From positions 310,001 to 374,000 of the forward strand of contig JAGAJM010000004.1 in assembly GCA_017626055.1 (NCBI GenBank): a DNA stretch of 64,000 nucleotides, in the 5' to 3' direction. Made by a program: the position numbers and the translations under genes. Position 1 is the first letter of the stretch; the number at the start of each line of letters is the position of its first letter. The notes under the pieces are model-generated. The model made no database searches, had not been told where the DNA came from, and worked only from the letters and a program-made list of their open reading frames with translations. Of the stretch, positions 1 through 64,000 are shown piece by piece. The DNA comes from a bacterium (GTDB lineage: Bacteria > Cyanobacteriota > Vampirovibrionia > Gastranaerophilales > Gastranaerophilaceae).

Positions 1-912
1 AGAAAAAAAATAGTTGAAATTGTTTTAGATACTGAAACAACGGGATTAGATTATACTAGGGAGAAGATGGTTGAATTTGCCGCAGTAAGACTTGAAAATG
101 GCAAAATTAAAGATGAGTTTCAAACATTAATTAACCCTGAACAACACATCAGAAAATCAAGTATTGCTATTCATGGCATTACAGAAGAAATGGTAGCTGA
201 AGCTCCAACTGAAGCTGAAATTATGCCAAAAATTTTAGAGTTTATTGGAGAATATCCGATTGTTGCACATAATGCAATTTTTGATTATTCATTTTTAAAC
301 GAAGCTTCTAAAAGAGTTACTGGCGAAGAACTTAAAAATGAAAGAATTGATACTCAACAAATGTTCAAAGAAGTTTATCCAGATTTGGAAGCTCATGGTT
401 TGAACGCTTTGACTGAAAAATTTAATGTTGAGTTAAAAGACCACCATAGAGCTATGGGTGATACTATGGGATTGGCGTTAGCTTATCCAAAATTGAAAAA
501 ATTATATGTTCAAAAATATGATTGGGAAAGTAAGCAATTAGAAAATGTTGATTATCTTTTTGAAAGATTTTTAAGACTTCAACAAACTGTTACTACTTTG
601 CAGTCTGAAATGCAGGATTTGAAATCAGTATTCAAATTGTATTTTGAACAAGGGGGCGCTCCAATTATTTCTCAAGAAGGTGATATGTTAGTTTATAACT
701 CAAAACAATCTTTTGGGTATGATTTTAATGCGATTAAGCCTGTATTAGAAGAAGTTGGTGCTTTAGAAAAAGCTGTAAAAATTAACACTGGCTTTGTAGA
801 TAGATTGGTTAATGGTAGAAGTCTTGATGATGAGAAAAAAGAAATTATCAAAAATGCAAGACAAGAATTAACTGAAACAAGAAATATTCAAGTAATTAAG
901 AATAATAAGTAG
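1..912 (+). CDS. DEDDh 3'-5' exonuclease, DnaQ/PolC-epsilon type (5' end outside window)
   Basis: The frame is open back to base 1, and the ExoI motif LDTETTG lies at bases 25-45, before the first internal Met at 67, so the gene starts upstream of the window and Met67 is not its start. ExoII (HNAIFDYSFL) is near bases 265-300 and ExoIII (HHRAMGD, the DEDDh form) near 442-465, so the catalytic set is complete. Family members remove 3' nucleotides during proofreading or repair. The last ~130 residues are not a recognisable polymerase domain, so this is a stand-alone exonuclease with an unassigned C-terminal region rather than a PolC. Only 14 bases separate it from the next gene, which suggests co-transcription. 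Confidence 0.85.
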   Translation, partial: RKKIVEIVLDTETTGLDYTREKMVEFAAVRLENGKIKDEFQTLINPEQHIRKSSIAIHGITEEMVAEAPTEAEIMPKILEFIGEYPIVAHNAIFDYSFLNEASKRVTGEELKNERIDTQQMFKEVYPDLEAHGLNALTEKFNVELKDHHRAMGDTMGLALAYPKLKKLYVQKYDWESKQLENVDYLFERFLRLQQTVTTLQSEMQDLKSVFKLYFEQGGAPIISQEGDMLVYNSKQSFGYDFNAIKPVLEEVGALEKAVKINTGFVDRLVNGRSLDDEKKEIIKNARQELTETRNIQVIKNNK

Positions 913-926
913 GAGAAAAAGAAATT

Positions 927-2348
927 ATGTTGAAAAAATTAGGGGATTTCTTTAATTTTAAGGAACCACCTGTTGCAGAACCTATTCAAGATTCTGACAA
1001 AGTGGCTTCTATGTATAAACATTGGCGTATAAGAATTTTCTATTCTTGCTTTATTGGTTATACAATTTTTTATCTATGTAAGAAAAATATTGCAGTTGCG
1101 CTACCTGGAATTATGCAAGAGTTCAATTACACTGCAACAGAACTTGGTTTGTTAGGTAGTTCATTATATTTAACTTATGGTATCGGTAAGTTTGTAAATG
1201 GTGTGTTGGCAGATGGTTCTGATGTTAGAAAATTCTTTCCAACTGCACTTTTAATGACTGCATTAGCTAATATTCTATTCGCATTAGCACCAAGTGGGGT
1301 TGGTTTGTTAGGCTTAAGCCCACAGATGTCTGGTGTTGTTTTACTTTGGGTATTAGCTTTCTTGTGGGGTGTTAGTGGTTGGTTCCAATCAGCAGGTTTC
1401 CCTGCAGTTGCAAAAAGTTTAACATACTGGTATTCAAATTCTGAACGTGGAACAAAATGGTCATTATGGTCTTGTTCTCACCAAACTGGGACTTTCTTAA
1501 GTTTCATTTTAGCAGGTCATATTGCAGCTCACTTTGGTTGGAGAGCAGCATTCTTTGTCCCTGGTATGTTGGCTTTAGTAACAGCTTTATGGTTGTTTGA
1601 AAGATTAAGAGACAGACCTCAATCTTTAGGGCTTCCTGATGTTGAAATTTATCGTAATGAGCCTGTTAAAAAGCAAGAAGAAGGTACAAAGTCAGCTGAA
1701 GATGATATGACTTATGTTCAAATCTTCAAAAAACACGTTTTGTGCAATAAAACACTTTGGTTGTTAGCAATTGCTTATGTATTTGTTTACATTATCAGAT
1801 TCGGTGCAGAAGACTGGATGATTATGTATTTGAAAAATGCTAAAGGTATTGAGCTTACAGATGCTACAAATATGATCGCATCATTACCTCTTGTGGGTAT
1901 TTGTGGTACTGTTTGTGCAGGTTTAATTTCTGATAAATTGTTCAAAGGTAAAAGAGCTCCAGTTAACCTAATTTATTTAGTAGGTGTAATTCTAGCAATT
2001 ATTGCTCTGAAATTTAATACAATTAACAACTTGAACTATGTAATCATTGGTTTGTTGGGGGCATTTACTTATGGACCTCAAATGATGATTGGTGGACTTT
2101 GTGCAGTTGAATCAAGTTCTAAGAAAGTTGCTTCAGCAGCATCTGGTTTTACAGGAACTTTTGGTTATATTGGTGCGTTTTTATCAGCAACAGGTACAGG
2201 TTTCTTAGTTGATAAACTAGGTAAAGATGGTGTTGGTAACTGGGATGGTGCAATCTATTTCTGGTTAGCTTCAGGTATTATCTGTTTAATTATCTGTACA
2301 ATTTTAGCTATCGATGAATACCGAAAAGACGCTGCTAAAAAAGCCTAG
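927..2348 (+). CDS. MFS transporter, organophosphate:phosphate antiporter (GlpT/UhpC-like)
   Basis: This is a 473-residue polytopic protein with about 12 hydrophobic segments. The N-terminal block with WRIRIFYSCFIGYTIFYLCKKN, the RGTKWSLWSCSHQTGTF stretch near residue 170 and the long central cytoplasmic loop (about residues 235-275) match the OPA branch of the major facilitator superfamily (GlpT, UhpT, UhpC). Members swap a phosphorylated sugar or glycerol phosphate for phosphate across the inner membrane; the UhpC subgroup works as a sensor. No UhpA/UhpB-like genes are adjacent, so a transport role is more likely. A GGAG ribosome site precedes the ATG. Substrate unknown. Confidence 0.85.
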   Translation: MLKKLGDFFNFKEPPVAEPIQDSDKVASMYKHWRIRIFYSCFIGYTIFYLCKKNIAVALPGIMQEFNYTATELGLLGSSLYLTYGIGKFVNGVLADGSDVRKFFPTALLMTALANILFALAPSGVGLLGLSPQMSGVVLLWVLAFLWGVSGWFQSAGFPAVAKSLTYWYSNSERGTKWSLWSCSHQTGTFLSFILAGHIAAHFGWRAAFFVPGMLALVTALWLFERLRDRPQSLGLPDVEIYRNEPVKKQEEGTKSAEDDMTYVQIFKKHVLCNKTLWLLAIAYVFVYIIRFGAEDWMIMYLKNAKGIELTDATNMIASLPLVGICGTVCAGLISDKLFKGKRAPVNLIYLVGVILAIIALKFNTINNLNYVIIGLLGAFTYGPQMMIGGLCAVESSSKKVASAASGFTGTFGYIGAFLSATGTGFLVDKLGKDGVGNWDGAIYFWLASGIICLIICTILAIDEYRKDAAKKA

Positions 2349-2370
2349 GGGTAAATATATAATTAAAAAA

Positions 2371-2399
2371 GGGAGATAATTATTTATCTCTCTTTTTTT
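2371..2399 (+). terminator. Rho-independent terminator after MFS gene
   Basis: A 9-bp stem (GGGAGATAA at 2371-2379 with TTATCTCTC at 2384-2392, one G-T pair) has a TTAT loop and is followed by seven T. It ends the exonuclease-MFS transcript. Confidence 0.85.
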
Positions 2400-2429
2400 A
2401 TGTGATAAAATTAGGTCGGAGGATTTCCG

Positions 2430-3410
2430 ATGAAAGTTGCTGAAATAGAAAACGAAATAGTTGTTTTAAAAGATAGAGAAGATGAAGTTTTAAATGGCAG
2501 AAAAGGTGCTATTGTAAAGGTTTTAGGTTGTGGACTTTGTGGTTCTGATATCGTAAAACTTAAACATAAACTTGTGAAAAGTGGTACTGTTTTGGGTCAC
2601 GAAATTGTTGCCAAAATAGTTGAAATTGATTCTGAAACTAATTTTAAAAAAGATGATGTTATTGTAACTTCTCACCATATCCCTTGTGGAAAATGTGAGT
2701 ATTGCAAAAATGGTAATGTTTCTATGTGTAGGCATTTCAAAGAAACCAATATTAGACCTGGTGGGTTTAGTGAATTGGTTTTTGTATCTGATGAACATTT
2801 GAAAAATGTTGCGTATTTAAAACCAGAAAGCTTAACCGAAGAAGAAGCATCTTTTTATGAACCTTTAGGTTGTTGTGTGAGAGCCGTAAAAAGAGCATCA
2901 TTAAGAGAAAATTCAACTGTTCTTGTAATAGGCTTAGGGTCTATTGGAATTATTATGGCTCAGGCTTTAAAGGCTTTTGGAATGAATGTTATCGGATGTG
3001 ATCTGTTGGCAAGTCGTGTTCAAATTTTGAAAAATTTAGGTATTGAAGCTTTTACGTTAAATGAAATGTGCGAAAGCATAAAAGCTGATGGTGTATTTAT
3101 GACATCGGGTTCTGATAAAGCTATTGATACTGCATTGAAGTTTGTTCGTGATGGTGGAAAAATTTTAGTATTTTCAAGTACTCCTCAAAATTTCGGATAT
3201 GCAAATAACGAAATTTATTATAGAGAATTGACAGTTCTTGGTAGTTATTCACCAGCTCCAATTGATTTGAAAGATTCGTTAGAACTTTTGGCTACAAAAC
3301 AAGTTAGGGTAAGTGGTTTATCTACTGTTTATACTCTGGACAAAGTTCAAAAAGCTATCAATGATACTCTTGAAAATAAAATTATGAAGGCTTATATTAA
3401 AGTTAGTTAG
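2430..3410 (+). CDS. Zinc-dependent alcohol dehydrogenase family (MDR) protein, first of a pair
   Basis: A 326-residue medium-chain dehydrogenase/reductase. Catalytic-zinc ligands are visible as Cys37 (GCGLCGSD) and His57-Glu58 (GHE). The structural zinc knuckle follows as CGKCEYCKNGNVSMC, and a Rossmann motif VIGLGSIG lies mid-protein. These enzymes oxidise alcohols or polyols with NAD(P). It is somewhat shorter than the usual 340-350 residues because the N-terminal strand region is compact. GGAGG lies 7 bases before the ATG. It sits 7 bases upstream of a second, diverged MDR gene, so the two probably act on related substrates. The substrate cannot be read from sequence. Confidence 0.85.
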   Translation: MKVAEIENEIVVLKDREDEVLNGRKGAIVKVLGCGLCGSDIVKLKHKLVKSGTVLGHEIVAKIVEIDSETNFKKDDVIVTSHHIPCGKCEYCKNGNVSMCRHFKETNIRPGGFSELVFVSDEHLKNVAYLKPESLTEEEASFYEPLGCCVRAVKRASLRENSTVLVIGLGSIGIIMAQALKAFGMNVIGCDLLASRVQILKNLGIEAFTLNEMCESIKADGVFMTSGSDKAIDTALKFVRDGGKILVFSSTPQNFGYANNEIYYRELTVLGSYSPAPIDLKDSLELLATKQVRVSGLSTVYTLDKVQKAINDTLENKIMKAYIKVS

Positions 3411-3417
3411 GTAAACT

Positions 3418-4455
3418 ATGAAAGCAATACAATATTACGGACCACAAGAGATTAAATACGAAGAAGTTATGGTAAAACCTCCAGAAGAAGGTGAAGTTGT
3501 TGTAAAAGTTATGGCAGCTTTGACTTGTGGAACCGATGTAAAAACTTTCCGACGTGGTCATCCTGTTTTAATCAAGGAAGTTCCGTCAGGATTTGGACAT
3601 GAATTTGCAGGAATTGTTGAAAAAGTTGGCAAAAACGTCAAAGAATTCAAAGTAGGAGATAGAGTTGTTGCAGCAAATTCTGCACCTTGCGGGGAATGTT
3701 TTTATTGTAAAAAACAAGAATATAATTTGTGTGAAAATTTAGATTTACTCAATGGCGCTTACGCACAATACATAACTGTTCCAGCTAGAATAGTTAAGAA
3801 AAATATGTTGATTTTACCAGATAGTTTGAGTTTTGAACGAGCTGCATTTTGTGAACCTTTAGCAAATGTTGTTCATGGTGCAGAAAGAACTGGTATAAAA
3901 CCTGGTGATACTGTTGGGATTATCGGTATTGGACCTATTGGGTTGATGTTTGCTCGTGTTGCAAAACTTATGGGTGCTAGAGTTATTGTTGCAGGTAGAA
4001 ATCCTATAAAATTGAAAGCCGCTGAAGAATTTGCTCAAGCCGATGAAATCGTCGATTTGACAAAATACAAAAATCCAACAATGATTTTTAGGGAATTTTC
4101 AGATGAAGGATTTGGTTTAGATATTGCAATTGAGTGTGTTGGTTTGCCTGAAATTTGGGAACAGATTTTTGATTGTGTAAGACCTGGTGGAACAGTGCAT
4201 TTCTTTGGAGGGTGTAAATCAGGCTCTAAGGTTTGCTTGGATACAACAAAAATGCATTATGGCGATATTAAAATTATGAGTGTTTTTCACCATACTCCAA
4301 AATATTTTAGAAAAGCATTGGATTATATTGCATCGGGTGATATTGAAGTTGAAAAACTTATCACCGATACTTTGCCACTTGAAAAAGTTGAATACGCTAT
4401 GCAACAACATATTGAGGGTAAAGCGATTAAATTTTTAATTAATCCTTGGGCATAA
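3418..4455 (+). CDS. Zinc-dependent polyol/alcohol dehydrogenase (MDR), second of a pair
   Basis: 345 residues with all MDR zinc ligands: Cys37 (TCGTD), His61-Glu62 (GHEFAG) and a structural four-cysteine knuckle CGECFYCKKQEYNLC. The NAD-binding motif GIIGIGPIG is near residue 165. The sorbitol/threonine-dehydrogenase-like arrangement suggests oxidation of a polyol or hydroxy amino acid, but specificity is not shown. It follows the preceding MDR gene by 7 bases and shares its overall plan but not its detail, so this is an old duplication or a two-step pathway. The weak ribosome site TAGG lies just before the ATG, within the end of the upstream gene, which suggests coupled translation. Confidence 0.87.
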   Translation: MKAIQYYGPQEIKYEEVMVKPPEEGEVVVKVMAALTCGTDVKTFRRGHPVLIKEVPSGFGHEFAGIVEKVGKNVKEFKVGDRVVAANSAPCGECFYCKKQEYNLCENLDLLNGAYAQYITVPARIVKKNMLILPDSLSFERAAFCEPLANVVHGAERTGIKPGDTVGIIGIGPIGLMFARVAKLMGARVIVAGRNPIKLKAAEEFAQADEIVDLTKYKNPTMIFREFSDEGFGLDIAIECVGLPEIWEQIFDCVRPGGTVHFFGGCKSGSKVCLDTTKMHYGDIKIMSVFHHTPKYFRKALDYIASGDIEVEKLITDTLPLEKVEYAMQQHIEGKAIKFLINPWA

Positions 4456-4544
4456 AATAAATTTTTCTTCATAAACTAGCAAATTTTTTTGAAAAAAATA
4501 CTTTATAAGAATGTGAAGGTGTTTTTCGAAAGGTAAGTTTTTGT

Positions 4545-4895
4545 ATGATGAATGGTGTAAATGGTTTAACTCCAGTTTATGTTCTTCCATTAAGGGATGT
4601 TGAAATGTGTGATAAATGTATGCAGGATAAAATGGCATGTAATGAAAGTCACACACAAAATTTGGAAGATGAAAAAGTTGATCCGTCTTTGTATAGCAAA
4701 ATAATGCGTAATTTAGCGTTAGCTAGTATGATGTTAGGCAACAGAAGTAATCTTACTCAAATGAATACCAATAATATGAATCAGCAAATGCTTGAACAAC
4801 AACAAATGTTGACTAATATGTTGATGCATCAACAAGCTATGCAAGATCATATGACTGCAGTTCAAATGACAACTCCAGGTATGGGTTTTATCTAA
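4545..4895 (+). CDS. Small hypothetical protein, Met/Gln-rich C-terminus
   Basis: 116 residues, not recognised. A short N-terminal part has a C-x2-C-x5-C arrangement (about residues 22-32) that could bind a metal. The second half is very rich in Met, Gln and Asn, which suggests a flexible or helical low-complexity tail. AAAGGT lies about 12 bases before an ATGATG, so either Met could be the start. Upstream (4475-4530) is an AT-rich stretch containing TAGCAAA and AGGTGTTTT, resembling elements found before other unknown genes in this window. It converges with the next gene, with 2 bases between the stops. Confidence 0.6.
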   Translation: MMNGVNGLTPVYVLPLRDVEMCDKCMQDKMACNESHTQNLEDEKVDPSLYSKIMRNLALASMMLGNRSNLTQMNTNNMNQQMLEQQQMLTNMLMHQQAMQDHMTAVQMTTPGMGFI

Positions 4896-4897
4896 AC

Positions 4898-6529
4898 TTA
4901 CCCTTTAAACAGTTCGTCTAATTTTGATTGAAAATCTGACATTTTTTCAGACATTGCTTTTTTGAATTGAGTAATAAATGTCTTAAAATATTCGTCTGCA
5001 AATTTGTTTGCTTCATCTGTTGCTTTTGCTAACATATCTGTTTTAAATTTCTCAATGCCATCTGTTGGTTTTTGAGTTTTTGGTTGTTCTGTGGTTTCTG
5101 TTTTAACTTTTGGTTTTCTTCCACGTCTTTTAACAGGTTTTATTTCTTCTGCAACTTTTTCAGTTACTCGAACTTCAGGCTCAATAGCTGGGGCTTGTGG
5201 TTGTTCCTGAGCGAGTTTTTGTTCTTTAGCGACTTGTGCAGTAACTCTTTTATCTTCAAATTCAGAAACATCCATGTCTTCAATTTTTCTTTGTGCTTTT
5301 GGTGTCTCTTTTAATTTTAAAACTGTAACTTCATGTGGGGCATCAGTTGCTTTTGAAGCTCTAAAAATTTCTTCCATATAACTATTGAATTTGTTTTCAA
5401 TATTGTATTCCTTGATTTCCGCAGGGGTGTAACTAAAAATAGAATCTTTTATAATTTTTGGTTTCCCGTTTGTTGAATCGCATTTCAGAAATTCTTTTGT
5501 TTCAAAGTCGATTGAAATAAAATGTTTATATCCCTCTGGTGAAACCTTTTCTATGGTTACATATCTTAATTGTGAACCATATTCTGGGTTCATTCTTTTT
5601 GAAACTTTTAGAGTTCCGCCATCTTCTGTTTTTAGTGAAAATGCTACAACTTTTCTGCTTGATGGAGAAACTTGCGGGTTAATGTGTGTAGGGATTTCAT
5701 CAGCCCCTTTTTCAAATATTCCAAAAAGTTTAGTAATCGCTTCTTCTCTTGTTAAGGCTGGTGAAATTGCTCTTGTAATAGGTTTTAAAGTTGAGGTAGT
5801 AACACCATCAGTCCCAACTTTTTTTCTTGTTTTTATAGGTTGGTCTGAAGATACTTTTTCTAGATATTGTGCGAAATTTTGTAATTCAGAATTTGCATAA
5901 TCGATGTATAATTTTGCACCAGATCTATCTAGTTCTTCAGCTGTCATATATCTGAATTTCGGTGGCATAAATCTAGGATTTTTCTTGTTTAAATTTCCTA
6001 CAACTTTGTCAAAACCATCAAGCAAGAAGTGTGTTTCTTTGCCTTCTGTATCTGTTATAACAATTCTCATCAAATCTTTTTCATTTCTTGATTTGGAAAT
6101 AGTTATAGTTTTTCCGTCCTCAGGAAATGGCATTCTAAATGTTAGCCCTTGTTTTTTTGTACCTTTAATGATTGGAAGATATCCATCTTTTATTTTTTCA
6201 GCTCTTGGTGGATTTGTTTTTAATCTTTCAAAAAATTCAGAAATCATTTGAAAATTTTTGTGCATATTTTCGACTTGTTTTTGTGATTCAGGATTTAGTT
6301 GAGCGTGGAATGCATTTTTAATATGTCTTTTGCCTGTTCCTTTTGTAGCTTTAGAAATAGCGGTTTTAGCATCTCCGACAGTTTTAACAAAATCCTTTGG
6401 TCTTCTTCCTGTAAAACTTACAGTGTCATAACTTAAGCCAGTTGATATATATGTTCTATTTTCATTTTTTCTATTGTTATAAATCCCAAAATTATTACTC
6501 AATGCAAAAATATTATTTTCTACTCTCAT
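4898..6529 (-). CDS. Hypothetical protein with N-terminal F-x-G tag and AT-hook-like patch
   Basis: 543 residues, no family recognised. The N-terminal ~35 residues are polar and Asn-rich and lead to VSFTG (residues 37-41), the tag shared with several unrelated proteins here. A long mixed central part follows. Residues 467-474 (KRRGRKPK) form a basic AT-hook-like patch. The last ~50 residues are an amphipathic, probably coiled helix (FADEYFKTFITQFKKAM and on). There is no signal peptide or membrane segment. AAGGGG before the ATG supports the start. Possible roles include nucleoid association or binding to an acidic partner; neither is shown. Confidence 0.7.
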   Translation of the reverse strand: MRVENNIFALSNNFGIYNNRKNENRTYISTGLSYDTVSFTGRRPKDFVKTVGDAKTAISKATKGTGKRHIKNAFHAQLNPESQKQVENMHKNFQMISEFFERLKTNPPRAEKIKDGYLPIIKGTKKQGLTFRMPFPEDGKTITISKSRNEKDLMRIVITDTEGKETHFLLDGFDKVVGNLNKKNPRFMPPKFRYMTAEELDRSGAKLYIDYANSELQNFAQYLEKVSSDQPIKTRKKVGTDGVTTSTLKPITRAISPALTREEAITKLFGIFEKGADEIPTHINPQVSPSSRKVVAFSLKTEDGGTLKVSKRMNPEYGSQLRYVTIEKVSPEGYKHFISIDFETKEFLKCDSTNGKPKIIKDSIFSYTPAEIKEYNIENKFNSYMEEIFRASKATDAPHEVTVLKLKETPKAQRKIEDMDVSEFEDKRVTAQVAKEQKLAQEQPQAPAIEPEVRVTEKVAEEIKPVKRRGRKPKVKTETTEQPKTQKPTDGIEKFKTDMLAKATDEANKFADEYFKTFITQFKKAMSEKMSDFQSKLDELFKG

Positions 6530-6663
6530 GTTAATCCCCTTTTGCTATTTTTTAGAGTATAAAAAATTCAATTATTATTCAATAAAATGTAAAAATATAT
6601 TTAGTTTTACCCCTTGTAAAAAAAGTGTGTGCGTATGATAATATTCTTATTAAAGGATAAGAC

Positions 6664-7281
6664 ATGTCAAATATTTTAGTATATTCGTTAGAGGGTAAAA
6701 TTTATATAAATTTAACCAATAGATGCACAAATGATTGTATTTTCTGCTTGAGAAAAGATAAAGATGACGTTTGCGGTCAAGAATTGTGGCTTGATAGCGA
6801 AGATTTTGGTGTAAATGATGTTGTAGAGCAACTGAATAAGTTTGAATTGTCTAAAGAGGTGGTTTTCTGTGGTTATGGAGAACCTCTTTTAAAATTCGAA
6901 ATCCTAAAACAAGTTGCAAAATACATAAAAGAAAATTACCCAGATACTAAAATTAGAATTAATACAAATGGTCATGCTAATTATGTGTACAAGAAAAATA
7001 TTGTACCAGAATTAGTTGGTTTAATTGATGAGATTTCTGTGAGTTTAAATGGTTCAACTTCTGAAGAATATGATGAACTTTCTCAACCTAAATTTGAGGG
7101 TGCTTATGATGAGGTTAAAAAGTTTATTAAATGTTGTTCAGATGCTGGTATAAAAACTGATACATCTATTGTTGATGGTTATAAAGGTCGCAGATTAGAT
7201 ATCAAAAAATGCGAAGAAATTTCAAAAGATTTAGGAGCAAAATTGAGAGTCCGTGAATGGATTGTTAATGGTTATTCTTAA
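6664..7281 (+). CDS. Small radical SAM protein, TatD-associated type
   Basis: 205 residues. The radical-SAM 4Fe-4S motif is CTNDCIFC (Cys21, Cys25, Cys28), inside NLTNRCTNDCIFCLRK, followed by GYGEPLL (the GGE-like SAM-binding strand) and INTNG. Length and the NLTNRCTNDC signature fit the compact radical SAM group often encoded next to or fused with TatD nucleases; no tatD gene is visible here. The reaction is unknown. A possible -10 (TATGATAAT near 6634) and AAAGGA ribosome site precede the ATG. Downstream, 51 bases separate it from the acetyl-CoA synthetase gene. Confidence 0.8.
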   Translation: MSNILVYSLEGKIYINLTNRCTNDCIFCLRKDKDDVCGQELWLDSEDFGVNDVVEQLNKFELSKEVVFCGYGEPLLKFEILKQVAKYIKENYPDTKIRINTNGHANYVYKKNIVPELVGLIDEISVSLNGSTSEEYDELSQPKFEGAYDEVKKFIKCCSDAGIKTDTSIVDGYKGRRLDIKKCEEISKDLGAKLRVREWIVNGYS

Positions 7282-7332
7282 GAAAAAATATTAAAAGTAC
7301 AATAAAAAACTCAGAAAAAGAAAGGACGGAAA

Positions 7333-9495
7333 ATGAGTAATTTAGACAAAATTATGAAGCCAAAATCAGTTGCTGTTATTGGTGCTTCAACTAAAGAACA
7401 CACTATTGGTTCTGACATTATGAAAAGATTACAAGAGTACAAATTCAACGGTAACATCTATCCAGTTAACCCAAAAGGTGGCGTTATCGAAGGATTACAA
7501 GCATATACTTCAATTTTAGAAGTTCCTGGCGAAGTTGATTTAGCAATTATCGTTGTTAACCAAAAATTCGTTTTGGATACAATTGATCAATGTAACCAAA
7601 AAGGCGTTAAAGGTCTTGTTGTTATTACAGCTGGTTTCAAAGAAACTGGTAAAGAAGGTGCTGAAGCTGAAAAACAATTATTGGCTAAAGTTCAAGAATA
7701 TGGTATGAGATGTGTTGGTCCTAACTGCTTAGGTGTTGTAAATACTCACCCAGACGTTAGACTTGATGGATGTTTTGCTGAAACATTACCAGAACGCGGA
7801 CACATCGCATTCGTTTCTCAATCAGGTGCTTTAGGTGGCGGTATTCTTAATATCCTTAAAGACCTTAACCTTGGTTTTGCTCAATTCATTTCTATTGGTA
7901 ACCAAGCCGATGTTAACGCTGAAACAGCTATGGAATACTGGGAAAATGATGAAGACGTTGATCAAATTCTACTTTACATGGAATCAATTGCAAATCCATC
8001 AAACTTCAGAAAATTAGCTTCAAGAATTTCTAAGAAAAAACCTATCCTAGCTTTAAAAGCTGGTAGATCAGCTGCTGGTGCTTCAGCTGCTTCTTCTCAC
8101 ACTGGTTCATTAGCTGGTGCTGATAAAGCTGCAAACGCACTTTTAGCTCAATCAGGTGTTATCAGAGAATACTCTTTGAAAAACTTATTCTCAACAGCAA
8201 AAGTTTTTGCTAACTGTCCAATTCCACAAGGCAACAGAGTAGCTATTATCACTAACTCAGGTGGCCCTGGTATTATGGCAACAGATGCTATTTGTGAAAA
8301 TGGTATGCAAATGGCTCCTATTACAGAAGAAACAAAAGCTAAATTAAGAAGTTTCTTACCAGCTGCAGCTTCTGTTAAAAACCCAATCGATATGATCGCT
8401 TCAGCTCCTATCGAACACTATACTCAAACATTAGAAACAGTTATTGCTGATGAAAATGTTGATATGATTATGGTTATTTACTTACCATTCTTAGGTTTGA
8501 AAGATATCGATGTTGCTAAAGCATTGATGGAAATCAAAGCTAAAAATCCTCAAAAACCAATTATTGGTGTATTTATGACTACATCAAACTTCTTTACTAC
8601 AATTTCTGAAATGGATGTTAATATGCCATTCTTTATGTACGCTGAAGAAGCTGCTGAAGGTTTCTTGAGATTAGACCAACAAAGAAAATGGATTGCAAGA
8701 CCAGAAGGTCAAATTCCAGTTTACGATGTAGATAGAGAAAAAGCTAAACAAATCATTAAACAATCTTTAGCTGAAGGTAGAGCTCAATTAACAACTCGTG
8801 AATCTATCGACGTTCTTGATGCTTATGGTATCAGAGTATGTAAATCAGGTTTTGCAACAACTGAAGAAGAAGTTATTTCTGTTGGTAACTCAATCGGTTA
8901 CCCAGTAGTTATGAAAATGACTTCAAAAACAACTTCTCACAAAACAGATGTTGGTGGTGTAAGAGTTAATATTCAATCTGAAGAACAATTAAGAGCTGAA
9001 TATCAAGACTTAATCGCTAAATTAACTGAAAAAGGTTTAATCGATGGTCTTGAAGGTGTAATCATTCAAGAAATGGTTAAAGGCAATAGAGAAATGGTTT
9101 GTGGTATCGCAACAGACCCTCAATATGGTCCAATGATGATGTTCGGTTTAGGTGGTGTATTCATCGAAGTTATGAAAGACGTAACATTCAGAATTGCTCC
9201 TCTAACTGATATCGATGCTGAAGAAATGATTAAATCAGTTAAAGCATACAAATTGTTAGAAGGTGCTCGTGGTACAACTCCAGCACAAATGGATCAAATC
9301 AAAGAAACTCTATTGAGATTATCTCAATTAGTTTACGATTTCAGCTTTATCGATGAGTTAGATATTAACCCATTGTTAATCTCTGAAAAAACTGGTGAAG
9401 GTATTGCAGTTGACGGACGTATTAAAGTTCGTTTAGAAGAAGCTATTCACGCTATGGGTTGTGAATGTGGTTCTTGCTGCGGATGCTGCCACTAG
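7333..9495 (+). CDS. Acetyl-CoA synthetase (ADP-forming), fused alpha-beta subunits
   Basis: 720 residues in the order CoA-binding Rossmann domain (1-~130, VAVIGASTKEHTIG), succinyl-CoA-ligase-like domains (~140-460) with the phospho-histidine in SSHTGSLAG (about His256), then an ATP-grasp domain (~490-700). The enzyme converts acyl-CoA + ADP + phosphate to acid + ATP + CoA, giving substrate-level ATP in anaerobic fermenters. Translation signals are good (AAAGGACGG), and base use (more C-ending codons than its neighbours) suggests high expression. Odd feature: the last 12 residues contain six Cys and a terminal His (GCECGSCCGCCH), which I do not know from this family. Confidence 0.92.
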   Translation: MSNLDKIMKPKSVAVIGASTKEHTIGSDIMKRLQEYKFNGNIYPVNPKGGVIEGLQAYTSILEVPGEVDLAIIVVNQKFVLDTIDQCNQKGVKGLVVITAGFKETGKEGAEAEKQLLAKVQEYGMRCVGPNCLGVVNTHPDVRLDGCFAETLPERGHIAFVSQSGALGGGILNILKDLNLGFAQFISIGNQADVNAETAMEYWENDEDVDQILLYMESIANPSNFRKLASRISKKKPILALKAGRSAAGASAASSHTGSLAGADKAANALLAQSGVIREYSLKNLFSTAKVFANCPIPQGNRVAIITNSGGPGIMATDAICENGMQMAPITEETKAKLRSFLPAAASVKNPIDMIASAPIEHYTQTLETVIADENVDMIMVIYLPFLGLKDIDVAKALMEIKAKNPQKPIIGVFMTTSNFFTTISEMDVNMPFFMYAEEAAEGFLRLDQQRKWIARPEGQIPVYDVDREKAKQIIKQSLAEGRAQLTTRESIDVLDAYGIRVCKSGFATTEEEVISVGNSIGYPVVMKMTSKTTSHKTDVGGVRVNIQSEEQLRAEYQDLIAKLTEKGLIDGLEGVIIQEMVKGNREMVCGIATDPQYGPMMMFGLGGVFIEVMKDVTFRIAPLTDIDAEEMIKSVKAYKLLEGARGTTPAQMDQIKETLLRLSQLVYDFSFIDELDINPLLISEKTGEGIAVDGRIKVRLEEAIHAMGCECGSCCGCCH

Positions 9496-9543
9496 GGTAA
9501 AAGGGTGTAAATAATAGAAAATATTATTTATTCAAATAAGACT

Positions 9544-9576
9544 AAAAGGGGCGATTGCTTTACAATCGCCCCTTTT
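9544..9576. terminator. Bidirectional terminator between convergent genes
   Basis: A perfect 10-bp stem GGGGCGATTG (9548-9557) / CAATCGCCCC (9563-9572), loop CTTTA, flanked by AAAA and TTTT, so it can stop transcription from both sides. The same GGGGCGA core with A/T flanks recurs at 13645-13676. Confidence 0.9.
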
Positions 9577-9591
9577 CTATTATCAAAATTT

Positions 9592-10191
9592 TTATTTTAT
9601 TTCTTTAAAAAATTCATTTGCAATAAGTTGAGAGTATCTGTCTTTTTCATTTGCAGAAACTAAAATTTTATCGTTTCCTTTTTCATCTTTAACAACGGAA
9701 ATTATTCCAGAGATTTCACCTATTGGTAGTTTTTTTATTCTTGCAGTGAATTTAACATAAGGAACAGTTTGGCCGTAAGATGTCATGGTTCCTTTTTCTG
9801 TTACTCTAAAGTCTTCAACTGCTGCAGCTTGATATTTAACTTTGTTTATTGCTGCTTTTAATCTATCTTCAACATCCTCAGCTTTTATATCTTCAATTGT
9901 GATTGGAGCTTTTTTAGAAGAATCAATTACAACCATTTTTTGACCAGATGCTTTATGTTCCGCCAAAACGGCGTTATATCCCATGATTCCTGCAGCTTTT
10001 TCTATTTCAAATTCTTTATTTATTTTCGAGAAATCTCCGACTTTTTGAGCACGTTCTAGAACAACATCCTTGCTTGGATTAAAGTAATTTTTTAGAGTCT
10101 TTTTTAGATAGTCTTGACCACCAAAAGCCATAAAGCCTACAACGATAACTGTTAAAAATATTGCTCTTGTTACGTTTTTTAAACAACCCAT
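9592..10191 (-). CDS. Hypothetical membrane-anchored envelope protein
   Basis: 199 residues with a single N-terminal hydrophobic segment (about residues 8-24, AIFLTVIVVGFMAFGG) and a soluble remainder predicted outside the cytoplasm. Cys3 is too early for a lipobox, so it is probably a membrane anchor rather than a lipoprotein. The soluble part is Lys-rich, without recognisable motifs. AGAGG precedes the ATG. It is divergent from mutS with only 36 bases between start codons, so the two promoters must overlap each other or lie inside coding sequence. Confidence 0.65.
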   Translation of the reverse strand: MGCLKNVTRAIFLTVIVVGFMAFGGQDYLKKTLKNYFNPSKDVVLERAQKVGDFSKINKEFEIEKAAGIMGYNAVLAEHKASGQKMVVIDSSKKAPITIEDIKAEDVEDRLKAAINKVKYQAAAVEDFRVTEKGTMTSYGQTVPYVKFTARIKKLPIGEISGIISVVKDEKGNDKILVSANEKDRYSQLIANEFFKEIK

Positions 10192-10227
10192 GTTGAAATC
10201 CTCTTGTTTTTATAAGAATATTATAAT

Positions 10228-12807
10228 ATGAGCAAATCTGAAATCAATCACATAAACAGTTGGGAAGTTAATGCAGAAGATACAACACCTGTAATGCAAC
10301 AGTATTTACAGATTAAAAAAGAAAATCCTGGGATTTTGCTTTGGTATCGTTTGGGTGATTTTTATGAAACATTCTTTGAGGATGCTCTTATTATGTCAAA
10401 GGAATTAGAATTAACTTTGACGGGTCGTGATGCTGGACCAAAATTAGGTAGAATTCCTTTAGCGGGTATTCCTGCAAAAGCAGGTGATAATTATTTAGAA
10501 AAATTAGTTGCCAAAAATTATAAAGTTGCAATTTGTGATCAGTTAGAAGATCCAAAATTTGCTAAAGGTCTTGTAAAACGTGGCGTAACAAGGGTTATCA
10601 CTGCTGGAACTTTAACTGAAAGTAATCTTTTACAACAAAATTCAAATAATTATATTTGTGCGATTTATAAAGATGAAAAGAGTGATATTTTCGGATTTTC
10701 TTATACTGATATTTCGACTGGTGAATTTAAAACAACTCAAGCTCCGTTGAATTTAATTATGGCTGAACTTGCTAGATTAAATCCAGCAGAAATTGTTGCA
10801 CCAAGTTTGAAACAAGATATCAAACCTTTTCAAATTGTGCCTGATGAGGTTGTAAATCTTCCTGAAGAAATTACAAAAAGATATAATTGTTCAAAGATTC
10901 CACCATCAGTTTTTGAAACAACTTTTGCTGAAAACAATTTGAAAACAGTATTTAAAACTCAAAGTTTAGAAGCTTTTGGGTATTCTAAATATAAATTAGG
11001 TTTCAGAGCGGCAGGGGCTTTGCTTGCTTATGTTTGGGAAACATTAAAAGGTAATATGCCAAAATTTGACAGAATAGAATCTTACGAACTTTCTGAATAT
11101 ATGATTTTGGACGCATCAACAAGAAAGAATTTAGAGCTTGTTGAAACTTTAAGAGAGAAGAATAAATATGGTTCACTTCTTTGGGCTATTGATAAAACAA
11201 AAACTAATATGGGAGCAAGACTTTTAAAAAGTTGGATTTGTCAGCCATTAAAAAATGTTTCTGATATTCAATCTCGCCAAGATGCAGTATCAGAACTTGT
11301 TGAAAAAGATTATGTGAGATTTTCACTAGGGGAAAATCTAGAAAAAATTTATGATATTCAACGTTTGGCAACTCGTATGAGTAATGGCTCAGCTAGTCCT
11401 AAAGATTTTGTGAGTTTGAAATTATCATTGAACATGCTTCCTGCTCTTCTTGATTCTACTGAAAATCTTGAAAATGATATGTTTGCTCAAGTTAGAGAAT
11501 ACAGAGATGAAATCAGTGATTATGTTCAAATGATTGAAAACACTATCGTTGATAATCCTCCTATTTTATTAAAAGAAGGTGGAATAATAAAAGAACGAGT
11601 TAGTGGTGAATTAGATTACTTTAGAGATCTGCTTACAGGTGGAGAAAACTGGCTCAAAAACTTTGAAGAAGAAGAAAAAGAACGTACAGGAATTAAGAAT
11701 TTAAAAATTGGTTATAATAAAGTTTTTGGTTATTTTATCGAAGTTACAAATTCGTTTTTAAATCAAGTTCCACCAACTTATATTAGAAAACAAACTTTAA
11801 CAGGTGCTGAAAGATTTATTACAGATGAACTTAAAAAACACGAAGACGATGTGTTGTCTGCTAAGTTTAAATCAACAGAACTTGAGTATAAATTATTCAC
11901 AGATTTCAGAGAATATTCAAAAGAATTTGTTTCTAAAATTAGAGAGATTGCAGATTGTGTCGCAAAAGCTGACGTTTTGAATTCTTTAGCAGATATTGCA
12001 GTTGAAAATAATTATTGCAAACCAATTTTAGATGAGTCAGATGATTTTGTTGTAAAAAATGGTCGTCATGCAGTTCTAGAAAAGATTTTGCCATTGGGTG
12101 AATATGTTGCAAATGACTTGGAATTAAAATCAAATTCGACAGATGCTACTCAATTTATGATTTTGACTGGTCCAAACATGGCTGGTAAATCAACTTATAT
12201 GCGTCAAAATGCACTGATTTTGATTTTAGCACAAATTGGTTCTTGGGTTCCTGCTGATTATGCTAAGATTGGTGTTGCAGATAAAGTGTTTACAAGAGTT
12301 GGAGCTAGTGATGATTTAACTCTTGGACAATCAACATTTATGGTTGAAATGATTGAAACATCTTATATTTTGAATTCTGCAACTGATAGAAGTTTTATTT
12401 TATTAGATGAAATCGGTCGTGGTACAAGTACATACGATGGTGTTGCAATTGCGTGGTCTGTTGCAGAATATATTGCGACAAAAGTTAAAGCAAGATGTAT
12501 TTTTGCAACTCACTATCACGAGTTGAATGTAATGACAAAAACTTATCCGCAAATTAAAAATTACAGAATTACTATTTCAGAACAAAATGGTGAAATTGAA
12601 TTTTTAAGAAAAATTGTTCAAGGTGGAGCAAGCAAAAGTTATGGTATTCAAGTGGCAAAAATGGCGGGATTACCATCTTCTGTAATTAAACGTTCTGAAG
12701 ACTTGATGTTAAAAATGCAAAAAGATTTTTCAAATAACCTTGCAACTCGTAAAAAAATAAGTAATAATGAAGATGAAGTTCCTCAATTATCATTATTTGG
12801 AATGTAA
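10228..12807 (+). CDS. mutS: DNA mismatch repair protein MutS
   Basis: 859 residues, full length for MutS. The mismatch-reading Phe-x-Glu motif is GDFYETFF (about residues 38-45), then the connector, lever and clamp regions, then the ABC-type ATPase: Walker A GPNMAGKST (about 648-656), the signature-like stretch DDLTLGQSTFM, Walker B FILLDEIGRGTST and the His switch ATHYHEL. It binds mispaired bases and starts repair. The start agrees with the family, whose N-terminus reads PMMQQY-like shortly after Met1 (here PVMQQY at ~21). No Shine-Dalgarno is visible in the 36 bases before the ATG; a TATAAT abuts the start codon. No mutL is present in the window. Confidence 0.97.
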   Translation: MSKSEINHINSWEVNAEDTTPVMQQYLQIKKENPGILLWYRLGDFYETFFEDALIMSKELELTLTGRDAGPKLGRIPLAGIPAKAGDNYLEKLVAKNYKVAICDQLEDPKFAKGLVKRGVTRVITAGTLTESNLLQQNSNNYICAIYKDEKSDIFGFSYTDISTGEFKTTQAPLNLIMAELARLNPAEIVAPSLKQDIKPFQIVPDEVVNLPEEITKRYNCSKIPPSVFETTFAENNLKTVFKTQSLEAFGYSKYKLGFRAAGALLAYVWETLKGNMPKFDRIESYELSEYMILDASTRKNLELVETLREKNKYGSLLWAIDKTKTNMGARLLKSWICQPLKNVSDIQSRQDAVSELVEKDYVRFSLGENLEKIYDIQRLATRMSNGSASPKDFVSLKLSLNMLPALLDSTENLENDMFAQVREYRDEISDYVQMIENTIVDNPPILLKEGGIIKERVSGELDYFRDLLTGGENWLKNFEEEEKERTGIKNLKIGYNKVFGYFIEVTNSFLNQVPPTYIRKQTLTGAERFITDELKKHEDDVLSAKFKSTELEYKLFTDFREYSKEFVSKIREIADCVAKADVLNSLADIAVENNYCKPILDESDDFVVKNGRHAVLEKILPLGEYVANDLELKSNSTDATQFMILTGPNMAGKSTYMRQNALILILAQIGSWVPADYAKIGVADKVFTRVGASDDLTLGQSTFMVEMIETSYILNSATDRSFILLDEIGRGTSTYDGVAIAWSVAEYIATKVKARCIFATHYHELNVMTKTYPQIKNYRITISEQNGEIEFLRKIVQGGASKSYGIQVAKMAGLPSSVIKRSEDLMLKMQKDFSNNLATRKKISNNEDEVPQLSLFGM

Positions 12808-12876
12808 AGAATTGTGTTGAACTAACAAAAATTTTAATTTTAGTGTTTTCTATACTTCAACAAGGAGTGTATATAT

Positions 12877-13629
12877 ATGAAAGTAGGTTTAGTAAATCAG
12901 GTTAGCTTTAGAGCAACAGAAGAAGCAAAACCAACAATTGTTGGAGCTGGTGTTACACCACCAACAAATTTGTTAAATGGGATTCAAACTCAAACAGATA
13001 AGGTTGAGGTTAAACCATCAAAAGCTGATGAGTACAAAGCAAGATTAAAAGATCCTGAATGGGAAAAACGCTATGTTCCAGAAGGTAATTTTATTCATAT
13101 GAAAAGACAAAACATCATCGATGGTTTAGAATATGAAATCACACCAGATGGTAAAGTTACTGAAGTTGGTTGCTGGACAAAACCTACTGTAATTTTAGAA
13201 GATGACGAAGATTCTAAAAAAATGTTTGAAAGAAATGGTTTGACTGGCGATAAAAAAGTTGAGGAAGAACCGAAAAAGAAAACAACTTTTAAAGAAAAAG
13301 TAGCTAATGTATGGAAGTTTTTCTCAGAAGCGGGAAAAATGGTAGAAGCAACTGCTAAAGGTGTTTTCTATGGTGCATTAACTGGTTTAAGTTTACTTGG
13401 TGGAGCTTGGTTATTTAAAGCGTTACCAAAAGCATTTGTAAAAGAAGGTCCAAAACTATTAGAAGTTGTTAAACACCCTCTAAAACATATGGGCAAAGCT
13501 GGTAAAATAATTGCAGGTATCGGTTCAGCTCTAGTTTTGGGCTATCATCTTGTAGTTGGTAAATTAGAAGCAAATCAAAGAACTGCTGTAATTGACCATA
13601 AAATGAAAACTGGTCATAGAGATGCGTAA
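12877..13629 (+). CDS. Hypothetical tagged protein with C-terminal membrane segments
   Basis: 250 residues, not recognised. The N-terminus carries the tag-like VSFRA (residues 9-13). A Lys/Glu-rich middle follows, then two hydrophobic Gly/Ala-rich segments (about residues 165-187 and 208-228), suggesting a C-terminal hairpin in the membrane. It resembles the 138-residue protein at 39785-40201 in plan: tag, charged linker, then hydrophobic segment. AAGGAG lies 10-11 bases before the ATG. The region just upstream (12826-12855) resembles the AT-rich element before 29768, including TTTTAGTGTTTTC. Confidence 0.65.
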   Translation: MKVGLVNQVSFRATEEAKPTIVGAGVTPPTNLLNGIQTQTDKVEVKPSKADEYKARLKDPEWEKRYVPEGNFIHMKRQNIIDGLEYEITPDGKVTEVGCWTKPTVILEDDEDSKKMFERNGLTGDKKVEEEPKKKTTFKEKVANVWKFFSEAGKMVEATAKGVFYGALTGLSLLGGAWLFKALPKAFVKEGPKLLEVVKHPLKHMGKAGKIIAGIGSALVLGYHLVVGKLEANQRTAVIDHKMKTGHRDA

Positions 13630-13644
13630 AATTTTCAAATAGAT

Positions 13645-13676
13645 AAAAGGGGCGAAGCCGTAGGCTTCGCCCCTTT
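13645..13676. terminator. Bidirectional terminator between convergent genes
   Basis: An 11-bp perfect stem GGGGCGAAGCC (13649-13659) / GGCTTCGCCCC (13663-13673) with a GTA loop and AAAA/TTT flanks. It serves the gene to the left on + and smpB on -. Confidence 0.9.
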
Positions 13677-13680
13677 GTTA

Positions 13681-14127
13681 TTAGAATTTTGAATTTCTAT
13701 CAATATCTCTTTGAATATCTTTTTTAGCTAAGGTTTCTCGTTTATCGTATAGTTTTTTACCTTTAGCTAAGCCAATTTCAACTTTTGCAAATCCACGAGA
13801 TATAAACACTTCAAGAGGTACAATTGTGTAACCATCTTTTTTAATTTTTGAATGCATTTTAAGAATTTCTTTTTTTGTTAAAAGAAGTTTTCTTGTACGT
13901 TCTGCTTTGTGGTTATATCTGTTACCTTGTTCGTAAGGTGAAATGTGGCAATTGTATAGGAAAATTTCGTTATCTTCGATTTTACAAAAACTATCTTTTA
14001 GGTTGATAGCACTTTTACGGATTGATTTGATTTCTGTTCCAGACAACACAATCCCTGCCACAAATTTATCAAAAATGTGGTAATCGTGATAGGCTTTTCT
14101 GTTTGTTGTGATAACTTTCTTTTCCAT
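13681..14127 (-). CDS. smpB: SsrA-binding protein SmpB
   Basis: 148 residues, normal length. Family blocks are clear: TNRKAYHDYHI at the start, AGIVLSGTEIKSIR, the NCHISPYEQGNRYNH stretch, and the basic C-terminus GLAKGKKLYDKRET...DI. SmpB binds tmRNA and brings it to stalled ribosomes (trans-translation). The tmRNA gene is not visible in this window. The start lies 7 bases after the stop of the upstream unknown gene. There is no Shine-Dalgarno; TATAAT (14134-14139, minus) sits exactly 6 bases before the ATG, so an additional leaderless transcript is possible. Confidence 0.96.
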   Translation of the reverse strand: MEKKVITTNRKAYHDYHIFDKFVAGIVLSGTEIKSIRKSAINLKDSFCKIEDNEIFLYNCHISPYEQGNRYNHKAERTRKLLLTKKEILKMHSKIKKDGYTIVPLEVFISRGFAKVEIGLAKGKKLYDKRETLAKKDIQRDIDRNSKF

Positions 14128-14134
14128 AAGCTAA

Positions 14135-14908
14135 TTATAGCACAGAGTTTTTGTTTTTTGTTCTCTCAGTTTGGATTATATGTTTTAGCCTACTTTCTAA
14201 TAGTGCAAATTTTTCTTCAAAGTCGTGTTCTTTGAAGCTATAAAAATCTTCAGAATGGTTGTATTTTAAGTCATGATATTTGGCAATTCTACCTTCTATC
14301 CCTTTAATTCCCGCACAACTATTTTGTTCTTTTATTAGTTGATAACGGAAGTATTGTAGGATATCAATTTTTTGAGTTGATGGTTTGTTTTGTAAAAATT
14401 TATCCAAAGATTTTGCAGTTAATTTTTGCGTATTATGGATGTTAGCTTGATAGAAATCTGTGATTTCTTTCATATTATAACCCTTGCCAAGCATAGTTAT
14501 AAAACGCTTGAAAAATTTTGGGTTAAGAATTTCTTCAAAGAATTTTTGAGTTTCTTGTAAAAATATTAAAGAACTACTTTGGTGGATATTTTTATAATAA
14601 TCAGTTAGAGGCAATACAATCGAATAGCCTCTTGCTATACCTTTATCACCCAGTAAAACATGATGCATTTTCCCTAGTTTTGGGTTTGAGGATTCTGCGA
14701 TATCAATTCTGATTGGGTATCCTATGGTTTCTCTTAAAACATTTTTGAATGTTCCAGGTTTAACTTCACGACCTTTAAATGAGTCTTGCAAATTGTCAAA
14801 AAAACGCAAGTTCATAAGTCGAGCAAGGTGTAATCTTTGTTCTGTTGTGCCTTTTGCCATTGATAGTGGAACATATGTTTTAGGATAGTCGATACGAAAT
14901 TCTAGCAT
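14135..14908 (-). CDS. Hypothetical protein upstream of smpB
   Basis: 257 residues, no family recognised. It has no signal peptide or membrane segment and is rich in Lys, Phe and Tyr, largely helical in look from residue ~100 on. Several unknown proteins in this window share this style. The start is the ATG at 14908, only 32 bases after the stop of the ABC ATPase gene; just upstream lies a copy of the AGC-headed AT palindrome (14924-14942). It overlaps no other gene and is probably transcribed with smpB (7-base gap). Confidence 0.6.
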   Translation of the reverse strand: MLEFRIDYPKTYVPLSMAKGTTEQRLHLARLMNLRFFDNLQDSFKGREVKPGTFKNVLRETIGYPIRIDIAESSNPKLGKMHHVLLGDKGIARGYSIVLPLTDYYKNIHQSSSLIFLQETQKFFEEILNPKFFKRFITMLGKGYNMKEITDFYQANIHNTQKLTAKSLDKFLQNKPSTQKIDILQYFRYQLIKEQNSCAGIKGIEGRIAKYHDLKYNHSEDFYSFKEHDFEEKFALLESRLKHIIQTERTKNKNSVL

Positions 14909-14923
14909 ACCCTAAATAAAAGT

Positions 14924-14942
14924 CGTAAAAATATTTTTTGCT
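14924..14942 (-). promoter_or_regulatory. AGC-headed AT palindrome upstream of unknown gene
   Basis: Read on the minus strand: AGCAAAAAATATTTTTACG, ending 15 bases before the ATG at 14908 and beginning within the stop codon of the ABC ATPase gene. It is one of five near-identical copies in the window (others at 29675, 50647, 62184 and 63957). Confidence 0.5.
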
Positions 14943-15906
14943 ATTCATATAAGAAACATTTACAATTATGTGATTGGGTAAATTCTATTGTGTTTGGTTT
15001 TTTGCATTTGCATTTATCCATGGCATATGGGCAACGAGTATGGAATTTACACCCTTGAGGTAGGTTTTCAGGAGATGGTAATTCACCTGTTAATTGGATT
15101 TTTTCTTTATTTTCTCGGGTGTTTAGTTCTGGAACGGCACTAAGTAGAGCTTTTGTATAGGGGTGTTTTGGATTAGTGAAAATTTCTTCAGTTCTTCCAA
15201 TTTCAACAATTTCCCCAAGATACATAATTGCAATTCTATCTGACAAGTATTTAATTACACTCAAATCGTGCGAAATAAATAAAAATGTTAAATTAAAATC
15301 CTCTTTTAACTGTTTTAAAAGGTTGATAATTTGAGCTTGGATACTTACATCTAACGCACTTACAGGTTCATCTGCGATAATAAATTCTGGATTTAAAATT
15401 AGAGAACGAGCAATTGCAATTCTTTGTCTTTGTCCGCCAGAAAATTCGTGTGGGTAAAGGTTTAGGCAAGACTTATCCAACCCAACTTTTTCGATTTTTT
15501 CTTCAATAATTTTATTTATTTCTTCTTTTTTCAAACTTGTATTTATCTCAAGAGGTTCTTTTAAAATATCTCCAATTTTCATTTTTGGATTTAAGCTAGA
15601 ATATGGATTTTGGAAAATCATTTGAACTTTTTGATAAAAAGATTTTAGATCTTCTCTTTTCGAAATAGTTAAAATATTTTGCCCGTTTATCAATATTTCA
15701 CCTGATTTTGAATTGACAAGTTTCATAATTGCTTTTGCAAGTGTTGATTTCCCACAACCTGATTCCCCTGCTATTGCAAGAATTTCGCCCTTTTTTATAT
15801 CTAGTGAAATATTATTTACTGCATAAATCGTTTGAGTTCCACCAAACACGTTTTTCTTTGTTTGGTAAATGACTTCTAAATTTTTGATTTCTGCTAAATT
15901 TTCCAT
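14941..15906 (-). CDS. ABC transporter ATP-binding protein, oligopeptide type (OppF/DppF-like)
   Basis: 321 residues. Walker A GESGCGKST (47-55), signature FSGGQRQR (near 158), Walker B LNPEFIIADEPVSALD and the switch His (FISHDLSV). The C-terminal Opp/Dpp extension is present, with its cysteine cluster CKFHTRCPYAMDKCKCKK. Such subunits drive import of peptides or nickel. No permease, second ATPase or binding protein is adjacent, so it must work with subunits encoded elsewhere. It is downstream of lpd (53 bases). No Shine-Dalgarno is visible; a promoter with -10 only 6 bases before the ATG suggests a leaderless mRNA. Confidence 0.9.
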   Translation of the reverse strand: MENLAEIKNLEVIYQTKKNVFGGTQTIYAVNNISLDIKKGEILAIAGESGCGKSTLAKAIMKLVNSKSGEILINGQNILTISKREDLKSFYQKVQMIFQNPYSSLNPKMKIGDILKEPLEINTSLKKEEINKIIEEKIEKVGLDKSCLNLYPHEFSGGQRQRIAIARSLILNPEFIIADEPVSALDVSIQAQIINLLKQLKEDFNLTFLFISHDLSVIKYLSDRIAIMYLGEIVEIGRTEEIFTNPKHPYTKALLSAVPELNTRENKEKIQLTGELPSPENLPQGCKFHTRCPYAMDKCKCKKPNTIEFTQSHNCKCFLYE

Positions 15907-15912
15907 ATTATG

Positions 15913-15941
15913 ATTTTAAATTTTTTTGTTTGTTCTATCAA
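15913..15941 (-). promoter_or_regulatory. Sigma-70-like promoter giving a leaderless ABC ATPase mRNA
   Basis: On the minus strand TTGATA (15936-15941), a 17-base spacer and TAAAAT (15913-15918) are followed by 6 bases and the ATG at 15906. This geometry puts the transcription start at or next to the A of ATG. Confidence 0.6.
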
Positions 15942-15959
15942 TTATACAGTTGTTTGAAT

Positions 15960-17195
15960 TTATAATCTAAAAAGTGCCTCAAAAATTCCTTCAGAATATG
16001 TTGGGTGAGCAAAACATACTTCTTTTAATTTATCAGCAGAAATATTATTTTGCATTGCTATAATTACTTGTTGAAGGAGTGAAGATGCTTCAGCTGAAAT
16101 GATATGAGCGCCTACAATTTTACCATTCTGAGATAGAAGTTTTATAAAACCTTCTGTTTCATTATCACAGTGAGCTTTGCCTAATGCTGAAATTAGAAGT
16201 TGTGATTTTGTAAATGTTCCAACTTCTAAATCTTGTTCCCTTTTGCCAACCCAAGCGATTTCTGGAGCACCATAAACAACACTTGGAGTTAAATCTTTCT
16301 CAAAAGGAATATCTTTGACTTCTGTTAGAGCTTGTTTTATCGCATAATGTGCAAGTTGAATTTCACCAGCTACATCTCCAATATATTTCACCCCATTAAT
16401 ACATTCAACTTTATTTGGAACTCTGCCTATTGCAACTAAAACCTTTTCAGGATTTAGGGTTTCTCCGTTTGATAAAATTATATTTTTGCCATCAACTTTT
16501 TCAACAGAAGTTTCTGTGTAGAATTTGATTTTACGAGTTTTAAATATGCGTTCAATTCTTTTTGAAACTTCAATATCAGCTAAAGGTAATAAGTGTGGAG
16601 CAAGTTCAACTACTGTTGTTTCAACACCAAAATTAGACATAATTCTTGCCCATTCGATACCAATCGCACCTGAGCCAATGATTAAAATGCTTTGAGGAAG
16701 TTTATCCATATTTAAAATATCATCTGATGATAGTAAAAATTCGTGGTCAAATTCTAAACCTTTAACAAGTCTAGGAGAAGAACCTGTTGCACAAATAACT
16801 TTTTCACAATTGTATTCAATATTTTCAGCTTTGATTGTTCTAGCATCAATTAGTTGAGCTTCAGCTTTTACTACTGTTACTTTAGCGTTTTTTAGGGCAA
16901 GTTCAATGCCTTTTTTTAGTTTTTCAATTGTCTGATTTTTCCTTTCGATTATTTTTGGATAATCAAGAGAAATGTTTTCTGCTGAAATTCCACAGTCTGT
17001 ACAATTTTGTATTTTATGGAAAAGTTCTGATGCGTGCAATATACTTTTTGTAGGAATACAACCTTTGTTTAAGCAAACACCACCAATATTTTCTTTTTCA
17101 AAAAGAACAACTTTTTGTCCTAAACTTGCGGCATGAAGTGCTGCAGTATAACCAGCTGGTCCACCACCAATTATCCCTAAATCAAAATTTTCCAT
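15960..17195 (-). CDS. lpd: Dihydrolipoamide dehydrogenase-like flavoprotein
   Basis: 411 residues: FAD motif GIIGGGPAGYTAALHAA, redox-active disulfide in GGVCLNKGCIPTKS (Cys41, Cys46), NAD motif IIGSGAIGIEWA and the C-terminal active-site AHPTYSEGIFEAL. It reoxidises dihydrolipoyl groups of 2-oxoacid dehydrogenases or the glycine-cleavage H protein. It is about 50 residues shorter than usual. Much of the loss falls between GRVPN and YIGDVAG, where the long segment before the second FAD contact is cut down, and the usual T in ATGD-like motifs is changed. No E1/E2 or gcv genes are nearby. AGGGGG precedes the ATG; 11 bases downstream of alr, so one operon. Confidence 0.88.
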   Translation of the reverse strand: MENFDLGIIGGGPAGYTAALHAASLGQKVVLFEKENIGGVCLNKGCIPTKSILHASELFHKIQNCTDCGISAENISLDYPKIIERKNQTIEKLKKGIELALKNAKVTVVKAEAQLIDARTIKAENIEYNCEKVICATGSSPRLVKGLEFDHEFLLSSDDILNMDKLPQSILIIGSGAIGIEWARIMSNFGVETTVVELAPHLLPLADIEVSKRIERIFKTRKIKFYTETSVEKVDGKNIILSNGETLNPEKVLVAIGRVPNKVECINGVKYIGDVAGEIQLAHYAIKQALTEVKDIPFEKDLTPSVVYGAPEIAWVGKREQDLEVGTFTKSQLLISALGKAHCDNETEGFIKLLSQNGKIVGAHIISAEASSLLQQVIIAMQNNISADKLKEVCFAHPTYSEGIFEALFRL

Positions 17196-17206
17196 ATTGC
17201 CCCCTA

Positions 17207-18331
17207 TTATTTACGAGTATAAACTCGTGGTAATCTTACTTTCAAACGACAAGTAAGTTCGTAGTTTATTGTGTTTAAAATTTTTGCCCATTCATCAATT
17301 GAATGTTGTTCATCAAGTAGCGTAATTATATCGCCTACGTTTGCATCTATTCCAGTAATGTCAAACATCATCTGGTCCATTGTTATATTCCCAACTTGGG
17401 GAACTTCTATTCCGTTGATTACCCCTTTTATTTTGTTTGAGAGAAGTCTTGGCACTCCATCAGCATAACCAATCGGAACTGTTGCAATTGTTCTATCTCC
17501 GTTTGCGGTAAATGTGTGACAGTAGCTTACGCCTTCTCCATCTTTTGCGGTGTGAATATTAACAATTCTACCTTTTAGTGAAATTAATTGTTTTAAGTTT
17601 GGTTTAGTGAAATCTTTTTCTGGAAAATCTGGATAAAGTCCGTATAATGAAATTCCGACTCTTCGCATATTGGAATTTGGAACATCATAGCAAATAGTTC
17701 CAGCGGTATTTAATATGTGCAATAGCAACCCGTCTGTTTCTATATTGTTTATAATGTTGTTCCATTTATCGATTTGAGCTTGAGTTTTATCAAGTTCTTC
17801 AGCAGCTGCAAGGTGTGTGAAAATCCCTTGTAGATTTATAAATTCAGATTGTTGAACTTGTTTGATAAAATCTATTGCTTCATCAACACAAACTCCAATT
17901 CTATTCATTCCAGTATCAAGTTTTATATGTACTTTAGGTTGTTTCCCTGTTCTTTTGTATGCTTGTTCGCACGCTTTTATATGTTCTTTTGAAAAAATCG
18001 AAATGCTTAAGTCATATTTAACTGCACTTTCAACTGCCCAAACTGGAACAGCTCCAAGAACTAAAATTTCACAATTTAAACCTGCTTGACGAAGATCTGC
18101 ACCCTCATCAATTGATGCAACACCAAGCATATCAATTCCGCTGGCTAAAATTGTTGGGGCTAGCATAATTGAGCCGTGACCATATGAGTCAGCTTTCACA
18201 ACGCCAAGAAGTTTTATATCTTGAGGTACAAGTTTCTTAATTTCTTTGATATTGTGTTCAAGGTTTGAAATGTTTATTTCAACCCAAGCATCTCTATGAA
18301 TATTTATGTTTGTTTGTCTTGTGTTTTTCAT
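17207..18331 (-). CDS. alr: Alanine racemase
   Basis: About 374 residues from the ATG at 18331. The PLP lysine is in VVKADSYGHG (Lys46), followed by KLDTGMNRIG, TAGT-like phosphate-binding residues and the second catalytic Tyr in GVSYCHTF. It interconverts L- and D-alanine for peptidoglycan. An upstream start at 18367 is possible but less likely, because the family N-terminus begins close to the DAWVEINISNLEHN block. No Shine-Dalgarno precedes 18331; TATACT (18339-18344, minus) lies 7 bases upstream with TTGCTG 17 bases further back, a leaderless arrangement. It leads an operon with lpd. Confidence 0.93.
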   Translation of the reverse strand: MKNTRQTNINIHRDAWVEINISNLEHNIKEIKKLVPQDIKLLGVVKADSYGHGSIMLAPTILASGIDMLGVASIDEGADLRQAGLNCEILVLGAVPVWAVESAVKYDLSISIFSKEHIKACEQAYKRTGKQPKVHIKLDTGMNRIGVCVDEAIDFIKQVQQSEFINLQGIFTHLAAAEELDKTQAQIDKWNNIINNIETDGLLLHILNTAGTICYDVPNSNMRRVGISLYGLYPDFPEKDFTKPNLKQLISLKGRIVNIHTAKDGEGVSYCHTFTANGDRTIATVPIGYADGVPRLLSNKIKGVINGIEVPQVGNITMDQMMFDITGIDANVGDIITLLDEQHSIDEWAKILNTINYELTCRLKVRLPRVYTRK

Positions 18332-18338
18332 TGATTTA

Positions 18339-18367
18339 AGTATAAGACAAAAGTGTTTTTTCAGCAA
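18339..18367 (-). promoter_or_regulatory. Candidate leaderless promoter of alr
   Basis: Minus strand TTGCTG (18362-18367), 17-base spacer, TATACT (18339-18344), then 7 bases to the ATG at 18331. The -35 is weak, the -10 and spacing good. Confidence 0.45.
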
Positions 18368-18465
18368 TTTTATTAAAGTTTTTTATAGATATCATTCAAG
18401 TACTTGATACAACTTTAAAAGCATTATGATATGATTAAAAAATATAGGTTATAAGGAATAGAATT

Positions 18466-19446
18466 ATGTTTGAATTATTTTTAGAAAGAGCTCAGGAAGT
18501 TTTGGGCGTTCCTGCGGCATTAATTACTCATTGTCCGTATTTACCTGAATATATAAAAGATGCATTAATAACAAGCGTTAATTTTATTCCGTGGTTGTAT
18601 TTCTTGTATTATGCAATAGAACTTATTGAAAGATTTTTCTTGAAACGAATTGGACTTTTTATAAAATTATTAAAACGTTTTGGTCCTTTATTTGGTGTTG
18701 TAATTTCTAATATTCCAGAATGTGGTTATTCAGTTATTACAAGTGTTTTCTATTCAAGAAAAATGATTACTCGTGGAACATTGTTGGCGTTTCTAATCAC
18801 TTGTTCAGATGATGCATTGCCTTTACTATTTATGGATTTAAGTAAAGCTGTATATATTTTGCCAATAGTTATACTTAAAGTTATTGTAGCGTTAATTGTT
18901 GCAGGTGTAGTGGATTTATTATTTGCGTTTAACACAAAAATTGAAGATACAAATGCGATTAATATTGATTTAAATATTCCTGGATGTTGTCATCATAAAA
19001 TTAGTACAGATTTTTACCCGCCTCATTGGTGGATGCACCCATTTACACATACTTTTAATATGTTTATGTTTACGTTTTTATCATTGGCATTTTTTAATTG
19101 TGTAATCCAAGGTTTTGGAGGTGCGGAAAAATTAGCATCATTTATTATGATAGATTCTCCTTATCAAGTTGTTGCAGGTGCTGTGTTAGGACTTGTTCCA
19201 AATTGTGTTACATCAGTATTTTTAGCTTTAGCTTTTGTTAAAGGTTTGATTAGTTTCCCTACATTATTGGCAGGATTGATAACTACAACTGGTCTTGGTT
19301 TGATGACACTTGTAAAACACAAGCCACATAGCGGAGATAATCATTTTATAACATTTATTCTTTTGGTAGCTGGTATCGGAGCTGGTTTATTCGTATTTTA
19401 TAATATGGAAATAGTTTCAAATATTATGAAGTATATTGGAGGGTAA
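18466..19446 (+). CDS. Putative 10-TM metal exporter-type permease, copy 1
   Basis: 326 residues, strongly hydrophobic with about 8-10 membrane segments in two repeated halves. Blocks such as FGPLFGVVISNIPECGYS, SRKMITRGTLLAF and ITCSDDALPLLF match the putative manganese/arsenic-type exporter permeases (ArsP_2-like). A central loop holds GCCHHK, a likely metal-binding cluster. A second, diverged copy starts 7 bases downstream, so the two may form a heterodimer. AAGGA precedes the ATG. The substrate is not proven; Mn, As and other metals have been proposed for the family. Confidence 0.75.
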   Translation: MFELFLERAQEVLGVPAALITHCPYLPEYIKDALITSVNFIPWLYFLYYAIELIERFFLKRIGLFIKLLKRFGPLFGVVISNIPECGYSVITSVFYSRKMITRGTLLAFLITCSDDALPLLFMDLSKAVYILPIVILKVIVALIVAGVVDLLFAFNTKIEDTNAINIDLNIPGCCHHKISTDFYPPHWWMHPFTHTFNMFMFTFLSLAFFNCVIQGFGGAEKLASFIMIDSPYQVVAGAVLGLVPNCVTSVFLALAFVKGLISFPTLLAGLITTTGLGLMTLVKHKPHSGDNHFITFILLVAGIGAGLFVFYNMEIVSNIMKYIGG

Positions 19447-19453
19447 TACGTAA

Positions 19454-20449
19454 ATGAATTCATTTTTTCAATCAATAATTTCAAGTTTTAATTATATGAT
19501 GTCATTGCCAGAACATCTGATTGAACCTTTGGAATTTTTGCCTGAATTCGTAAAAGAACCGATGATTGAAAGTTTGAATTTAGTTCCATTCCTTTTTGTA
19601 ATTTTTGTCCTAATTGAAGTTCTAGAGAGATATTTCACGAAGAAAAAACATTTATTTGTTTTTTTTATGAAAAAGATAGGACCTTTATTTGGTAGTATAT
19701 TTGCATCAATTCCTCAATGTGGATTTTCGGTTATTGCAAGTACGCTTTATACAAGAAGAATTTTAAGTCGAGGTACATTGTTGGCGGTTTATTTTGCAAC
19801 TTCAGATGAAGCAATCCCTGTTTTGATGTCTAACCCAAGCAAAGTCTATTTAGTTGTTCCTATTATAATTTTAAAAATAATAATTGCGGTGATTGTAGGT
19901 TATTTGGTAGATATTCTAGTTGGCTATAAAGCTAGTGAACCGATTATTGAAGAAAAACCATTAGAAGTGAAAGCTGAAGGTTGTTGTCATCATAAATTGG
20001 CAGATGCTGCTAAAACTAAAGAATTCTGGTGGCATCCAGTGAGACATACTTTTAATATTTTTGTATTTATTTTGGTAATTTCACTTATTTTAAGTGCGCT
20101 ACTCCATCAAGCAGGAACTGAAGAGAATTTGGCGAAATATTGTTTGATGAATTCCCCATTACAACCATTGATGGCATCGTTAATTGGTTTGATTCCTAAT
20201 TGTGCGATTTCTGTTATATTCACAATTTTGTATATGAAACACACATTAAGTTTTGGTTCATTGATTGCGGGGTTATGTTCAGCTGGTGGACTTGGTGTTT
20301 TGGTTCTTTTGAAAAGAAATAATGATAAAAAAGATACAGCCTTAATTTTGGGGCTTATGGTTTTAATAAGTACAATTATTGGTCTTGTTTTTCAATATAA
20401 TGTTTTTGGTATAAATAAAATTTTTAGTGTTTTCGGTATCCAAGTTTAA
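19454..20449 (+). CDS. Putative 10-TM metal exporter-type permease, copy 2
   Basis: 331 residues, paralogue of the gene 7 bases upstream and closer to the family consensus (IPQCGFSVIASTLYTRRIL, SRGTLLAVYFATSDEAIP). It keeps the central GCCHHK cluster and the second-half IPNCAISVIF block that mirrors the first half. Copy 1 instead has ECGYS and CSDDALP, so the pore residues of the two copies have diverged in a paired way, as expected for a heterodimer. GGAGGG at the end of copy 1 acts as its ribosome site, implying translational coupling. Confidence 0.78.
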   Translation: MNSFFQSIISSFNYMMSLPEHLIEPLEFLPEFVKEPMIESLNLVPFLFVIFVLIEVLERYFTKKKHLFVFFMKKIGPLFGSIFASIPQCGFSVIASTLYTRRILSRGTLLAVYFATSDEAIPVLMSNPSKVYLVVPIIILKIIIAVIVGYLVDILVGYKASEPIIEEKPLEVKAEGCCHHKLADAAKTKEFWWHPVRHTFNIFVFILVISLILSALLHQAGTEENLAKYCLMNSPLQPLMASLIGLIPNCAISVIFTILYMKHTLSFGSLIAGLCSAGGLGVLVLLKRNNDKKDTALILGLMVLISTIIGLVFQYNVFGINKIFSVFGIQV

Positions 20450-20463
20450 TAAAAGAGGTTTTA

Positions 20464-21939
20464 ATGATTCAACAATCTGAAAAATTTAAACAAGCGTTTG
20501 AGAGCCATAAAAAAGGAGATCTCGAACTAGCAAAAGATTTGTATTTAGAGCTTTTGCAAAATGAAAAAGATAATGCAGAAGTTTGGGATTTGTTGGGGGT
20601 CGTACATTATCAAACTAAAGATTATTTAGAAGCAGAACTCTGTATTAAAAAAGCAATTGAACTTAATCCAAGGCTTTATTATATTGAAAATTTAGCAAGG
20701 CTTTATTTGGATAAGGGTGATTTTAAGTTGGCAATTGCACTATATGAGGATTTAGTTAAACACAATCAAACTTATGAAAACTTATTTAATTTAGCAATGT
20801 CTTATAAAGGTAATCATGATTGGGAAAAGGCAAAACAAACTTATCACAAATCGTTAGAAATAAACCCAAAGGGTTATGAATCTTATTTTAATTTGGCATA
20901 TCTTGCATTGAATGAAAATAATCCTGAATTAGCAATTGAATGTTACCAAAATGCTTTAAAAATTAAGCCTGATGATTGGGAAGCTATTTATTTTCTATCG
21001 TTAGCTTATATGCAAACCAAAAATTATGAAAAAGGATTGGAATGTTTTGAATCTCGTTTATGTCGCCAAAGTGCGATTGTTTCTCAAGAAAAAATATATC
21101 CCAATTTGATGAAAGAAAAACCAATCTGGAAGGGTGAAGATTTAAAAGATAAGGTTTTATTTACATATTATGAGGCAGGGTTTGGTGATTTATTAATGTT
21201 TTATCGTTATATGCCAATACTTACTTCAATGGCAAAAAAAGTCATTATAAAACCCCAAAAAGAATTGGCTCCACTTTTCAGGGAAAATTCTTATGGAGCA
21301 GAAGTCTTAGAAATTTTTGATTTTGAAAAAGAAATGGATTTTGATTATCATATCCCATTTTTGAGTATTCCTTATGTGTTGGGTTATAAGGGTGAAGAGA
21401 TGTTTGTACATCACGACGATGGTTATATAAGACCGAACCCTGCAAAAGTAAATTATTACAAAGAAAAATTTTGCCAAAATGATAAGTTTAAAATTGGTAT
21501 AAAATGGCAAGGTAATACTCATTATGACCTTGAAAGAGTTTTGAATGTTGAAGACTTTTTTAAACTTTTTAGTCTGCCAAATACTCAGTTTTATTCGTTC
21601 CAAACTTTAGAAGGCTCTGAGGAAATCGAAAAATTCAGGGGTAAATATAATGTAATTGACCTTGGTTCAACGTTTAGTAATTTCTCTGACACTGCTGGTG
21701 CTATTGAAAATATGGATTTAATTATCTCAAATGATACTTCTTTGGTTCATTTAGCAGGTGCTATGAAAAAAAGATGCTGGGTGCTTTTACCTTATATTTA
21801 TAATTGGCGTTGGCACACAGATTTAAGTGTTTGTGATTGGTACGACAGTGTTAAAGTATTTAGGCAGAAAGACCACGGTGATTGGGCTAGTGTCTTTGAA
21901 CCTGTTGAGATTGAGTTGAAAAAACTTCTTGAGGTTTAA
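20464..21939 (+). CDS. TPR protein with C-terminal GT9/SPINDLY-like glycosyltransferase domain
   Basis: 491 residues. Residues ~5-200 form about six tetratricopeptide repeats (for example NAEVWDLLGVVHYQTKDYLEA). Residues ~230-490 resemble the glycosyltransferase-like domain common in bacterial TPR proteins: GIKWQGN, LGSTFSNFSDTAGAIENMDL, the conserved ISNDTSLVHLAGAM and WVLLPYIYNWRWH. Family members are thought to transfer sugars to proteins or lipids; the donor is unknown. It follows the permease pair by 14 bases with AAGAGG as ribosome site. A paralogue is at 62291-63958. Confidence 0.82.
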   Translation: MIQQSEKFKQAFESHKKGDLELAKDLYLELLQNEKDNAEVWDLLGVVHYQTKDYLEAELCIKKAIELNPRLYYIENLARLYLDKGDFKLAIALYEDLVKHNQTYENLFNLAMSYKGNHDWEKAKQTYHKSLEINPKGYESYFNLAYLALNENNPELAIECYQNALKIKPDDWEAIYFLSLAYMQTKNYEKGLECFESRLCRQSAIVSQEKIYPNLMKEKPIWKGEDLKDKVLFTYYEAGFGDLLMFYRYMPILTSMAKKVIIKPQKELAPLFRENSYGAEVLEIFDFEKEMDFDYHIPFLSIPYVLGYKGEEMFVHHDDGYIRPNPAKVNYYKEKFCQNDKFKIGIKWQGNTHYDLERVLNVEDFFKLFSLPNTQFYSFQTLEGSEEIEKFRGKYNVIDLGSTFSNFSDTAGAIENMDLIISNDTSLVHLAGAMKKRCWVLLPYIYNWRWHTDLSVCDWYDSVKVFRQKDHGDWASVFEPVEIELKKLLEV

Positions 21940-22103
21940 TATTGCCAAGGTTCGTCGTTAGGGTTTTCAATCCAAACAACAGTTACTTCTTGTTGCCTAT
22001 AAAATGGATTGAGCCAGTGAGTTTCGTCTGTAAAATCTACGATGGCATCGTAGTATGAAATTTTTTCTGCAAGTATTTTGGTGTATTTTAATAAATCTGT
22101 CAT
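21936..22103 (-). CDS. Small hypothetical protein
   Basis: 55 residues from the ATG at 22103, chosen because TAGGA lies 5-6 bases before it. Acidic and Trp-rich at the C-terminus (VVWIENPNDEPWQY); no family recognised. Its stop overlaps the stop of the convergent TPR gene by 4 bases. Short length keeps this uncertain, but the ribosome site and the protein-like composition support it. Confidence 0.5.
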   Translation of the reverse strand: MTDLLKYTKILAEKISYYDAIVDFTDETHWLNPFYRQQEVTVVWIENPNDEPWQY

Positions 22104-22271
22104 AATTTTCCTAACTATCATAATAGTTTTATTATTTAGAGTTTTTTTGCCGAAATAATTGTCAGAAAGTTTTAATTTTGATGAAATTTTATTACTCTTT
22201 TGGTCTATTCTTTTAACCTATTGCTTAAATCTTGTGAAAATTTTAATTTTAGGTAGTTTAGGAGGTTTTTT
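22104..22271. other. Intergenic leader before rubrerythrin
   Basis: 168 bases without a gene. Bases 22147-22169 (TTTGCCGAAATAATTG then TCAGAAAG) resemble the leader of the phage-like gene at 40312-40350. No riboswitch or terminator recognised. Confidence 0.4.
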
Positions 22272-22850
22272 ATGAGTGAGAAATTTAGGGGTTCTAAAAC
22301 TGAACAAAATTTAATGAATGCTTATGCGGGAGAATCAATGGCTCGTAATCGCTATACGTATTATGCTAGTGTTGCGAAAAAAGAAGGATATGAACAAATT
22401 GCTGCAATCTTTTGTGATACGGCAGAAAATGAATTGGAACACGCAAAATTATTTTTTAATCATATTGCCAATAATCCATTAGGACATGTTGATAGTTTTT
22501 ACCCTTTTGAAATTGGCACAACCGAAGATAATTTAAATAGTGCAATATCAGGTGAAATTGAAGAGTATGATGTTCTGTATAAAGAAGCAGAAATGGTCGC
22601 AAAAGAAGAGGGGTTTGATTCTATTGCAAATACTTTTCATAACGTTCGTCACGCTGAGGAACACCATGCTAAAAGATTTAAGGCTATTTTAAAAGAAATG
22701 AAAGATGGAACAACTTTTGATAAAGATTCAGAAGTGTCTTGGATGTGTCGTAAGTGTGGTTACATACATAAAGGGATGTCTGCACCTGAACATTGTGAAA
22801 ATTGTCATCATCCTCAAGCCTATTTCCAAATTTTATGTGAAAAATACTAA
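22272..22850 (+). CDS. rbr: Rubrerythrin
   Basis: 192 residues: an N-terminal four-helix diiron domain with two E-x2-H-type ligand sets (NELEHAKLF and VRHAEEHHAKRF, plus Glu in AGESMARNRY and GEIEEYD), then a C-terminal rubredoxin iron site (CRKCGYIHKG and CENC). Rubrerythrins reduce hydrogen peroxide to water in anaerobes, taking electrons from rubredoxin-type donors. AGGAGG lies before the ATG. It is monocistronic in appearance. Confidence 0.95.
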   Translation: MSEKFRGSKTEQNLMNAYAGESMARNRYTYYASVAKKEGYEQIAAIFCDTAENELEHAKLFFNHIANNPLGHVDSFYPFEIGTTEDNLNSAISGEIEEYDVLYKEAEMVAKEEGFDSIANTFHNVRHAEEHHAKRFKAILKEMKDGTTFDKDSEVSWMCRKCGYIHKGMSAPEHCENCHHPQAYFQILCEKY

Positions 22851-22866
22851 ATATTTTGTGATTTTA

Positions 22867-22896
22867 TTGTACTTATTCATTTGATTATAATATAAT
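22867..22896 (+). promoter_or_regulatory. Candidate leaderless promoter of the AsmA-like gene
   Basis: TTGTAC (22867-22872), 18-base spacer, TATAAT (22891-22896), then 7 bases to the ATG at 22904, with no Shine-Dalgarno. A second TATAAT overlaps at 22886. Confidence 0.45.
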
Positions 22897-22903
22897 GATT
22901 GTA

Positions 22904-25900
22904 ATGAATAAGAAGTGGAAAATTGCGACGATTTTGGGAATAATGGCATTGACCTGCGGAGCTTATACGTGGGGAATTCCAGCCATTGTCAATATCAAAT
23001 CGCATAAAACTCAAATAGAACAAACTGTTTATGAAAGTTCTGGGTATAGAATAGATATCGGTAACCCTAAACTTTCTATGGGTTTTTTCCCTTCTGTTTG
23101 GATTAGTAGTGATAATATTTCCCTTCTGAATGATGATAATTCAAAGGCTTTGTCTATTGATAATCCAAAATTAAAATTAAGATTATTTCCACTTATTAGA
23201 AAAAAGATAGAAATTACAAAACTTTCAGCAACAAAAGAAGAAGCGAATTTTGTATTCACTAAGGATTCTGAATTTTTAATTGGTCAATATCCACTAAAGG
23301 TATCAAACAAAGAAAAGAAATTTACTCTTTCTAAGATGGATATGAATTTGGGTGAATATAATATTAACCTAAATGATAAAAAAAATGGTAAAAATGCAAA
23401 ATTAACTGGCGAATATTTTGAACAAGGTAAATATATTGCTAATAAGCGTGTTAAATTCGCAACAGAAAGTGTTTTAACAGTCGGTGATAAATCTACTGAT
23501 ATTGTGGCAGATGTTGATATAGCTTTGCCTATCAGTAGCTTAACAGAAGATACATTCAGAGTTACTGCAAACATTAAAGACTTTGATTTAGCCTCTATTT
23601 CTGATTATGTAAGTTATGCAACTCAAGGTAGGTTAACTTCTCTAGCAGGTATTGTGAATTTTGTTGCGGATACTAAAAAAGATAAGTATGGACACAAAAA
23701 TATTACAACAACTTTAACCACTCAAGATTTAAAAATTATCGGTAAAGATAGAGCTTCTTCTGTAATTTATCCAAATAAGTTAACTGCAAATATCAATTTC
23801 GGTACTGTTCAAAATGGTGTGAATTTTGAAAATACAACTTTAGACTCAGACAATATTCATTTTGAAATAAATGGTAAAGTTTTTGATATTGGTAATAAAG
23901 CTCTAAAGTATAACATTGAGGCAGAAGTTAAAGATACAAGATTAGAAGATGTTGTTGCAATATTTCCTTGGTCACCAAAGGTTTTACCTGATTTCAATTT
24001 GTACAAGTTAAAAGAACATATTATTTATGGTGAAGGTAACGGGAAATTAAAATTTGTCGGTCAAGGTAATCGACCGAATGTTACTGGTGAAGTTCATCTA
24101 AGCGATGCTTATGTTGTTAAGCCTATTAAGGGTGCACCTGCAAATATTAGTGCAGATATGGAATTTATTGGTCGTCAAATGTTAATCAAAGTTTTTGGAC
24201 CAATTACAAATGAACAAAATGTAACTTTACAAGGTAAAGTTTGGATTGATGGTTCTAAGTATTCAGAACTAAATGTAACAAGTACAAATGCCGTACCTCT
24301 AGCGCCAGCCCAAGATGTAATTAATCCTATGCACGATATTTTACGTTTCCAAATGGGACCAATACCTTTGATGAAAATATCTGGTTTTGGAAATGTGAAT
24401 GTACGTTCTGCTGGTACTAAAAAGGATCCACATATTTTTGGTAGGGTAGATTTCTTTGGAGCAAAAGCATCATTTATTGAAGTAAAACATCTGGAACTTC
24501 AAAATGGTTCTGGAGAAGTTGTATTTGATGATAAAAAGACTACATTCAAAACTCATAAAGCATCATTGTATGGCAAACCAATTGAAGTTCATGGTGATTG
24601 TATTACGATGGGCGATTTGAATGTTTATGTTTCATCAAATGGACATGACGTAAAAAAACTTGTAAAAGTTATACAAGATTCTCCAATTTTAGTTGAAGTA
24701 GATAAGGTGTTAAAACCATTTACAAAACCTGATGGTATTGCTGATGTATTCTTACATATTTACGGAATTTCTAAAAATGCTGAAGAGATTGTATTTAATG
24801 AAGATTTATTCTCAAGAGGTACTGTAAAATTACATAATGCAAGGACAGTATTACAAGACACATTTTTACCATTTACTAATATAAATGGGGTTGTGAATTT
24901 TGACAAATATAATTCTGACTACGATGTAACAGGTTATGTCCGTAATTCAAAAGTTCATGTTGTTGGAACTGGTTCTCAATCTAATATAGATTTGAAAGCC
25001 TATTCAGATAAAGCCCAATTAAATGATGTTTTTGATTTGCTTCAACAAAATATGTTGTTACCTTATAAAGATGAAATCGGTAGAATATATGGTTCGTTTA
25101 CTGCTGGGTATAATGGGTATGTTGAACCAGGTGGACAACTAGATTACAACAAAATTGTTGCTGATGGGAAATTGTTCTCTAATATGAACACTGATAATCC
25201 TGTTCAAATCGATGGTGGGACTTTTAATATCAAGAATGGATTATTAACTACTTCAATGTTAAAAGGTTTGTTTAATGGTTATCCAGCGACATTGTCATTT
25301 GTTGCAAAAGATTTAGACAAAGAAGAATTTAGTATTGCTGAAGCGGTATTCAATTTCAAAAACTTTGATGTAAGTTCAATTGACAAAATTAAAAATCAAG
25401 TAAAATTGCCAAAAGAAATTGCAACACAAGTGGATAATTTAGAAAATTTAACAGGTGTTATTGATATTAGCGGAACAGTTAAAAATAATGATATTTATGC
25501 AAATACTGATTTGAAAAACACATCATTTGTTTACAAACCAATTGGAGCTTTAGTTAAGATTTTGAGTGGTCATGCAAATATGCGAGGAACCACTTTGTAC
25601 TTGGATAAAGTTAATACTCAAGTTAGCTCAATGCCTGTATTTATCAATGGTAAGATTGCCGATGTGATGAGTGAAAATCCAAATTTGAATTTGTCAGTAT
25701 CAACAAAATTGACTCAACCTTTCTTTGATAGGTTTTTGAATTCAAAATCTGTTTATCCGATAAAAGTAAAAGGTGATATAAATTTAAACTCAAAATTACG
25801 TGGCCCAATAAATGCGTTAAGAACAAATTCAACGTTAAATATGGATGAAAATTCTTCACTATATTATATGGGTGCAACATTGTCTGGGGCGCCAACAGGT

Positions 25901-27406
25901 GCTGTTAATACTGAAGAAGTTACAACAAATCCTGTTACAATTACTGCGGATGCCGTTGTTTATCCTGATAAAATTAAACTAAATTCAATGAAATACGATC
26001 AGACTATAACTTCTCAAAATAAGAAAAAATCTGTTCAAAATCAACTTGTTGCATCTGGAGAATTTTCGTTATTAGAAGATAATGTAATAGGTTTAAAAGA
26101 TGTAAAAATAAAAACTGAAAATCCAACAAATGCTAGGATATTTAACGTTCTGTTTAAAAAACCTACAATTAAGCAAGGGGTATTCACTGCAGATTTACTT
26201 ATCAATGGTACATCATTAGCTCCTAAGGTTTTGGGTTTGTTAAATATTACAAGTGTTGATATACCAGTTTTAGATTCAACTGTACGTGATATTAGTATTG
26301 ATTTCAAGGATGACTTTATCAATATGAATACGAAAGCAGTTGTTCTAACAAATGATATCCTTGCAATGCTCAAAATCGTAAATAATCCAAGTATGCCATA
26401 TATTATTGAAGATGCAAATATTCAAATGGATGCTTTGAATTTGAATGTTATATCAGAAGCAATTAGTGACTTAGAGGCAGATAATACCAGAACAAATCAA
26501 GTTGATACGGAAAGTTTAATGTTAAAACCTGGTATGTTGATTATTAAAAATGCTCAGGTAAATGCTGATAATGTTCTTATTAAAAAAGCAAATGCAACTG
26601 ATTTTAAAGCTAATATGGTTCTTGGTGAAGATCAAATATTTAAGGTGAACGATTATAGTTTTAATATTGCAAATGGTACTGTTACTGGTAATATGTTGCA
26701 CGACTTGAATAATATTAAAACTTCAGGAGAAATGCACATTAAAAATGCCGATGCTAGTATTATTTCAGAAAACTTCTTTGATATGCCTGGTCAGATGTAT
26801 GGTATTGTAACTGGGGATTTGAAAGCTACTTGTACAGGTCTTTCAAGTATAGATTGTGTAAATACATTGTCTGGTGAAGGTTCCTTTAATGTTCAAGATG
26901 GTAGAATGCCAAAATTGGGTTCTTTGGAGTATTTATTAAAGGCAGGTAATTTGATTACTGGTGGGCTTACAGGGGTTTCAATAAATGGTATTGTGGATTT
27001 GATTACACCATTAAAAACTGGTAATTTCAAAAGTATTAGTGGGGATGTTAAAGTTCAGGATGGTGTAGCTAATGAAATTAACGTATATTCAAGCGGAGAT
27101 GATTTGAACTTGTATTTAACTGGTAGTTATAATATCGCCTCTTTAGTCGCTGATATGGAAGTTTATGGTAGTCTATCTAAAAACTTCTCAACATTGCTTG
27201 GTAAAATTGGTAACTCTTCATTGAATACGTTGTTTAATACTATTCCAGGGGTAAAAATCAACGATATCAATCCAAAATCAACAAGTAATATTCACAAAAT
27301 TCCTAATTTTGATAGAAACAATACTCTGAGAGTATTTAGGGCTGAAATTTTCGGTGATATTAACGGAAGTAATTATGTAAAAAGTTTCCGTTGGATAAAA
27401 GATTAA
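22904..27406 (+). CDS. AsmA/YhdP/TamB-like giant envelope protein
   Basis: 1,501 residues. A single N-terminal membrane segment (KIATILGIMALTCGAYTWGIPAIV) is followed by a very long periplasmic region of repeating beta-rich units (for example GSFTAGYNGYVEPGG, LTGVIDISGTVKNND) and a C-terminal block with GEGSFNVQDGRMPKLGSLEYLLKAG that matches AsmA-type C-termini. These proteins form lipid-conducting grooves bridging the inner and outer membranes, so a diderm envelope is implied. I chose the ATG at 22904 over the in-frame one at 22895 because the latter lies inside TATAAT. A strong bidirectional terminator follows. Confidence 0.85.
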   Translation: MNKKWKIATILGIMALTCGAYTWGIPAIVNIKSHKTQIEQTVYESSGYRIDIGNPKLSMGFFPSVWISSDNISLLNDDNSKALSIDNPKLKLRLFPLIRKKIEITKLSATKEEANFVFTKDSEFLIGQYPLKVSNKEKKFTLSKMDMNLGEYNINLNDKKNGKNAKLTGEYFEQGKYIANKRVKFATESVLTVGDKSTDIVADVDIALPISSLTEDTFRVTANIKDFDLASISDYVSYATQGRLTSLAGIVNFVADTKKDKYGHKNITTTLTTQDLKIIGKDRASSVIYPNKLTANINFGTVQNGVNFENTTLDSDNIHFEINGKVFDIGNKALKYNIEAEVKDTRLEDVVAIFPWSPKVLPDFNLYKLKEHIIYGEGNGKLKFVGQGNRPNVTGEVHLSDAYVVKPIKGAPANISADMEFIGRQMLIKVFGPITNEQNVTLQGKVWIDGSKYSELNVTSTNAVPLAPAQDVINPMHDILRFQMGPIPLMKISGFGNVNVRSAGTKKDPHIFGRVDFFGAKASFIEVKHLELQNGSGEVVFDDKKTTFKTHKASLYGKPIEVHGDCITMGDLNVYVSSNGHDVKKLVKVIQDSPILVEVDKVLKPFTKPDGIADVFLHIYGISKNAEEIVFNEDLFSRGTVKLHNARTVLQDTFLPFTNINGVVNFDKYNSDYDVTGYVRNSKVHVVGTGSQSNIDLKAYSDKAQLNDVFDLLQQNMLLPYKDEIGRIYGSFTAGYNGYVEPGGQLDYNKIVADGKLFSNMNTDNPVQIDGGTFNIKNGLLTTSMLKGLFNGYPATLSFVAKDLDKEEFSIAEAVFNFKNFDVSSIDKIKNQVKLPKEIATQVDNLENLTGVIDISGTVKNNDIYANTDLKNTSFVYKPIGALVKILSGHANMRGTTLYLDKVNTQVSSMPVFINGKIADVMSENPNLNLSVSTKLTQPFFDRFLNSKSVYPIKVKGDINLNSKLRGPINALRTNSTLNMDENSSLYYMGATLSGAPTGAVNTEEVTTNPVTITADAVVYPDKIKLNSMKYDQTITSQNKKKSVQNQLVASGEFSLLEDNVIGLKDVKIKTENPTNARIFNVLFKKPTIKQGVFTADLLINGTSLAPKVLGLLNITSVDIPVLDSTVRDISIDFKDDFINMNTKAVVLTNDILAMLKIVNNPSMPYIIEDANIQMDALNLNVISEAISDLEADNTRTNQVDTESLMLKPGMLIIKNAQVNADNVLIKKANATDFKANMVLGEDQIFKVNDYSFNIANGTVTGNMLHDLNNIKTSGEMHIKNADASIISENFFDMPGQMYGIVTGDLKATCTGLSSIDCVNTLSGEGSFNVQDGRMPKLGSLEYLLKAGNLITGGLTGVSINGIVDLITPLKTGNFKSISGDVKVQDGVANEINVYSSGDDLNLYLTGSYNIASLVADMEVYGSLSKNFSTLLGKIGNSSLNTLFNTIPGVKINDINPKSTSNIHKIPNFDRNNTLRVFRAEIFGDINGSNYVKSFRWIKD

Positions 27407-27413
27407 CAATAGA

Positions 27414-27442
27414 AGAAGGCGGTTGCATTGCAACCGCCTTCT
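27414..27442. terminator. Bidirectional terminator
   Basis: Stem GAAGGCGGTTG (27415-27425) / CAACCGCCTTC (27431-27441), loop CATTG, in an A/T context on both sides; shared by the AsmA-like gene (+) and the ABC ATPase gene (-). Confidence 0.85.
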
Positions 27443-27453
27443 TTATAAATTCT

Positions 27454-28449
27454 TTAAATTCTTTCACCAGTTTCTTTGTTAAATTTATACAAATCTTCTT
27501 GTTTAATTGATAGTTCGATAGTTTTTCCGATTTGAGTTTCTGGCTCAAGTTTTGCAGAACATCTGTTCTCACCGATATTGAAGTATGCTATTTTTTCGCT
27601 ACCCAACATTTCTGAAATATCGACTTCAACAGTTAGTTTTATATCTCCATCAATTTTTGTCATTTTTTCTGGACGAATACCATACAGAATGTTTTCATCT
27701 AAACTTAATTCTTTTCCCTCAATAAAATTCATTTGAGGAGAACCTACAAATCCAGCTACAAAAGTGTTTTTAGGGTTGTTATAAATCTCATCAGGAGTAT
27801 CAACTTGTTGAATATCTCCACCATTAAGAACAACAATTCTGTCCCCCATAGTTAAGGCTTCGGTCTGGTCATGAGTTACATAGATAAATGTTGTTTGTAG
27901 TTTTTCGTGTAATTTTTTAATTTCAGAGCGCATTTGAACTCGCAATTTTGCATCTAAATTAGACAAAGGTTCATCCATTAAGAAAACTTTTGGATTACGA
28001 ACGATTGCTCTACCTAGCGCAACACGTTGTCTTTGACCACCTGATAATTGTTTTGGTTTTCTATCTAAATATTCTGTTAGATTAAGGATTTCTGCAGCTT
28101 CTTGAACTTTTTTCTCAATAGTTGCTTTATCAACTTTTCTCATTTTTAAGCCGAAAGCAATATTTTCTCTTACTGTCATATGAGGATATAGTGCATAACT
28201 TTGGAAAACAAAGGCAATATCTCTGTCTTTGGGTGGAATATTATTTACTTTTTTATCTCCGATGTAGATTTCACCATCAGTAATATCTTCTAAGCCTGCA
28301 ATCATTCTCAAAAGAGTTGATTTGCCACAACCAGAAGCACCTACAAGTACAACAAATTCCTTGTCTTGAATTTCCAAATTAACGTTATTGATAACAGTTT
28401 TGTTGTTATCGTAAGTTTTTCTTACGTTTTTTAAAATTACGTTACTCAT
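27454..28449 (-). CDS. ABC transporter ATPase, carbohydrate type (MalK/UgpC/MsmX-like)
   Basis: 331 residues: Walker A GASGCGKSTLLRM, FQSYALYPHMTVRENI, signature LSGGQRQRVALGRAI, Walker B VFLMDEPLSNLDAKLR, YVTHDQTEA, and a C-terminal OB/TOBE-like regulatory region with the GIRPEKM motif. Members energise uptake of oligosaccharides or glycerol phosphate, and MsmX-type ones serve several permeases. No permease or binding protein is nearby, so it is an orphan, multitask ATPase. It starts one base after the stop of a degenerate PAS histidine kinase gene, with AAGGA as ribosome site, so the two are almost certainly translated together. Confidence 0.92.
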   Translation of the reverse strand: MSNVILKNVRKTYDNNKTVINNVNLEIQDKEFVVLVGASGCGKSTLLRMIAGLEDITDGEIYIGDKKVNNIPPKDRDIAFVFQSYALYPHMTVRENIAFGLKMRKVDKATIEKKVQEAAEILNLTEYLDRKPKQLSGGQRQRVALGRAIVRNPKVFLMDEPLSNLDAKLRVQMRSEIKKLHEKLQTTFIYVTHDQTEALTMGDRIVVLNGGDIQQVDTPDEIYNNPKNTFVAGFVGSPQMNFIEGKELSLDENILYGIRPEKMTKIDGDIKLTVEVDISEMLGSEKIAYFNIGENRCSAKLEPETQIGKTIELSIKQEDLYKFNKETGERI

Positions 28450-28450
28450 T

Positions 28451-29575
28451 TTATTCCTTTTCGATAGGAAGGACTATTTCGTATTTTGTTCCATTTCTAA
28501 GTTCGGAATTAACATCAAAAAGTCCATTTGCTCTCTTAATCAAAATGCTTGCTGAACCCAATTTTAAGGCTCTTAAGAAGTTCTTTTTGCCTTTTTCTAG
28601 CTGGGCATAAGGTTCGCATAAATATTTCATATCTTCAGGTGCAACTCCAGAGCCTGTATCTCGGATTGAGATTTGCATATAAGAAGATTTTTTATTTGCA
28701 GTAATTGACAAGTCATATTTTACGCAAGTTTCTTCGTTTGGATGTGTGATTTTTACAGAGATAAAGCCAGATTCTGTCATTGATAAAGCTACTTCAATAA
28801 TGTTTTTAAATGCGGCTTTTATTGCATTAGAATCGGTATAAGCCATACGCTTTTCAATGCTTTCATAATCTAAATCAAAAGAGATTTTCTTTTCTTCTAA
28901 AATTTGTTCATAATCTTTCATTACGGCTTTAAACATTTCGATAATATCAAAGTTTTGGTAGTTAGCCTCATATATTGAAGATTCAGCTTTTGAGAATTCT
29001 AAGAATTTATCCATAAAATGATATAATTCTTCAGCGTTTGTATTGATGATTTTTACATATTTAGCTTGTTTTTCTGATAATTCTCCACCTAATCCATCAA
29101 GTAAGCCTCTTGAAAATCCGCTGATAGATGTGATTGGTGACTTAATATCACCTTCGAGTTTTGCAAGCATTGCATTTTTTTCACCATTAAAACGTAAAGT
29201 CTTGTCATCATTAAAAATTTCAGATGTTAACTTGGTTAAATCTCTTATACTCAAGCAATAACCTTTTCCTTTTTGAGATGCATTCATTTCTACATAGAAT
29301 TCTCTACCTGGAATAGTTGCAGTTGCTAGTATTGGTCTTGATAGGTCCAAAGACTCGTTAATATGTTCAGAACCATCTTTGATGATGTCGTTGATATTTA
29401 TAATGACAGTTGGGTCGTTACCTTCTTCAAGCCCAAAAATTTCTTGGGCTTTTTTGTTGAATTTTTTGATATTCCCAACCAAATCAACGTAAATTACCGC
29501 ATCTGGTAATTCATCAATTGTCCTAAACGCTGTAAGAGTCCACCATACATTTTTGAAAAATTTATCCAAGTTCAT
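28451..29575 (-). CDS. PAS-domain histidine-kinase-like protein, probably not a kinase
   Basis: About 374 residues: PAS domain (~20-120, IYVDLVGNIKKFNKKAQEIFG), dimerisation helix, HATPase-like domain. The H-box position reads EGDIKSPITSISGF: the phospho-accepting His of S-H-E-L-R-T-P is absent. The N-box reads NIIEVAL, lacking the usual second Asn. The G1 box DTGSGV survives, but G2 reads KLGSASI. So autophosphorylation is unlikely and a sensor or scaffold role more likely. It is one base upstream of the ABC ATPase gene. The start could also be the ATG at 29584; 29575 gives a more normal ribosome-site distance (AAGGAAG). Confidence 0.72.
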   Translation of the reverse strand: MNLDKFFKNVWWTLTAFRTIDELPDAVIYVDLVGNIKKFNKKAQEIFGLEEGNDPTVIININDIIKDGSEHINESLDLSRPILATATIPGREFYVEMNASQKGKGYCLSIRDLTKLTSEIFNDDKTLRFNGEKNAMLAKLEGDIKSPITSISGFSRGLLDGLGGELSEKQAKYVKIINTNAEELYHFMDKFLEFSKAESSIYEANYQNFDIIEMFKAVMKDYEQILEEKKISFDLDYESIEKRMAYTDSNAIKAAFKNIIEVALSMTESGFISVKITHPNEETCVKYDLSITANKKSSYMQISIRDTGSGVAPEDMKYLCEPYAQLEKGKKNFLRALKLGSASILIKRANGLFDVNSELRNGTKYEIVLPIEKE

Positions 29576-29674
29576 AATTTGCATTACTTCCTTTTATAGT
29601 ATATAATACATCATAACATGAAAAATCCGTGAAAAATTGCATGTTAATTTTTGTAATTTTTTTGAGAAGAAAGT

Positions 29675-29694
29675 AGCAAAAAATATCTTTTAGG
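29675..29694 (+). promoter_or_regulatory. AGC-headed AT palindrome plus AGGTGTTTT element
   Basis: AGCAAAAAATATCTTTTAGG, 93 bases before the ATG at 29768, continuing into TGTTTTCTAAC and TATAAA (29706-29711), a possible -10. Same family as copies at 14924, 50647, 62184 and 63957; the copy at 63957 shares the AGG[TC]GTTTTC continuation. Confidence 0.5.
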
Positions 29695-29767
29695 TGTTTT
29701 CTAACTATAAATTGGCATGAAGATAAAGATTTAGAGAAAAAGTATTTTCTGAAAGTAAGGTGATACT

Positions 29768-30100
29768 ATGAGAGAAATCGATCACAACAACATTAACAAA
29801 TTAAACTTCAAAGGTATCCAAAAGGCATCCAATGATGGTACGGTTCAACCAGAAGCACAACAACCAGCTCCTGCTGAACAAAAAGAGATTAAAGATTTAG
29901 CAAATATGCCTGCTGCATCTTTAGGCAAATCTCAAGTTGCGTCTGATTCAATTGAAGGCGATTTAAAATTCTTGGAAAAAAATCCAGAATTAGTGGCTAA
30001 ATTAAATCAAGTAATAGACGAATACGCAACAAATCACTCAGAAGAAGAAACACTTCAGATGATTGAAAAAATGCATCAAGAATTTGTGGCAAAAAAATAG
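29768..30100 (+). CDS. Small hypothetical tagged protein
   Basis: 110 residues, acidic and largely helical, no family recognised. The N-terminus carries LNFKG (residues 12-16), a member of the tag set. A Pro/Ala/Gln linker (residues ~25-45) separates it from a helical C-terminal half (EEETLQMIEKMHQEF). AAGGTG lies 7 bases before the ATG. Its 5' region (29585-29767) separates it from the divergent kinase-like gene and holds the AT palindrome. A small folded domain behind a tag and linker suggests an adaptor; function unknown. Confidence 0.65.
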   Translation: MREIDHNNINKLNFKGIQKASNDGTVQPEAQQPAPAEQKEIKDLANMPAASLGKSQVASDSIEGDLKFLEKNPELVAKLNQVIDEYATNHSEEETLQMIEKMHQEFVAKK

Positions 30101-30204
30101 TTTAGATGAGTTTAAGAGTTTCGGGTATTATGAATTTGATACCCTCAGTTAATAACCCCAATAAAACCCTCTAAGGGCTATTTTTGGTGTGCATATTGAT
30201 GAAA

Positions 30205-30660
30205 TTAGTCGTTTGCGTTGTTTAAGAAGTTAATCAAGCCCTGTAATCCTAGCTTGTAACTATCTGTTTTAAATCCTGTAATTTGACCTACGCAAACGTC
30301 TGCAAACATTGAATCATGTCTAAATTCTTCTCGTCTGTATATGTTTGAAATATGAACTTCAACAGATGGAATTTTTACTGCAGTCAAAGCATCTCTAATT
30401 GCTAGGCTTGTGTGAGTGTATGCCCCAGCATTGATAATAATTCCATCAAAATTTCCTAGTGCGTATTGAATTTTTTCGACAATTTCGCCTTCAAAATTAC
30501 TTTGAAAGACTTCCAAATTGATGCCAAGTTCAAATGAGTATTCGTAAAGTTCCATTTCTAAATCTTTGTATGATTTAGAACCATATTGTTCAGGCTCTCT
30601 AACACCTAACATATTTAGGTTTGGACCATTGATAATTAGTATGTTTAAATTTTTTTCCAT
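30205..30660 (-). CDS. aroQ: 3-dehydroquinate dehydratase, type II
   Basis: 151 residues, typical length. Family motifs: INGPNLNMLGVREPEQYG (catalytic Arg and Tyr), QSNFEGEIVEKI, IINAGAYTHTSLAIRDAL and VEVHISNIYRREEFRHDS (catalytic His nearby). It dehydrates 3-dehydroquinate in the shikimate pathway. I place the start at 30660 rather than at the in-frame codon at 30678, because a consensus promoter lies exactly upstream (TATAAT ends 6 bases before this ATG), so the mRNA looks leaderless. It stands alone, with no other aro gene nearby. Confidence 0.94.
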   Translation of the reverse strand: MEKNLNILIINGPNLNMLGVREPEQYGSKSYKDLEMELYEYSFELGINLEVFQSNFEGEIVEKIQYALGNFDGIIINAGAYTHTSLAIRDALTAVKIPSVEVHISNIYRREEFRHDSMFADVCVGQITGFKTDSYKLGLQGLINFLNNAND

Positions 30661-30666
30661 AAAGTT

Positions 30667-30695
30667 ATTATAATACAAAAAAGCAAATTTGTAAA
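30667..30695 (-). promoter_or_regulatory. Near-consensus sigma-70 promoter giving leaderless aroQ mRNA
   Basis: Minus strand: TTTACA (30690-30695), 17-base spacer, TATAAT (30667-30672), 6 bases, ATG. With the usual start 6-7 bases after the -10 box, transcription begins at the start codon. There is no Shine-Dalgarno. Confidence 0.7.
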
Positions 30696-30699
30696 TTTT

Positions 30700-30824
30700 T
30701 GTTAAGATTTACAAATCATATGGCTTCATTTTGCCATGATTATCATATCATGCATGTACAAACTATCCCAAAATCTCCTCCCAAGATTATTGTTCAAGTC
30801 GCAAAAGGTTGTGACTTTTTTTTT
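30700..30824 (+). ncRNA. Candidate small RNA ending in a strong terminator
   Basis: No gene reads into this region on the + strand, yet 30796-30824 is a textbook terminator: stem AAGTCGCAA / TTGTGACTT (9 bp, one G-T), loop AAGG, then a run of T. The preceding bases hold CTCCTCCC (about 30774-30782), complementary to Shine-Dalgarno sequences. The 5' end and promoter are not clear, so the left boundary is a guess. Alternatively it is only a stray hairpin in the 3' region of the gene at 30909. Confidence 0.35.
30796..30824 (+). terminator. Rho-independent terminator without an upstream + strand gene
   Basis: Stem 30796-30804 with 30809-30817, tetraloop AAGG, T-tract to 30824. On the minus strand it would be preceded, not followed, by the T-run's complement, so it acts on + transcripts. 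Confidence 0.7.
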
Positions 30825-30908
30825 ACCTTGAGGCTTTGTTGAGAGTGTGAGCGTTGCCGTTTGATGCATAGAGCGTATTTGGTGTGCAAGAGGTATGAGC
30901 GAAGTTGC

Positions 30909-31169
30909 CTAGTTATCACTATGAATTGACATTTGAGATGACACTTCAGCAATTATTCTTGCAATGTCGGCACCGCCTATTGATACTTCTAAAATAAGTG
31001 GTGCATATAGCAAAATTGTTTCTCTATATTTCATTGTTTCAATATCGATTATGTTGAACTCAACAAAATCTTCTCCGACGTACATAAGTTTGCCGTATTC
31101 ACCGCCTGTTGCCCAGCGTATAAATAGATATTGATTTTCATACTCTTTTAATTTTTCAACTAATTTCAT
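30909..31169 (-). CDS. Small protein, possible Sm/Hfq-like fold
   Basis: 86 residues. The pattern of short beta strands (YLFIRWATGGEYGKLMYVG, DFVEFNIID, ETILLYAPLILEVSIGG) with a G-x-L-x-x-V-x-x-D-F-V-E-F core is like Sm-fold proteins (Hfq, YmaH), but Hfq's KH motif is not evident, so the call is tentative. A short C-terminal tail follows. There is no Shine-Dalgarno at the ATG; a promoter with -10 six bases upstream suggests a leaderless mRNA. It lies 44 bases downstream of another unknown gene on the same strand. Confidence 0.55.
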   Translation of the reverse strand: MKLVEKLKEYENQYLFIRWATGGEYGKLMYVGEDFVEFNIIDIETMKYRETILLYAPLILEVSIGGADIARIIAEVSSQMSIHSDN

Positions 31170-31175
31170 ATAAGT

Positions 31176-31203
31176 TTTTTACCCCGATTTATCCCTAAGT
31201 CAA
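31176..31203 (-). promoter_or_regulatory. Candidate leaderless promoter
   Basis: Minus strand TTGACT (31198-31203), 16-base spacer, TAAAAA (31176-31181), 6 bases to the ATG at 31169. Confidence 0.45.
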
Positions 31204-31213
31204 GACAAAATAA

Positions 31214-31855
31214 TTAAACAGTAAATGTTTTAACTGAACCATCTTGGTGGTATAGACCACCGCCGCAAACTGCTTCTACAACTTTTAAAACAACTTCACG
31301 TGGAGCATCAATTTGGTTTAGTGCAAATTCTTGACCAGTATGTTTTATTTTAAAGATACATTTTTGATTTTGATCAGCAGGAATGTACAAAGATGCGATT
31401 TCGTGTTCGAGAAGTCTTACCATTTCTTCTTCTCTGTCTTTTGCATCTTTGATAATATCGTTATAATTTCCTTTAATTGCCATAATACGATTAGAGAAAA
31501 TATGTCTGCCGTCATCTCTAAATAATGCTTGAGGTTGGAAATTGCAACGAGTTGTGAAACTCATTTTGTGCCACAAAATATTTACAATGGCAGTTGATTT
31601 AGGAGAATCAGACTCAACGTAAATGTTTTGAGTTGTGATTCCTCGAGAAGAAAAAGACTGCTTCAAATTGTTAGAAACAAGGTCTAAGCAATCAACCATG
31701 CGAGAAAAAATATCGTTAGTATTTACTGTTGAATGTTGGTAGTCAAGGAATTGCTTGTACATATGAGAAGATACAAGTTCCACTCTCTCTTGGATTACGA
31801 TATCTTTTTTTGTAGCTGTTTCTGAATTATCAAAACTTTCAAAATTATTTAGCAA
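31214..31855 (-). CDS. Hypothetical protein, TTG start
   Basis: 213 residues, not recognised. The start is TTG at 31855: AAAAAGGAA lies about 8 bases upstream and no ATG or GTG fits better. Soluble and mixed alpha/beta; it contains ILWHKMSFTTRCNFQPQA and a Glu-rich helix (KDREEEMVRLLEHEIASLY). It lies between the STAND-ATPase gene (128 bases upstream) and the Sm-like small gene, all on the minus strand. No membrane segment or signal peptide. Function unknown. Confidence 0.6.
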   Translation of the reverse strand: MLNNFESFDNSETATKKDIVIQERVELVSSHMYKQFLDYQHSTVNTNDIFSRMVDCLDLVSNNLKQSFSSRGITTQNIYVESDSPKSTAIVNILWHKMSFTTRCNFQPQALFRDDGRHIFSNRIMAIKGNYNDIIKDAKDREEEMVRLLEHEIASLYIPADQNQKCIFKIKHTGQEFALNQIDAPREVVLKVVEAVCGGGLYHQDGSVKTFTV

Positions 31856-31983
31856 TTTCGTTTCCTTTTTTTATAATTTATTTTTAAAATAAACATGTTT
31901 TCTTGTAAAGATTATATCTTTTTTCGTTACAAAACGGAATACTTATATAGGGTTAAAAATTATATTTAACATTTGAATTTTGT

Positions 31984-34983
31984 TTAAATGCTGAAACCAT
32001 TGAGTGAGCAGTAGGACATTAAAATATTTGTTTGTTCTTCAATTTTTGTTTTAATATATGTGTTTCTAGTTTCTGTTAATACGATATCAAGAGCTTTTTT
32101 ATACATTTTAGAGGCACCTTTTAAGTATTCAGCTTGATTTGAGCCTTGAATAGTTCCAAGGTCTTGATATTGTTTTCCATAAATGAAGTAAATTCTTGCC
32201 ATTAAGTCATTCATTTCGTGCTTTTTAGCAAGGATTATTGCAGATTCTAAATCGATTTTTGCGCTCTCATAATCTGATAATTCAGTATGAGCTTTGGCAA
32301 GTAATATTTTTAGTAACACTATAAAATAAGTATTATTAATTCTTGGGTTCTGAGCAATTTCTAGTGCTTGAGTTGCAATATCGATAGCGTTTTTAGGACT
32401 TTCTGTAACTATCGTAGCTTCGGCGATTAAATACCAAGCCAACAGTGCTCCTATTGCTAGTTTTTTATTGGCAAAGAATGTTACTTCTTCATTATAAATT
32501 TCTACTGCACGTTTTGCTTGTTTATTTTCATAGAAAATTTTTCCAAGTAATGTTTTGAAAATGTTTTTAACGTATTCATTTCCTGTATCACTTGCAACAA
32601 TTGTAGATTCAAATAGCGATTCTTGTAGTCCATCAAATTCTTTTTTAAGAAATTTATTTATTATCTCAATCAAATGGTAATAATTGATGATATCAGCTTT
32701 TTCAGAATCAATAGTATTTATGTCTAAGAATTCTGAGCCAAGGCAACTTCTCACATCAGATAAGACCTCTTGAGATTTAACAAAATTTCCTTTTGTTGTG
32801 TTTGCCCAAGCAAGAACCAATTTTGTTTTGCAAATCAGATTTTCGTCTTTGATTTTATGCTTATCAATAATTGCAAATAAAAGATTTAAAATTTCAAATG
32901 AGCGTTCATTTCCTTGTAGAGCAAGCGCCGTTGCTAACGCCAAATACACCCTTAACCAAGTATCATATAAAAATCCCATAGGAATAGATTTATTTAATCT
33001 TGGGTGTGAAATATGAGAATTGATTACTGGCATGATATCGTTATCCACAAGGTTAACGACTTCTCCGCAATTACCTATATTTAATAGTGATGGCAATTTT
33101 GATGCTTTAATCATTGCGCTTTCAAGTTCTTGTGATGGTGTAAGTTTTTTTAATACATTATCAACACATTCAACATCTCCAAAATAGTTTCCAATTTTTT
33201 TACAACAAAGCGCAAGATATCCTAAAAGTTCAATTTCTTTTTCTTCATTATTATTTGATTTTGCGTTAGAAATTGCATCTGGTAAATATTCGATTGCTTC
33301 TTCAGGATCATATTCTGTTAGGAGTTTCCCTAGTCTTTCACTAATATTGTAACGGATGTTTAGGGTCTCGTTTTCATTAAATTCATTTAGCAATGCAAGG
33401 CACTGTTTTTGAGAAATTACGTATAAATTGATGTCGCCAATGTATGAAGCAAGTCTTGTTGTCTTTGTCCAAATATCAAATGCCATACGATTTTCTTTTA
33501 AATTATGAGCAATCATAGCCATAACTGCGTTTGTATTAAGAGTAAATACACTGATAGCTCTGCCAATTTTTACGTTTAAATCTTCAAATGCTGAATCACT
33601 TTGAATATTTTTTAATATGGTTTCCCATAAAAGTAAGTTATTAAATTCATAAAAAACTTCGTTATAAGGTCTTACGAAATTAGATTTTGCAAGGTAAGAC
33701 ATTATTTCATTGAATTCTTGGTTTTTGTAACCAAAAATTTGTTTTAACAGTGCTAAGTTTAGTTTGTCACCAATAATTGCAGCTCCACATAATAATTTAT
33801 GTGCGTCAGGATTTATTTTCTTTAATGTTTCAAGTCGATTTTTGATTAAATCTGCAAAACTATTAGGCATTAAAAATGCTTTGTCGGCAATTTGACAATC
33901 GAAACAATAGCTGATGGCTTGTTCTACAAATGCTGGATTCCCATTACACTTGCTAAAAATGACTTCTTTTTCCCTAGGTGAAACATATGTACCTGTTTCT
34001 CCAGTCATTTTTACAGTCTTTTCTAGTTCTTCTGCAGTTATTGGTGCTAGGTGAATGTCAACATATGCTTTTAATTCTTTTTTATCGATACCAAAATAGC
34101 TGCTTACGGGTTTGTGTTCGTTATAAATAGCGATAAATTTCAAGTTTTTCCAGTTGTTATCTCTGCGCATGAAATTTGTTAGAAATTCAATAGAAAAGCC
34201 ATCGATAAAATCTAGATTATCGATAACAAAAACAAATCTTCCAGTATGGCAAAATGCGTCAAATATTTTGTTTAATATGTCATAAGTTCTTTTTTTATTG
34301 ATGATTATATCTTCGTAATTTCCGTCTTTTGAGTTGTATAAGAAATTAAGAAAATCAGAAATTTCGGTAGGATTTAAAAACCTAAATTCATTGTTGAAAA
34401 ATTGAACTGCATCTTTTTGGAGTTCTTCGTTATTTACATAATAATTTGGTAATTTAAACAAATTAAGTAGCATGTCTTGTACAACCCCACCTGGAGTAAG
34501 TTGGGTTAATTGTGTACATTTGCCAATACACCATTCATATCTGTCTTTGCCCAAGTTTTTAACTACATTTTTTAATATAGCGCTTTTTCCAATACCTTTT
34601 TCGCCCGTAATAGAAAATATCTTTTTATCTCTTGAACGTAATCCTTCTTGTAAGATATCGATAGCTTGAGCTCTTGTATGTAATTTTGGAGTAAACTCAA
34701 TGGTTATATCTTTTTGGATGTTATTTTCTTTTTTCGTAGGCATTGGTTTTTGAAGGTTCCCAAAAGGAGATCCGCATTTTCTACATTTTGTTGCAATCGG
34801 GAAATTCACACTATGGCAGTGTGAACAGATTTTTAATAATTCTTGTCCACATTTTTTGCAAGTTAAATTACCAACAGGATTTACTGTATTGCAGTTGCTA
34901 CAAAGTAAGCCTGTACGAGTTTTACAATAAGGGCATTTTACTGCCGTATTGGGAATATTTTTCTTACATATTGGACATTTCAT
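31984..34983 (-). CDS. Zinc-ribbon / STAND-type ATPase / TPR protein
   Basis: 999 residues. The first ~75 residues hold three zinc ribbons (six C-x2-C pairs, from MKCPICKK to CRKCGSPFG). Then a STAND/AAA-type NTPase: Walker A TGEKGIGKSAIL near residue 131 and Walker B FVFVIDNLDFID near 256. From ~470 to the end is a helical array of TPR-like repeats (ALQGNERSFEILN, AKAHTELSDYESAK). Proteins of this plan are signal-dependent switches that assemble on ligand binding, related in layout to MalT and to adenylate-cyclase-linked AAA proteins, but no effector domain is fused here. The start follows the sigma factor stop by 9 bases with no Shine-Dalgarno, indicating coupled translation. Confidence 0.8.
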   Translation of the reverse strand: MKCPICKKNIPNTAVKCPYCKTRTGLLCSNCNTVNPVGNLTCKKCGQELLKICSHCHSVNFPIATKCRKCGSPFGNLQKPMPTKKENNIQKDITIEFTPKLHTRAQAIDILQEGLRSRDKKIFSITGEKGIGKSAILKNVVKNLGKDRYEWCIGKCTQLTQLTPGGVVQDMLLNLFKLPNYYVNNEELQKDAVQFFNNEFRFLNPTEISDFLNFLYNSKDGNYEDIIINKKRTYDILNKIFDAFCHTGRFVFVIDNLDFIDGFSIEFLTNFMRRDNNWKNLKFIAIYNEHKPVSSYFGIDKKELKAYVDIHLAPITAEELEKTVKMTGETGTYVSPREKEVIFSKCNGNPAFVEQAISYCFDCQIADKAFLMPNSFADLIKNRLETLKKINPDAHKLLCGAAIIGDKLNLALLKQIFGYKNQEFNEIMSYLAKSNFVRPYNEVFYEFNNLLLWETILKNIQSDSAFEDLNVKIGRAISVFTLNTNAVMAMIAHNLKENRMAFDIWTKTTRLASYIGDINLYVISQKQCLALLNEFNENETLNIRYNISERLGKLLTEYDPEEAIEYLPDAISNAKSNNNEEKEIELLGYLALCCKKIGNYFGDVECVDNVLKKLTPSQELESAMIKASKLPSLLNIGNCGEVVNLVDNDIMPVINSHISHPRLNKSIPMGFLYDTWLRVYLALATALALQGNERSFEILNLLFAIIDKHKIKDENLICKTKLVLAWANTTKGNFVKSQEVLSDVRSCLGSEFLDINTIDSEKADIINYYHLIEIINKFLKKEFDGLQESLFESTIVASDTGNEYVKNIFKTLLGKIFYENKQAKRAVEIYNEEVTFFANKKLAIGALLAWYLIAEATIVTESPKNAIDIATQALEIAQNPRINNTYFIVLLKILLAKAHTELSDYESAKIDLESAIILAKKHEMNDLMARIYFIYGKQYQDLGTIQGSNQAEYLKGASKMYKKALDIVLTETRNTYIKTKIEEQTNILMSYCSLNGFSI

Positions 34984-34992
34984 AGTTTAGAA

Positions 34993-35553
34993 TTATTCGA
35001 TTGCGTTTCTTACTTTTTCCATCAACTTGAATAAGCGTTTTGAAATTTCAGATTGTGAGATCCCTATTTCTTCAGAAATTTCTTTCTGAGTCATGCCTTT
35101 ATCATAACGCAAAGTGTAGATATGTAAATAGTTTTTATCAGGATCTTCTTCATCAATTTTTTTAATTGTATCAGCTACAAAAGTCAAAATTTCTTTCTGA
35201 ATTACTATTTCTTCAGGACTTTCAGGAACTTTGATGTGTGAGTAACTGATTTCAACGTCAGAATAATCAACGGCTGGAGAAGTTTCAAACGCAACTTCTT
35301 TTGTTGACATGTAACCAGAACGTGTTCGTCTAAGTCTGCCAGAATCCTTTAATACGTTGATAATAGAGGTCGTAACAATGCGTTTAAGATAAGTTTCTAA
35401 AGTAGCTTCCGATTCGATTGCATTTAAAATTGCAACAGAACGTTTACACGTTTCGTTGAAAAAATCATCATATAAATCTTCGTTATTTGGATATTTACGA
35501 TCGTTTTTTATGATTTTACTAATTAAATCAATCTTATCTTGTGCTAGTTCCAC
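34993..35553 (-). CDS. Small sigma-70-family RNA polymerase sigma factor
   Basis: 186 residues. The C-terminal region is a clear sigma region 4 helix-turn-helix (YDKGMTQKEISEEIGISQSEISKRLFKLMEKVR). The N-terminal half resembles region 2 (ETYLKRIVTTSIINVLKD), and no region 3 is seen, as in ECF-type factors. The start is GTG at 35553 with GAGGG 11 bases upstream. It is sandwiched between the giant acidic TonB-like gene (40 bases upstream) and the zinc-ribbon ATPase gene (9 bases downstream) on the same strand, so its activity is probably governed by one of them. No classical anti-sigma domain is seen next to it. Confidence 0.82.
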   Translation of the reverse strand: MELAQDKIDLISKIIKNDRKYPNNEDLYDDFFNETCKRSVAILNAIESEATLETYLKRIVTTSIINVLKDSGRLRRTRSGYMSTKEVAFETSPAVDYSDVEISYSHIKVPESPEEIVIQKEILTFVADTIKKIDEEDPDKNYLHIYTLRYDKGMTQKEISEEIGISQSEISKRLFKLMEKVRNAIE

Positions 35554-35593
35554 AATAAAAATTTCCCTCTACTTCTCAAGTATTATAACATAC

Positions 35594-38500
35594 TTAGAAA
35601 TAAATATTAAGAGTTACTGGAGTGTTTTCCTCATTACCCACGCTATTTGGCGCTTTTAAGGCTTTTAACACTTTGTTTACAGTTTGTAACACAATTTTAT
35701 CGATTTGATTTGAGCCACTTGAAGTTATGATTTGAGCATTTTGTAGTGTACCATCTTTGCCAAAAGTTATCCCTACTCTCATATTATTTGAATATAGTGG
35801 ATCGGTAGCAAGTAGTAGGTCACCTGTTAATGATATTTTAAGGCTCTTACCTGTGGTTTGGAAATATTGCTTAAATTCTGGACTATAACTGATATAGCTT
35901 GGCAAGCTCCAAGTTAGTTTTTTAATGCTTACAAATGGTGTTGCGGTACCTTTTTTCTGTGTTGTAGTTGCACTTGCTGTTGCTGGAGTTTGTTGTTTAA
36001 CTTGTTTTGTAGCATTATTAGTAGTTGCAAGTGCATTTGAATTGTTATCCATTTTTACAACATTATTTGGATCAATTTTTAATGTATTAGCTTCAGTTAC
36101 GCCATTATCAGAGCTTGTAGGAAGTGGTTCATCTGTAATAGGTTGAGGAGCCTCTTCTGTCGGATTTTTGAAGAATTTAGCAATGCCAAATCCAATTCCT
36201 CCAACTAAAGCCAATATAATCAATGTGCTAATAATTGTTAATAAACCTCTTGCTGCGTTTCCTTGATTATTTGAATTACTCATTCTGCCTGGGGTTTGTA
36301 ATAATGCTCCTCCAGGAATTCTTGAATCTGGATTATAAATGCTTGCTAGAGATTCATCTTCTTCATATATTGGTGCATTTTGTGCGTTAATATCGATATG
36401 GATTTCTCCAGCTTGGAATGATTTATCGCTGATAACTGTTGAGTTCTCTTTTACTGCATATGTTTTTTCTTCTGCAGATGGTTCTGTTATAAAGTCTTCA
36501 ACAGATTCTTGTGGTTGAATTTCAACATCTTCAAGATTTGTGTAATCTGTATCATTCATCCAGTCTTGTTGTTCTGTTGTGATTTCTTCAGTTTGCTCGT
36601 TAGTTTCGCTCATTTGTTCTATATCATCCATAGCGATTTCTGCTGGAGCTTCTTCTGTATATTCTTCAGTTGGGAAATCATCTCCTAGTAATTCTGAAAT
36701 ATCTGCTTCTTGTGATATGATTTCTGAATCGTTTGAAGTTGTTTCTTCTGCATCAATTACAAAAGGTTCATCGTCATCGATAACTATGGTTTCTCCAAAG
36801 TCTTCTGAAGCAAATGAATCGTCATCGTCATCAGAACTTCTAACAATATTGTTTGCTAGTAGAGCTTGTTTTGTAGCTTCATCAATTGTTGGTTTTGGTT
36901 TGTCATCGTGAGATGAACTTTCTTCTCTTCTTCTTGTTGAAGGTTTCATACAAGAACTGAAATCTAGTTCGTTTTCGCCTAGAGGTGAGTTTCCGTCTAG
37001 ATCCATATCCATTAAACCTTCTTCTTCTTTGTTTTCCATGCCTAAACTCATGTCAAGCATAGCATCCATTGTAGAAGTTCCATCTTCATCGATTGTAATT
37101 CCACCAGAACTGAATTGAGGTAGGTCAACAACACCTTCTTCGTTTGTATTGAAGTTGAGGTCAGGTAAGTTGTTAGCTCCTGCGCTCATATCAATATTAA
37201 TATCTGATAAGTTGCCTAAATCAGTGTTTTCATTACCTTGAATTAGTAGTTCTTCTTGTGAAATTGTTTCCATAGAGCCAAAATCAATTGAATCTTGAAC
37301 AAATTCTTTTTCTTCAAATATTTCAACTTCGTTTAGATTTTCTAAATCTGTTGGTCCGCCAAATTCTCCAGATAATTCCGCCTCAAGAGATGCTTCCATT
37401 TTAGCAAAAGATAAATCTTCAGTTGCTGCAATCATATGCTCTGGAACATCAATTTCTGCTGTGATGTCAGTTTTAGCATAGTCAATTTTATCTAAACTTT
37501 TTTGTTGGTCATCTTCTAATGTCTGAACTACATCATTAATCATTTCTCCCGCAACTGATGCAAGTTTTATAGCATCTTCGGATGCTGCAGCTTGAGCTTC
37601 TTCTTCAGCTGCTTTTGCTACTGCTCCAGCTATAGCAGTGGCAGTTGCAGCAGCTGCTACATCTAAAGGCTCGATTTCAGTAGTTTCTTTTTTCTCTTCA
37701 ACCTTATCCTTAATAGTTTCTTTAGATTGGGTATCAATAGCTGCAATAGTTTGGTCTAAGATAGAATCTACTGATAAGTTTTCTGTATTTTGGGGAACGT
37801 AAGGTTCATCTGGTGTAAGAGGAGGTTCTTCAATTTCCAATATTTCCTCTTCAACAGATTCTTCCATTTTTTCTTCAGTTTCTACTGGGGTTATAATTTC
37901 ATTGTTTTCATCAACTAAGTTTCCGCCAAGTAAATCATCTCCCAAATCTGTCGGATCGATTTCTAATGCTGGTGTTTCGTCTAAATCTAAAGTTGGTAAA
38001 TTTTCATCAATAGTTGCAGAAACTTCAACTGTTTCATCGATAGTTTCGTTAACAGGTTCTAATGTTTCCTCTTCAACATTATCAGCAATTTCAAGTTGAT
38101 CTTCTGCTGGAATCTCAAGTGATTCTTCGATAATAGGTTCTTCTAAACTAAGTTCAGTTGTTTCTTCTTCTTCAATTTCAAGTGTTTCAGTTTCATCAAT
38201 TTCTTGTTCAATAGAAACTTGAAGTTCATCCTCAGTTTCAGTATCTTCAGAAATTGTTTCTTCAATATTATCAAAATCTACTGGTTCGATATCTTCAATA
38301 AGCGTTTCTTCTGCAATTTCAAATTCTTCTTCCCTTTCCGCAACAGGCTCTTCAACTGAAACTCCAGTAGCTTCTTCCAATTCTTCCATAAATTCGTTAT
38401 CTTCATCAATTTCTTCAATTTGAACGTTTTCTTCAATTGGTTCTGCTAGAAGTTCTTCTTCTGATGTTTCAATATTATCTTCGATAGGTGCAAGTTCGTC

Positions 38501-39610
38501 TTCAACGATTTCATCGTCGATATCAGCGTCTAAATCAACAACATCTAATTCTGTAACTTCTTCTTCAATAGTTTCTTCCTCTAAAGCTGTTTCTTCGATT
38601 GGTTCTTCTTCTAAAAGAGCTTCTTCTTCTGTTTCAGTATTTTCTTCTAATTCCTCTTCAATAAGTTCATCTGAAGTTTCATCATCAGAAACAGGGTCTT
38701 CCAATGGCTCAACTAGAGTTTCTTCTTCAAGTTCTGGTTCAGGGAAAGCTGCATCCAAATCAAGATCTTCGTCCATTGCCATTGTTGCTAATGAGATTTC
38801 TTCAACTGGCTCTATTTCAGTTGAATCTTCAATGTTTGTTTCTTCCTCTACAATTTCATCTTCTTCGTTATTTTCTTCTTCTGTTGTAACTTCTGCTGGA
38901 ACTACTAAACTTTCTGATAATACTGGAGCTGCACTGTATGATAGAGTTTCAAAGTTGTCAAACTCAAGTACGCTTTCTCTTAGTACATCGCTTAATAATA
39001 AAAGTTCTAATAATTCTTTTTCTTCAGAAACAGAAATATTGTGATCTGCTAAAGAAATTGCTAGTTCTCGACCTCTTAGCAAGTCTTCTTCTGAAATATC
39101 TCTAGAAGTTCTACCAATGTAATCCTTTACAAATTTAGTTAAAGAAGCTGGGGAAGATAATTTATTTCTGTCAAAGAAATAGTAATCTCTGTTTTCATTT
39201 TGTTTGTTGATTTGAGAAGGTTTGAAATATCCAAGAAGTTCTACGTGTTTAAATTCTTCATCAAGTTTTAACACTACGTAAGCGTTTGGCACTAAATCTA
39301 ATTCAAAATGGCTTTTAGGGATAAAAATTTGTTTTTCGTCAAAAACTACACGAACATCTAAATGAATATTAGGAAGTAAAATGTCTGAAATATCAACGCT
39401 TTCTAAAATTTTAGAAATAGAGTGCAAATTATGAACATTAGTGAACTTAATACCTTCTGATGTAAGATATTTTGTAACAAGTTCAGCGCCAAGTGCATTC
39501 AAATATGCTCTATTTTTAAGCTCTTTATTCACAAAGTTTCTTGACATAAACTCTGCTTCAGTGTGATTTTCTTTCTCAATATAAATTAATGTTTCTTGTG
39601 TGTTAGCCAT
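35594..39610 (-). CDS. Giant acidic single-pass protein with TonB-like C-terminus
   Basis: 1,338 residues. A globular N-terminal region (1-~220), then ~850 residues extremely rich in Glu, Asp, Thr and Ser, with repeated EE-I-E-E-type runs. A single membrane segment (~1117-1142, LLTIISTLIILALVGG) is followed by a linker rich in Asn, Thr and Ala and a TonB-family C-terminal domain (~1235-1338, with GKDGTLQNAQIITSSGSNQIDKI-like start and paired strands). Topology: large acidic part in the cytoplasm, TonB-like part in the periplasm. That is unlike classical TonB, whose cytoplasmic part is tiny. GGAGG precedes the ATG. First gene of the cassette with the sigma factor and ATPase. Confidence 0.82.
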   Translation of the reverse strand: MANTQETLIYIEKENHTEAEFMSRNFVNKELKNRAYLNALGAELVTKYLTSEGIKFTNVHNLHSISKILESVDISDILLPNIHLDVRVVFDEKQIFIPKSHFELDLVPNAYVVLKLDEEFKHVELLGYFKPSQINKQNENRDYYFFDRNKLSSPASLTKFVKDYIGRTSRDISEEDLLRGRELAISLADHNISVSEEKELLELLLLSDVLRESVLEFDNFETLSYSAAPVLSESLVVPAEVTTEEENNEEDEIVEEETNIEDSTEIEPVEEISLATMAMDEDLDLDAAFPEPELEEETLVEPLEDPVSDDETSDELIEEELEENTETEEEALLEEEPIEETALEEETIEEEVTELDVVDLDADIDDEIVEDELAPIEDNIETSEEELLAEPIEENVQIEEIDEDNEFMEELEEATGVSVEEPVAEREEEFEIAEETLIEDIEPVDFDNIEETISEDTETEDELQVSIEQEIDETETLEIEEEETTELSLEEPIIEESLEIPAEDQLEIADNVEEETLEPVNETIDETVEVSATIDENLPTLDLDETPALEIDPTDLGDDLLGGNLVDENNEIITPVETEEKMEESVEEEILEIEEPPLTPDEPYVPQNTENLSVDSILDQTIAAIDTQSKETIKDKVEEKKETTEIEPLDVAAAATATAIAGAVAKAAEEEAQAAASEDAIKLASVAGEMINDVVQTLEDDQQKSLDKIDYAKTDITAEIDVPEHMIAATEDLSFAKMEASLEAELSGEFGGPTDLENLNEVEIFEEKEFVQDSIDFGSMETISQEELLIQGNENTDLGNLSDINIDMSAGANNLPDLNFNTNEEGVVDLPQFSSGGITIDEDGTSTMDAMLDMSLGMENKEEEGLMDMDLDGNSPLGENELDFSSCMKPSTRRREESSSHDDKPKPTIDEATKQALLANNIVRSSDDDDDSFASEDFGETIVIDDDEPFVIDAEETTSNDSEIISQEADISELLGDDFPTEEYTEEAPAEIAMDDIEQMSETNEQTEEITTEQQDWMNDTDYTNLEDVEIQPQESVEDFITEPSAEEKTYAVKENSTVISDKSFQAGEIHIDINAQNAPIYEEDESLASIYNPDSRIPGGALLQTPGRMSNSNNQGNAARGLLTIISTLIILALVGGIGFGIAKFFKNPTEEAPQPITDEPLPTSSDNGVTEANTLKIDPNNVVKMDNNSNALATTNNATKQVKQQTPATASATTTQKKGTATPFVSIKKLTWSLPSYISYSPEFKQYFQTTGKSLKISLTGDLLLATDPLYSNNMRVGITFGKDGTLQNAQIITSSGSNQIDKIVLQTVNKVLKALKAPNSVGNEENTPVTLNIYF

Positions 39611-39784
39611 TTTAATATTTCCTCCCCCTACACATATATAGATGACACGAGAATAAAAAATATTCCAAAAATCATGTAAACTTTTGTAACAAATATTTGC
39701 AAATAAAATCTAATTCGTCAAAATTAATTTATTAGGTGTTTTATATGTGGTGTAATAGAAAAAGTGTGTAAGGAGGTTTTCTCT

Positions 39785-40201
39785 ATGTCTATGATGGTAA
39801 ATCCAGTCTCAATGTCAAATGTGCGTTTCACAGGTGAACCTACGAGCGTTTTAGAACGTCCAGGTGCATTCACAAGACCTGCAACAGAACAAGCAGCTCC
39901 AGCTGAAGGTGCAGCAAAACCTAAGAAAAAACGTACAGCATTAAAAGTTCTTGGTGCTTTAGTTGTTGCAGCAGCAGCGTTAGTAACATTAAATAAAACT
40001 AATGTTCTTAAAGTTCTAGATGATGTTGCATTAAAAGATGCAGGATTCATGAAGAAAGTTGGTCACTATGTATCAAAAGCTGGTGAATTTATTGCAAAAT
40101 ATACTTACGATCCAGTAGTTAAATTCTTCAGCAAATTTGGTAAAAAAGCTGCAGAAGGTGCAGAAGCTGCAGGTGAAGCAGCAGCAAGTATTCTAGCATA
40201 A
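39785..40201 (+). CDS. Small tagged membrane protein
   Basis: 138 residues from the ATG at 39785, which follows AAGGAGG by 8 bases. The N-terminus carries VRFTG (residues 13-17). A Pro/Ala/Lys linker leads to one hydrophobic segment (LKVLGALVVAAAALVTL, ~52-68), then Lys-rich amphipathic helices ending in an Ala/Glu tail. This plan (tag, charged linker, hydrophobic helix) is shared with the gene at 12877. A variant of the AGGTGTTTT element lies upstream (about 39733-39742). It is divergent from the giant acidic gene. Function unknown. Confidence 0.65.
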   Translation: MSMMVNPVSMSNVRFTGEPTSVLERPGAFTRPATEQAAPAEGAAKPKKKRTALKVLGALVVAAAALVTLNKTNVLKVLDDVALKDAGFMKKVGHYVSKAGEFIAKYTYDPVVKFFSKFGKKAAEGAEAAGEAAASILA

Positions 40202-40231
40202 TAGACTTAGAAAATCTTAGATAATATAAAT

Positions 40232-40264
40232 AAATGGGTACTTCGTTTTGGGTGCCCATTTTTA
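40232..40264 (+). terminator. Rho-independent terminator
   Basis: Stem AATGGGTAC (40233-40241) / GTGCCCATT (40252-40260) with a 10-base loop, then a run of T, after the small tagged protein. Confidence 0.7.
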
Positions 40265-40265
40265 C

Positions 40266-40295
40266 TTGACGAAAAGGGGTTTTGTATAGTATAAT
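40266..40295 (+). promoter_or_regulatory. Strong sigma-70-like promoter of the tail-fibre-like pair
   Basis: TTGACG (40266-40271), 18-base spacer, TATAAT (40290-40295). A leader of about 58 bases follows, containing TTTGCCGAAAATAATTG and GTCAGAAAG, before AAAGGA and the ATG at 40359. The promoter begins just after the preceding terminator. Confidence 0.65.
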
Positions 40296-40358
40296 CAAGT
40301 TATAGATTGACTTTGCCGAAAATAATTGCGTCCAACGATATGTCAGAAAGGAAATTTT

Positions 40359-40970
40359 ATGACATACGGTGTACCTTATTCTTTTGTCCCTGGGACAAAA
40401 GCGAAAGCTGATGAAGTAAATGCAAACTTCATCGATGTTTTGACGAAAATTGAAGATACAAATTTGCGTATTGATGAGGCAAATTCTAGTGCCGATTCAA
40501 AAAATGCTGAAATATCTTCGCAATTTGAAGAAGTAGAATCTACATTGGCACAAAGAGCAAATCTTGATTTATCAAATCTTTCAGATACAGGGAAAGCAGT
40601 ATTATCCGCCAAAGCAAATGCTACGGATCTTGATGGTAATTGGACATACAAATTTTTAGCATTGGCTAGTGCTGCAACTTTATCTAATACTGCAAATACT
40701 ACATATTCTCTTGCTAGTTATTTGCCTAATGATGGAAGAACTTACGAAGTGTTATTTTCTTTCAATGGTAGTGCGACAGCAGCATCACAATATAACATTG
40801 ATACTGGTTTTGGCACAGTATATTGTTTTGCACCCATAAAGACAAATATATCTGGATGTATGATTTTGCCTGTAACTACACGTAGGACAATTATAATACA
40901 ACCAACAACATTAACGAGTGGAACGAATAAATATTCATTCAGAGTAAATGGTTATAGAAAGGTTAGGTAG
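40359..40970 (+). CDS. Phage tail-fibre-like protein
   Basis: 203 residues from the ATG at 40359 (AAAGGA just upstream). The N-terminal FVPGTKAKADEVNANF pattern is typical of phage tail-fibre or base-plate-associated proteins, and DLSNLSDTGKAVL is a common tail-fibre linker. The C-terminal ~95 residues look beta-rich, with a possible carbohydrate-binding role. It is followed by a second phage-like gene after 3 bases; no other phage genes are present on either side. So this is either a remnant or a domesticated receptor-binding protein; the intact frame and strong promoter favour use. Confidence 0.65.
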   Translation: MTYGVPYSFVPGTKAKADEVNANFIDVLTKIEDTNLRIDEANSSADSKNAEISSQFEEVESTLAQRANLDLSNLSDTGKAVLSAKANATDLDGNWTYKFLALASAATLSNTANTTYSLASYLPNDGRTYEVLFSFNGSATAASQYNIDTGFGTVYCFAPIKTNISGCMILPVTTRRTIIIQPTTLTSGTNKYSFRVNGYRKVR

Positions 40971-40973
40971 ATT

Positions 40974-41354
40974 ATGAAATATTATATTTTTGTAGAAAAA
41001 GATGGCTCTGTGAATGGTTGTGGTCAATGTGAACAATTAACAGAAGGTGTAAAAAATATCGAAGTAAGTGTCGATGTTTATAACTCATTTTCAGAAGATA
41101 GTTTAAGATATGTTTATTCAAATGGGAAAATCATTCCAAATCCGAATTATGAAAATGACAAGCAAATTTTCTTTATAAAAGAACGAATAGATGCTATTTA
41201 TAAAGAATTAGATGAGCTTGATATAAAACGTATTAGAGCAGTTTGCGAAGATGAAGTTAAAGATGAAAAAACTGGAGAAACGTGGCTAGATTATTACAAT
41301 TCTCAAGTATATGATTTGCGGATTGAATTAGCTAGTCTTAACGCTCAATTATAA
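40974..41354 (+). CDS. Phage-structural-like small protein
   Basis: 126 residues. The C-terminal pattern DELDIKRIRAVCEDEV...YYNSQVYDLRIELASL resembles short proteins found downstream of phage tail-fibre genes in Firmicutes phages, often assembly or attachment proteins; the N-terminal part (KYYIFVEKDGSVNG) is a small beta-rich region. It is 3 bases downstream of the tail-fibre-like gene, in the same transcript, and is closed by a strong terminator. Weak family assignment; position carries much of the inference. Confidence 0.55.
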   Translation: MKYYIFVEKDGSVNGCGQCEQLTEGVKNIEVSVDVYNSFSEDSLRYVYSNGKIIPNPNYENDKQIFFIKERIDAIYKELDELDIKRIRAVCEDEVKDEKTGETWLDYYNSQVYDLRIELASLNAQL

Positions 41355-41366
41355 TCCCGTCAATAG

Positions 41367-41391
41367 ACGCCCCGAGTATTCGGGGCGTTTG
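41367..41391 (+). terminator. Rho-independent terminator after the tail-fibre-like pair
   Basis: Stem ACGCCCCGA (41367-41375) / TCGGGGCGT (41380-41388), loop GTAT, then TTTG. Confidence 0.8.
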
Positions 41392-41448
41392 TTATAATTG
41401 TATTTTTGTTATATAAAGATATATGTATAAAATATTAAAAGGTGATAA

Positions 41449-42093
41449 ATGTTCAGTGTTATAAAACGAGGAATTATAAAAGTTAGTGAAGATATCAAGG
41501 TTATCTATGATAATGACCCAGCTGCAAAAAATATTTTGGAAGTAATTTTGTGTTACCCTGGGTTACATGCAATTGTTGCGTATAGATTCGCCCATAGATT
41601 ACATAAATGGCATATCCCACTTATCCCTCGTATAATTTCTTACTGTACAAGAATTATCACAGGTATTGAAATTCACCCTGGAGCAAGAATTGGTAGAAGA
41701 TTTTTTATTGATCATGGCGAAGGTGTTGTTATTGGTGAAACTACAATTGTTGGGGATGATGTTTTGCTATATCAACAGGTAACTTTAGGTGGTACAGGTA
41801 AAGAATCTGGTAAACGCCATCCGACTTTGGGTAATAAAGTTATTGTTGGTGCGGGTGCTAAGGTTTTGGGAAATATCACGATTGGAGATAATGTTAGAAT
41901 TGGCGCAGGTTCAGTTGTTGTTGAAGATGTTCCTGAATCTTCAACTGTTGTTGGTGTTCCAGGTAGAGTTGTTCATCGAGCAGTAACTGATGCTCAAGGT
42001 AATTTGATGCACAATAGGATTCCAGACCCTATTAAGTGTGAAATTAATAAATTAAAAGCAGAGATAGAAATTCTAAAAAATAAAGAAAATTAG
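41449..42093 (+). CDS. cysE: Serine O-acetyltransferase
   Basis: 214 residues. Left-handed beta-helix hexapeptide repeats ([37 protein letters not shown]) and the motif [21 protein letters not shown] are those of CysE, which makes O-acetylserine for cysteine synthesis. AAAGGTG precedes the ATG. No cysK is adjacent. It is shorter than the E. coli enzyme, lacking part of the N-terminal helical domain, as in many anaerobes. Confidence 0.93.
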
Positions 42094-42158
42094 ATATTGC
42101 ATCATCTTGACTTTAGGGCGCTTATATGAGATACCATTCTTATATAGGAGTGGCTTAT

Positions 42159-43175
42159 ATGGTTAAAGTTTCTGTTATTATTCCAGTTTATAACGTTGAA
42201 AAATACCTTAGAGAATGTCTTGATAGTTTATTAGGTCAAACCTTAGAAGATATAGAGCTGATTTGTATAAATGATGGATCAACTGATAGTTCATTAGAAA
42301 TTTTACAAGAGTATGCAAATAAAGACGAGAGAATTAAAATTTTCGATAAAGAAAATGAGGGACAAGGTGTAGGTCGCAATATTGGAATAAAAAATGCGAC
42401 TGGTGAATTTATCTCCTTTGTTAATCCAGATGATTGGGTTGAGCTTGATATGTATGAAAAAATGTATAATCAAGCTAAAGAACTAAATTCTCAAGTTGTA
42501 TTTTGTGATTACAAAAAAATTCAAGAGTGGGATGGTAAATCTTCACGTCCAAAAATTTTTAAAAAAGCAGTTTCTTTAACTAAATCTAAGCCAATAAAAG
42601 TTCCAGTTGGTCAAAATATTAAAAAACCTATTTTATATAGTAGTTTTTTGGTTGCGCCTTGTTATACTAAAAATGGTATATATGAAACATCTATGATTAA
42701 AGAAAATTCCATACGTTATGCGGATTTTCGCTCATATGAAGATATAATGTTTCTAGTGAGAACGATTGTTTTAGCACAAAATATTTCTTATATAAATTCT
42801 CCACTGTACAATTATAGAATTAAGAAATTTTCTACAATAAAAGCGAATGAAGAACGCTATATAGATTTGATAAATATTACTAAGGCGGTAAAAGATTATT
42901 TATTAAACCAAGGTTTGATGGATGATTTTGAGTCGAATTTTGAATATTTTTGTGTATCAAACATTTATAGAGTGTATCTTTCGTTAACTTCTGAAGATTA
43001 TAAAAGAAATCTACTAGAGCTTAGTGAAGAAGTTTTAGATGAGCATTTACTTGCAGAATTACAAAAGAAAATTCTATGCAATTTTAGTGTTTGGAAAAAG
43101 TTGTTGCTAAATCCAAAAAACTATAAGCAACAATTAGAGAATGATTTTTATTTAAGAAAATATTTAAACAGATAA
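42159..43175 (+). CDS. Family 2 glycosyltransferase
   Basis: 338 residues. The GT-A start VSVIIPVYNVEKYLRECLDSLLGQTLEDIEL and INDGSTDSS are classic for GT2; the DXD-like metal site is NPDDW (in FVNPDDWVELDMYEKMY). The C-terminal half (residues ~170-338) is helical and less conserved. Members add sugars to cell-envelope glycans. I chose the ATG at 42159, which has TAGGAG about 9 bases upstream, rather than the in-frame start at 42126. A strong bidirectional terminator ends it. Confidence 0.9.
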   Translation: MVKVSVIIPVYNVEKYLRECLDSLLGQTLEDIELICINDGSTDSSLEILQEYANKDERIKIFDKENEGQGVGRNIGIKNATGEFISFVNPDDWVELDMYEKMYNQAKELNSQVVFCDYKKIQEWDGKSSRPKIFKKAVSLTKSKPIKVPVGQNIKKPILYSSFLVAPCYTKNGIYETSMIKENSIRYADFRSYEDIMFLVRTIVLAQNISYINSPLYNYRIKKFSTIKANEERYIDLINITKAVKDYLLNQGLMDDFESNFEYFCVSNIYRVYLSLTSEDYKRNLLELSEEVLDEHLLAELQKKILCNFSVWKKLLLNPKNYKQQLENDFYLRKYLNR

Positions 43176-43176
43176 C

Positions 43177-43210
43177 AAAAAAGGACTTAGTAAAAACTAA
43201 GTCCTTTTTT
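43177..43210. terminator. Bidirectional terminator
   Basis: Perfect stem AAAAAAGGACTTAG (43177-43190) / CTAAGTCCTTTTTT (43197-43210), loop TAAAAA. It can end both the glycosyltransferase gene and the groESL transcript. Confidence 0.9.
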
Positions 43211-43220
43211 ATTGTTTTTA

Positions 43221-43345
43221 TGTATGGCCGAGGACTGTCTTGGATTTTGCTGAGCTCAAACGAGTATTCATTTCGCATTCGCTGTCATTCATATCGTTTT
43301 CGCACCTTACGGGACTACGCTATGCTCCGCCCTACGCAAAATCCG
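43221..43345 (-). repeat. GC-richer stretch bounded by inverted repeats, downstream of groEL
   Basis: Bases 43242-43250 (GGATTTTGC) and 43336-43344 (GCAAAATCC) are perfect 9-base inverted repeats about 85 bases apart; the interior is clearly richer in G+C than the surroundings and holds no gene. It may be a small interspersed element or an unusual groESL 3' UTR. There is no copy elsewhere in this window. Confidence 0.4.
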
Positions 43346-45019
<1,674 letters not shown>

Positions 45020-45022
45020 TTA

Positions 45023-45307
45023 TTACTCAATAATTGCTAGTGCATCTTTGATTGATAAAATTTTGTATTCAGTACCATCGATTTTAACATCTGTACCTGA
45101 GTATTTAGCGTAAAGGATTACATCCCCAACTTTAACATCCATTGGTTCTCTTTCGCCTTTGTCATTTAATTTGCCAAGACCAACAGCAACAACTTCACCT
45201 CTTTGTGGTTTTTCTTTAGCACTATCTGGGATAAAGATACCACCTGAAGTTTGTTCAGTTTCTTCTACAACTTTAATAACAATTCTTTCACCTAATGGTT
45301 TAATCAT
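45023..45307 (-). CDS. groS: Co-chaperonin GroES
   Basis: 94 residues, usual length: IKPLGERIVIKV, the mobile loop ETEQTSGGIFIPDSAKEKP, and EGEVVAVG-like GEVVAVGLGKLND. Caps the GroEL ring. GGAGAG lies 8 bases before the ATG. First gene of the groESL operon; it diverges from gmk with 133 bases between. Confidence 0.98.
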   Translation of the reverse strand: MIKPLGERIVIKVVEETEQTSGGIFIPDSAKEKPQRGEVVAVGLGKLNDKGEREPMDVKVGDVILYAKYSGTDVKIDGTEYKILSIKDALAIIE

Positions 45308-45406
45308 AATTTCTCTCCTTTTTACTATAACAATTATATTTATATAACGAAAATGAGGAAATATTAATAAATTTAAGGAAAAATTAATTATTTAAAAGCT
45401 AAAAAA

Positions 45407-45434
45407 TTTACATAAAATTTATTCATTGTATAAT
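45407..45434 (+). promoter_or_regulatory. Leaderless promoter of the gmk operon
   Basis: TTTACA (45407-45412), 16-base spacer, TATAAT (45429-45434), 6 bases, ATG at 45441. No Shine-Dalgarno. It resembles the aroQ promoter closely in boxes and in distance to the ATG. Confidence 0.65.
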
Positions 45435-45440
45435 ATCTCT

Positions 45441-46010
45441 ATGAATAAAAAATTGTTTGTTATATCAGGATGTTCTGGTGTCGGAAAAGGCACAGTTTTA
45501 AAAGAATTTATGGCAAGAAATTCGCAAGACTTTATCTTGTCTGTTTCTTGTACAACAAGAGCACCAAGACCTGGTGAGGTTGATGGTGTAAATTATTTCT
45601 TTTTAACTCGTGAAGAATTTGAAAAAAGTGTTGTTGAAGACAAATTTTTAGAACACGCACAATTTGCAGGAAATTGTTACGGAACAAAGAAAAAATATAT
45701 CAAACAAAAGTTTGAAGAAGGGTATAATATTATCCTTGAAATTGAAACTCAAGGTGCTTTACAAGTTAAGAAAAAAATGCCAGAGGCAGTTTTGATATTT
45801 ATTGCACCACCTGGAGTTGGGGTAGAAGAATTAGAAAAACGATTAAGAGGTAGAAATACCGAAGATGAGGCAACTATTCAACGTCGTTTAGAAGAAGCAA
45901 AAATTGAATTAGAACGTTCAAAACAATATGATTATGTTGTAATCAATGATGATTTGGAACGTGCAATAGCTGAAGTTGAAAGCATTACCCGAAAAGAATT
46001 GGAGGAGTAG
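45441..46010 (+). CDS. gmk: Guanylate kinase
   Basis: 189 residues. P-loop SGCSGVGKGT, then SVSCTTRAPRPGEVDGVNYFF and the LEIETQGALQVK segment are diagnostic. It phosphorylates GMP to GDP. The start is the ATG at 45441; an in-frame TTG at 45426 is unlikely, because the -10 box overlaps it. It heads the operon gmk-coaBC-nif3-hydE-dxs; coaBC follows directly with no gap. Confidence 0.95.
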   Translation: MNKKLFVISGCSGVGKGTVLKEFMARNSQDFILSVSCTTRAPRPGEVDGVNYFFLTREEFEKSVVEDKFLEHAQFAGNCYGTKKKYIKQKFEEGYNIILEIETQGALQVKKKMPEAVLIFIAPPGVGVEELEKRLRGRNTEDEATIQRRLEEAKIELERSKQYDYVVINDDLERAIAEVESITRKELEE

Positions 46011-47192
46011 ATGCTTAAAGGGAAGTGTATTTTAGTAGGGATTACAGGTGGAATTGCAGCATACAAAATCTGTGAACTTATTAGAATGTACAAAAAAAAT
46101 GGTGCGGATGTAAAAGTTATTTGTACTCCAAACGCAATGAATTTTGTTACTAAATTGACGCTTCAAAATTTATCTCAAAATGAAGTTTATGTACAAGAGT
46201 TTGATGTAAAAGAGTGGAAACCAGAACATATCTCTTTGGCTGATGAAGCTGATATTATGGTTATTGCCCCAGCTACTGCAAATACTATTTCAAAAATCGC
46301 TCAAGGAATTGCTGACAATCTTTTAACATCTGTTGCTTGTGCATTTTCTAAAAAAATAATTATTGCACCTGCGATGAATTGTAATATGTGGAATAATGAA
46401 ACTGTTCAAGAAAATATTAAAAAATTACAATCTAAGGGTGTTGAAATTTTAGAGCCAGAAAGTGGATTTTTAGCGTGTGGTTATTTAGGTAAAGGCAGAT
46501 TATGTTCATTAGAGAAAATATTTAATGAAACAGTTGAGGCTCTAAGTTACTCTCAAAAACTCGCAGGTAAAAAGGTTGTAATCACATCAGGTGGAACAAT
46601 TGAGGATATTGATCCTGTCCGTTATATTTCAAATTATTCATCTGGGAAAATGGGTTTTGCTTTGGCAAATGTTGCAAAAGAAATGGGTGCAGAAGTAGTT
46701 TTAATTACAACAAAACCATTTGAAGCTCCTTATAAAATTGTAAAAGTTAAATCAGCTCTTGATATGCAAAAAGCGGTGGAAGACGAATTTGAGACCTCTG
46801 ATATTGTTATTATGGCGGCTGCGGTTGCAGATTACAGAGTTAAAAATCAAGCTGAGCAAAAAATGAAAAAAGTTGCAGGGGTAAACGAAACATTGACTTT
46901 GGAATTGGTTCAAAATCCTGATATTTTAAAATGTTTATGCGAAAAGAAAATTCATCAATTAGTTGTTGGATTTTGTGCAGAAAGCGAAAATTTATTAGAA
47001 AATGCAAAAGAAAAAATCGCTAAAAAGGGTTGTGATTATTTGATTGCAAATGATATTTCAAGAAGTGATATTGGTTTTTCATCTGATGACAATGAGGTTA
47101 CAATTTTGGAAAAATCAGGAAAAATAGAAAAATTAGAAAAAGCATCTAAAAAGGTTATTGCAAGGAAAATATTAGAGTATATTTATGAATAA
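46011..47192 (+). CDS. coaBC: Phosphopantothenoylcysteine decarboxylase/synthetase
   Basis: 393 residues, bifunctional. The N-terminal flavoprotein decarboxylase carries GITGGIAAYK and APAMNCNMWNNETVQ (catalytic Cys and Asn); the C-terminal synthetase carries SGGTIEDIDPVRYISNYSSG and AAAVADYR. Two steps of coenzyme A synthesis from phosphopantothenate. It starts immediately after gmk, and overlaps the next gene by 8 bases. Confidence 0.95.
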   Translation: MLKGKCILVGITGGIAAYKICELIRMYKKNGADVKVICTPNAMNFVTKLTLQNLSQNEVYVQEFDVKEWKPEHISLADEADIMVIAPATANTISKIAQGIADNLLTSVACAFSKKIIIAPAMNCNMWNNETVQENIKKLQSKGVEILEPESGFLACGYLGKGRLCSLEKIFNETVEALSYSQKLAGKKVVITSGGTIEDIDPVRYISNYSSGKMGFALANVAKEMGAEVVLITTKPFEAPYKIVKVKSALDMQKAVEDEFETSDIVIMAAAVADYRVKNQAEQKMKKVAGVNETLTLELVQNPDILKCLCEKKIHQLVVGFCAESENLLENAKEKIAKKGCDYLIANDISRSDIGFSSDDNEVTILEKSGKIEKLEKASKKVIARKILEYIYE

Positions 47193-47877
47193 ATACGAAA
47201 TCATTAGAAAAATTGAAAATTTTGCACCTGTGGAAACTGCAGAAGCGTGGGATTGTGTTGGTTTTATGGTAGAAACCAAACGAGAAAATGTTTATAGAAT
47301 AATGGTTTGTTTGACTGTTACGGATATGGTTGTAGCTCAAGCAAGGCGTCAAGAATGTGATATGATAATTTCTCATCATCCATTATTTGAAGTCCCTATT
47401 TCTTGGGCTGATATTGATATTTATTCGGCTCATACAAATCTGGATAAGGCAAAAGGTGGTACAACTGATACTATAATTGATGCGTTATATTTGGATGATT
47501 ATAAGATTGAAATCGAGCACGAATTTTTGAGAATGATTGATTTTAAAAAAGATGTTTCTATTGATGAATTTGTCGAAATGTTTAGAGGGTTATCTCCAAA
47601 TGTTCGTTATATAAATAATAAAAAGGTTGATTCTGTGCGAAAAGTTGCTTTTTGTGCAGGTAGTGGTTCGGAATTTATTTCGGAAGCAAAAGATTTAGGT
47701 GCTGATGCTTTAGTTACTGGAGATTTAAAATTCCATACTGCGTTGGATTCAGATATCGTAGTGGTTGATATGGGTCATTTTGAGTCTGAAATTATCATTC
47801 GTCCAGTGTTGAAAAACCTTGTGGGCGAGGGTATTGAAGTTATTTATGCGGAAGAAAAATCACCTTTCATATATTAG
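47185..47877 (+). CDS. Nif3-like dinuclear metal centre protein
   Basis: 230 residues. Metal-ligand blocks of the NIF3/YbgI family: EAWDCVGFMV (WDNVGL-like), MIISHHPLFEVP, SAHTNLDKAKGG, LVTGDLKFHTALD and VVDMGHFESE. It lacks the PII-like insertion found in longer members. Reported as a GTP cyclohydrolase I type 2 relative; the true role is unsettled. It overlaps coaBC by 8 bases, so translation is coupled. Confidence 0.9.
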   Translation: MNKYEIIRKIENFAPVETAEAWDCVGFMVETKRENVYRIMVCLTVTDMVVAQARRQECDMIISHHPLFEVPISWADIDIYSAHTNLDKAKGGTTDTIIDALYLDDYKIEIEHEFLRMIDFKKDVSIDEFVEMFRGLSPNVRYINNKKVDSVRKVAFCAGSGSEFISEAKDLGADALVTGDLKFHTALDSDIVVVDMGHFESEIIIRPVLKNLVGEGIEVIYAEEKSPFIY

Positions 47878-47897
47878 GGTAGGGTAAATATTAAAAA

Positions 47898-48896
47898 ATG
47901 ACAGAATTTACAAGAGATGAGATAATTGAAATTTTAAAAGATGATACCAAAAATGATTGGCTATTTTCTCTTGCAGACGAAGTTAGAAAAAAATATGTTG
48001 GGGATGAAATTCATCTAAGAGCATTGATTGAATATACAAACATTTGTAAAAATGCTTGCAAATATTGTGGTTTAAGATGTGAAAACAGACAACTTGAACG
48101 TTATAGATTGACCCCTGAAGAAATCATAAATCAAGCATATAATGCTGTTGAGATGGGGTTTAAGACAGTTGTTTTACAAGGTGGAGAAGACGCTTTTTTC
48201 TCGAAAGATGTGATGTGCGAAATAATTACAGAAATTAAAAGAGCAGATGTTGCTCTAACTTTGAGTTTAGGGGAAAGAAGTTATAATGACTTGAAGGCTT
48301 TTCGCAAATGTGGTGCTGATAGGTATTTAATCAGAATTGAAACAACTGATAGAAAATTGTATAGAAAAATGCATCCTTATATGGATTTCGATAATCGAGT
48401 AAGATGTTTGAGAGATTTGAAATCTTTAGGTTATGAGGTTGGTACAGGTTGCCTTGTAGGTTTACCTGAACAAACTATTGAATCTTTAGCTGATGATATT
48501 TTATTCTTCAAAGAAATTGGTGCTGATATGATTGGTATTGGGCCATTGATTGCTCATCCTCAAACCCCATTAAAAGATGCTCAAAATGGAAGTTTAATTT
48601 TAGCTTTAAAAGTTATGGCATTAACAAGAATTATACTTAAGGATATAAATATTCCAGCTACAACAGCAATGGAAACTTTAGATCCAAATGGCAGAATTAT
48701 GGCTTTGCAGTGTGGAGCTAACGTTGTTATGCCTAATTTATCACTGGAAGAACATCAAGCGAAGTATGAAATTTACCCAAACAAAGGTATAAATAGCTTG
48801 CCTTTAGAGGGTGAAAACTCGCTAGAAGCGAAATTGTTATCAATTGGTAGAACGGTTTCTACTGGTTATGGATATAGAAACAAGGAGAGAAACTAA
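47898..48896 (+). CDS. hydE: [FeFe]-hydrogenase maturase HydE-type radical SAM protein
   Basis: 332 residues. Cluster motif CKNACKYCG (near residues 50-58), LERYRLTPEEII, VLQGGEDAFF and GTGCLVGLPEQTIESLADD follow HydE, not BioB or ThiH. HydE helps build the dithiomethylamine-bridged di-iron part of the H-cluster, so an [FeFe]-hydrogenase should be encoded elsewhere. No hydF or hydG is adjacent. Its stop overlaps the dxs start by one base (TAATG), as part of the gmk operon. Confidence 0.88.
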   Translation: MTEFTRDEIIEILKDDTKNDWLFSLADEVRKKYVGDEIHLRALIEYTNICKNACKYCGLRCENRQLERYRLTPEEIINQAYNAVEMGFKTVVLQGGEDAFFSKDVMCEIITEIKRADVALTLSLGERSYNDLKAFRKCGADRYLIRIETTDRKLYRKMHPYMDFDNRVRCLRDLKSLGYEVGTGCLVGLPEQTIESLADDILFFKEIGADMIGIGPLIAHPQTPLKDAQNGSLILALKVMALTRIILKDINIPATTAMETLDPNGRIMALQCGANVVMPNLSLEEHQAKYEIYPNKGINSLPLEGENSLEAKLLSIGRTVSTGYGYRNKERN

Positions 48897-50644
48897 TGAT
48901 TTTAGATAGAATAAATATGCCAAGTGATTTAAGAAGTCTAACAGTTGAAGAAATGAAAACTTTGGCATCTGAAATGCGTGAAGTAATTATCAAGAAAGTT
49001 AATACAATAGGTGGTCATATGGGACCAAATTTAGGGATTGTAGAAGCTACTATTGCTATGCATGATGTTTTCAATTCTCCAGTTGATAAGATTGTGTATG
49101 ATGTATCTCACCAATGTTATCCGCATAAAATTTTGACAGGAAGAAAAGAAGGTTTTACAGATGCTGATAAATATTTAAAATATACAGGTTACACTGCACC
49201 AGAAGAAAGTGAACACGATTTATTTAAAATTGGTCATACTTCAACTTCAGTTTCTTTGGCTTGTGGTGTGGCTAAAGCTCGTGATATCAAAGGTGAAACA
49301 CATAATGTAATTGCACTTATTGGTGATGGCTCATTAAGTGGTGGTGAAGCCTTGGAAGGGTTAGATAATGCTGCGACTTTAGGTTCAAATTTCATTGTAA
49401 TAGTTAATGATAATGAAATGTCTATTGCCGAAAACTATGGCGGTTTGTATGACAATCTTAAACTTTTGAGAGATACAAATGGACAAGCTGAATGTAATTT
49501 CTTTAAGTCTTTAGGTTTTGATTATTTGTATATCGAAGAAGGCAATGATGTTGAAAAATTGATTGAAGCCTTTAGCAAGGTTAAAGATACAACTTGTCCA
49601 GTTGTGGTTCATATTCATACTGAAAAAGGTTGTGGTTTAGAATTAGCAGAAAAAAATAAAGAAGCTTTTCACTGGATGGTTCCTGGGTTGGTTGATAATT
49701 TTGGCAAACCTCAAACTGAATATGAATGTTATGAATCTATTACAAAGAAATTTATTTCAGATAAAGCGGAAAAGGGTGAGCCTGTTGTTGCAATAAATGC
49801 TGGAACCCCTGGGGTGTTTGGTTTTACTAAAGATTTTAGACAAAAGTTAGGTAAGCATTATACTGATGTTGGAATCGCTGAAGAACATGCAGTGGCTTAT
49901 GCTTCAGCTTTAGCAAAATGTGGTGCAAAACCGATATTCTGTGTAATGAGTTCGTTTGTTCAAAGAACATATGACCAAATGTCGCAGGATTTATGTTTAA
50001 ATAATTCACCGATTACAATGCTTGTTCATTGGGGAGGCTTGTCTGGTGCTGATGCAACTCACCTTTGCTCATTTGATATGTCATTGATTAGCAATATCCC
50101 AAATATGGTTTATCTTGCTCCAACTTGCAAGGAAGAATATCAAGCAATGCTTGAGTACTCATATAATCAGAACGAACATCCAGTTGCAATTCGAGTGCCA
50201 GCTGGTATGTTAGTTTCAACTGGGGAAAAAGATACAACCGATTATTCTCAATTGAATAAATTTAAACTTGTTGAAAAAGGTGAAAAAGTTGCGATTTTAG
50301 GTTTGGGTAATTTCTTCGCTTTGGCTAAAGAAGTGAAAGATGTTTTAAAAACTCAAGGAATTGGTGCAACTTTAATTAATCCAAAATTTATTACAGGAGT
50401 TGATAGTGAACTTTTAGAAGGTTTAAAATCAAATCACTCAGTTGTTGTTACCCTTGAAGATGGTATGTTAGATGGTGGTTTTGGTGAAAAAGTTGCAAGA
50501 TTTTATGGTAATTCTGATATGAAAGTCCTAAACTTTGGTGGATTGAAAGAATTTACTGATAGAGTTTCAATTGATGAGCTTTATGAACGTTACCATTTAA
50601 CGCCAGAATTAATTGTTAAGGATGTAACAAAAATATTAAAATAA
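48896..50644 (+). CDS. dxs: 1-deoxy-D-xylulose-5-phosphate synthase-like enzyme, short form
   Basis: 582 residues, shorter than the usual ~620. Thiamine-diphosphate motif GDGSLSGGEALEGLDNA...VNDNEMSI and transketolase-like domains follow DXS order: GGHMGPNLGIVEATIAMH, then YDVSHQCYPHKILTGR, EEHAVAYASALAKCGAKP, and a C-terminal domain. DXS makes the first MEP intermediate from pyruvate and glyceraldehyde-3-phosphate. The VSHQ here replaces the canonical VGHQ, and this short form is known from several anaerobes. A DXS-like enzyme of other specificity cannot be excluded. GGAGAG in hydE's end is the ribosome site. Confidence 0.82.
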   Translation: MILDRINMPSDLRSLTVEEMKTLASEMREVIIKKVNTIGGHMGPNLGIVEATIAMHDVFNSPVDKIVYDVSHQCYPHKILTGRKEGFTDADKYLKYTGYTAPEESEHDLFKIGHTSTSVSLACGVAKARDIKGETHNVIALIGDGSLSGGEALEGLDNAATLGSNFIVIVNDNEMSIAENYGGLYDNLKLLRDTNGQAECNFFKSLGFDYLYIEEGNDVEKLIEAFSKVKDTTCPVVVHIHTEKGCGLELAEKNKEAFHWMVPGLVDNFGKPQTEYECYESITKKFISDKAEKGEPVVAINAGTPGVFGFTKDFRQKLGKHYTDVGIAEEHAVAYASALAKCGAKPIFCVMSSFVQRTYDQMSQDLCLNNSPITMLVHWGGLSGADATHLCSFDMSLISNIPNMVYLAPTCKEEYQAMLEYSYNQNEHPVAIRVPAGMLVSTGEKDTTDYSQLNKFKLVEKGEKVAILGLGNFFALAKEVKDVLKTQGIGATLINPKFITGVDSELLEGLKSNHSVVVTLEDGMLDGGFGEKVARFYGNSDMKVLNFGGLKEFTDRVSIDELYERYHLTPELIVKDVTKILK

Positions 50645-50646
50645 TT

Positions 50647-50666
50647 AGCAAAAAATATTTTTTACA
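50647..50666 (+). promoter_or_regulatory. AGC-headed AT palindrome upstream of 50700 gene
   Basis: AGCAAAAAATATTTTTTACA, identical over 20 of 20 bases to the minus-strand copy at 62184-62203; it starts 3 bases after the dxs stop, 53 bases before the ATG at 50700. TATAAG (50672-50677) lies at the same offset as TATATG in the 62184 copy. Confidence 0.55.
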
Positions 50667-50699
50667 ATTTTTATAAGGGTATAACTCAAAGGAGATACT

Positions 50700-51023
50700 A
50701 TGTCTAGTAAAGTAGTTCGTGAACCCATTAGATGCCTCTTATCAACTCAAACAAAGGGAAAACAAACAATAAATGAATATATGCTTAAATCTGGTAAATA
50801 TATAACCGAAGTTATTACTGATTTAGGGCAGGGGCAGACAGGAACTCGTGAAATATTCAGAAATTCCTCAAAGGCCAATGATGTTGAAAAAGTTGTAGAT
50901 AAAGTTTTTGGCAGATTAGAAGTGTTTTACCCAGGGCGTGTTGGTGTAATTCAAGAAGTTGATGGTATGAAATGTTCAATGCCAGACATCACAATTGATA
51001 AATTGATTAAAGTGGCTCAATAA
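50700..51023 (+). CDS. Hypothetical protein with AT-palindrome promoter
   Basis: 107 residues, not recognised. Soluble; begins with a basic segment (REPIRCLLSTQTKG) and contains GQTGTREIFRNSSKANDVEKVVDKVFGRLEVFYPGRVGV-like beta-alpha units, split here only for description. AAAGGAG lies 6-7 bases before the ATG. It stands after dxs but has its own AT-palindrome element and is closed by a terminator at 51040-51070. Function unknown. Confidence 0.65.
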   Translation: MSSKVVREPIRCLLSTQTKGKQTINEYMLKSGKYITEVITDLGQGQTGTREIFRNSSKANDVEKVVDKVFGRLEVFYPGRVGVIQEVDGMKCSMPDITIDKLIKVAQ

Positions 51024-51039
51024 TAAAAAAATAAGAATA

Positions 51040-51070
51040 CAAAAAATCACCTGTAATGGGTGATTTTTTG
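51040..51070 (+). terminator. Rho-independent terminator
   Basis: Stem CAAAAAATCACC (51040-51051) / GGTGATTTTTTG (51059-51070), loop of about 7, T-rich right arm. Confidence 0.8.
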
Positions 51071-51072
51071 TT

Positions 51073-51101
51073 TTGACATAATATGTAATTTATACTAAGA
51101 T
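51073..51101 (+). promoter_or_regulatory. Sigma-70-like promoter of the histidine-decarboxylase-like gene
   Basis: TTGACA (51073-51078), 17-base spacer, TAAGAT (51096-51101). Leader of about 53 bases with GGAG before the ATG at 51161. Confidence 0.5.
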
Positions 51102-51160
51102 ATCTTTGGGATATATGGATTTCCCATAAAATCTAGTCGAAATTTTGGAGAAAATAGAAA

Positions 51161-52702
51161 ATGATTACTATAACCCCGAATTTAACGACCAAAAATGTTT
51201 CGTTGAATTCAAGTGTGAAAAATAATAACCAAACAATTAAAATGTCTGAAAATATAAGTTTTGCAGGTGGTATTAAGCCTCAAAAATCTGTGAAAAGTAT
51301 TATTTCAACATTAGGTGATACATTTAATTTCTTTATTAATAAAATCGTTAAATCAGAAAAAGGTTTGTCTGAGAAAGAAGTTGCAAGTCTTCGAGGTCAG
51401 CTTGATATGACAGAAGTTGAACTTCAAAGATTGCAAGAACGTCGTTTACAGTTAGGCAGACTTTTAGATTATGATAAATTGAGAAAAGATGGGTATTCTG
51501 GGGCAGAAGTTAGTCGTTTTGCACAAGAAGACGACTTTGCGATTATGAATGCCCAAAGATATATTGACCACGATCTAGAACTTAGGGAACGTATGTTTGG
51601 TTATCCTGCTAATATGACCAAAGATTCAGCGATGACAAGATATCTAAGAATTAGAGAAACTGAACTTCCATTGATGAATAATTGCGGGGACCCGTATGAT
51701 GCTGGAAATTATTTGATGGATAGTAAAGGTTATGAACAAGCTTTGTTGAATAAGTTGTTTAAACATTTTGGTTTAGATGTTGAAAAAGGTGCAAAGCCTT
51801 GGGGCTATATTACAACAGGTGGTTCTGAAAGTAATAAATGGGGTATTCATAATGGCTTGAGAAAATTCCCAAATGGTAGAGTTTATTACTCTCAGTCAGC
51901 TCATTATAGTGTTGGAAAATCTGTAAAAATTGGTTTTGATAATAGTAAAAACGATATTACTTTAATCAAACACTCTGAAATTTCTCTTCAACCAAATTCT
52001 GAAAAAATTGATACAGATATTTTGTTGTCGCAGATTAGACAAAACTGGGCAACAAATCAAGAACCTGCGATTTTATTATTAACATCTGGAACAACAAAAA
52101 CAGGTGCAGTTGATGATGTTGAATTTATTTCAAGAACCTTAAAAGCTGAAAATATTCCTCATTATATACACCTTGATGCTGCATTGTTTGGTGGTGTTGC
52201 AAGAAATCAAATTAATGCTCCAAAGACTCCAAATATTGAAGAACTTGGAATTGATTCAATTTCAGTGAGTTTGCACAAGTATTTTGGTAATCACGATGTA
52301 AAAAGTGTTGTGATTACCAGAGAAACACCAAATGCTCCGAAAGTTGACTATATCGGACAATACGATAGCACAACTGCAGGTTCAAGAACATTTAACCCAT
52401 TTTCTTCGCTTCAAAGAGTAAGTGAAACTCTTGATAGAACAATGCCTGAAGAATATGGTAGAAATGTTGCTCTTTTTGAATCTATGTTGAAAGAGTTTAA
52501 TATCAAATATTCAAGAGCCGAAAATTCTAATATCTTTGTTATTGATGAACCATCAGCTAAAATTTCGCAAAAATATCAACTTTCAGATTTTGAAGATAAT
52601 GGTGAAAAGAAATCACACATAATTATTTTCCCATATCACAAGCCAGAAAAAATGTTGGAACTTGTTAGTGATTTAAGACGAGATATCAAAACCAGAAATT
52701 AA
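51161..52702 (+). CDS. PLP group II decarboxylase, histidine-decarboxylase-like, with tag
   Basis: 513 residues. An N-terminal extension of ~110 residues carries ISFAG (32-36), the shared tag, and a helical segment; the enzyme proper follows. The cofactor residues are His248 (SAHYSVGK), Asp339 (HLDAALFGG) and the Schiff-base Lys373 (SVSLHKYFG). The blocks CGDPYDAGNYL and GYITTGGSESNKWG match bacterial pyridoxal histidine decarboxylases, so histamine formation is a plausible product, though other aromatic amines cannot be excluded. No antiporter for histidine/histamine is adjacent. GGAG precedes the ATG. Confidence 0.8.
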   Translation: MITITPNLTTKNVSLNSSVKNNNQTIKMSENISFAGGIKPQKSVKSIISTLGDTFNFFINKIVKSEKGLSEKEVASLRGQLDMTEVELQRLQERRLQLGRLLDYDKLRKDGYSGAEVSRFAQEDDFAIMNAQRYIDHDLELRERMFGYPANMTKDSAMTRYLRIRETELPLMNNCGDPYDAGNYLMDSKGYEQALLNKLFKHFGLDVEKGAKPWGYITTGGSESNKWGIHNGLRKFPNGRVYYSQSAHYSVGKSVKIGFDNSKNDITLIKHSEISLQPNSEKIDTDILLSQIRQNWATNQEPAILLLTSGTTKTGAVDDVEFISRTLKAENIPHYIHLDAALFGGVARNQINAPKTPNIEELGIDSISVSLHKYFGNHDVKSVVITRETPNAPKVDYIGQYDSTTAGSRTFNPFSSLQRVSETLDRTMPEEYGRNVALFESMLKEFNIKYSRAENSNIFVIDEPSAKISQKYQLSDFEDNGEKKSHIIIFPYHKPEKMLELVSDLRRDIKTRN

Positions 52703-52728
52703 TTGGTGTAAAGGTAAAGTATAACTTT

Positions 52729-53391
52729 TTACTTTGTAGGTAAAGAATCGATTTCTTTTCTTAAAAAGTCAACTTCGTGATTATAAGGTTCGTTTGCTCT
52801 TTTCCAGAAACTACGAAATGCGTTTCTCATATCATCAAACATAACAAGTGTTGTTCTAAATCTTGTGCCATCAGGGAATGTAGCCCCATCAATAATTGAA
52901 AATTTATCTTGAAGCCAGTCAACTGCATCTTCTAAGGCTTCTTTTGAGTCTTCAACTCTAGCTCTTACTTTATCTTCAAAAGTTTGGCTTTTGAGATAAT
53001 TTGTATGGTGTTCGATTTCTGCTTTTGAAGCGTTTACAAATTTGTCAGATTCAAGTGATTTTGTAAAATCTAAGAATGGTGAGTGACTACGGCATGCGAA
53101 GAAGTTGCATGATTGTGTGCTTGGGTAAATAAAATATTTGAAAGCACTATCTTTAGCTGCGGGTCTTACGGCTGCTTCAATGCTATAAAGGTCCCCATCA
53201 TTAACAAGTTGAACAACCAAACCATCTTCACGCTTTCCTAACTTTGTAAGGTTTGCAACTGCAAGTCTGGTATTCTCAAATCCTTCTTTTCTAATTAAAT
53301 CTGGCACCATTCTTTTTAAGGCTTTGATAGTCTTTTTTGAATAATGCATACCAAAAGCTGGTGAATTTTCTGAATATCCGTTAACTTGCAT
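52729..53391 (-). CDS. Hypothetical protein with PAFGM-type N-terminus
   Basis: 220 residues, no family recognised. The N-terminus (NGYSENSPAFGMHYSKKT) fits the tag set loosely, with PAFGM at residues 11-15. The rest is mixed alpha/beta with a Lys/Arg-rich start (KKTIKALKRMVPDLIRK) and a short Cys-containing motif (SCNFFACRSHS). AGGAGG lies 5-6 bases before the ATG, a strong ribosome site. It converges with the decarboxylase gene. Function unknown. Confidence 0.62.
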   Translation of the reverse strand: MQVNGYSENSPAFGMHYSKKTIKALKRMVPDLIRKEGFENTRLAVANLTKLGKREDGLVVQLVNDGDLYSIEAAVRPAAKDSAFKYFIYPSTQSCNFFACRSHSPFLDFTKSLESDKFVNASKAEIEHHTNYLKSQTFEDKVRARVEDSKEALEDAVDWLQDKFSIIDGATFPDGTRFRTTLVMFDDMRNAFRSFWKRANEPYNHEVDFLRKEIDSLPTK

Positions 53392-53446
53392 GTGAACCTC
53401 CTAATCGTGTTGTTATTGTATCCAAAACGAAATAAAAAAGCAACAA

Positions 53447-53470
53447 AAAAGGCTGATTTATCAGCCTTTT
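53447..53470 (-). terminator. Rho-independent terminator after secreted hydrolase
   Basis: Stem AAAAGGCTGA / TCAGCCTTTT around loop TTTA (53457-53460); read on minus, TTTTTT follows the stem. Confidence 0.8.
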
Positions 53471-53487
53471 GTTAATTATTTTATGGG

Positions 53488-54666
53488 TTATTTTGTTTCT
53501 ATTCCGTAGAAGTTTGGGTAACCCTCATTGAATGCTTTTACAATAGCTTTGGCAAATCTTTTTGGAGTATCCCAATAAGCTAAGTGAGCAGTGACAAATG
53601 TTCTTGGAACATAATTGTTAGATTTGTTATAAATAAAACCTCTATAAGCTCTTCTCCCTAGGATTATACCAGTATCTTTTTGGATTTGTTCTAGTGTGAA
53701 GTTTTCAGAATTAGAAAATCCAAACGGATCATTGCTATAATTTACTGTTAGGTAGAATACATCGTTTTCGATTATTGATTTTGCCATTAAACGAGAAATG
53801 TTGTTTATGCTTGTGTCATCTTTTGTGAAATCTGAATAGAACAATCTAACAGGTGAAGCAAATCCGACAACACCTTTTACAGTTCCTCCAGGGAAACAAA
53901 CTTGGCTTGTGAATTTGTCCAAGTTTGCATAATTTTTCTTGAAAACATCCATATCTGGATTTGGATCATATTTGCCAGTTCTTGGATTGAATTTTACCAA
54001 ATCTGCTTCAACTAATGCATCAAAACAAGTTGGTTGAGCAGGATTGTTTTCTATTATTTCATCTATTTCTGCTCCATATTGACCTTTGATTAGTTCTGAT
54101 GGAATTGAGTTAGCTTTGTTTAGGTAATATTGATAAGTAACAAATGAACCAGCACTATAACCAAGAAGTACAACTTTGTTACCTTTTGCAACTTCATTAT
54201 TTACTACAATGTGCAAATCATCAATTACTTTTGTCATATTTTGATGTTGTTGTACCCAAACGGCATCGTGTAAGCAGTGTGCAAATAATGAACGTGCTTG
54301 GTGTGCAATTTTAGGTGAATATTTAGATGCTGATGCCAAATCCTGATCTAATTTTTTGATAACTTCTAAGCTTCTATCTCCCCAATAAAATGTCACAGGT
54401 TCTGGGTTGATTACGTATCTTCCGTTGTTTAGAAAGTTTTCTTTAATCATATCGTTTTCTTCAAAACGTTGTTTGATTTGAGGGTGTAATTTTTTAACAT
54501 CTTCTAGGAAAGCAATTTTAAATTTCTCACGATTTTTGTAAGTTAAATTGTTTGAACCATTGATATAAATGAAGGTTACTCCAGTAGGTTCTTCTGTTGC
54601 TTTAGCTGGCATGTTTAACCCAAAAACCATAGCTAATAAAGACAATGCAATAATAAACTTTTTCAT
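53488..54666 (-). CDS. Secreted alpha/beta-hydrolase-like protein
   Basis: 392 residues. A Sec signal peptide (KKFIIALSLLAMVFGLNMPAKA, cleavage after AKA near residue 24) leads to a soluble domain with the serine-hydrolase nucleophile elbow GYSAGS (in VVLLGYSAGSFVTYQYYLN). An oxyanion region with TFIYINGSNNLTY lies near the start, and a late His (TAHLAYWDTP) could complete the triad. Likely an esterase or lipase acting in the periplasm or outside the cell; substrate unknown. TAGGAG lies before the ATG. Confidence 0.72.
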   Translation of the reverse strand: MKKFIIALSLLAMVFGLNMPAKATEEPTGVTFIYINGSNNLTYKNREKFKIAFLEDVKKLHPQIKQRFEENDMIKENFLNNGRYVINPEPVTFYWGDRSLEVIKKLDQDLASASKYSPKIAHQARSLFAHCLHDAVWVQQHQNMTKVIDDLHIVVNNEVAKGNKVVLLGYSAGSFVTYQYYLNKANSIPSELIKGQYGAEIDEIIENNPAQPTCFDALVEADLVKFNPRTGKYDPNPDMDVFKKNYANLDKFTSQVCFPGGTVKGVVGFASPVRLFYSDFTKDDTSINNISRLMAKSIIENDVFYLTVNYSNDPFGFSNSENFTLEQIQKDTGIILGRRAYRGFIYNKSNNYVPRTFVTAHLAYWDTPKRFAKAIVKAFNEGYPNFYGIETK

Positions 54667-54740
54667 ACTCCTAACTCCTTATAAAAGTTGTATTTATTTT
54701 TCAAAATTATAACAGAAAACAGTAATTAATTTACAAGTTA

Positions 54741-55943
54741 TTAGAAAAAGTTTTGACTAAACATTTCGTTTATTTGGTTAAATCCATAAAGCAGAACAAT
54801 AAGTGCGATTATTCCGACAAAAACAATCATCAATGGTTCTAAGAATTTAAGCATAACATCTAATGAAACTCTTAGTTTTGTTTCATAATCATATGCTACT
54901 GCAGCAAGTGTTTTTTCAAGTTCCCCAGCTTTTTCACCAGTTGCAATTTGAGAGATTGCGTAATCTGAAAATAACATTGTTGCCCCTAGTGCAGTTGTTA
55001 GTTCACAACCTTGCTGAACTCTAGGTACGACTTGGCTTAATTGTCTAACTTCTTCTGGGATATGAACAACTGTACTTGATAAGTATAATGCTTCTGAAAT
55101 AGGAAGTCCTGCGGCATAAGCAAGCGAAAGTACTGAAAAATAATTCGAGTATGTATAATCTTTAATTAGATTTTTAAAAGGTTTAATGGTAGCTAGTTTA
55201 GATATGATTTTTGATGTTAGATTTTTGTTTTTGTACAGAGCAAAAGCTATTGCACCCATTATTCCAAAGGTAAGAAGAATTTGGAATATTGATTTAATTG
55301 CGATAACAATTATTGATGTACCAGTAGCTAGCATTTTAGCCGTAAATACCTCAAATATAAAACTTTTAAAGAAAACCGCAACAAAAACTGCAAGACAAAA
55401 TATAATGAGTGGATATGTCGCTTTCGAAATGACGTCATTTTTCACTTTTTCTTGTATCAGAATATTGTTAGTGATTCCAGACAGAGTTTCTTCTAATTTC
55501 CCAGACTCTTCACCAGCTACAATAAGCATAGTATATGCCTTACTAAGAGCTGTTGTGCAAGGTTTCATAGCTTCTTTTAGAGAATGTCCTTTTCTTACTC
55601 CTTGCAAAATTATTGCACATATAGATTTAATTTTTTGATTAGGAGTTGAATTGTGGATAGCATTAAAAATTTCAAATGTTGAATGTCCTGATTTGTATAA
55701 AGAGTAAAAAGCATTGAAAAAGTCTTTTTTCTCTTGAATAGAAAGGATTGTTTTTTCTGAGAAATTCACGCTTACATTTATGTTTTGTGCGGGGATATTT
55801 TCTTCCACTTTTTCTTTTATTTCAAGAAGGGTGTAACCCTTTTGCTCTAATTTTAATGCTGCTTCAGATAGGTTTTCCGCATAAAAAGAATCTTGAATAA
55901 TTTCGCCTTTTGAGTTTTTAACTTTAAAAATAAAATAAGCCAT
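54741..55943 (-). CDS. Type II secretion / type IV pilus inner-membrane platform protein (GspF/PilC)
   Basis: 400 residues with two GspF domains (~70-190 and ~270-390) and about three membrane segments. Motifs such as FYSLYKSGHSTFEIFNAI, GLPISEALYLSS and GEKAGELEKTLAAVAYDYE are typical. It anchors the assembly ATPase for pili or type II secretion. No other pil/gsp gene is adjacent, so it is encoded apart from its partners. No Shine-Dalgarno: TATAAT (55950-55955, minus) lies 6 bases before the ATG. The upstream tRNA terminator separates it from tRNA-Gln. Confidence 0.9.
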   Translation of the reverse strand: MAYFIFKVKNSKGEIIQDSFYAENLSEAALKLEQKGYTLLEIKEKVEENIPAQNINVSVNFSEKTILSIQEKKDFFNAFYSLYKSGHSTFEIFNAIHNSTPNQKIKSICAIILQGVRKGHSLKEAMKPCTTALSKAYTMLIVAGEESGKLEETLSGITNNILIQEKVKNDVISKATYPLIIFCLAVFVAVFFKSFIFEVFTAKMLATGTSIIVIAIKSIFQILLTFGIMGAIAFALYKNKNLTSKIISKLATIKPFKNLIKDYTYSNYFSVLSLAYAAGLPISEALYLSSTVVHIPEEVRQLSQVVPRVQQGCELTTALGATMLFSDYAISQIATGEKAGELEKTLAAVAYDYETKLRVSLDVMLKFLEPLMIVFVGIIALIVLLYGFNQINEMFSQNFF

Positions 55944-55984
55944 AAAAATATTATATAAGGTTTTATAAATTTTAGCTACTAATT

Positions 55985-56012
55985 AAAAAAAGAGCCCTTA
56001 CGGACTCTTTTA
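55985..56012 (-). terminator. Terminator downstream of tRNA-Gln
   Basis: Read on minus: stem AGAGTCC / GGGCTCT (56008-56002 with 55997-55991), loop GTAA, then a T-run. Confidence 0.75.
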
Positions 56013-56014
56013 AT

Positions 56015-56090
56015 TGGCTGGGGCGGAAGGATTCGAACCTCCGAGATGGCTGGACCAAAACCAGCTGCCTTACCACTTGGCGACGCCCCA
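56015..56090 (-). tRNA. tRNA-Gln (anticodon TTG)
   Basis: A 76-base cloverleaf on the minus strand: acceptor TGGGGCG / CGCCCCA, D-arm GCC...GGC, anticodon stem GCTGG / CCAGC with loop TTTTGGT (anticodon TTG, reading CAA), T-arm with GGTTCGAATCC, discriminator G and encoded CCA. Confidence 0.95.
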
Positions 56091-56227
56091 ATGTTTCGGC
56101 TACATTTTTTATTCTATTCGGTGAAAATTTATTGTCAATAATAATTTTTTTATTCGTTTTTGTAACGTTTTATTGCAACGCCCAAAATATTTGTAAATTC
56201 TTTATCTTCAGCATCATTACTTTTGGT

Positions 56228-56875
56228 ATGAATATCAACTATATTTCATACCAACCAAACATTTATCCTAGCTCTCGTAAGTCCACTGCAAAACCATCTT
56301 TTACAGGTGGAATTATTCCAGAAGCTCTTACTCATGTTCATATTGGGTCAAAAGCGGATGGTTTTATCGGTAAAATCCGTGTTCGTCTTGCTGATGGCGG
56401 AGAAGCAATTCTAAATGTTTTTAAAAAACGCATGGGTCTTGATATGGAAAACTATAAAATTATCAATGACTATGATGAATTAATCGGTGAAATGGTTATG
56501 AAAGTAAAAAGATCAACTTATGTAGATCCTTGTAACTCAAGTCCAGTTGGTCCAAATTATGTGTTTGTTGATATGCTTAAAAACTATACCCGTCCAGGAA
56601 CTCCAGATCATAATCCAAAAATCCCTCATCACAAAGATATTGGAACCCGTTTGTTACAAATAGCACAACGCAGAAGTGATGAAGCTTTATGTAATGGAGA
56701 ATTAAAACTTAATTCAAAAGGCGAATCAAGAGATTGGTATTTGAATGTAATTGGTATGAAACAAGAATTCCCGCCAGAAAAATCAATGTATCATTTCCAA
56801 ATTCATAATCCAAATATTTTATATCTTCCACCAGAAGCTAAAGAACCTTTATCAAGATTACGTGGTGGTTTATAG
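56228..56875 (+). CDS. Hypothetical tagged protein
   Basis: 215 residues from the ATG at 56228; upstream in-frame codons give an implausible hydrophobic start without a ribosome site. The N-terminus carries PSFTG (residues 23-27). The remainder is soluble and basic, with GFIGKIRVRLADGGEA and a DTGT-like DIGTRLLQIAQ segment, of no known family. No Shine-Dalgarno is visible before 56228. It converges on the next gene with a 6-base overlap. Function unknown. Confidence 0.6.
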   Translation: MNINYISYQPNIYPSSRKSTAKPSFTGGIIPEALTHVHIGSKADGFIGKIRVRLADGGEAILNVFKKRMGLDMENYKIINDYDELIGEMVMKVKRSTYVDPCNSSPVGPNYVFVDMLKNYTRPGTPDHNPKIPHHKDIGTRLLQIAQRRSDEALCNGELKLNSKGESRDWYLNVIGMKQEFPPEKSMYHFQIHNPNILYLPPEAKEPLSRLRGGL

Positions 56876-57178
56876 AGGTAAACCTAATTTCTTACTAATG
56901 ATTTTTCTTAACCATGTTCCCAATGCGTAACCGCTTGAGGTCATCCCAGGAAGTGGTATCCAGCAAGTAAATAATGCTGTAACTGCAGGTAAGTGAGGTA
57001 AAACTCCTCTTTTTGTAGCTTCTTTTGCTCGTGTTCCTACTCCAGTAAAAATACTCTGGTTTTGTCTTTTGGCGATATTTGCACCATGTTTCCATCCAGT
57101 ATAGACATTTTTAGGCATTTTACGTACGTTGTAAATGTCTTTGAATATAGTTTTAATTAATCCCTTTACTGGTGCCAT
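56870..57178 (-). CDS. Small hydrophobic basic hypothetical protein
   Basis: 102 residues, basic, with a hydrophobic stretch near residues 60-80 (LPAVTALFTCWIPLPGMT). No family recognised; similar short membrane-edge proteins occur elsewhere in this window. Its stop overlaps that of the convergent gene. The ribosome site is weak (AGGTAG some 10 bases upstream). Confidence 0.5.
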   Translation of the reverse strand: MAPVKGLIKTIFKDIYNVRKMPKNVYTGWKHGANIAKRQNQSIFTGVGTRAKEATKRGVLPHLPAVTALFTCWIPLPGMTSSGYALGTWLRKIISKKLGLPL

Positions 57179-57370
57179 GCGCAGTTCTACCTAAAAATAA
57201 CCTTACCTATTTATTAAAAGTTTTTTTTGTGAGGCAAATTGCTATTTTGAAAAATATTTGTAACAAATTTGTAAATTTGAAAAATTGTCGTATCGTTTCT
57301 GCGTAATGTTTTTAGGTTCTACATCTTTCATATGATTACCTTTTTTTGGTTTTTATGGTATCTTTTAATT

Positions 57371-58036
57371 ATGAATAATACGTTTAAAATTATATTGTTT
57401 GCAGCTACATTTTTAATAATGATTGGTTTAGGTATTTTTGGATTATCAAATTTAAAAGTTGATGATTTCCACAAGGCTGCGATTGTTTTTGTAGTTGATT
57501 CTTCTGCGTCTAATCAGAAGAATTTACCAGCTCAAAAAATGCTAATTAGACAACTTTGTTCAATGTTAGACCCAGAAGATCATATAAAAATCTTGAGGGT
57601 TTCTGAAGATTCGTATTTGATTTATGAAGGTTCTCCTCAGTCAAGTGCTGATGTGCGCAAATCTATGGAAAAATTTACTCAACTTGATACAAATGAGTAT
57701 GGTACAGCTTATGGTTTGGCATTGGATAAGGCTTTCAAACACGCTATGACAATGGATAAGGAAGGTTATATTCCTGCAGTTGTTGTGATTGGTGATTTGG
57801 AAAATGAAGGTGACACAAATAAACAGATTGATTGGGAAACTTTACCTGAAGATGTTTCTAATATAAAAAATCAAGCTGATGATTTTACAATGATGTTCCT
57901 ATATGCCGCTCCAGAAAAACTTGATTTGGTTAAAGAAAAATTAAATCCTGTTTTGGGCGAAAATAAACTTATTATAGGTAATGAGGTTGCATCAAATAAA
58001 TCATTAAGACGATTCTTAAATGCTATTGGAAGGTAA
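57371..58036 (+). CDS. von Willebrand factor A domain protein, membrane-anchored
   Basis: 222 residues from the ATG at 57371. An N-terminal membrane segment (IILFAATFLIMIGLGIFGLS) is followed by a VWA domain with the metal-ion-dependent adhesion site DSSAS (in AIVFVVDSSASNQKN) and the later strand PAVVVIGDLENEG. Such domains mediate protein-protein contacts outside the inner membrane. There is no Shine-Dalgarno; TATCTT at 57359 lies 6 bases before the ATG. Head of a three-gene operon with the FHA-like and TonB-like genes. Confidence 0.78.
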   Translation: MNNTFKIILFAATFLIMIGLGIFGLSNLKVDDFHKAAIVFVVDSSASNQKNLPAQKMLIRQLCSMLDPEDHIKILRVSEDSYLIYEGSPQSSADVRKSMEKFTQLDTNEYGTAYGLALDKAFKHAMTMDKEGYIPAVVVIGDLENEGDTNKQIDWETLPEDVSNIKNQADDFTMMFLYAAPEKLDLVKEKLNPVLGENKLIIGNEVASNKSLRRFLNAIGR

Positions 58037-58040
58037 TCTT

Positions 58041-59633
58041 ATGAAGGTTGTTATAAAATTTGGCGACAACTTAAAAGAGTTCGAAAATCAAGATACTATT
58101 GTGATTGGCAGTAGTGTTGGTTCTGACTTTGAAGTTCCAAATATGGCATCAACTGATGTTATAAAAATGGTTTATGCTGAAAAGTATAACAACTATGTTT
58201 TGATGAATGTTTCTCAAAATAAAGAACTTTTATGTAATGGTAAAACTTTTTCAAAACTTCTAGTAAATAAGGTGTTTACTATTGCTGGTGCTGGCTTACC
58301 AAAATCTATTGAGGTTGAGGTAATAATAGATTCAAGTTTAGATGCAAGTAATAATCAGGAGATGAGTATGCAAAATAATAACTTAAGACCTAATGTTCAA
58401 ACTGCCAGAGCTTCTGCTCAAGGTAAAGATGTTTTTGATCACGATGTTGAAAGACAGAGAATTGCGATTATTAAAGAAATTGGGTTTAAGTTATTGGAAC
58501 TTAAAGCAAATATTAAATCTGCTGGTATTACAACTTTTGTATTAAATGTAGCGATGGTTATTTTATCAGTAGTGTCATCATTTGCTATTACAAACTTTTT
58601 ATTAGGTTTTAAAATTGATAACACATCTTCTGTGTTGAATTTAACTACAAACTTTGGGTTTTTAATCTGTGTAACAGCTATTGTTGTTGCAATTTGTTTG
58701 ATTTTAAAACAAGGTGTATATTCACTTTTAGATTTTAATCAACACAAAAGATTAGGTGATTCTAATATTGCGCAAAAAGCGATTATCGGAATTGCTGGTT
58801 TATTCTTGTTTATTGTATATGTTATGAATTTGTTCTATTACAAAGCTATCCCAGGATTTGCTGCAGCATCAATATTTGTCTCATTATTATTTGTTGGTGC
58901 GTTAGCAACTGTTACTGTTGGTGGTGGCTATTTCAAATATCAAATTAAAAATTATAAACAACATCTTCAAGCTTGTGAATATAGAGAAGATTTTGAAAAT
59001 GTTATGAAAAGTTATAGAGGTTTGATTTCATCTTATGTAAATAAAATGAGTCAAAACAAAATTAATACTGTAAAAAGTAACTTAGTAAATAATCAAATGA
59101 AAATGGTATTAGAAGCATTTATTGGACTTTTAACTGCTCCATTCTTGGCATATGGTGTGTCTAATACTCTAGCAAGTTGTTTCCCTGAAGCTGCAAACTG
59201 GGTACGTATTTCTGGTTTAAGATTCAGCCCGATTTTCTTGGTATTAGCTTCATTCTTGATTATTTTCGCATTCTTCTCATTTGTAAGAGCGTTCACTATT
59301 GGTAAACAAATCAAGGCTTCTGAGATTATCAAGTTTGATGGGTTCCACGATTACGCAAGTCATGGTGTAACTGTTCTTGGTTTAGATTCTATGAGAAGTT
59401 TAGAACGTGAGAAAAATGTTGTTATGTTTATTGCTTGCTTCATTATTTTAATTGAGTTTACAATGAACGTATCATATTTTATTACTGAAATTGGTGGCGA
59501 TATTCAAGGTATGTTCTTGAGTTTTGTAACTGCATTAGTTCCAACAGCATTATTGATTGCTGAAACTCATATGCTAAGTGCTACTATGTTCAAAATCAAT
59601 AATTATAGTGAGTTGTTAGAAACTTTGGATTAG
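58041..59633 (+). CDS. Eight-TM membrane protein with FHA-like N-terminus
   Basis: 530 residues from the ATG at 58041; GGAAGG lies at the end of the preceding gene, 4 bases before. Residues ~1-105 look like a diverged FHA fold (FENQDTIVIGSSVGSDFEV), lacking the phospho-binding Arg and Ser/His. A linker (Gln/Asn-rich) leads to ~8 hydrophobic helices (FVLNVAMVILSVVSSFAI, FLFIVYVMNLFYY and further). It is a possible assembly scaffold with the VWA and TonB-like partners on each side. No known family. Confidence 0.7.
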   Translation: MKVVIKFGDNLKEFENQDTIVIGSSVGSDFEVPNMASTDVIKMVYAEKYNNYVLMNVSQNKELLCNGKTFSKLLVNKVFTIAGAGLPKSIEVEVIIDSSLDASNNQEMSMQNNNLRPNVQTARASAQGKDVFDHDVERQRIAIIKEIGFKLLELKANIKSAGITTFVLNVAMVILSVVSSFAITNFLLGFKIDNTSSVLNLTTNFGFLICVTAIVVAICLILKQGVYSLLDFNQHKRLGDSNIAQKAIIGIAGLFLFIVYVMNLFYYKAIPGFAAASIFVSLLFVGALATVTVGGGYFKYQIKNYKQHLQACEYREDFENVMKSYRGLISSYVNKMSQNKINTVKSNLVNNQMKMVLEAFIGLLTAPFLAYGVSNTLASCFPEAANWVRISGLRFSPIFLVLASFLIIFAFFSFVRAFTIGKQIKASEIIKFDGFHDYASHGVTVLGLDSMRSLEREKNVVMFIACFIILIEFTMNVSYFITEIGGDIQGMFLSFVTALVPTALLIAETHMLSATMFKINNYSELLETLD

Positions 59634-59639
59634 TGATCT

Positions 59640-60581
59640 ATGAATAAAATTTTATGGCTAGGCGCCTTGATCGTATTTGTATTTGTGACAGTTTTTGTTG
59701 TTTCTTTAGATACAACTCAGACTCATCGTGTACAATTTAGTAATCAAGATTTTGCCATAAAAAATGAAGGTAACGAAGTTGTTAATAATTCAATTCATGG
59801 CACAAATGCAAATGTAAAATTTAGTGATTCAAAGTTTACTAATAAAGGTATTTCAGCCACAGATACTAAGTTGAATTTAAACTCAACAAAAGTTGGTTTA
59901 AGTGATTCTTCAAATTTGAACGTAAAAGATGTGAGTATCGGTAATTCTTCTGATTTTAATTCTAAGAATGTGAAATTTAAAGATAATTCAAAATATTCAT
60001 ACCAAGGAACTGAATTTGGAGATAAAGCAGCAAATTATGGTAATCAAGATTTGGATTTTGAAACTCAGAGTACTGGATTTAAAAATTCAAACCCAATTGA
60101 ATATAAGAATTTAGATACAGAACATTTGGATAATGTTCTTGCTAACGCTAAAAATTATAAATACCAAAGTACAGATGTAAGTAACAAACCATTTCAACAA
60201 AAATCAAGATACCAATATAAAAATATTGATTGGAATACTTGGAGAAGTGAATTCGTTAATAAAATTCTTGATGATAGTTTAACTATTCGTAGTTTAGATA
60301 CCTATGGTCAAGGAGCTTGGTTCTTTTATTCTTTTGATGTTTCAAGTGAGGGTAAAATTTCGAATATTACTATCAAGTCAATGTATTTAAAAGATGAAGA
60401 TAAGAAAAGAGTTGCACAACTAATTCAAAGTTATCAATACAAAGAAATTACAGTTTTTCCTGCAAATACGAATCGTAAAAGTGCAAGAGTTTCAGCAGTC
60501 ATGATGCTTTCAAATGAAACAAAACACTCTTCGCCAAATGATTTTAATGATTTTGAGCAAATAAGATTAAAAATCAAATAA
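59640..60581 (+). CDS. Membrane-anchored protein with pentapeptide-like repeats and TonB-like C-terminus
   Basis: 313 residues. An N-terminal anchor (KILWLGALIVFVFVTVFVVS) is followed by ~120 residues of Asn/Ser/Lys-rich short repeats (for example KFSDSKFTNKGISATDTKL, GLSDSSNLNVKDVSIG), which read like a beta-helix of pentapeptide type. The C-terminal ~90 residues (FFYSFDVSSEGKISNI, DKKRVAQLIQSYQYKEI) resemble a TonB-type domain. It closes the VWA/FHA-like operon, 7 bases after the preceding stop, and abuts the next convergent gene. Likely an envelope-spanning force or contact protein; role unproven. Confidence 0.68.
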   Translation: MNKILWLGALIVFVFVTVFVVSLDTTQTHRVQFSNQDFAIKNEGNEVVNNSIHGTNANVKFSDSKFTNKGISATDTKLNLNSTKVGLSDSSNLNVKDVSIGNSSDFNSKNVKFKDNSKYSYQGTEFGDKAANYGNQDLDFETQSTGFKNSNPIEYKNLDTEHLDNVLANAKNYKYQSTDVSNKPFQQKSRYQYKNIDWNTWRSEFVNKILDDSLTIRSLDTYGQGAWFFYSFDVSSEGKISNITIKSMYLKDEDKKRVAQLIQSYQYKEITVFPANTNRKSARVSAVMMLSNETKHSSPNDFNDFEQIRLKIK

Positions 60582-61445
60582 TTATTCAAAGAATTCTATA
60601 ATCCTACCAACCAATGTTGGGGGATTATTTTCTAAAGTTGAAGTTGTGATATCTATTGAATATTTATCGTTAAGTTCTTTTTGCACTTGTTTTAAAGGTG
60701 TTTGCATGATTTTTCTAATAGCGTCGTCATCAGCTAATTTCATACTTTCCCCTTCGCCAATAATTTGGTATGCAAAATCTTTATTTTCGTGCCAATTGAT
60801 AACAAATTTTCTTTGATATCCACAATATTTACCATTCTCTTTTATAGAGTTAAAGTCTGTTTCAATAGTAATGTCGTGTAATTGTCTTAATCTTGAGATT
60901 AGAGGGGATTGCTCAATTGTAGATACAATTCTTTCGTGAAAATTCCCGATTATATCAAATTCTCCAGATTTTTTCTTTGTAGGAACAAATGTTGATAGTT
61001 GCTTTACTAAATCTTCGGCTTGTTCAAACTGATCAAATAAAGATGAATGAACATCGCTTTTAAAAGTATCAGAACTAGAAAAACTATCGACCCTTGAGTT
61101 GTCTTTTTTTATACTGAAATCTAGTGGTTGTTTGATTATTGTCTTATTTCCTTTTTCGATAGCAATTCCTGCAACTCTTTCGCTGAATGGATTTTTCCCA
61201 AAATGAAAATACCCAAGGACAATGTTGATTAATGAGTTGTCTTTTTGATTTTGGTCAACTTTGTCTAACATTTTTGCAGGGGTGATGGTGCCATATTTTG
61301 ATATAAATTCATCGTTTGGCGCAACTGCAAGTTTTAAATACATTTCGTGTTGTTTTAAGATTTCTGGTAAATCCTTAATGATGTTTTTCTTGATTTTTAA
61401 CGCAGTAAAACTAACGGGGTGCGTATATTTATTATCTATTTCCAC
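60582..61445 (-). CDS. Hypothetical tagged protein, GTG start
   Basis: 287 residues from GTG at 61445, chosen because AGAGGA lies 7 bases upstream. The N-terminus holds VSFTA (residues 11-15). The remainder is soluble, with no recognised fold. It converges with the TonB-like gene, stop against stop. Function unknown. Confidence 0.6.
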   Translation of the reverse strand: MEIDNKYTHPVSFTALKIKKNIIKDLPEILKQHEMYLKLAVAPNDEFISKYGTITPAKMLDKVDQNQKDNSLINIVLGYFHFGKNPFSERVAGIAIEKGNKTIIKQPLDFSIKKDNSRVDSFSSSDTFKSDVHSSLFDQFEQAEDLVKQLSTFVPTKKKSGEFDIIGNFHERIVSTIEQSPLISRLRQLHDITIETDFNSIKENGKYCGYQRKFVINWHENKDFAYQIIGEGESMKLADDDAIRKIMQTPLKQVQKELNDKYSIDITTSTLENNPPTLVGRIIEFFE

Positions 61446-61487
61446 TTACATATCCTCTAAAAAGTTGTCTATGCTTATATATTGCAC

Positions 61488-61519
61488 AAAAAAAAGAGGT
61501 TTGTAAACCTCTTTTTTTT
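61488..61519 (-). terminator. Rho-independent terminator
   Basis: Stem AAAAAGAGGTTT (61491-61502) / AAACCTCTTTTT (61505-61516); read on the minus strand it is followed by a T-run, ending the 61522-62106 gene. Confidence 0.8.
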
Positions 61520-61521
61520 AA

Positions 61522-62106
61522 TTATTTGAATTCTTGTCCAGTGATTACTTTAGCAATTCTTTGAAGTACAGAGTCTTGTTTCATTTCGTCCCAAGACTTA
61601 TACAATGCTTTGTGAGCTTCAAATCCTTCTCTTGTAACACGTAAGAATAATGGATTTTCTGGATTATCTTCTAACATTTCTACAATGATTTCTTCCATTC
61701 TAGTTGGGATTCTTATACTCATTGCAGTTGTTTTTACACGTGGGTCTTCGTTTGTTCCAATATTTTTCATTGAACGGATGAATGTCACAGGAGGATCTGA
61801 AAGTTCTTGAACAATCTTGTTCATGTAATCATCCCCTTTGTATGCACTAATTTTTCTTAGTCCGTCAAAGTTTTCAAGTTTTCTCTCTTCTCCAACTCTT
61901 AAAGATTTATACATTCTGTTAAGTGTTGAATCTTCGATATCTCTAACTGGGTGAAGTATTGCAGATACAAATTCATCCATAATATCTTGGATACCTTTTG
62001 TATGCAGTTCTGGTAAATTTACCTGTTGGCACACTACACCTAATGCTCTTCTTGGATTATGTGTATGTGTAATCTGAGGTATAAACCCAACATTGTAAAC
62101 TTTCAT
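61522..62106 (-). CDS. Hypothetical protein
   Basis: 194 residues, no family recognised. Soluble, helical; it starts MKVYNVGFIPQITHTHNPRR, and shares style with other uncharacterised proteins here. AAAGGA lies about 8 bases before the ATG. The AT palindrome copy at 62184-62203 (minus) lies 78-97 bases upstream. Terminator follows. Function unknown. Confidence 0.62.
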   Translation of the reverse strand: MKVYNVGFIPQITHTHNPRRALGVVCQQVNLPELHTKGIQDIMDEFVSAILHPVRDIEDSTLNRMYKSLRVGEERKLENFDGLRKISAYKGDDYMNKIVQELSDPPVTFIRSMKNIGTNEDPRVKTTAMSIRIPTRMEEIIVEMLEDNPENPLFLRVTREGFEAHKALYKSWDEMKQDSVLQRIAKVITGQEFK

Positions 62107-62183
62107 ATATTATATCCTTTCTGAGAGTTGTATTTCTATTTAAATATTTGCAGAGATTAAAATTAATTTGTTCATATAATACT

Positions 62184-62203
62184 TGTAAAAAATATTTTTT
62201 GCT
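62184..62203 (-). promoter_or_regulatory. AGC-headed AT palindrome upstream of 61522-62106 gene
   Basis: Read on minus: AGCAAAAAATATTTTTTACA, identical over 20 bases to the + strand copy at 50647-50666; TATATG follows at the same offset as TATAAG there. Confidence 0.55.
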
Positions 62204-62290
62204 ACTCTTTTAGTAAAAATATTACAAATTTGTAATAAATTCATATAGCCGTACCACGCCTTTTTTTGAGCTATGTGCTATTATGTTCTT

Positions 62291-63958
62291 ATGATAAAAG
62301 AAGAGATAAAAATTTTACTATCCGTTGATGAGCATGCCCTTGAAGAAAATCAAATTTCTTCAAGAATGATGACTAATTTAGATGAATTTATTTTACAATC
62401 TTCAGTATCAGAATCTAGTATTACTGCGGAAGTTTTTAATATCTATAAAAAATTCGTATCAATGAAGCAAAATGCGCCAGAGGGTATGAAAAATGAATTG
62501 TTTCTTGCTATGCGTAATTATATTAAAGAACGAACTTCTGTTGGTGCATATTTAGATGCACTTTTTATGTATAGATTTTTACTTGTTAAGTCGAAAATTT
62601 CTACTGCAAGTTATCACGAAATCGCAGAAATTCTTACTAATTTAGGTCAATATGAATTGGGCTTAGAGTTTATTAAATTATACGAGCGTGTTGAAACTAA
62701 CAAACCCTTGCGTATTCTTACAATGGCTAATTTTTATAATTTGCATATGAAAGATTATAGAACTGCTATTAAGTATTACGAACAGTATTTGAAGATAGAT
62801 GAAACAAAATCTGTTGTTTATACTATTGTGGCAAGTTTATATGCTAAAGAATATGGCGAATTGAGTTTAAAAGATCAGATTTATTACTTTGAAAAAGCCT
62901 ACAAATTAAAACCAAAAGATAGATTAATCCTACATGGTTTGGCTTTTGGATATGAAAAATATGGAGATAGAAGTAAAGCTAATCGTTTTTATCAAGAATT
63001 ATTAGAGGTTGATCCAACTGCAACTGATTATTATAACTACGGAGCATTTTTAATTAGTTGTGGTGAATTTGAGCTTGGTCATAAGTATTTTACAAAACGT
63101 TTTGAAACTGGGGATATAAATCTAAAATACCCATTAGAAAATGATATTGAACGTAAATGGGATTTTAAATCTGATATTTCCAGCAAAACTCTACTTGTTC
63201 ATTATGAGCAAGGTTTTGGTGATACTTTTATGTATTGTAGGTTTGTGCCGTTGTTAAAAGGTATTGCAAAAAAAGTTGTGTTTGTTGTTCAGGATGAAGT
63301 GTATGACCTGATAAAAGGTTCAAAATTCTTGACAGGTATAAAATTGGTGTCGTCAAAAGAAGATTTGTCTAAAGTTAAATATGATGTGCATATGGCACTT
63401 TTAGATACTCCTTTTGTGTTAAAAACCAGACCGAATACAATTCCAACTCCAGAGGGTTATTTAAAAGTTAGCACTGCAAAAGTTAAGGAATATGGAAAGC
63501 TATACATAAAACCAACAAAGAAAATAAGAGTTGGGGTGGCTTACCAAGGTGATAAGTCTGCAAATTATAATGGCAGAGATATAGATTTTACTAGATTTAA
63601 TAGAATTTTCTCACTTGAAGGATTTGAGTTTTATTCATTAACTAAAGACGTTGTTGAAAGTGATAAAGTTGTTGCGTTGGGTGATACTTTTAAGGATTTT
63701 ACTGATACGGCTTGCGCTATTAAAAATATGGATATTGTGATTTCTACTGATAATGTTATTTTGAACTTAGCTGGAGCTTTAGGGGTGAAAAGTTATGCAT
63801 TGTTTAATAAACACCCTAATTTTAGATGGTATCAACTGAATGGTGAAAATGTAGGTTGGTATAGGTCAGTTATGGCTATTCAAGCTGAGGAAAATAATTG
63901 TTGGACAACAGTTTTTTCTGAATTAATAAATATTTTGTGTGAATATCGAAACAGATAG
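62291..63958 (+). CDS. TPR protein with diverged GT9/SPINDLY-like domain (paralogue 2)
   Basis: 555 residues from the ATG at 62291. Residues ~60-270 are TPR-type repeats (NRFYQELLEVDPTATDYYNYG); residues ~290-555 align with the glycosyltransferase-like domain at 20464-21939. The key motif reads ISTDNVILNLAGALG where the paralogue has ISNDTSLVHLAGAM: the conserved DTS and His are lost, so catalysis may be lost. TATTAT lies 6 bases before the ATG with no Shine-Dalgarno, so a leaderless mRNA is possible. Confidence 0.75.
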   Translation: MIKEEIKILLSVDEHALEENQISSRMMTNLDEFILQSSVSESSITAEVFNIYKKFVSMKQNAPEGMKNELFLAMRNYIKERTSVGAYLDALFMYRFLLVKSKISTASYHEIAEILTNLGQYELGLEFIKLYERVETNKPLRILTMANFYNLHMKDYRTAIKYYEQYLKIDETKSVVYTIVASLYAKEYGELSLKDQIYYFEKAYKLKPKDRLILHGLAFGYEKYGDRSKANRFYQELLEVDPTATDYYNYGAFLISCGEFELGHKYFTKRFETGDINLKYPLENDIERKWDFKSDISSKTLLVHYEQGFGDTFMYCRFVPLLKGIAKKVVFVVQDEVYDLIKGSKFLTGIKLVSSKEDLSKVKYDVHMALLDTPFVLKTRPNTIPTPEGYLKVSTAKVKEYGKLYIKPTKKIRVGVAYQGDKSANYNGRDIDFTRFNRIFSLEGFEFYSLTKDVVESDKVVALGDTFKDFTDTACAIKNMDIVISTDNVILNLAGALGVKSYALFNKHPNFRWYQLNGENVGWYRSVMAIQAEENNCWTTVFSELINILCEYRNR

Positions 63959-63975
63959 CAAAAATATTTTTTAGG
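63957..63975 (+). promoter_or_regulatory. AGC-headed AT palindrome at the right edge
   Basis: AGCAAAAATATTTTTTAGG, beginning inside the stop codon of the preceding gene and followed by CGTTTTC, as in the 29675 copy. The gene it may serve lies beyond the window. Confidence 0.45.
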
Positions 63976-64000
63976 CGTTTTCATGCTTGTGTTATGAAAA

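Follow-up and report, generated by a model that had tools for sequence, protein, structure and literature searches.

How does a TonB-like protein act when no ExbB/ExbD genes adjoin it, and when it is encoded together with a VWA protein and a multipass protein carrying an FHA-like domain? This question is raised by three genes in the window, which is the whole stretch of 64,000 nucleotides analysed here from a Gastranaerophilaceae genome of 1.87 Mb. In the open reading frame list of the window, the three frames lie on the plus strand with spacings of 4 and 6 bases, and the three tightly packed genes described by the earlier note were thus recovered at the same coordinates, as follows.

57371–58036, + strand: gene 1, membrane-anchored VWA protein (221 aa, counted from the conserved ATG)
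58041–59633, + strand: gene 2, protein with an FHA-like domain and eight transmembrane (TM) helices (530 aa)
59640–60581, + strand: gene 3, TonB/TolA-like protein (313 aa)
60607–60620, + strand: terminator-like hairpin directly 3' of gene 3 (consensus match only)

A second in-frame ATG for gene 1 is located upstream at 57332. Terminator-like hairpins were seen twice in the region, compared with an expectation of 0.9, which is weak evidence. The analysis supports the view that the trio is an envelope set, made up of a VWA protein, a multipass protein that carries a degenerate FHA domain, and a protein whose C-terminus is TonB-like, with ExbBD not alongside. Our preferred reading, to which we assign a probability of about one half, is that the set constitutes a trans-envelope coupling module of the TonB/TolA type that has an inner-membrane unit of its own.

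Each of the three genes was matched in all 35 other genomes of the genus that were sampled, and in a separate collection the trio was found together in 36/36 loci (barring contig ends) with changing neighbours. Conservation of the genes with one another, which the earlier note had named as a check on its proposal, was therefore observed across the genus, and the flanks were variable. The weakest matches within the genus came from second copies or from fragments cut off at a contig end. In 71 cases and in 17/20 further loci, gene 2 was immediately preceded by the VWA gene, and in 20/20 further loci it was followed by the TonB-like gene, which shows that gene 2 and gene 3 are practically never separated and that gene 1 is almost as firmly linked to them. 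A profile of gene 2 matched 161 of the 241 genomes of the order (30/50 genera), nearly all of them belonging to one family, and no gene 2 outside that family was found among the matches listed in the class and phylum samples. One copy from outside the family (G051) lies on a short contig of a genome that is 66% complete and nests among the family copies; it may be caused by a binning error or by transfer. In the genus g22, the FHA-like domain is present alone as a 99-residue protein. No published description of the gene set, in Gastranaerophilales/Melainabacteria or elsewhere, was found in the open-licence literature that was searched.

In many genomes a second, paralogous form of the operon was detected, which is widespread in the family and in which five genes encode a TrbI-like periplasmic protein, a VWA protein, an FHA-8TM protein, a TonB-like protein and a protein composed of a zinc ribbon, a TM helix, a linker and a TonB_2 domain (the last of these proteins is above the Pfam cut-off for TonB_2). 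Trees of gene 2 set the three-gene copies apart from the five-gene copies, under a midpoint root and with low support (0.107) at the base of the three-gene copies. Because the VWA gene is not beside gene 2 in five copies of the second type (L131, L137, L184, L185 and L199), the VWA protein may be accessory. Some of the five-gene operons have genes for secreted VWA proteins, or for a secreted TonB_C protein, next to them. The TrbI-like protein matched the TrbI family of Pfam with an E-value of 1.5e-7, below the curated cut-off, and a homologue of it was found upstream of TonB-ExbB-ExbD-ExbD in 9/9 loci examined (this genome and eight others, from four families of the order). In this way, one periplasmic partner is common to the ExbB/ExbD set and the VWA/FHA-8TM set. 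The likeness to the VirB10/TrbI family lies in this protein, which is encoded both within the paralogous operon and ahead of TonB-ExbBDD. As differences, the TrbI-like protein is absent from the three-gene copy of the window, it has a C-terminal Gly zipper, and other conjugation genes were not noted.

The product of gene 3 falls into three parts.

59646–59711, + strand: N-terminal TM helix (aa 3–24)
59718–60194, + strand: variable, Asn-rich linker of low model confidence (aa ~27–185)
60207–60578, + strand: TonB/TolA-type C-terminal domain, CTD (aa 190–313)

In the structure model, pLDDT was mostly over 90 across the CTD (190–313). Its nine best Foldseek matches were all TonB-type CTDs (best E-value 3.2e-3), and the VIA list was headed by TolA/TonB (Z from 6.8 to 5.0); these scores are modest, yet they are clearly concentrated on one family, and the earlier note's assignment of the domain, which a model of another type would have contradicted, is consistent with the predicted TonB/TolA fold. 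A sequence-profile search of the PDB with gene 3 also placed TonB first, with TonB accounting for 4/6 matches, although the best E-value was a weak 0.7. In sequence the CTD is distant from ordinary TonB (hhalign probability about 11%). Against the TonB_2 CTD of the zinc-ribbon protein a cleaned comparison gave 19%, compared with at most 1.4% for shuffled columns. A value of 99.6% for the same pair was dropped, as linker matches seemed to have contaminated the underlying set of sequences. The earlier note had described gene 3 as an anchor, beta-helix-like repeats and a TonB-like C-terminus, and it is the middle part that did not stand. At residues 27–159 pLDDT was under 50 and regular secondary structure was absent from the model. 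Gene 3 ranges from 235 to 313 aa in the three-gene copies, with the spread coming mainly from the linker, which is Asn-rich in gene 3 and richer in Thr/Lys/Pro/Gln in the paralogue. Since the linker varies in length and its composition differs between the paralogues, a beta-helix is argued against, and a beta-helix or pentapeptide repeat was rejected as an interpretation; the linker looks disordered and fast-evolving. The model thus shows a predicted layout of a single N-terminal TM helix, a linker and a TonB/TolA-fold CTD, in which the linker is probably on the periplasmic side.

The trio had been described as an envelope machine without its motor genes. Neither ExbB/ExbD nor TolQ/TolR genes were found in the neighbourhood, in agreement with that description, but the genome does not lack them: one ExbB and two ExbD are encoded on another contig, where the only ExbB-ExbD-ExbD set of the genome forms an operon with an ordinary TonB. 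A search of the genome with PF01618 gave this ExbB as its sole match, and not gene 2. Gene 3 might accordingly be an extra TonB energised by the single ExbB-ExbD-ExbD set, with genes 1 and 2 as accessories. Several TonBs per ExbBD are common in genomes, and 239 of the 241 genomes of the order encode a member of the MotA/ExbB family, whether or not they have the trio. However, the TM core of the gene 3 homologues contained histidine in 0/35 sequences, while the TonBs of ExbBD operons, which served as a control, had a histidine in or next to the TM segment in 9/9. The SHLS/His motif mediates docking of TolA and TonB on the TolQR/ExbBD motors (PMC12204202). Furthermore, gene 3 is linked to gene 2 and not to exbB, and no Plug domain of a TonB-dependent receptor was found in this genome, with positive results in the control genomes (Plug matches occur in 23/241 genomes of the order). 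We therefore judge an extra TonB unlikely. Since the docking residue was looked for and is missing, gene 3 was not filed as an ExbBD-dependent TonB, and its inner-membrane partner is more likely to be gene 2. A TonB-dependent receptor as its target in this genome was rejected on the outcome of the Plug search. In comparison with TonB/TolA transducers, gene 3 is alike in the N-terminal TM helix, the long linker and the fold of the CTD; it differs in the lack of adjoining motor genes, the missing TM histidine, a linker poor in Pro, the pairing with VWA and FHA-8TM proteins and the receptor that was not found in the genome. The second TonB-like protein which the earlier note had counted in the window (35594–39610) does show a weak TonB_C match of 28.7 bits; in another search it reached 22.6 bits, just below the cut-off.

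The features of gene 2 are the following.

58041–58331, + strand: degenerate FHA domain (aa 1–97), a beta-sandwich in the model
58512–59585, + strand: eight-TM region (eight hydrophobic segments by hydropathy)
59454–59456, + strand: invariant E472, near the hydrophobic centre of TM7
59562–59564, + strand: invariant E508, in TM8

Gene 2 had no match in Pfam or NCBIfam, and a sequence search of the PDB gave no relative. Its structure model is of moderate confidence (mean pLDDT 72.9 and pTM 0.40, with pLDDT about 80 in the TM helices). Residues 1–97 are predicted to adopt an FHA fold: all 50 PDB chains in the VIA list are FHA domains (best match Z 11.6, rmsd 2.2, 91 aligned residues), and the top ranks of Foldseek are also FHA domains. 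As both lists were taken up by this domain, the fold of the TM part was scarcely probed by them. At the canonical Arg position S/T/N/G/K were found and R in 0/69 sequences, and at the canonical His position (Ser-x-x-His) K/T/G/A/S and H in 0/69; these positions were assigned by sequence pattern, and the commonest residues were rechecked in 89 sequences. The multipass protein with a degenerate FHA-like domain claimed before is thus borne out by the modelled fold, the lost Arg and His and the eight hydrophobic segments. A phosphothreonine reader was rejected on the missing phosphate-binding residues in the 69 sequences, and their loss fits a structural role of the domain.

A passive tether or scaffold is the main rival explanation, and we regard it as possible. 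The set would link inner membrane, wall and outer membrane, or position envelope machinery, with FHA and VWA as plain adaptors. The FHA fold of EssC in type VII secretion, likewise on a membrane protein and without phosphothreonine-binding residues, was reported to have no other role than a stabilising one (PMC4925161), although gene 2 differs from EssC in having one FHA domain, no ATPase domains and another TM part. VWA domains and TonB CTDs are binding modules, and in Anabaena the divergent TonB-like protein SjdR has a role in wall architecture which is unrelated to siderophore uptake (PMC8262864). A motor domain is also not recognisable in gene 2: the comparison of its TM region with ExbB/MotA profiles gave hhalign probabilities of 0.1–0.3, against 92 for the ExbB-MotA control, and by sequence gene 2 is not detectably ExbB/MotA. 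On the other side, R315, E358, R389, H441, E472, N476, P501, T502 and E508 are identical in 89/89 gene 2 sequences from many genera, and eight TM helices with so many invariant residues, membrane acids among them, exceed the needs of an anchor. The TrbI-like partner, moreover, accompanies a true ExbBD system as well.

Gene 1 was said to be a membrane-anchored VWA protein, and we reached the same description from one N-terminal hydrophobic helix and a VWA match above the Pfam cut-off (VWA_2, E-value 1.9e-7) with the DxSxS...T...D metal site.

aa ~5–26 of gene 1, + strand: N-terminal TM helix, followed by the VWA domain
57497–57511, + strand: D43-x-S45-x-S47 of the MIDAS, which is intact together with T112 and D142

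This metal site is partly lost in some copies of the second operon. The VWA domain is probably in the periplasm, a membrane side that was judged from the charge distribution only. In 35/37 VWA proteins the TM core has no charged residue and no His. Gene 1 resembles the vWA force transducers described in 2025 in being a VWA protein tethered to the inner membrane and encoded in what looks like a trans-envelope operon. Those transducers have TolQ(R)-like motors next to them, and either the SHLS His or a TM Asp is present in their anchor helix (PMC12204202). Gene 1, in contrast, has neither residue, and the TonB CTD is here on a separate protein. Since the TolQ neighbour and the TM signature are both missing, gene 1 was placed outside both vWA transducer families of that study.

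The zinc ribbon-TM-TonB_2 protein of the paralogous operon resembles GltJ, a protein of the Myxococcus Agl-Glt machine that has a zinc ribbon. The likeness extends to an FHA domain on a membrane protein, to TonB-CTD proteins and to a VWA protein, as GltG combines FHA with TonB, GltJ is TonB-like and CglB is a VWA adhesin (PMC3169522, PMC5349195, PMC13104615). With this parts list in common, and with secreted VWA proteins adjoining several five-gene operons, the set could be a relative of an Agl-Glt-type machine for gliding or surface adhesion, in which the secreted VWA proteins would be the adhesins. However, neither the AglRQS motor genes nor outer-membrane Glt-type barrels were seen alongside the trio, the FHA domain shares its protein with eight TM helices and the TonB domain is on another protein, the copy of the window has no neighbouring secreted VWA gene, and motility is not documented in these bacteria. 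Such a relationship is therefore highly improbable. The myxobacterial Agl-Glt machine and the vWA force transducers are nevertheless the closest parallels to the trio.

In the trans-envelope coupling module that we prefer, the TM helix of gene 3 would dock on gene 2 instead of ExbB, and gene 2 would take the place of a motor or platform, forming the inner-membrane unit with gene 1. The FHA domain may provide a cytoplasmic protein-protein or assembly contact, and the VWA domain may bind a partner through its metal site in the periplasm. The CTD of gene 3 would engage an outer-membrane or periplasmic target; as the search of this genome revealed no TonB-dependent receptor, the TrbI-like proteins are a possible one. 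The most speculative step, a guess, is that gene 2 might be driven by proton motive force via the membrane-embedded invariant carboxylates E472/E508. If this step is removed, what would remain is a tether, either passive or gated by a signal. Taken to its full extent, the proton-drive step would make gene 2 a new, non-ExbB/MotA family of proton-driven motors, with the VWA protein as the counterpart of ExbD and protons carried by E472/E508, which we consider doubtful. Transporters and scaffolds also have invariant buried acids. The TM part of gene 2 has no known fold as an anchor for the motor reading, and its model is of moderate confidence.

To our knowledge, the motors behind all TonB/TolA-type transducers are five-to-two motors that belong to a single related set (ExbBD, TolQR and AglRQS). 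A conserved TonB-like protein without the docking histidine, genetically tied to an unrelated eight-TM protein, would point either to a second route by which the outer membrane is energised or to a TonB fold that is used passively. As one part is common to the paralogous operon and a true ExbBD operon, both can be compared within one cell. For a large and mostly uncultured group of cyanobacterial relatives from the gut, the trio provides a candidate envelope system.

A rubredoxin/rubrerythrin-like gene (178-222 aa) lies 5' of the trio (membrane VWA, degenerate FHA with eight TM segments, TonB/TolA-like) on the same strand at 17 loci (within L046-L069), and in most of these the two are directly adjacent. 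One trio of the window's genus (L064) is found on a contig labelled Muribaculaceae, probably through misbinning or mislabelling. The degenerate FHA domain exists in genus g22 as a separate 99-aa protein (L124:8539-8838; L125-L127), with MFS and HlyD-like efflux genes nearby (L124-L127). Additionally, a short N-terminal motif of the SFTG/SFTA/SFGQ type, behind a short leader, is common to many unrelated proteins, including two in the window and those of several other loci:

56132-56875, motif protein
60582-61445, motif protein

The second TonB-like protein of the window is followed by two further genes:

35594-39610 (-), strongly acidic 1338-aa protein that contains a TM segment and matches TonB_C weakly at its C-terminus
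34993-35553, sigma-factor-like gene
31984-34983, zinc-ribbon NTPase-like gene

Secreted proteins were detected beside some of the paralogous five-gene operons. A tandem array of four secreted VWA-type proteins, all of one family (L137:2672-6439), adjoins a five-gene-type operon that lacks its own membrane VWA gene. Another five-gene operon is adjoined by a secreted protein whose TonB_C domain is clear (L129:5129-5917, E 1.5e-10), which is resembled by a TonB_C-only protein with a signal-peptide-like start in the window's genome (L002:1456-1941).

To our knowledge, TrbI-like proteins have not been described in connection with Ton systems. At nine loci across the order, the TonB-ExbB-ExbD-ExbD operon is headed by a periplasmic TrbI/VirB10-like Gly-zipper protein, in most cases with a second, shorter such protein immediately upstream; in the window's genome it is:

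L174:4142-4852 (contig C12), TrbI/VirB10-like Gly-zipper protein heading the TonB-ExbB-ExbD-ExbD operon
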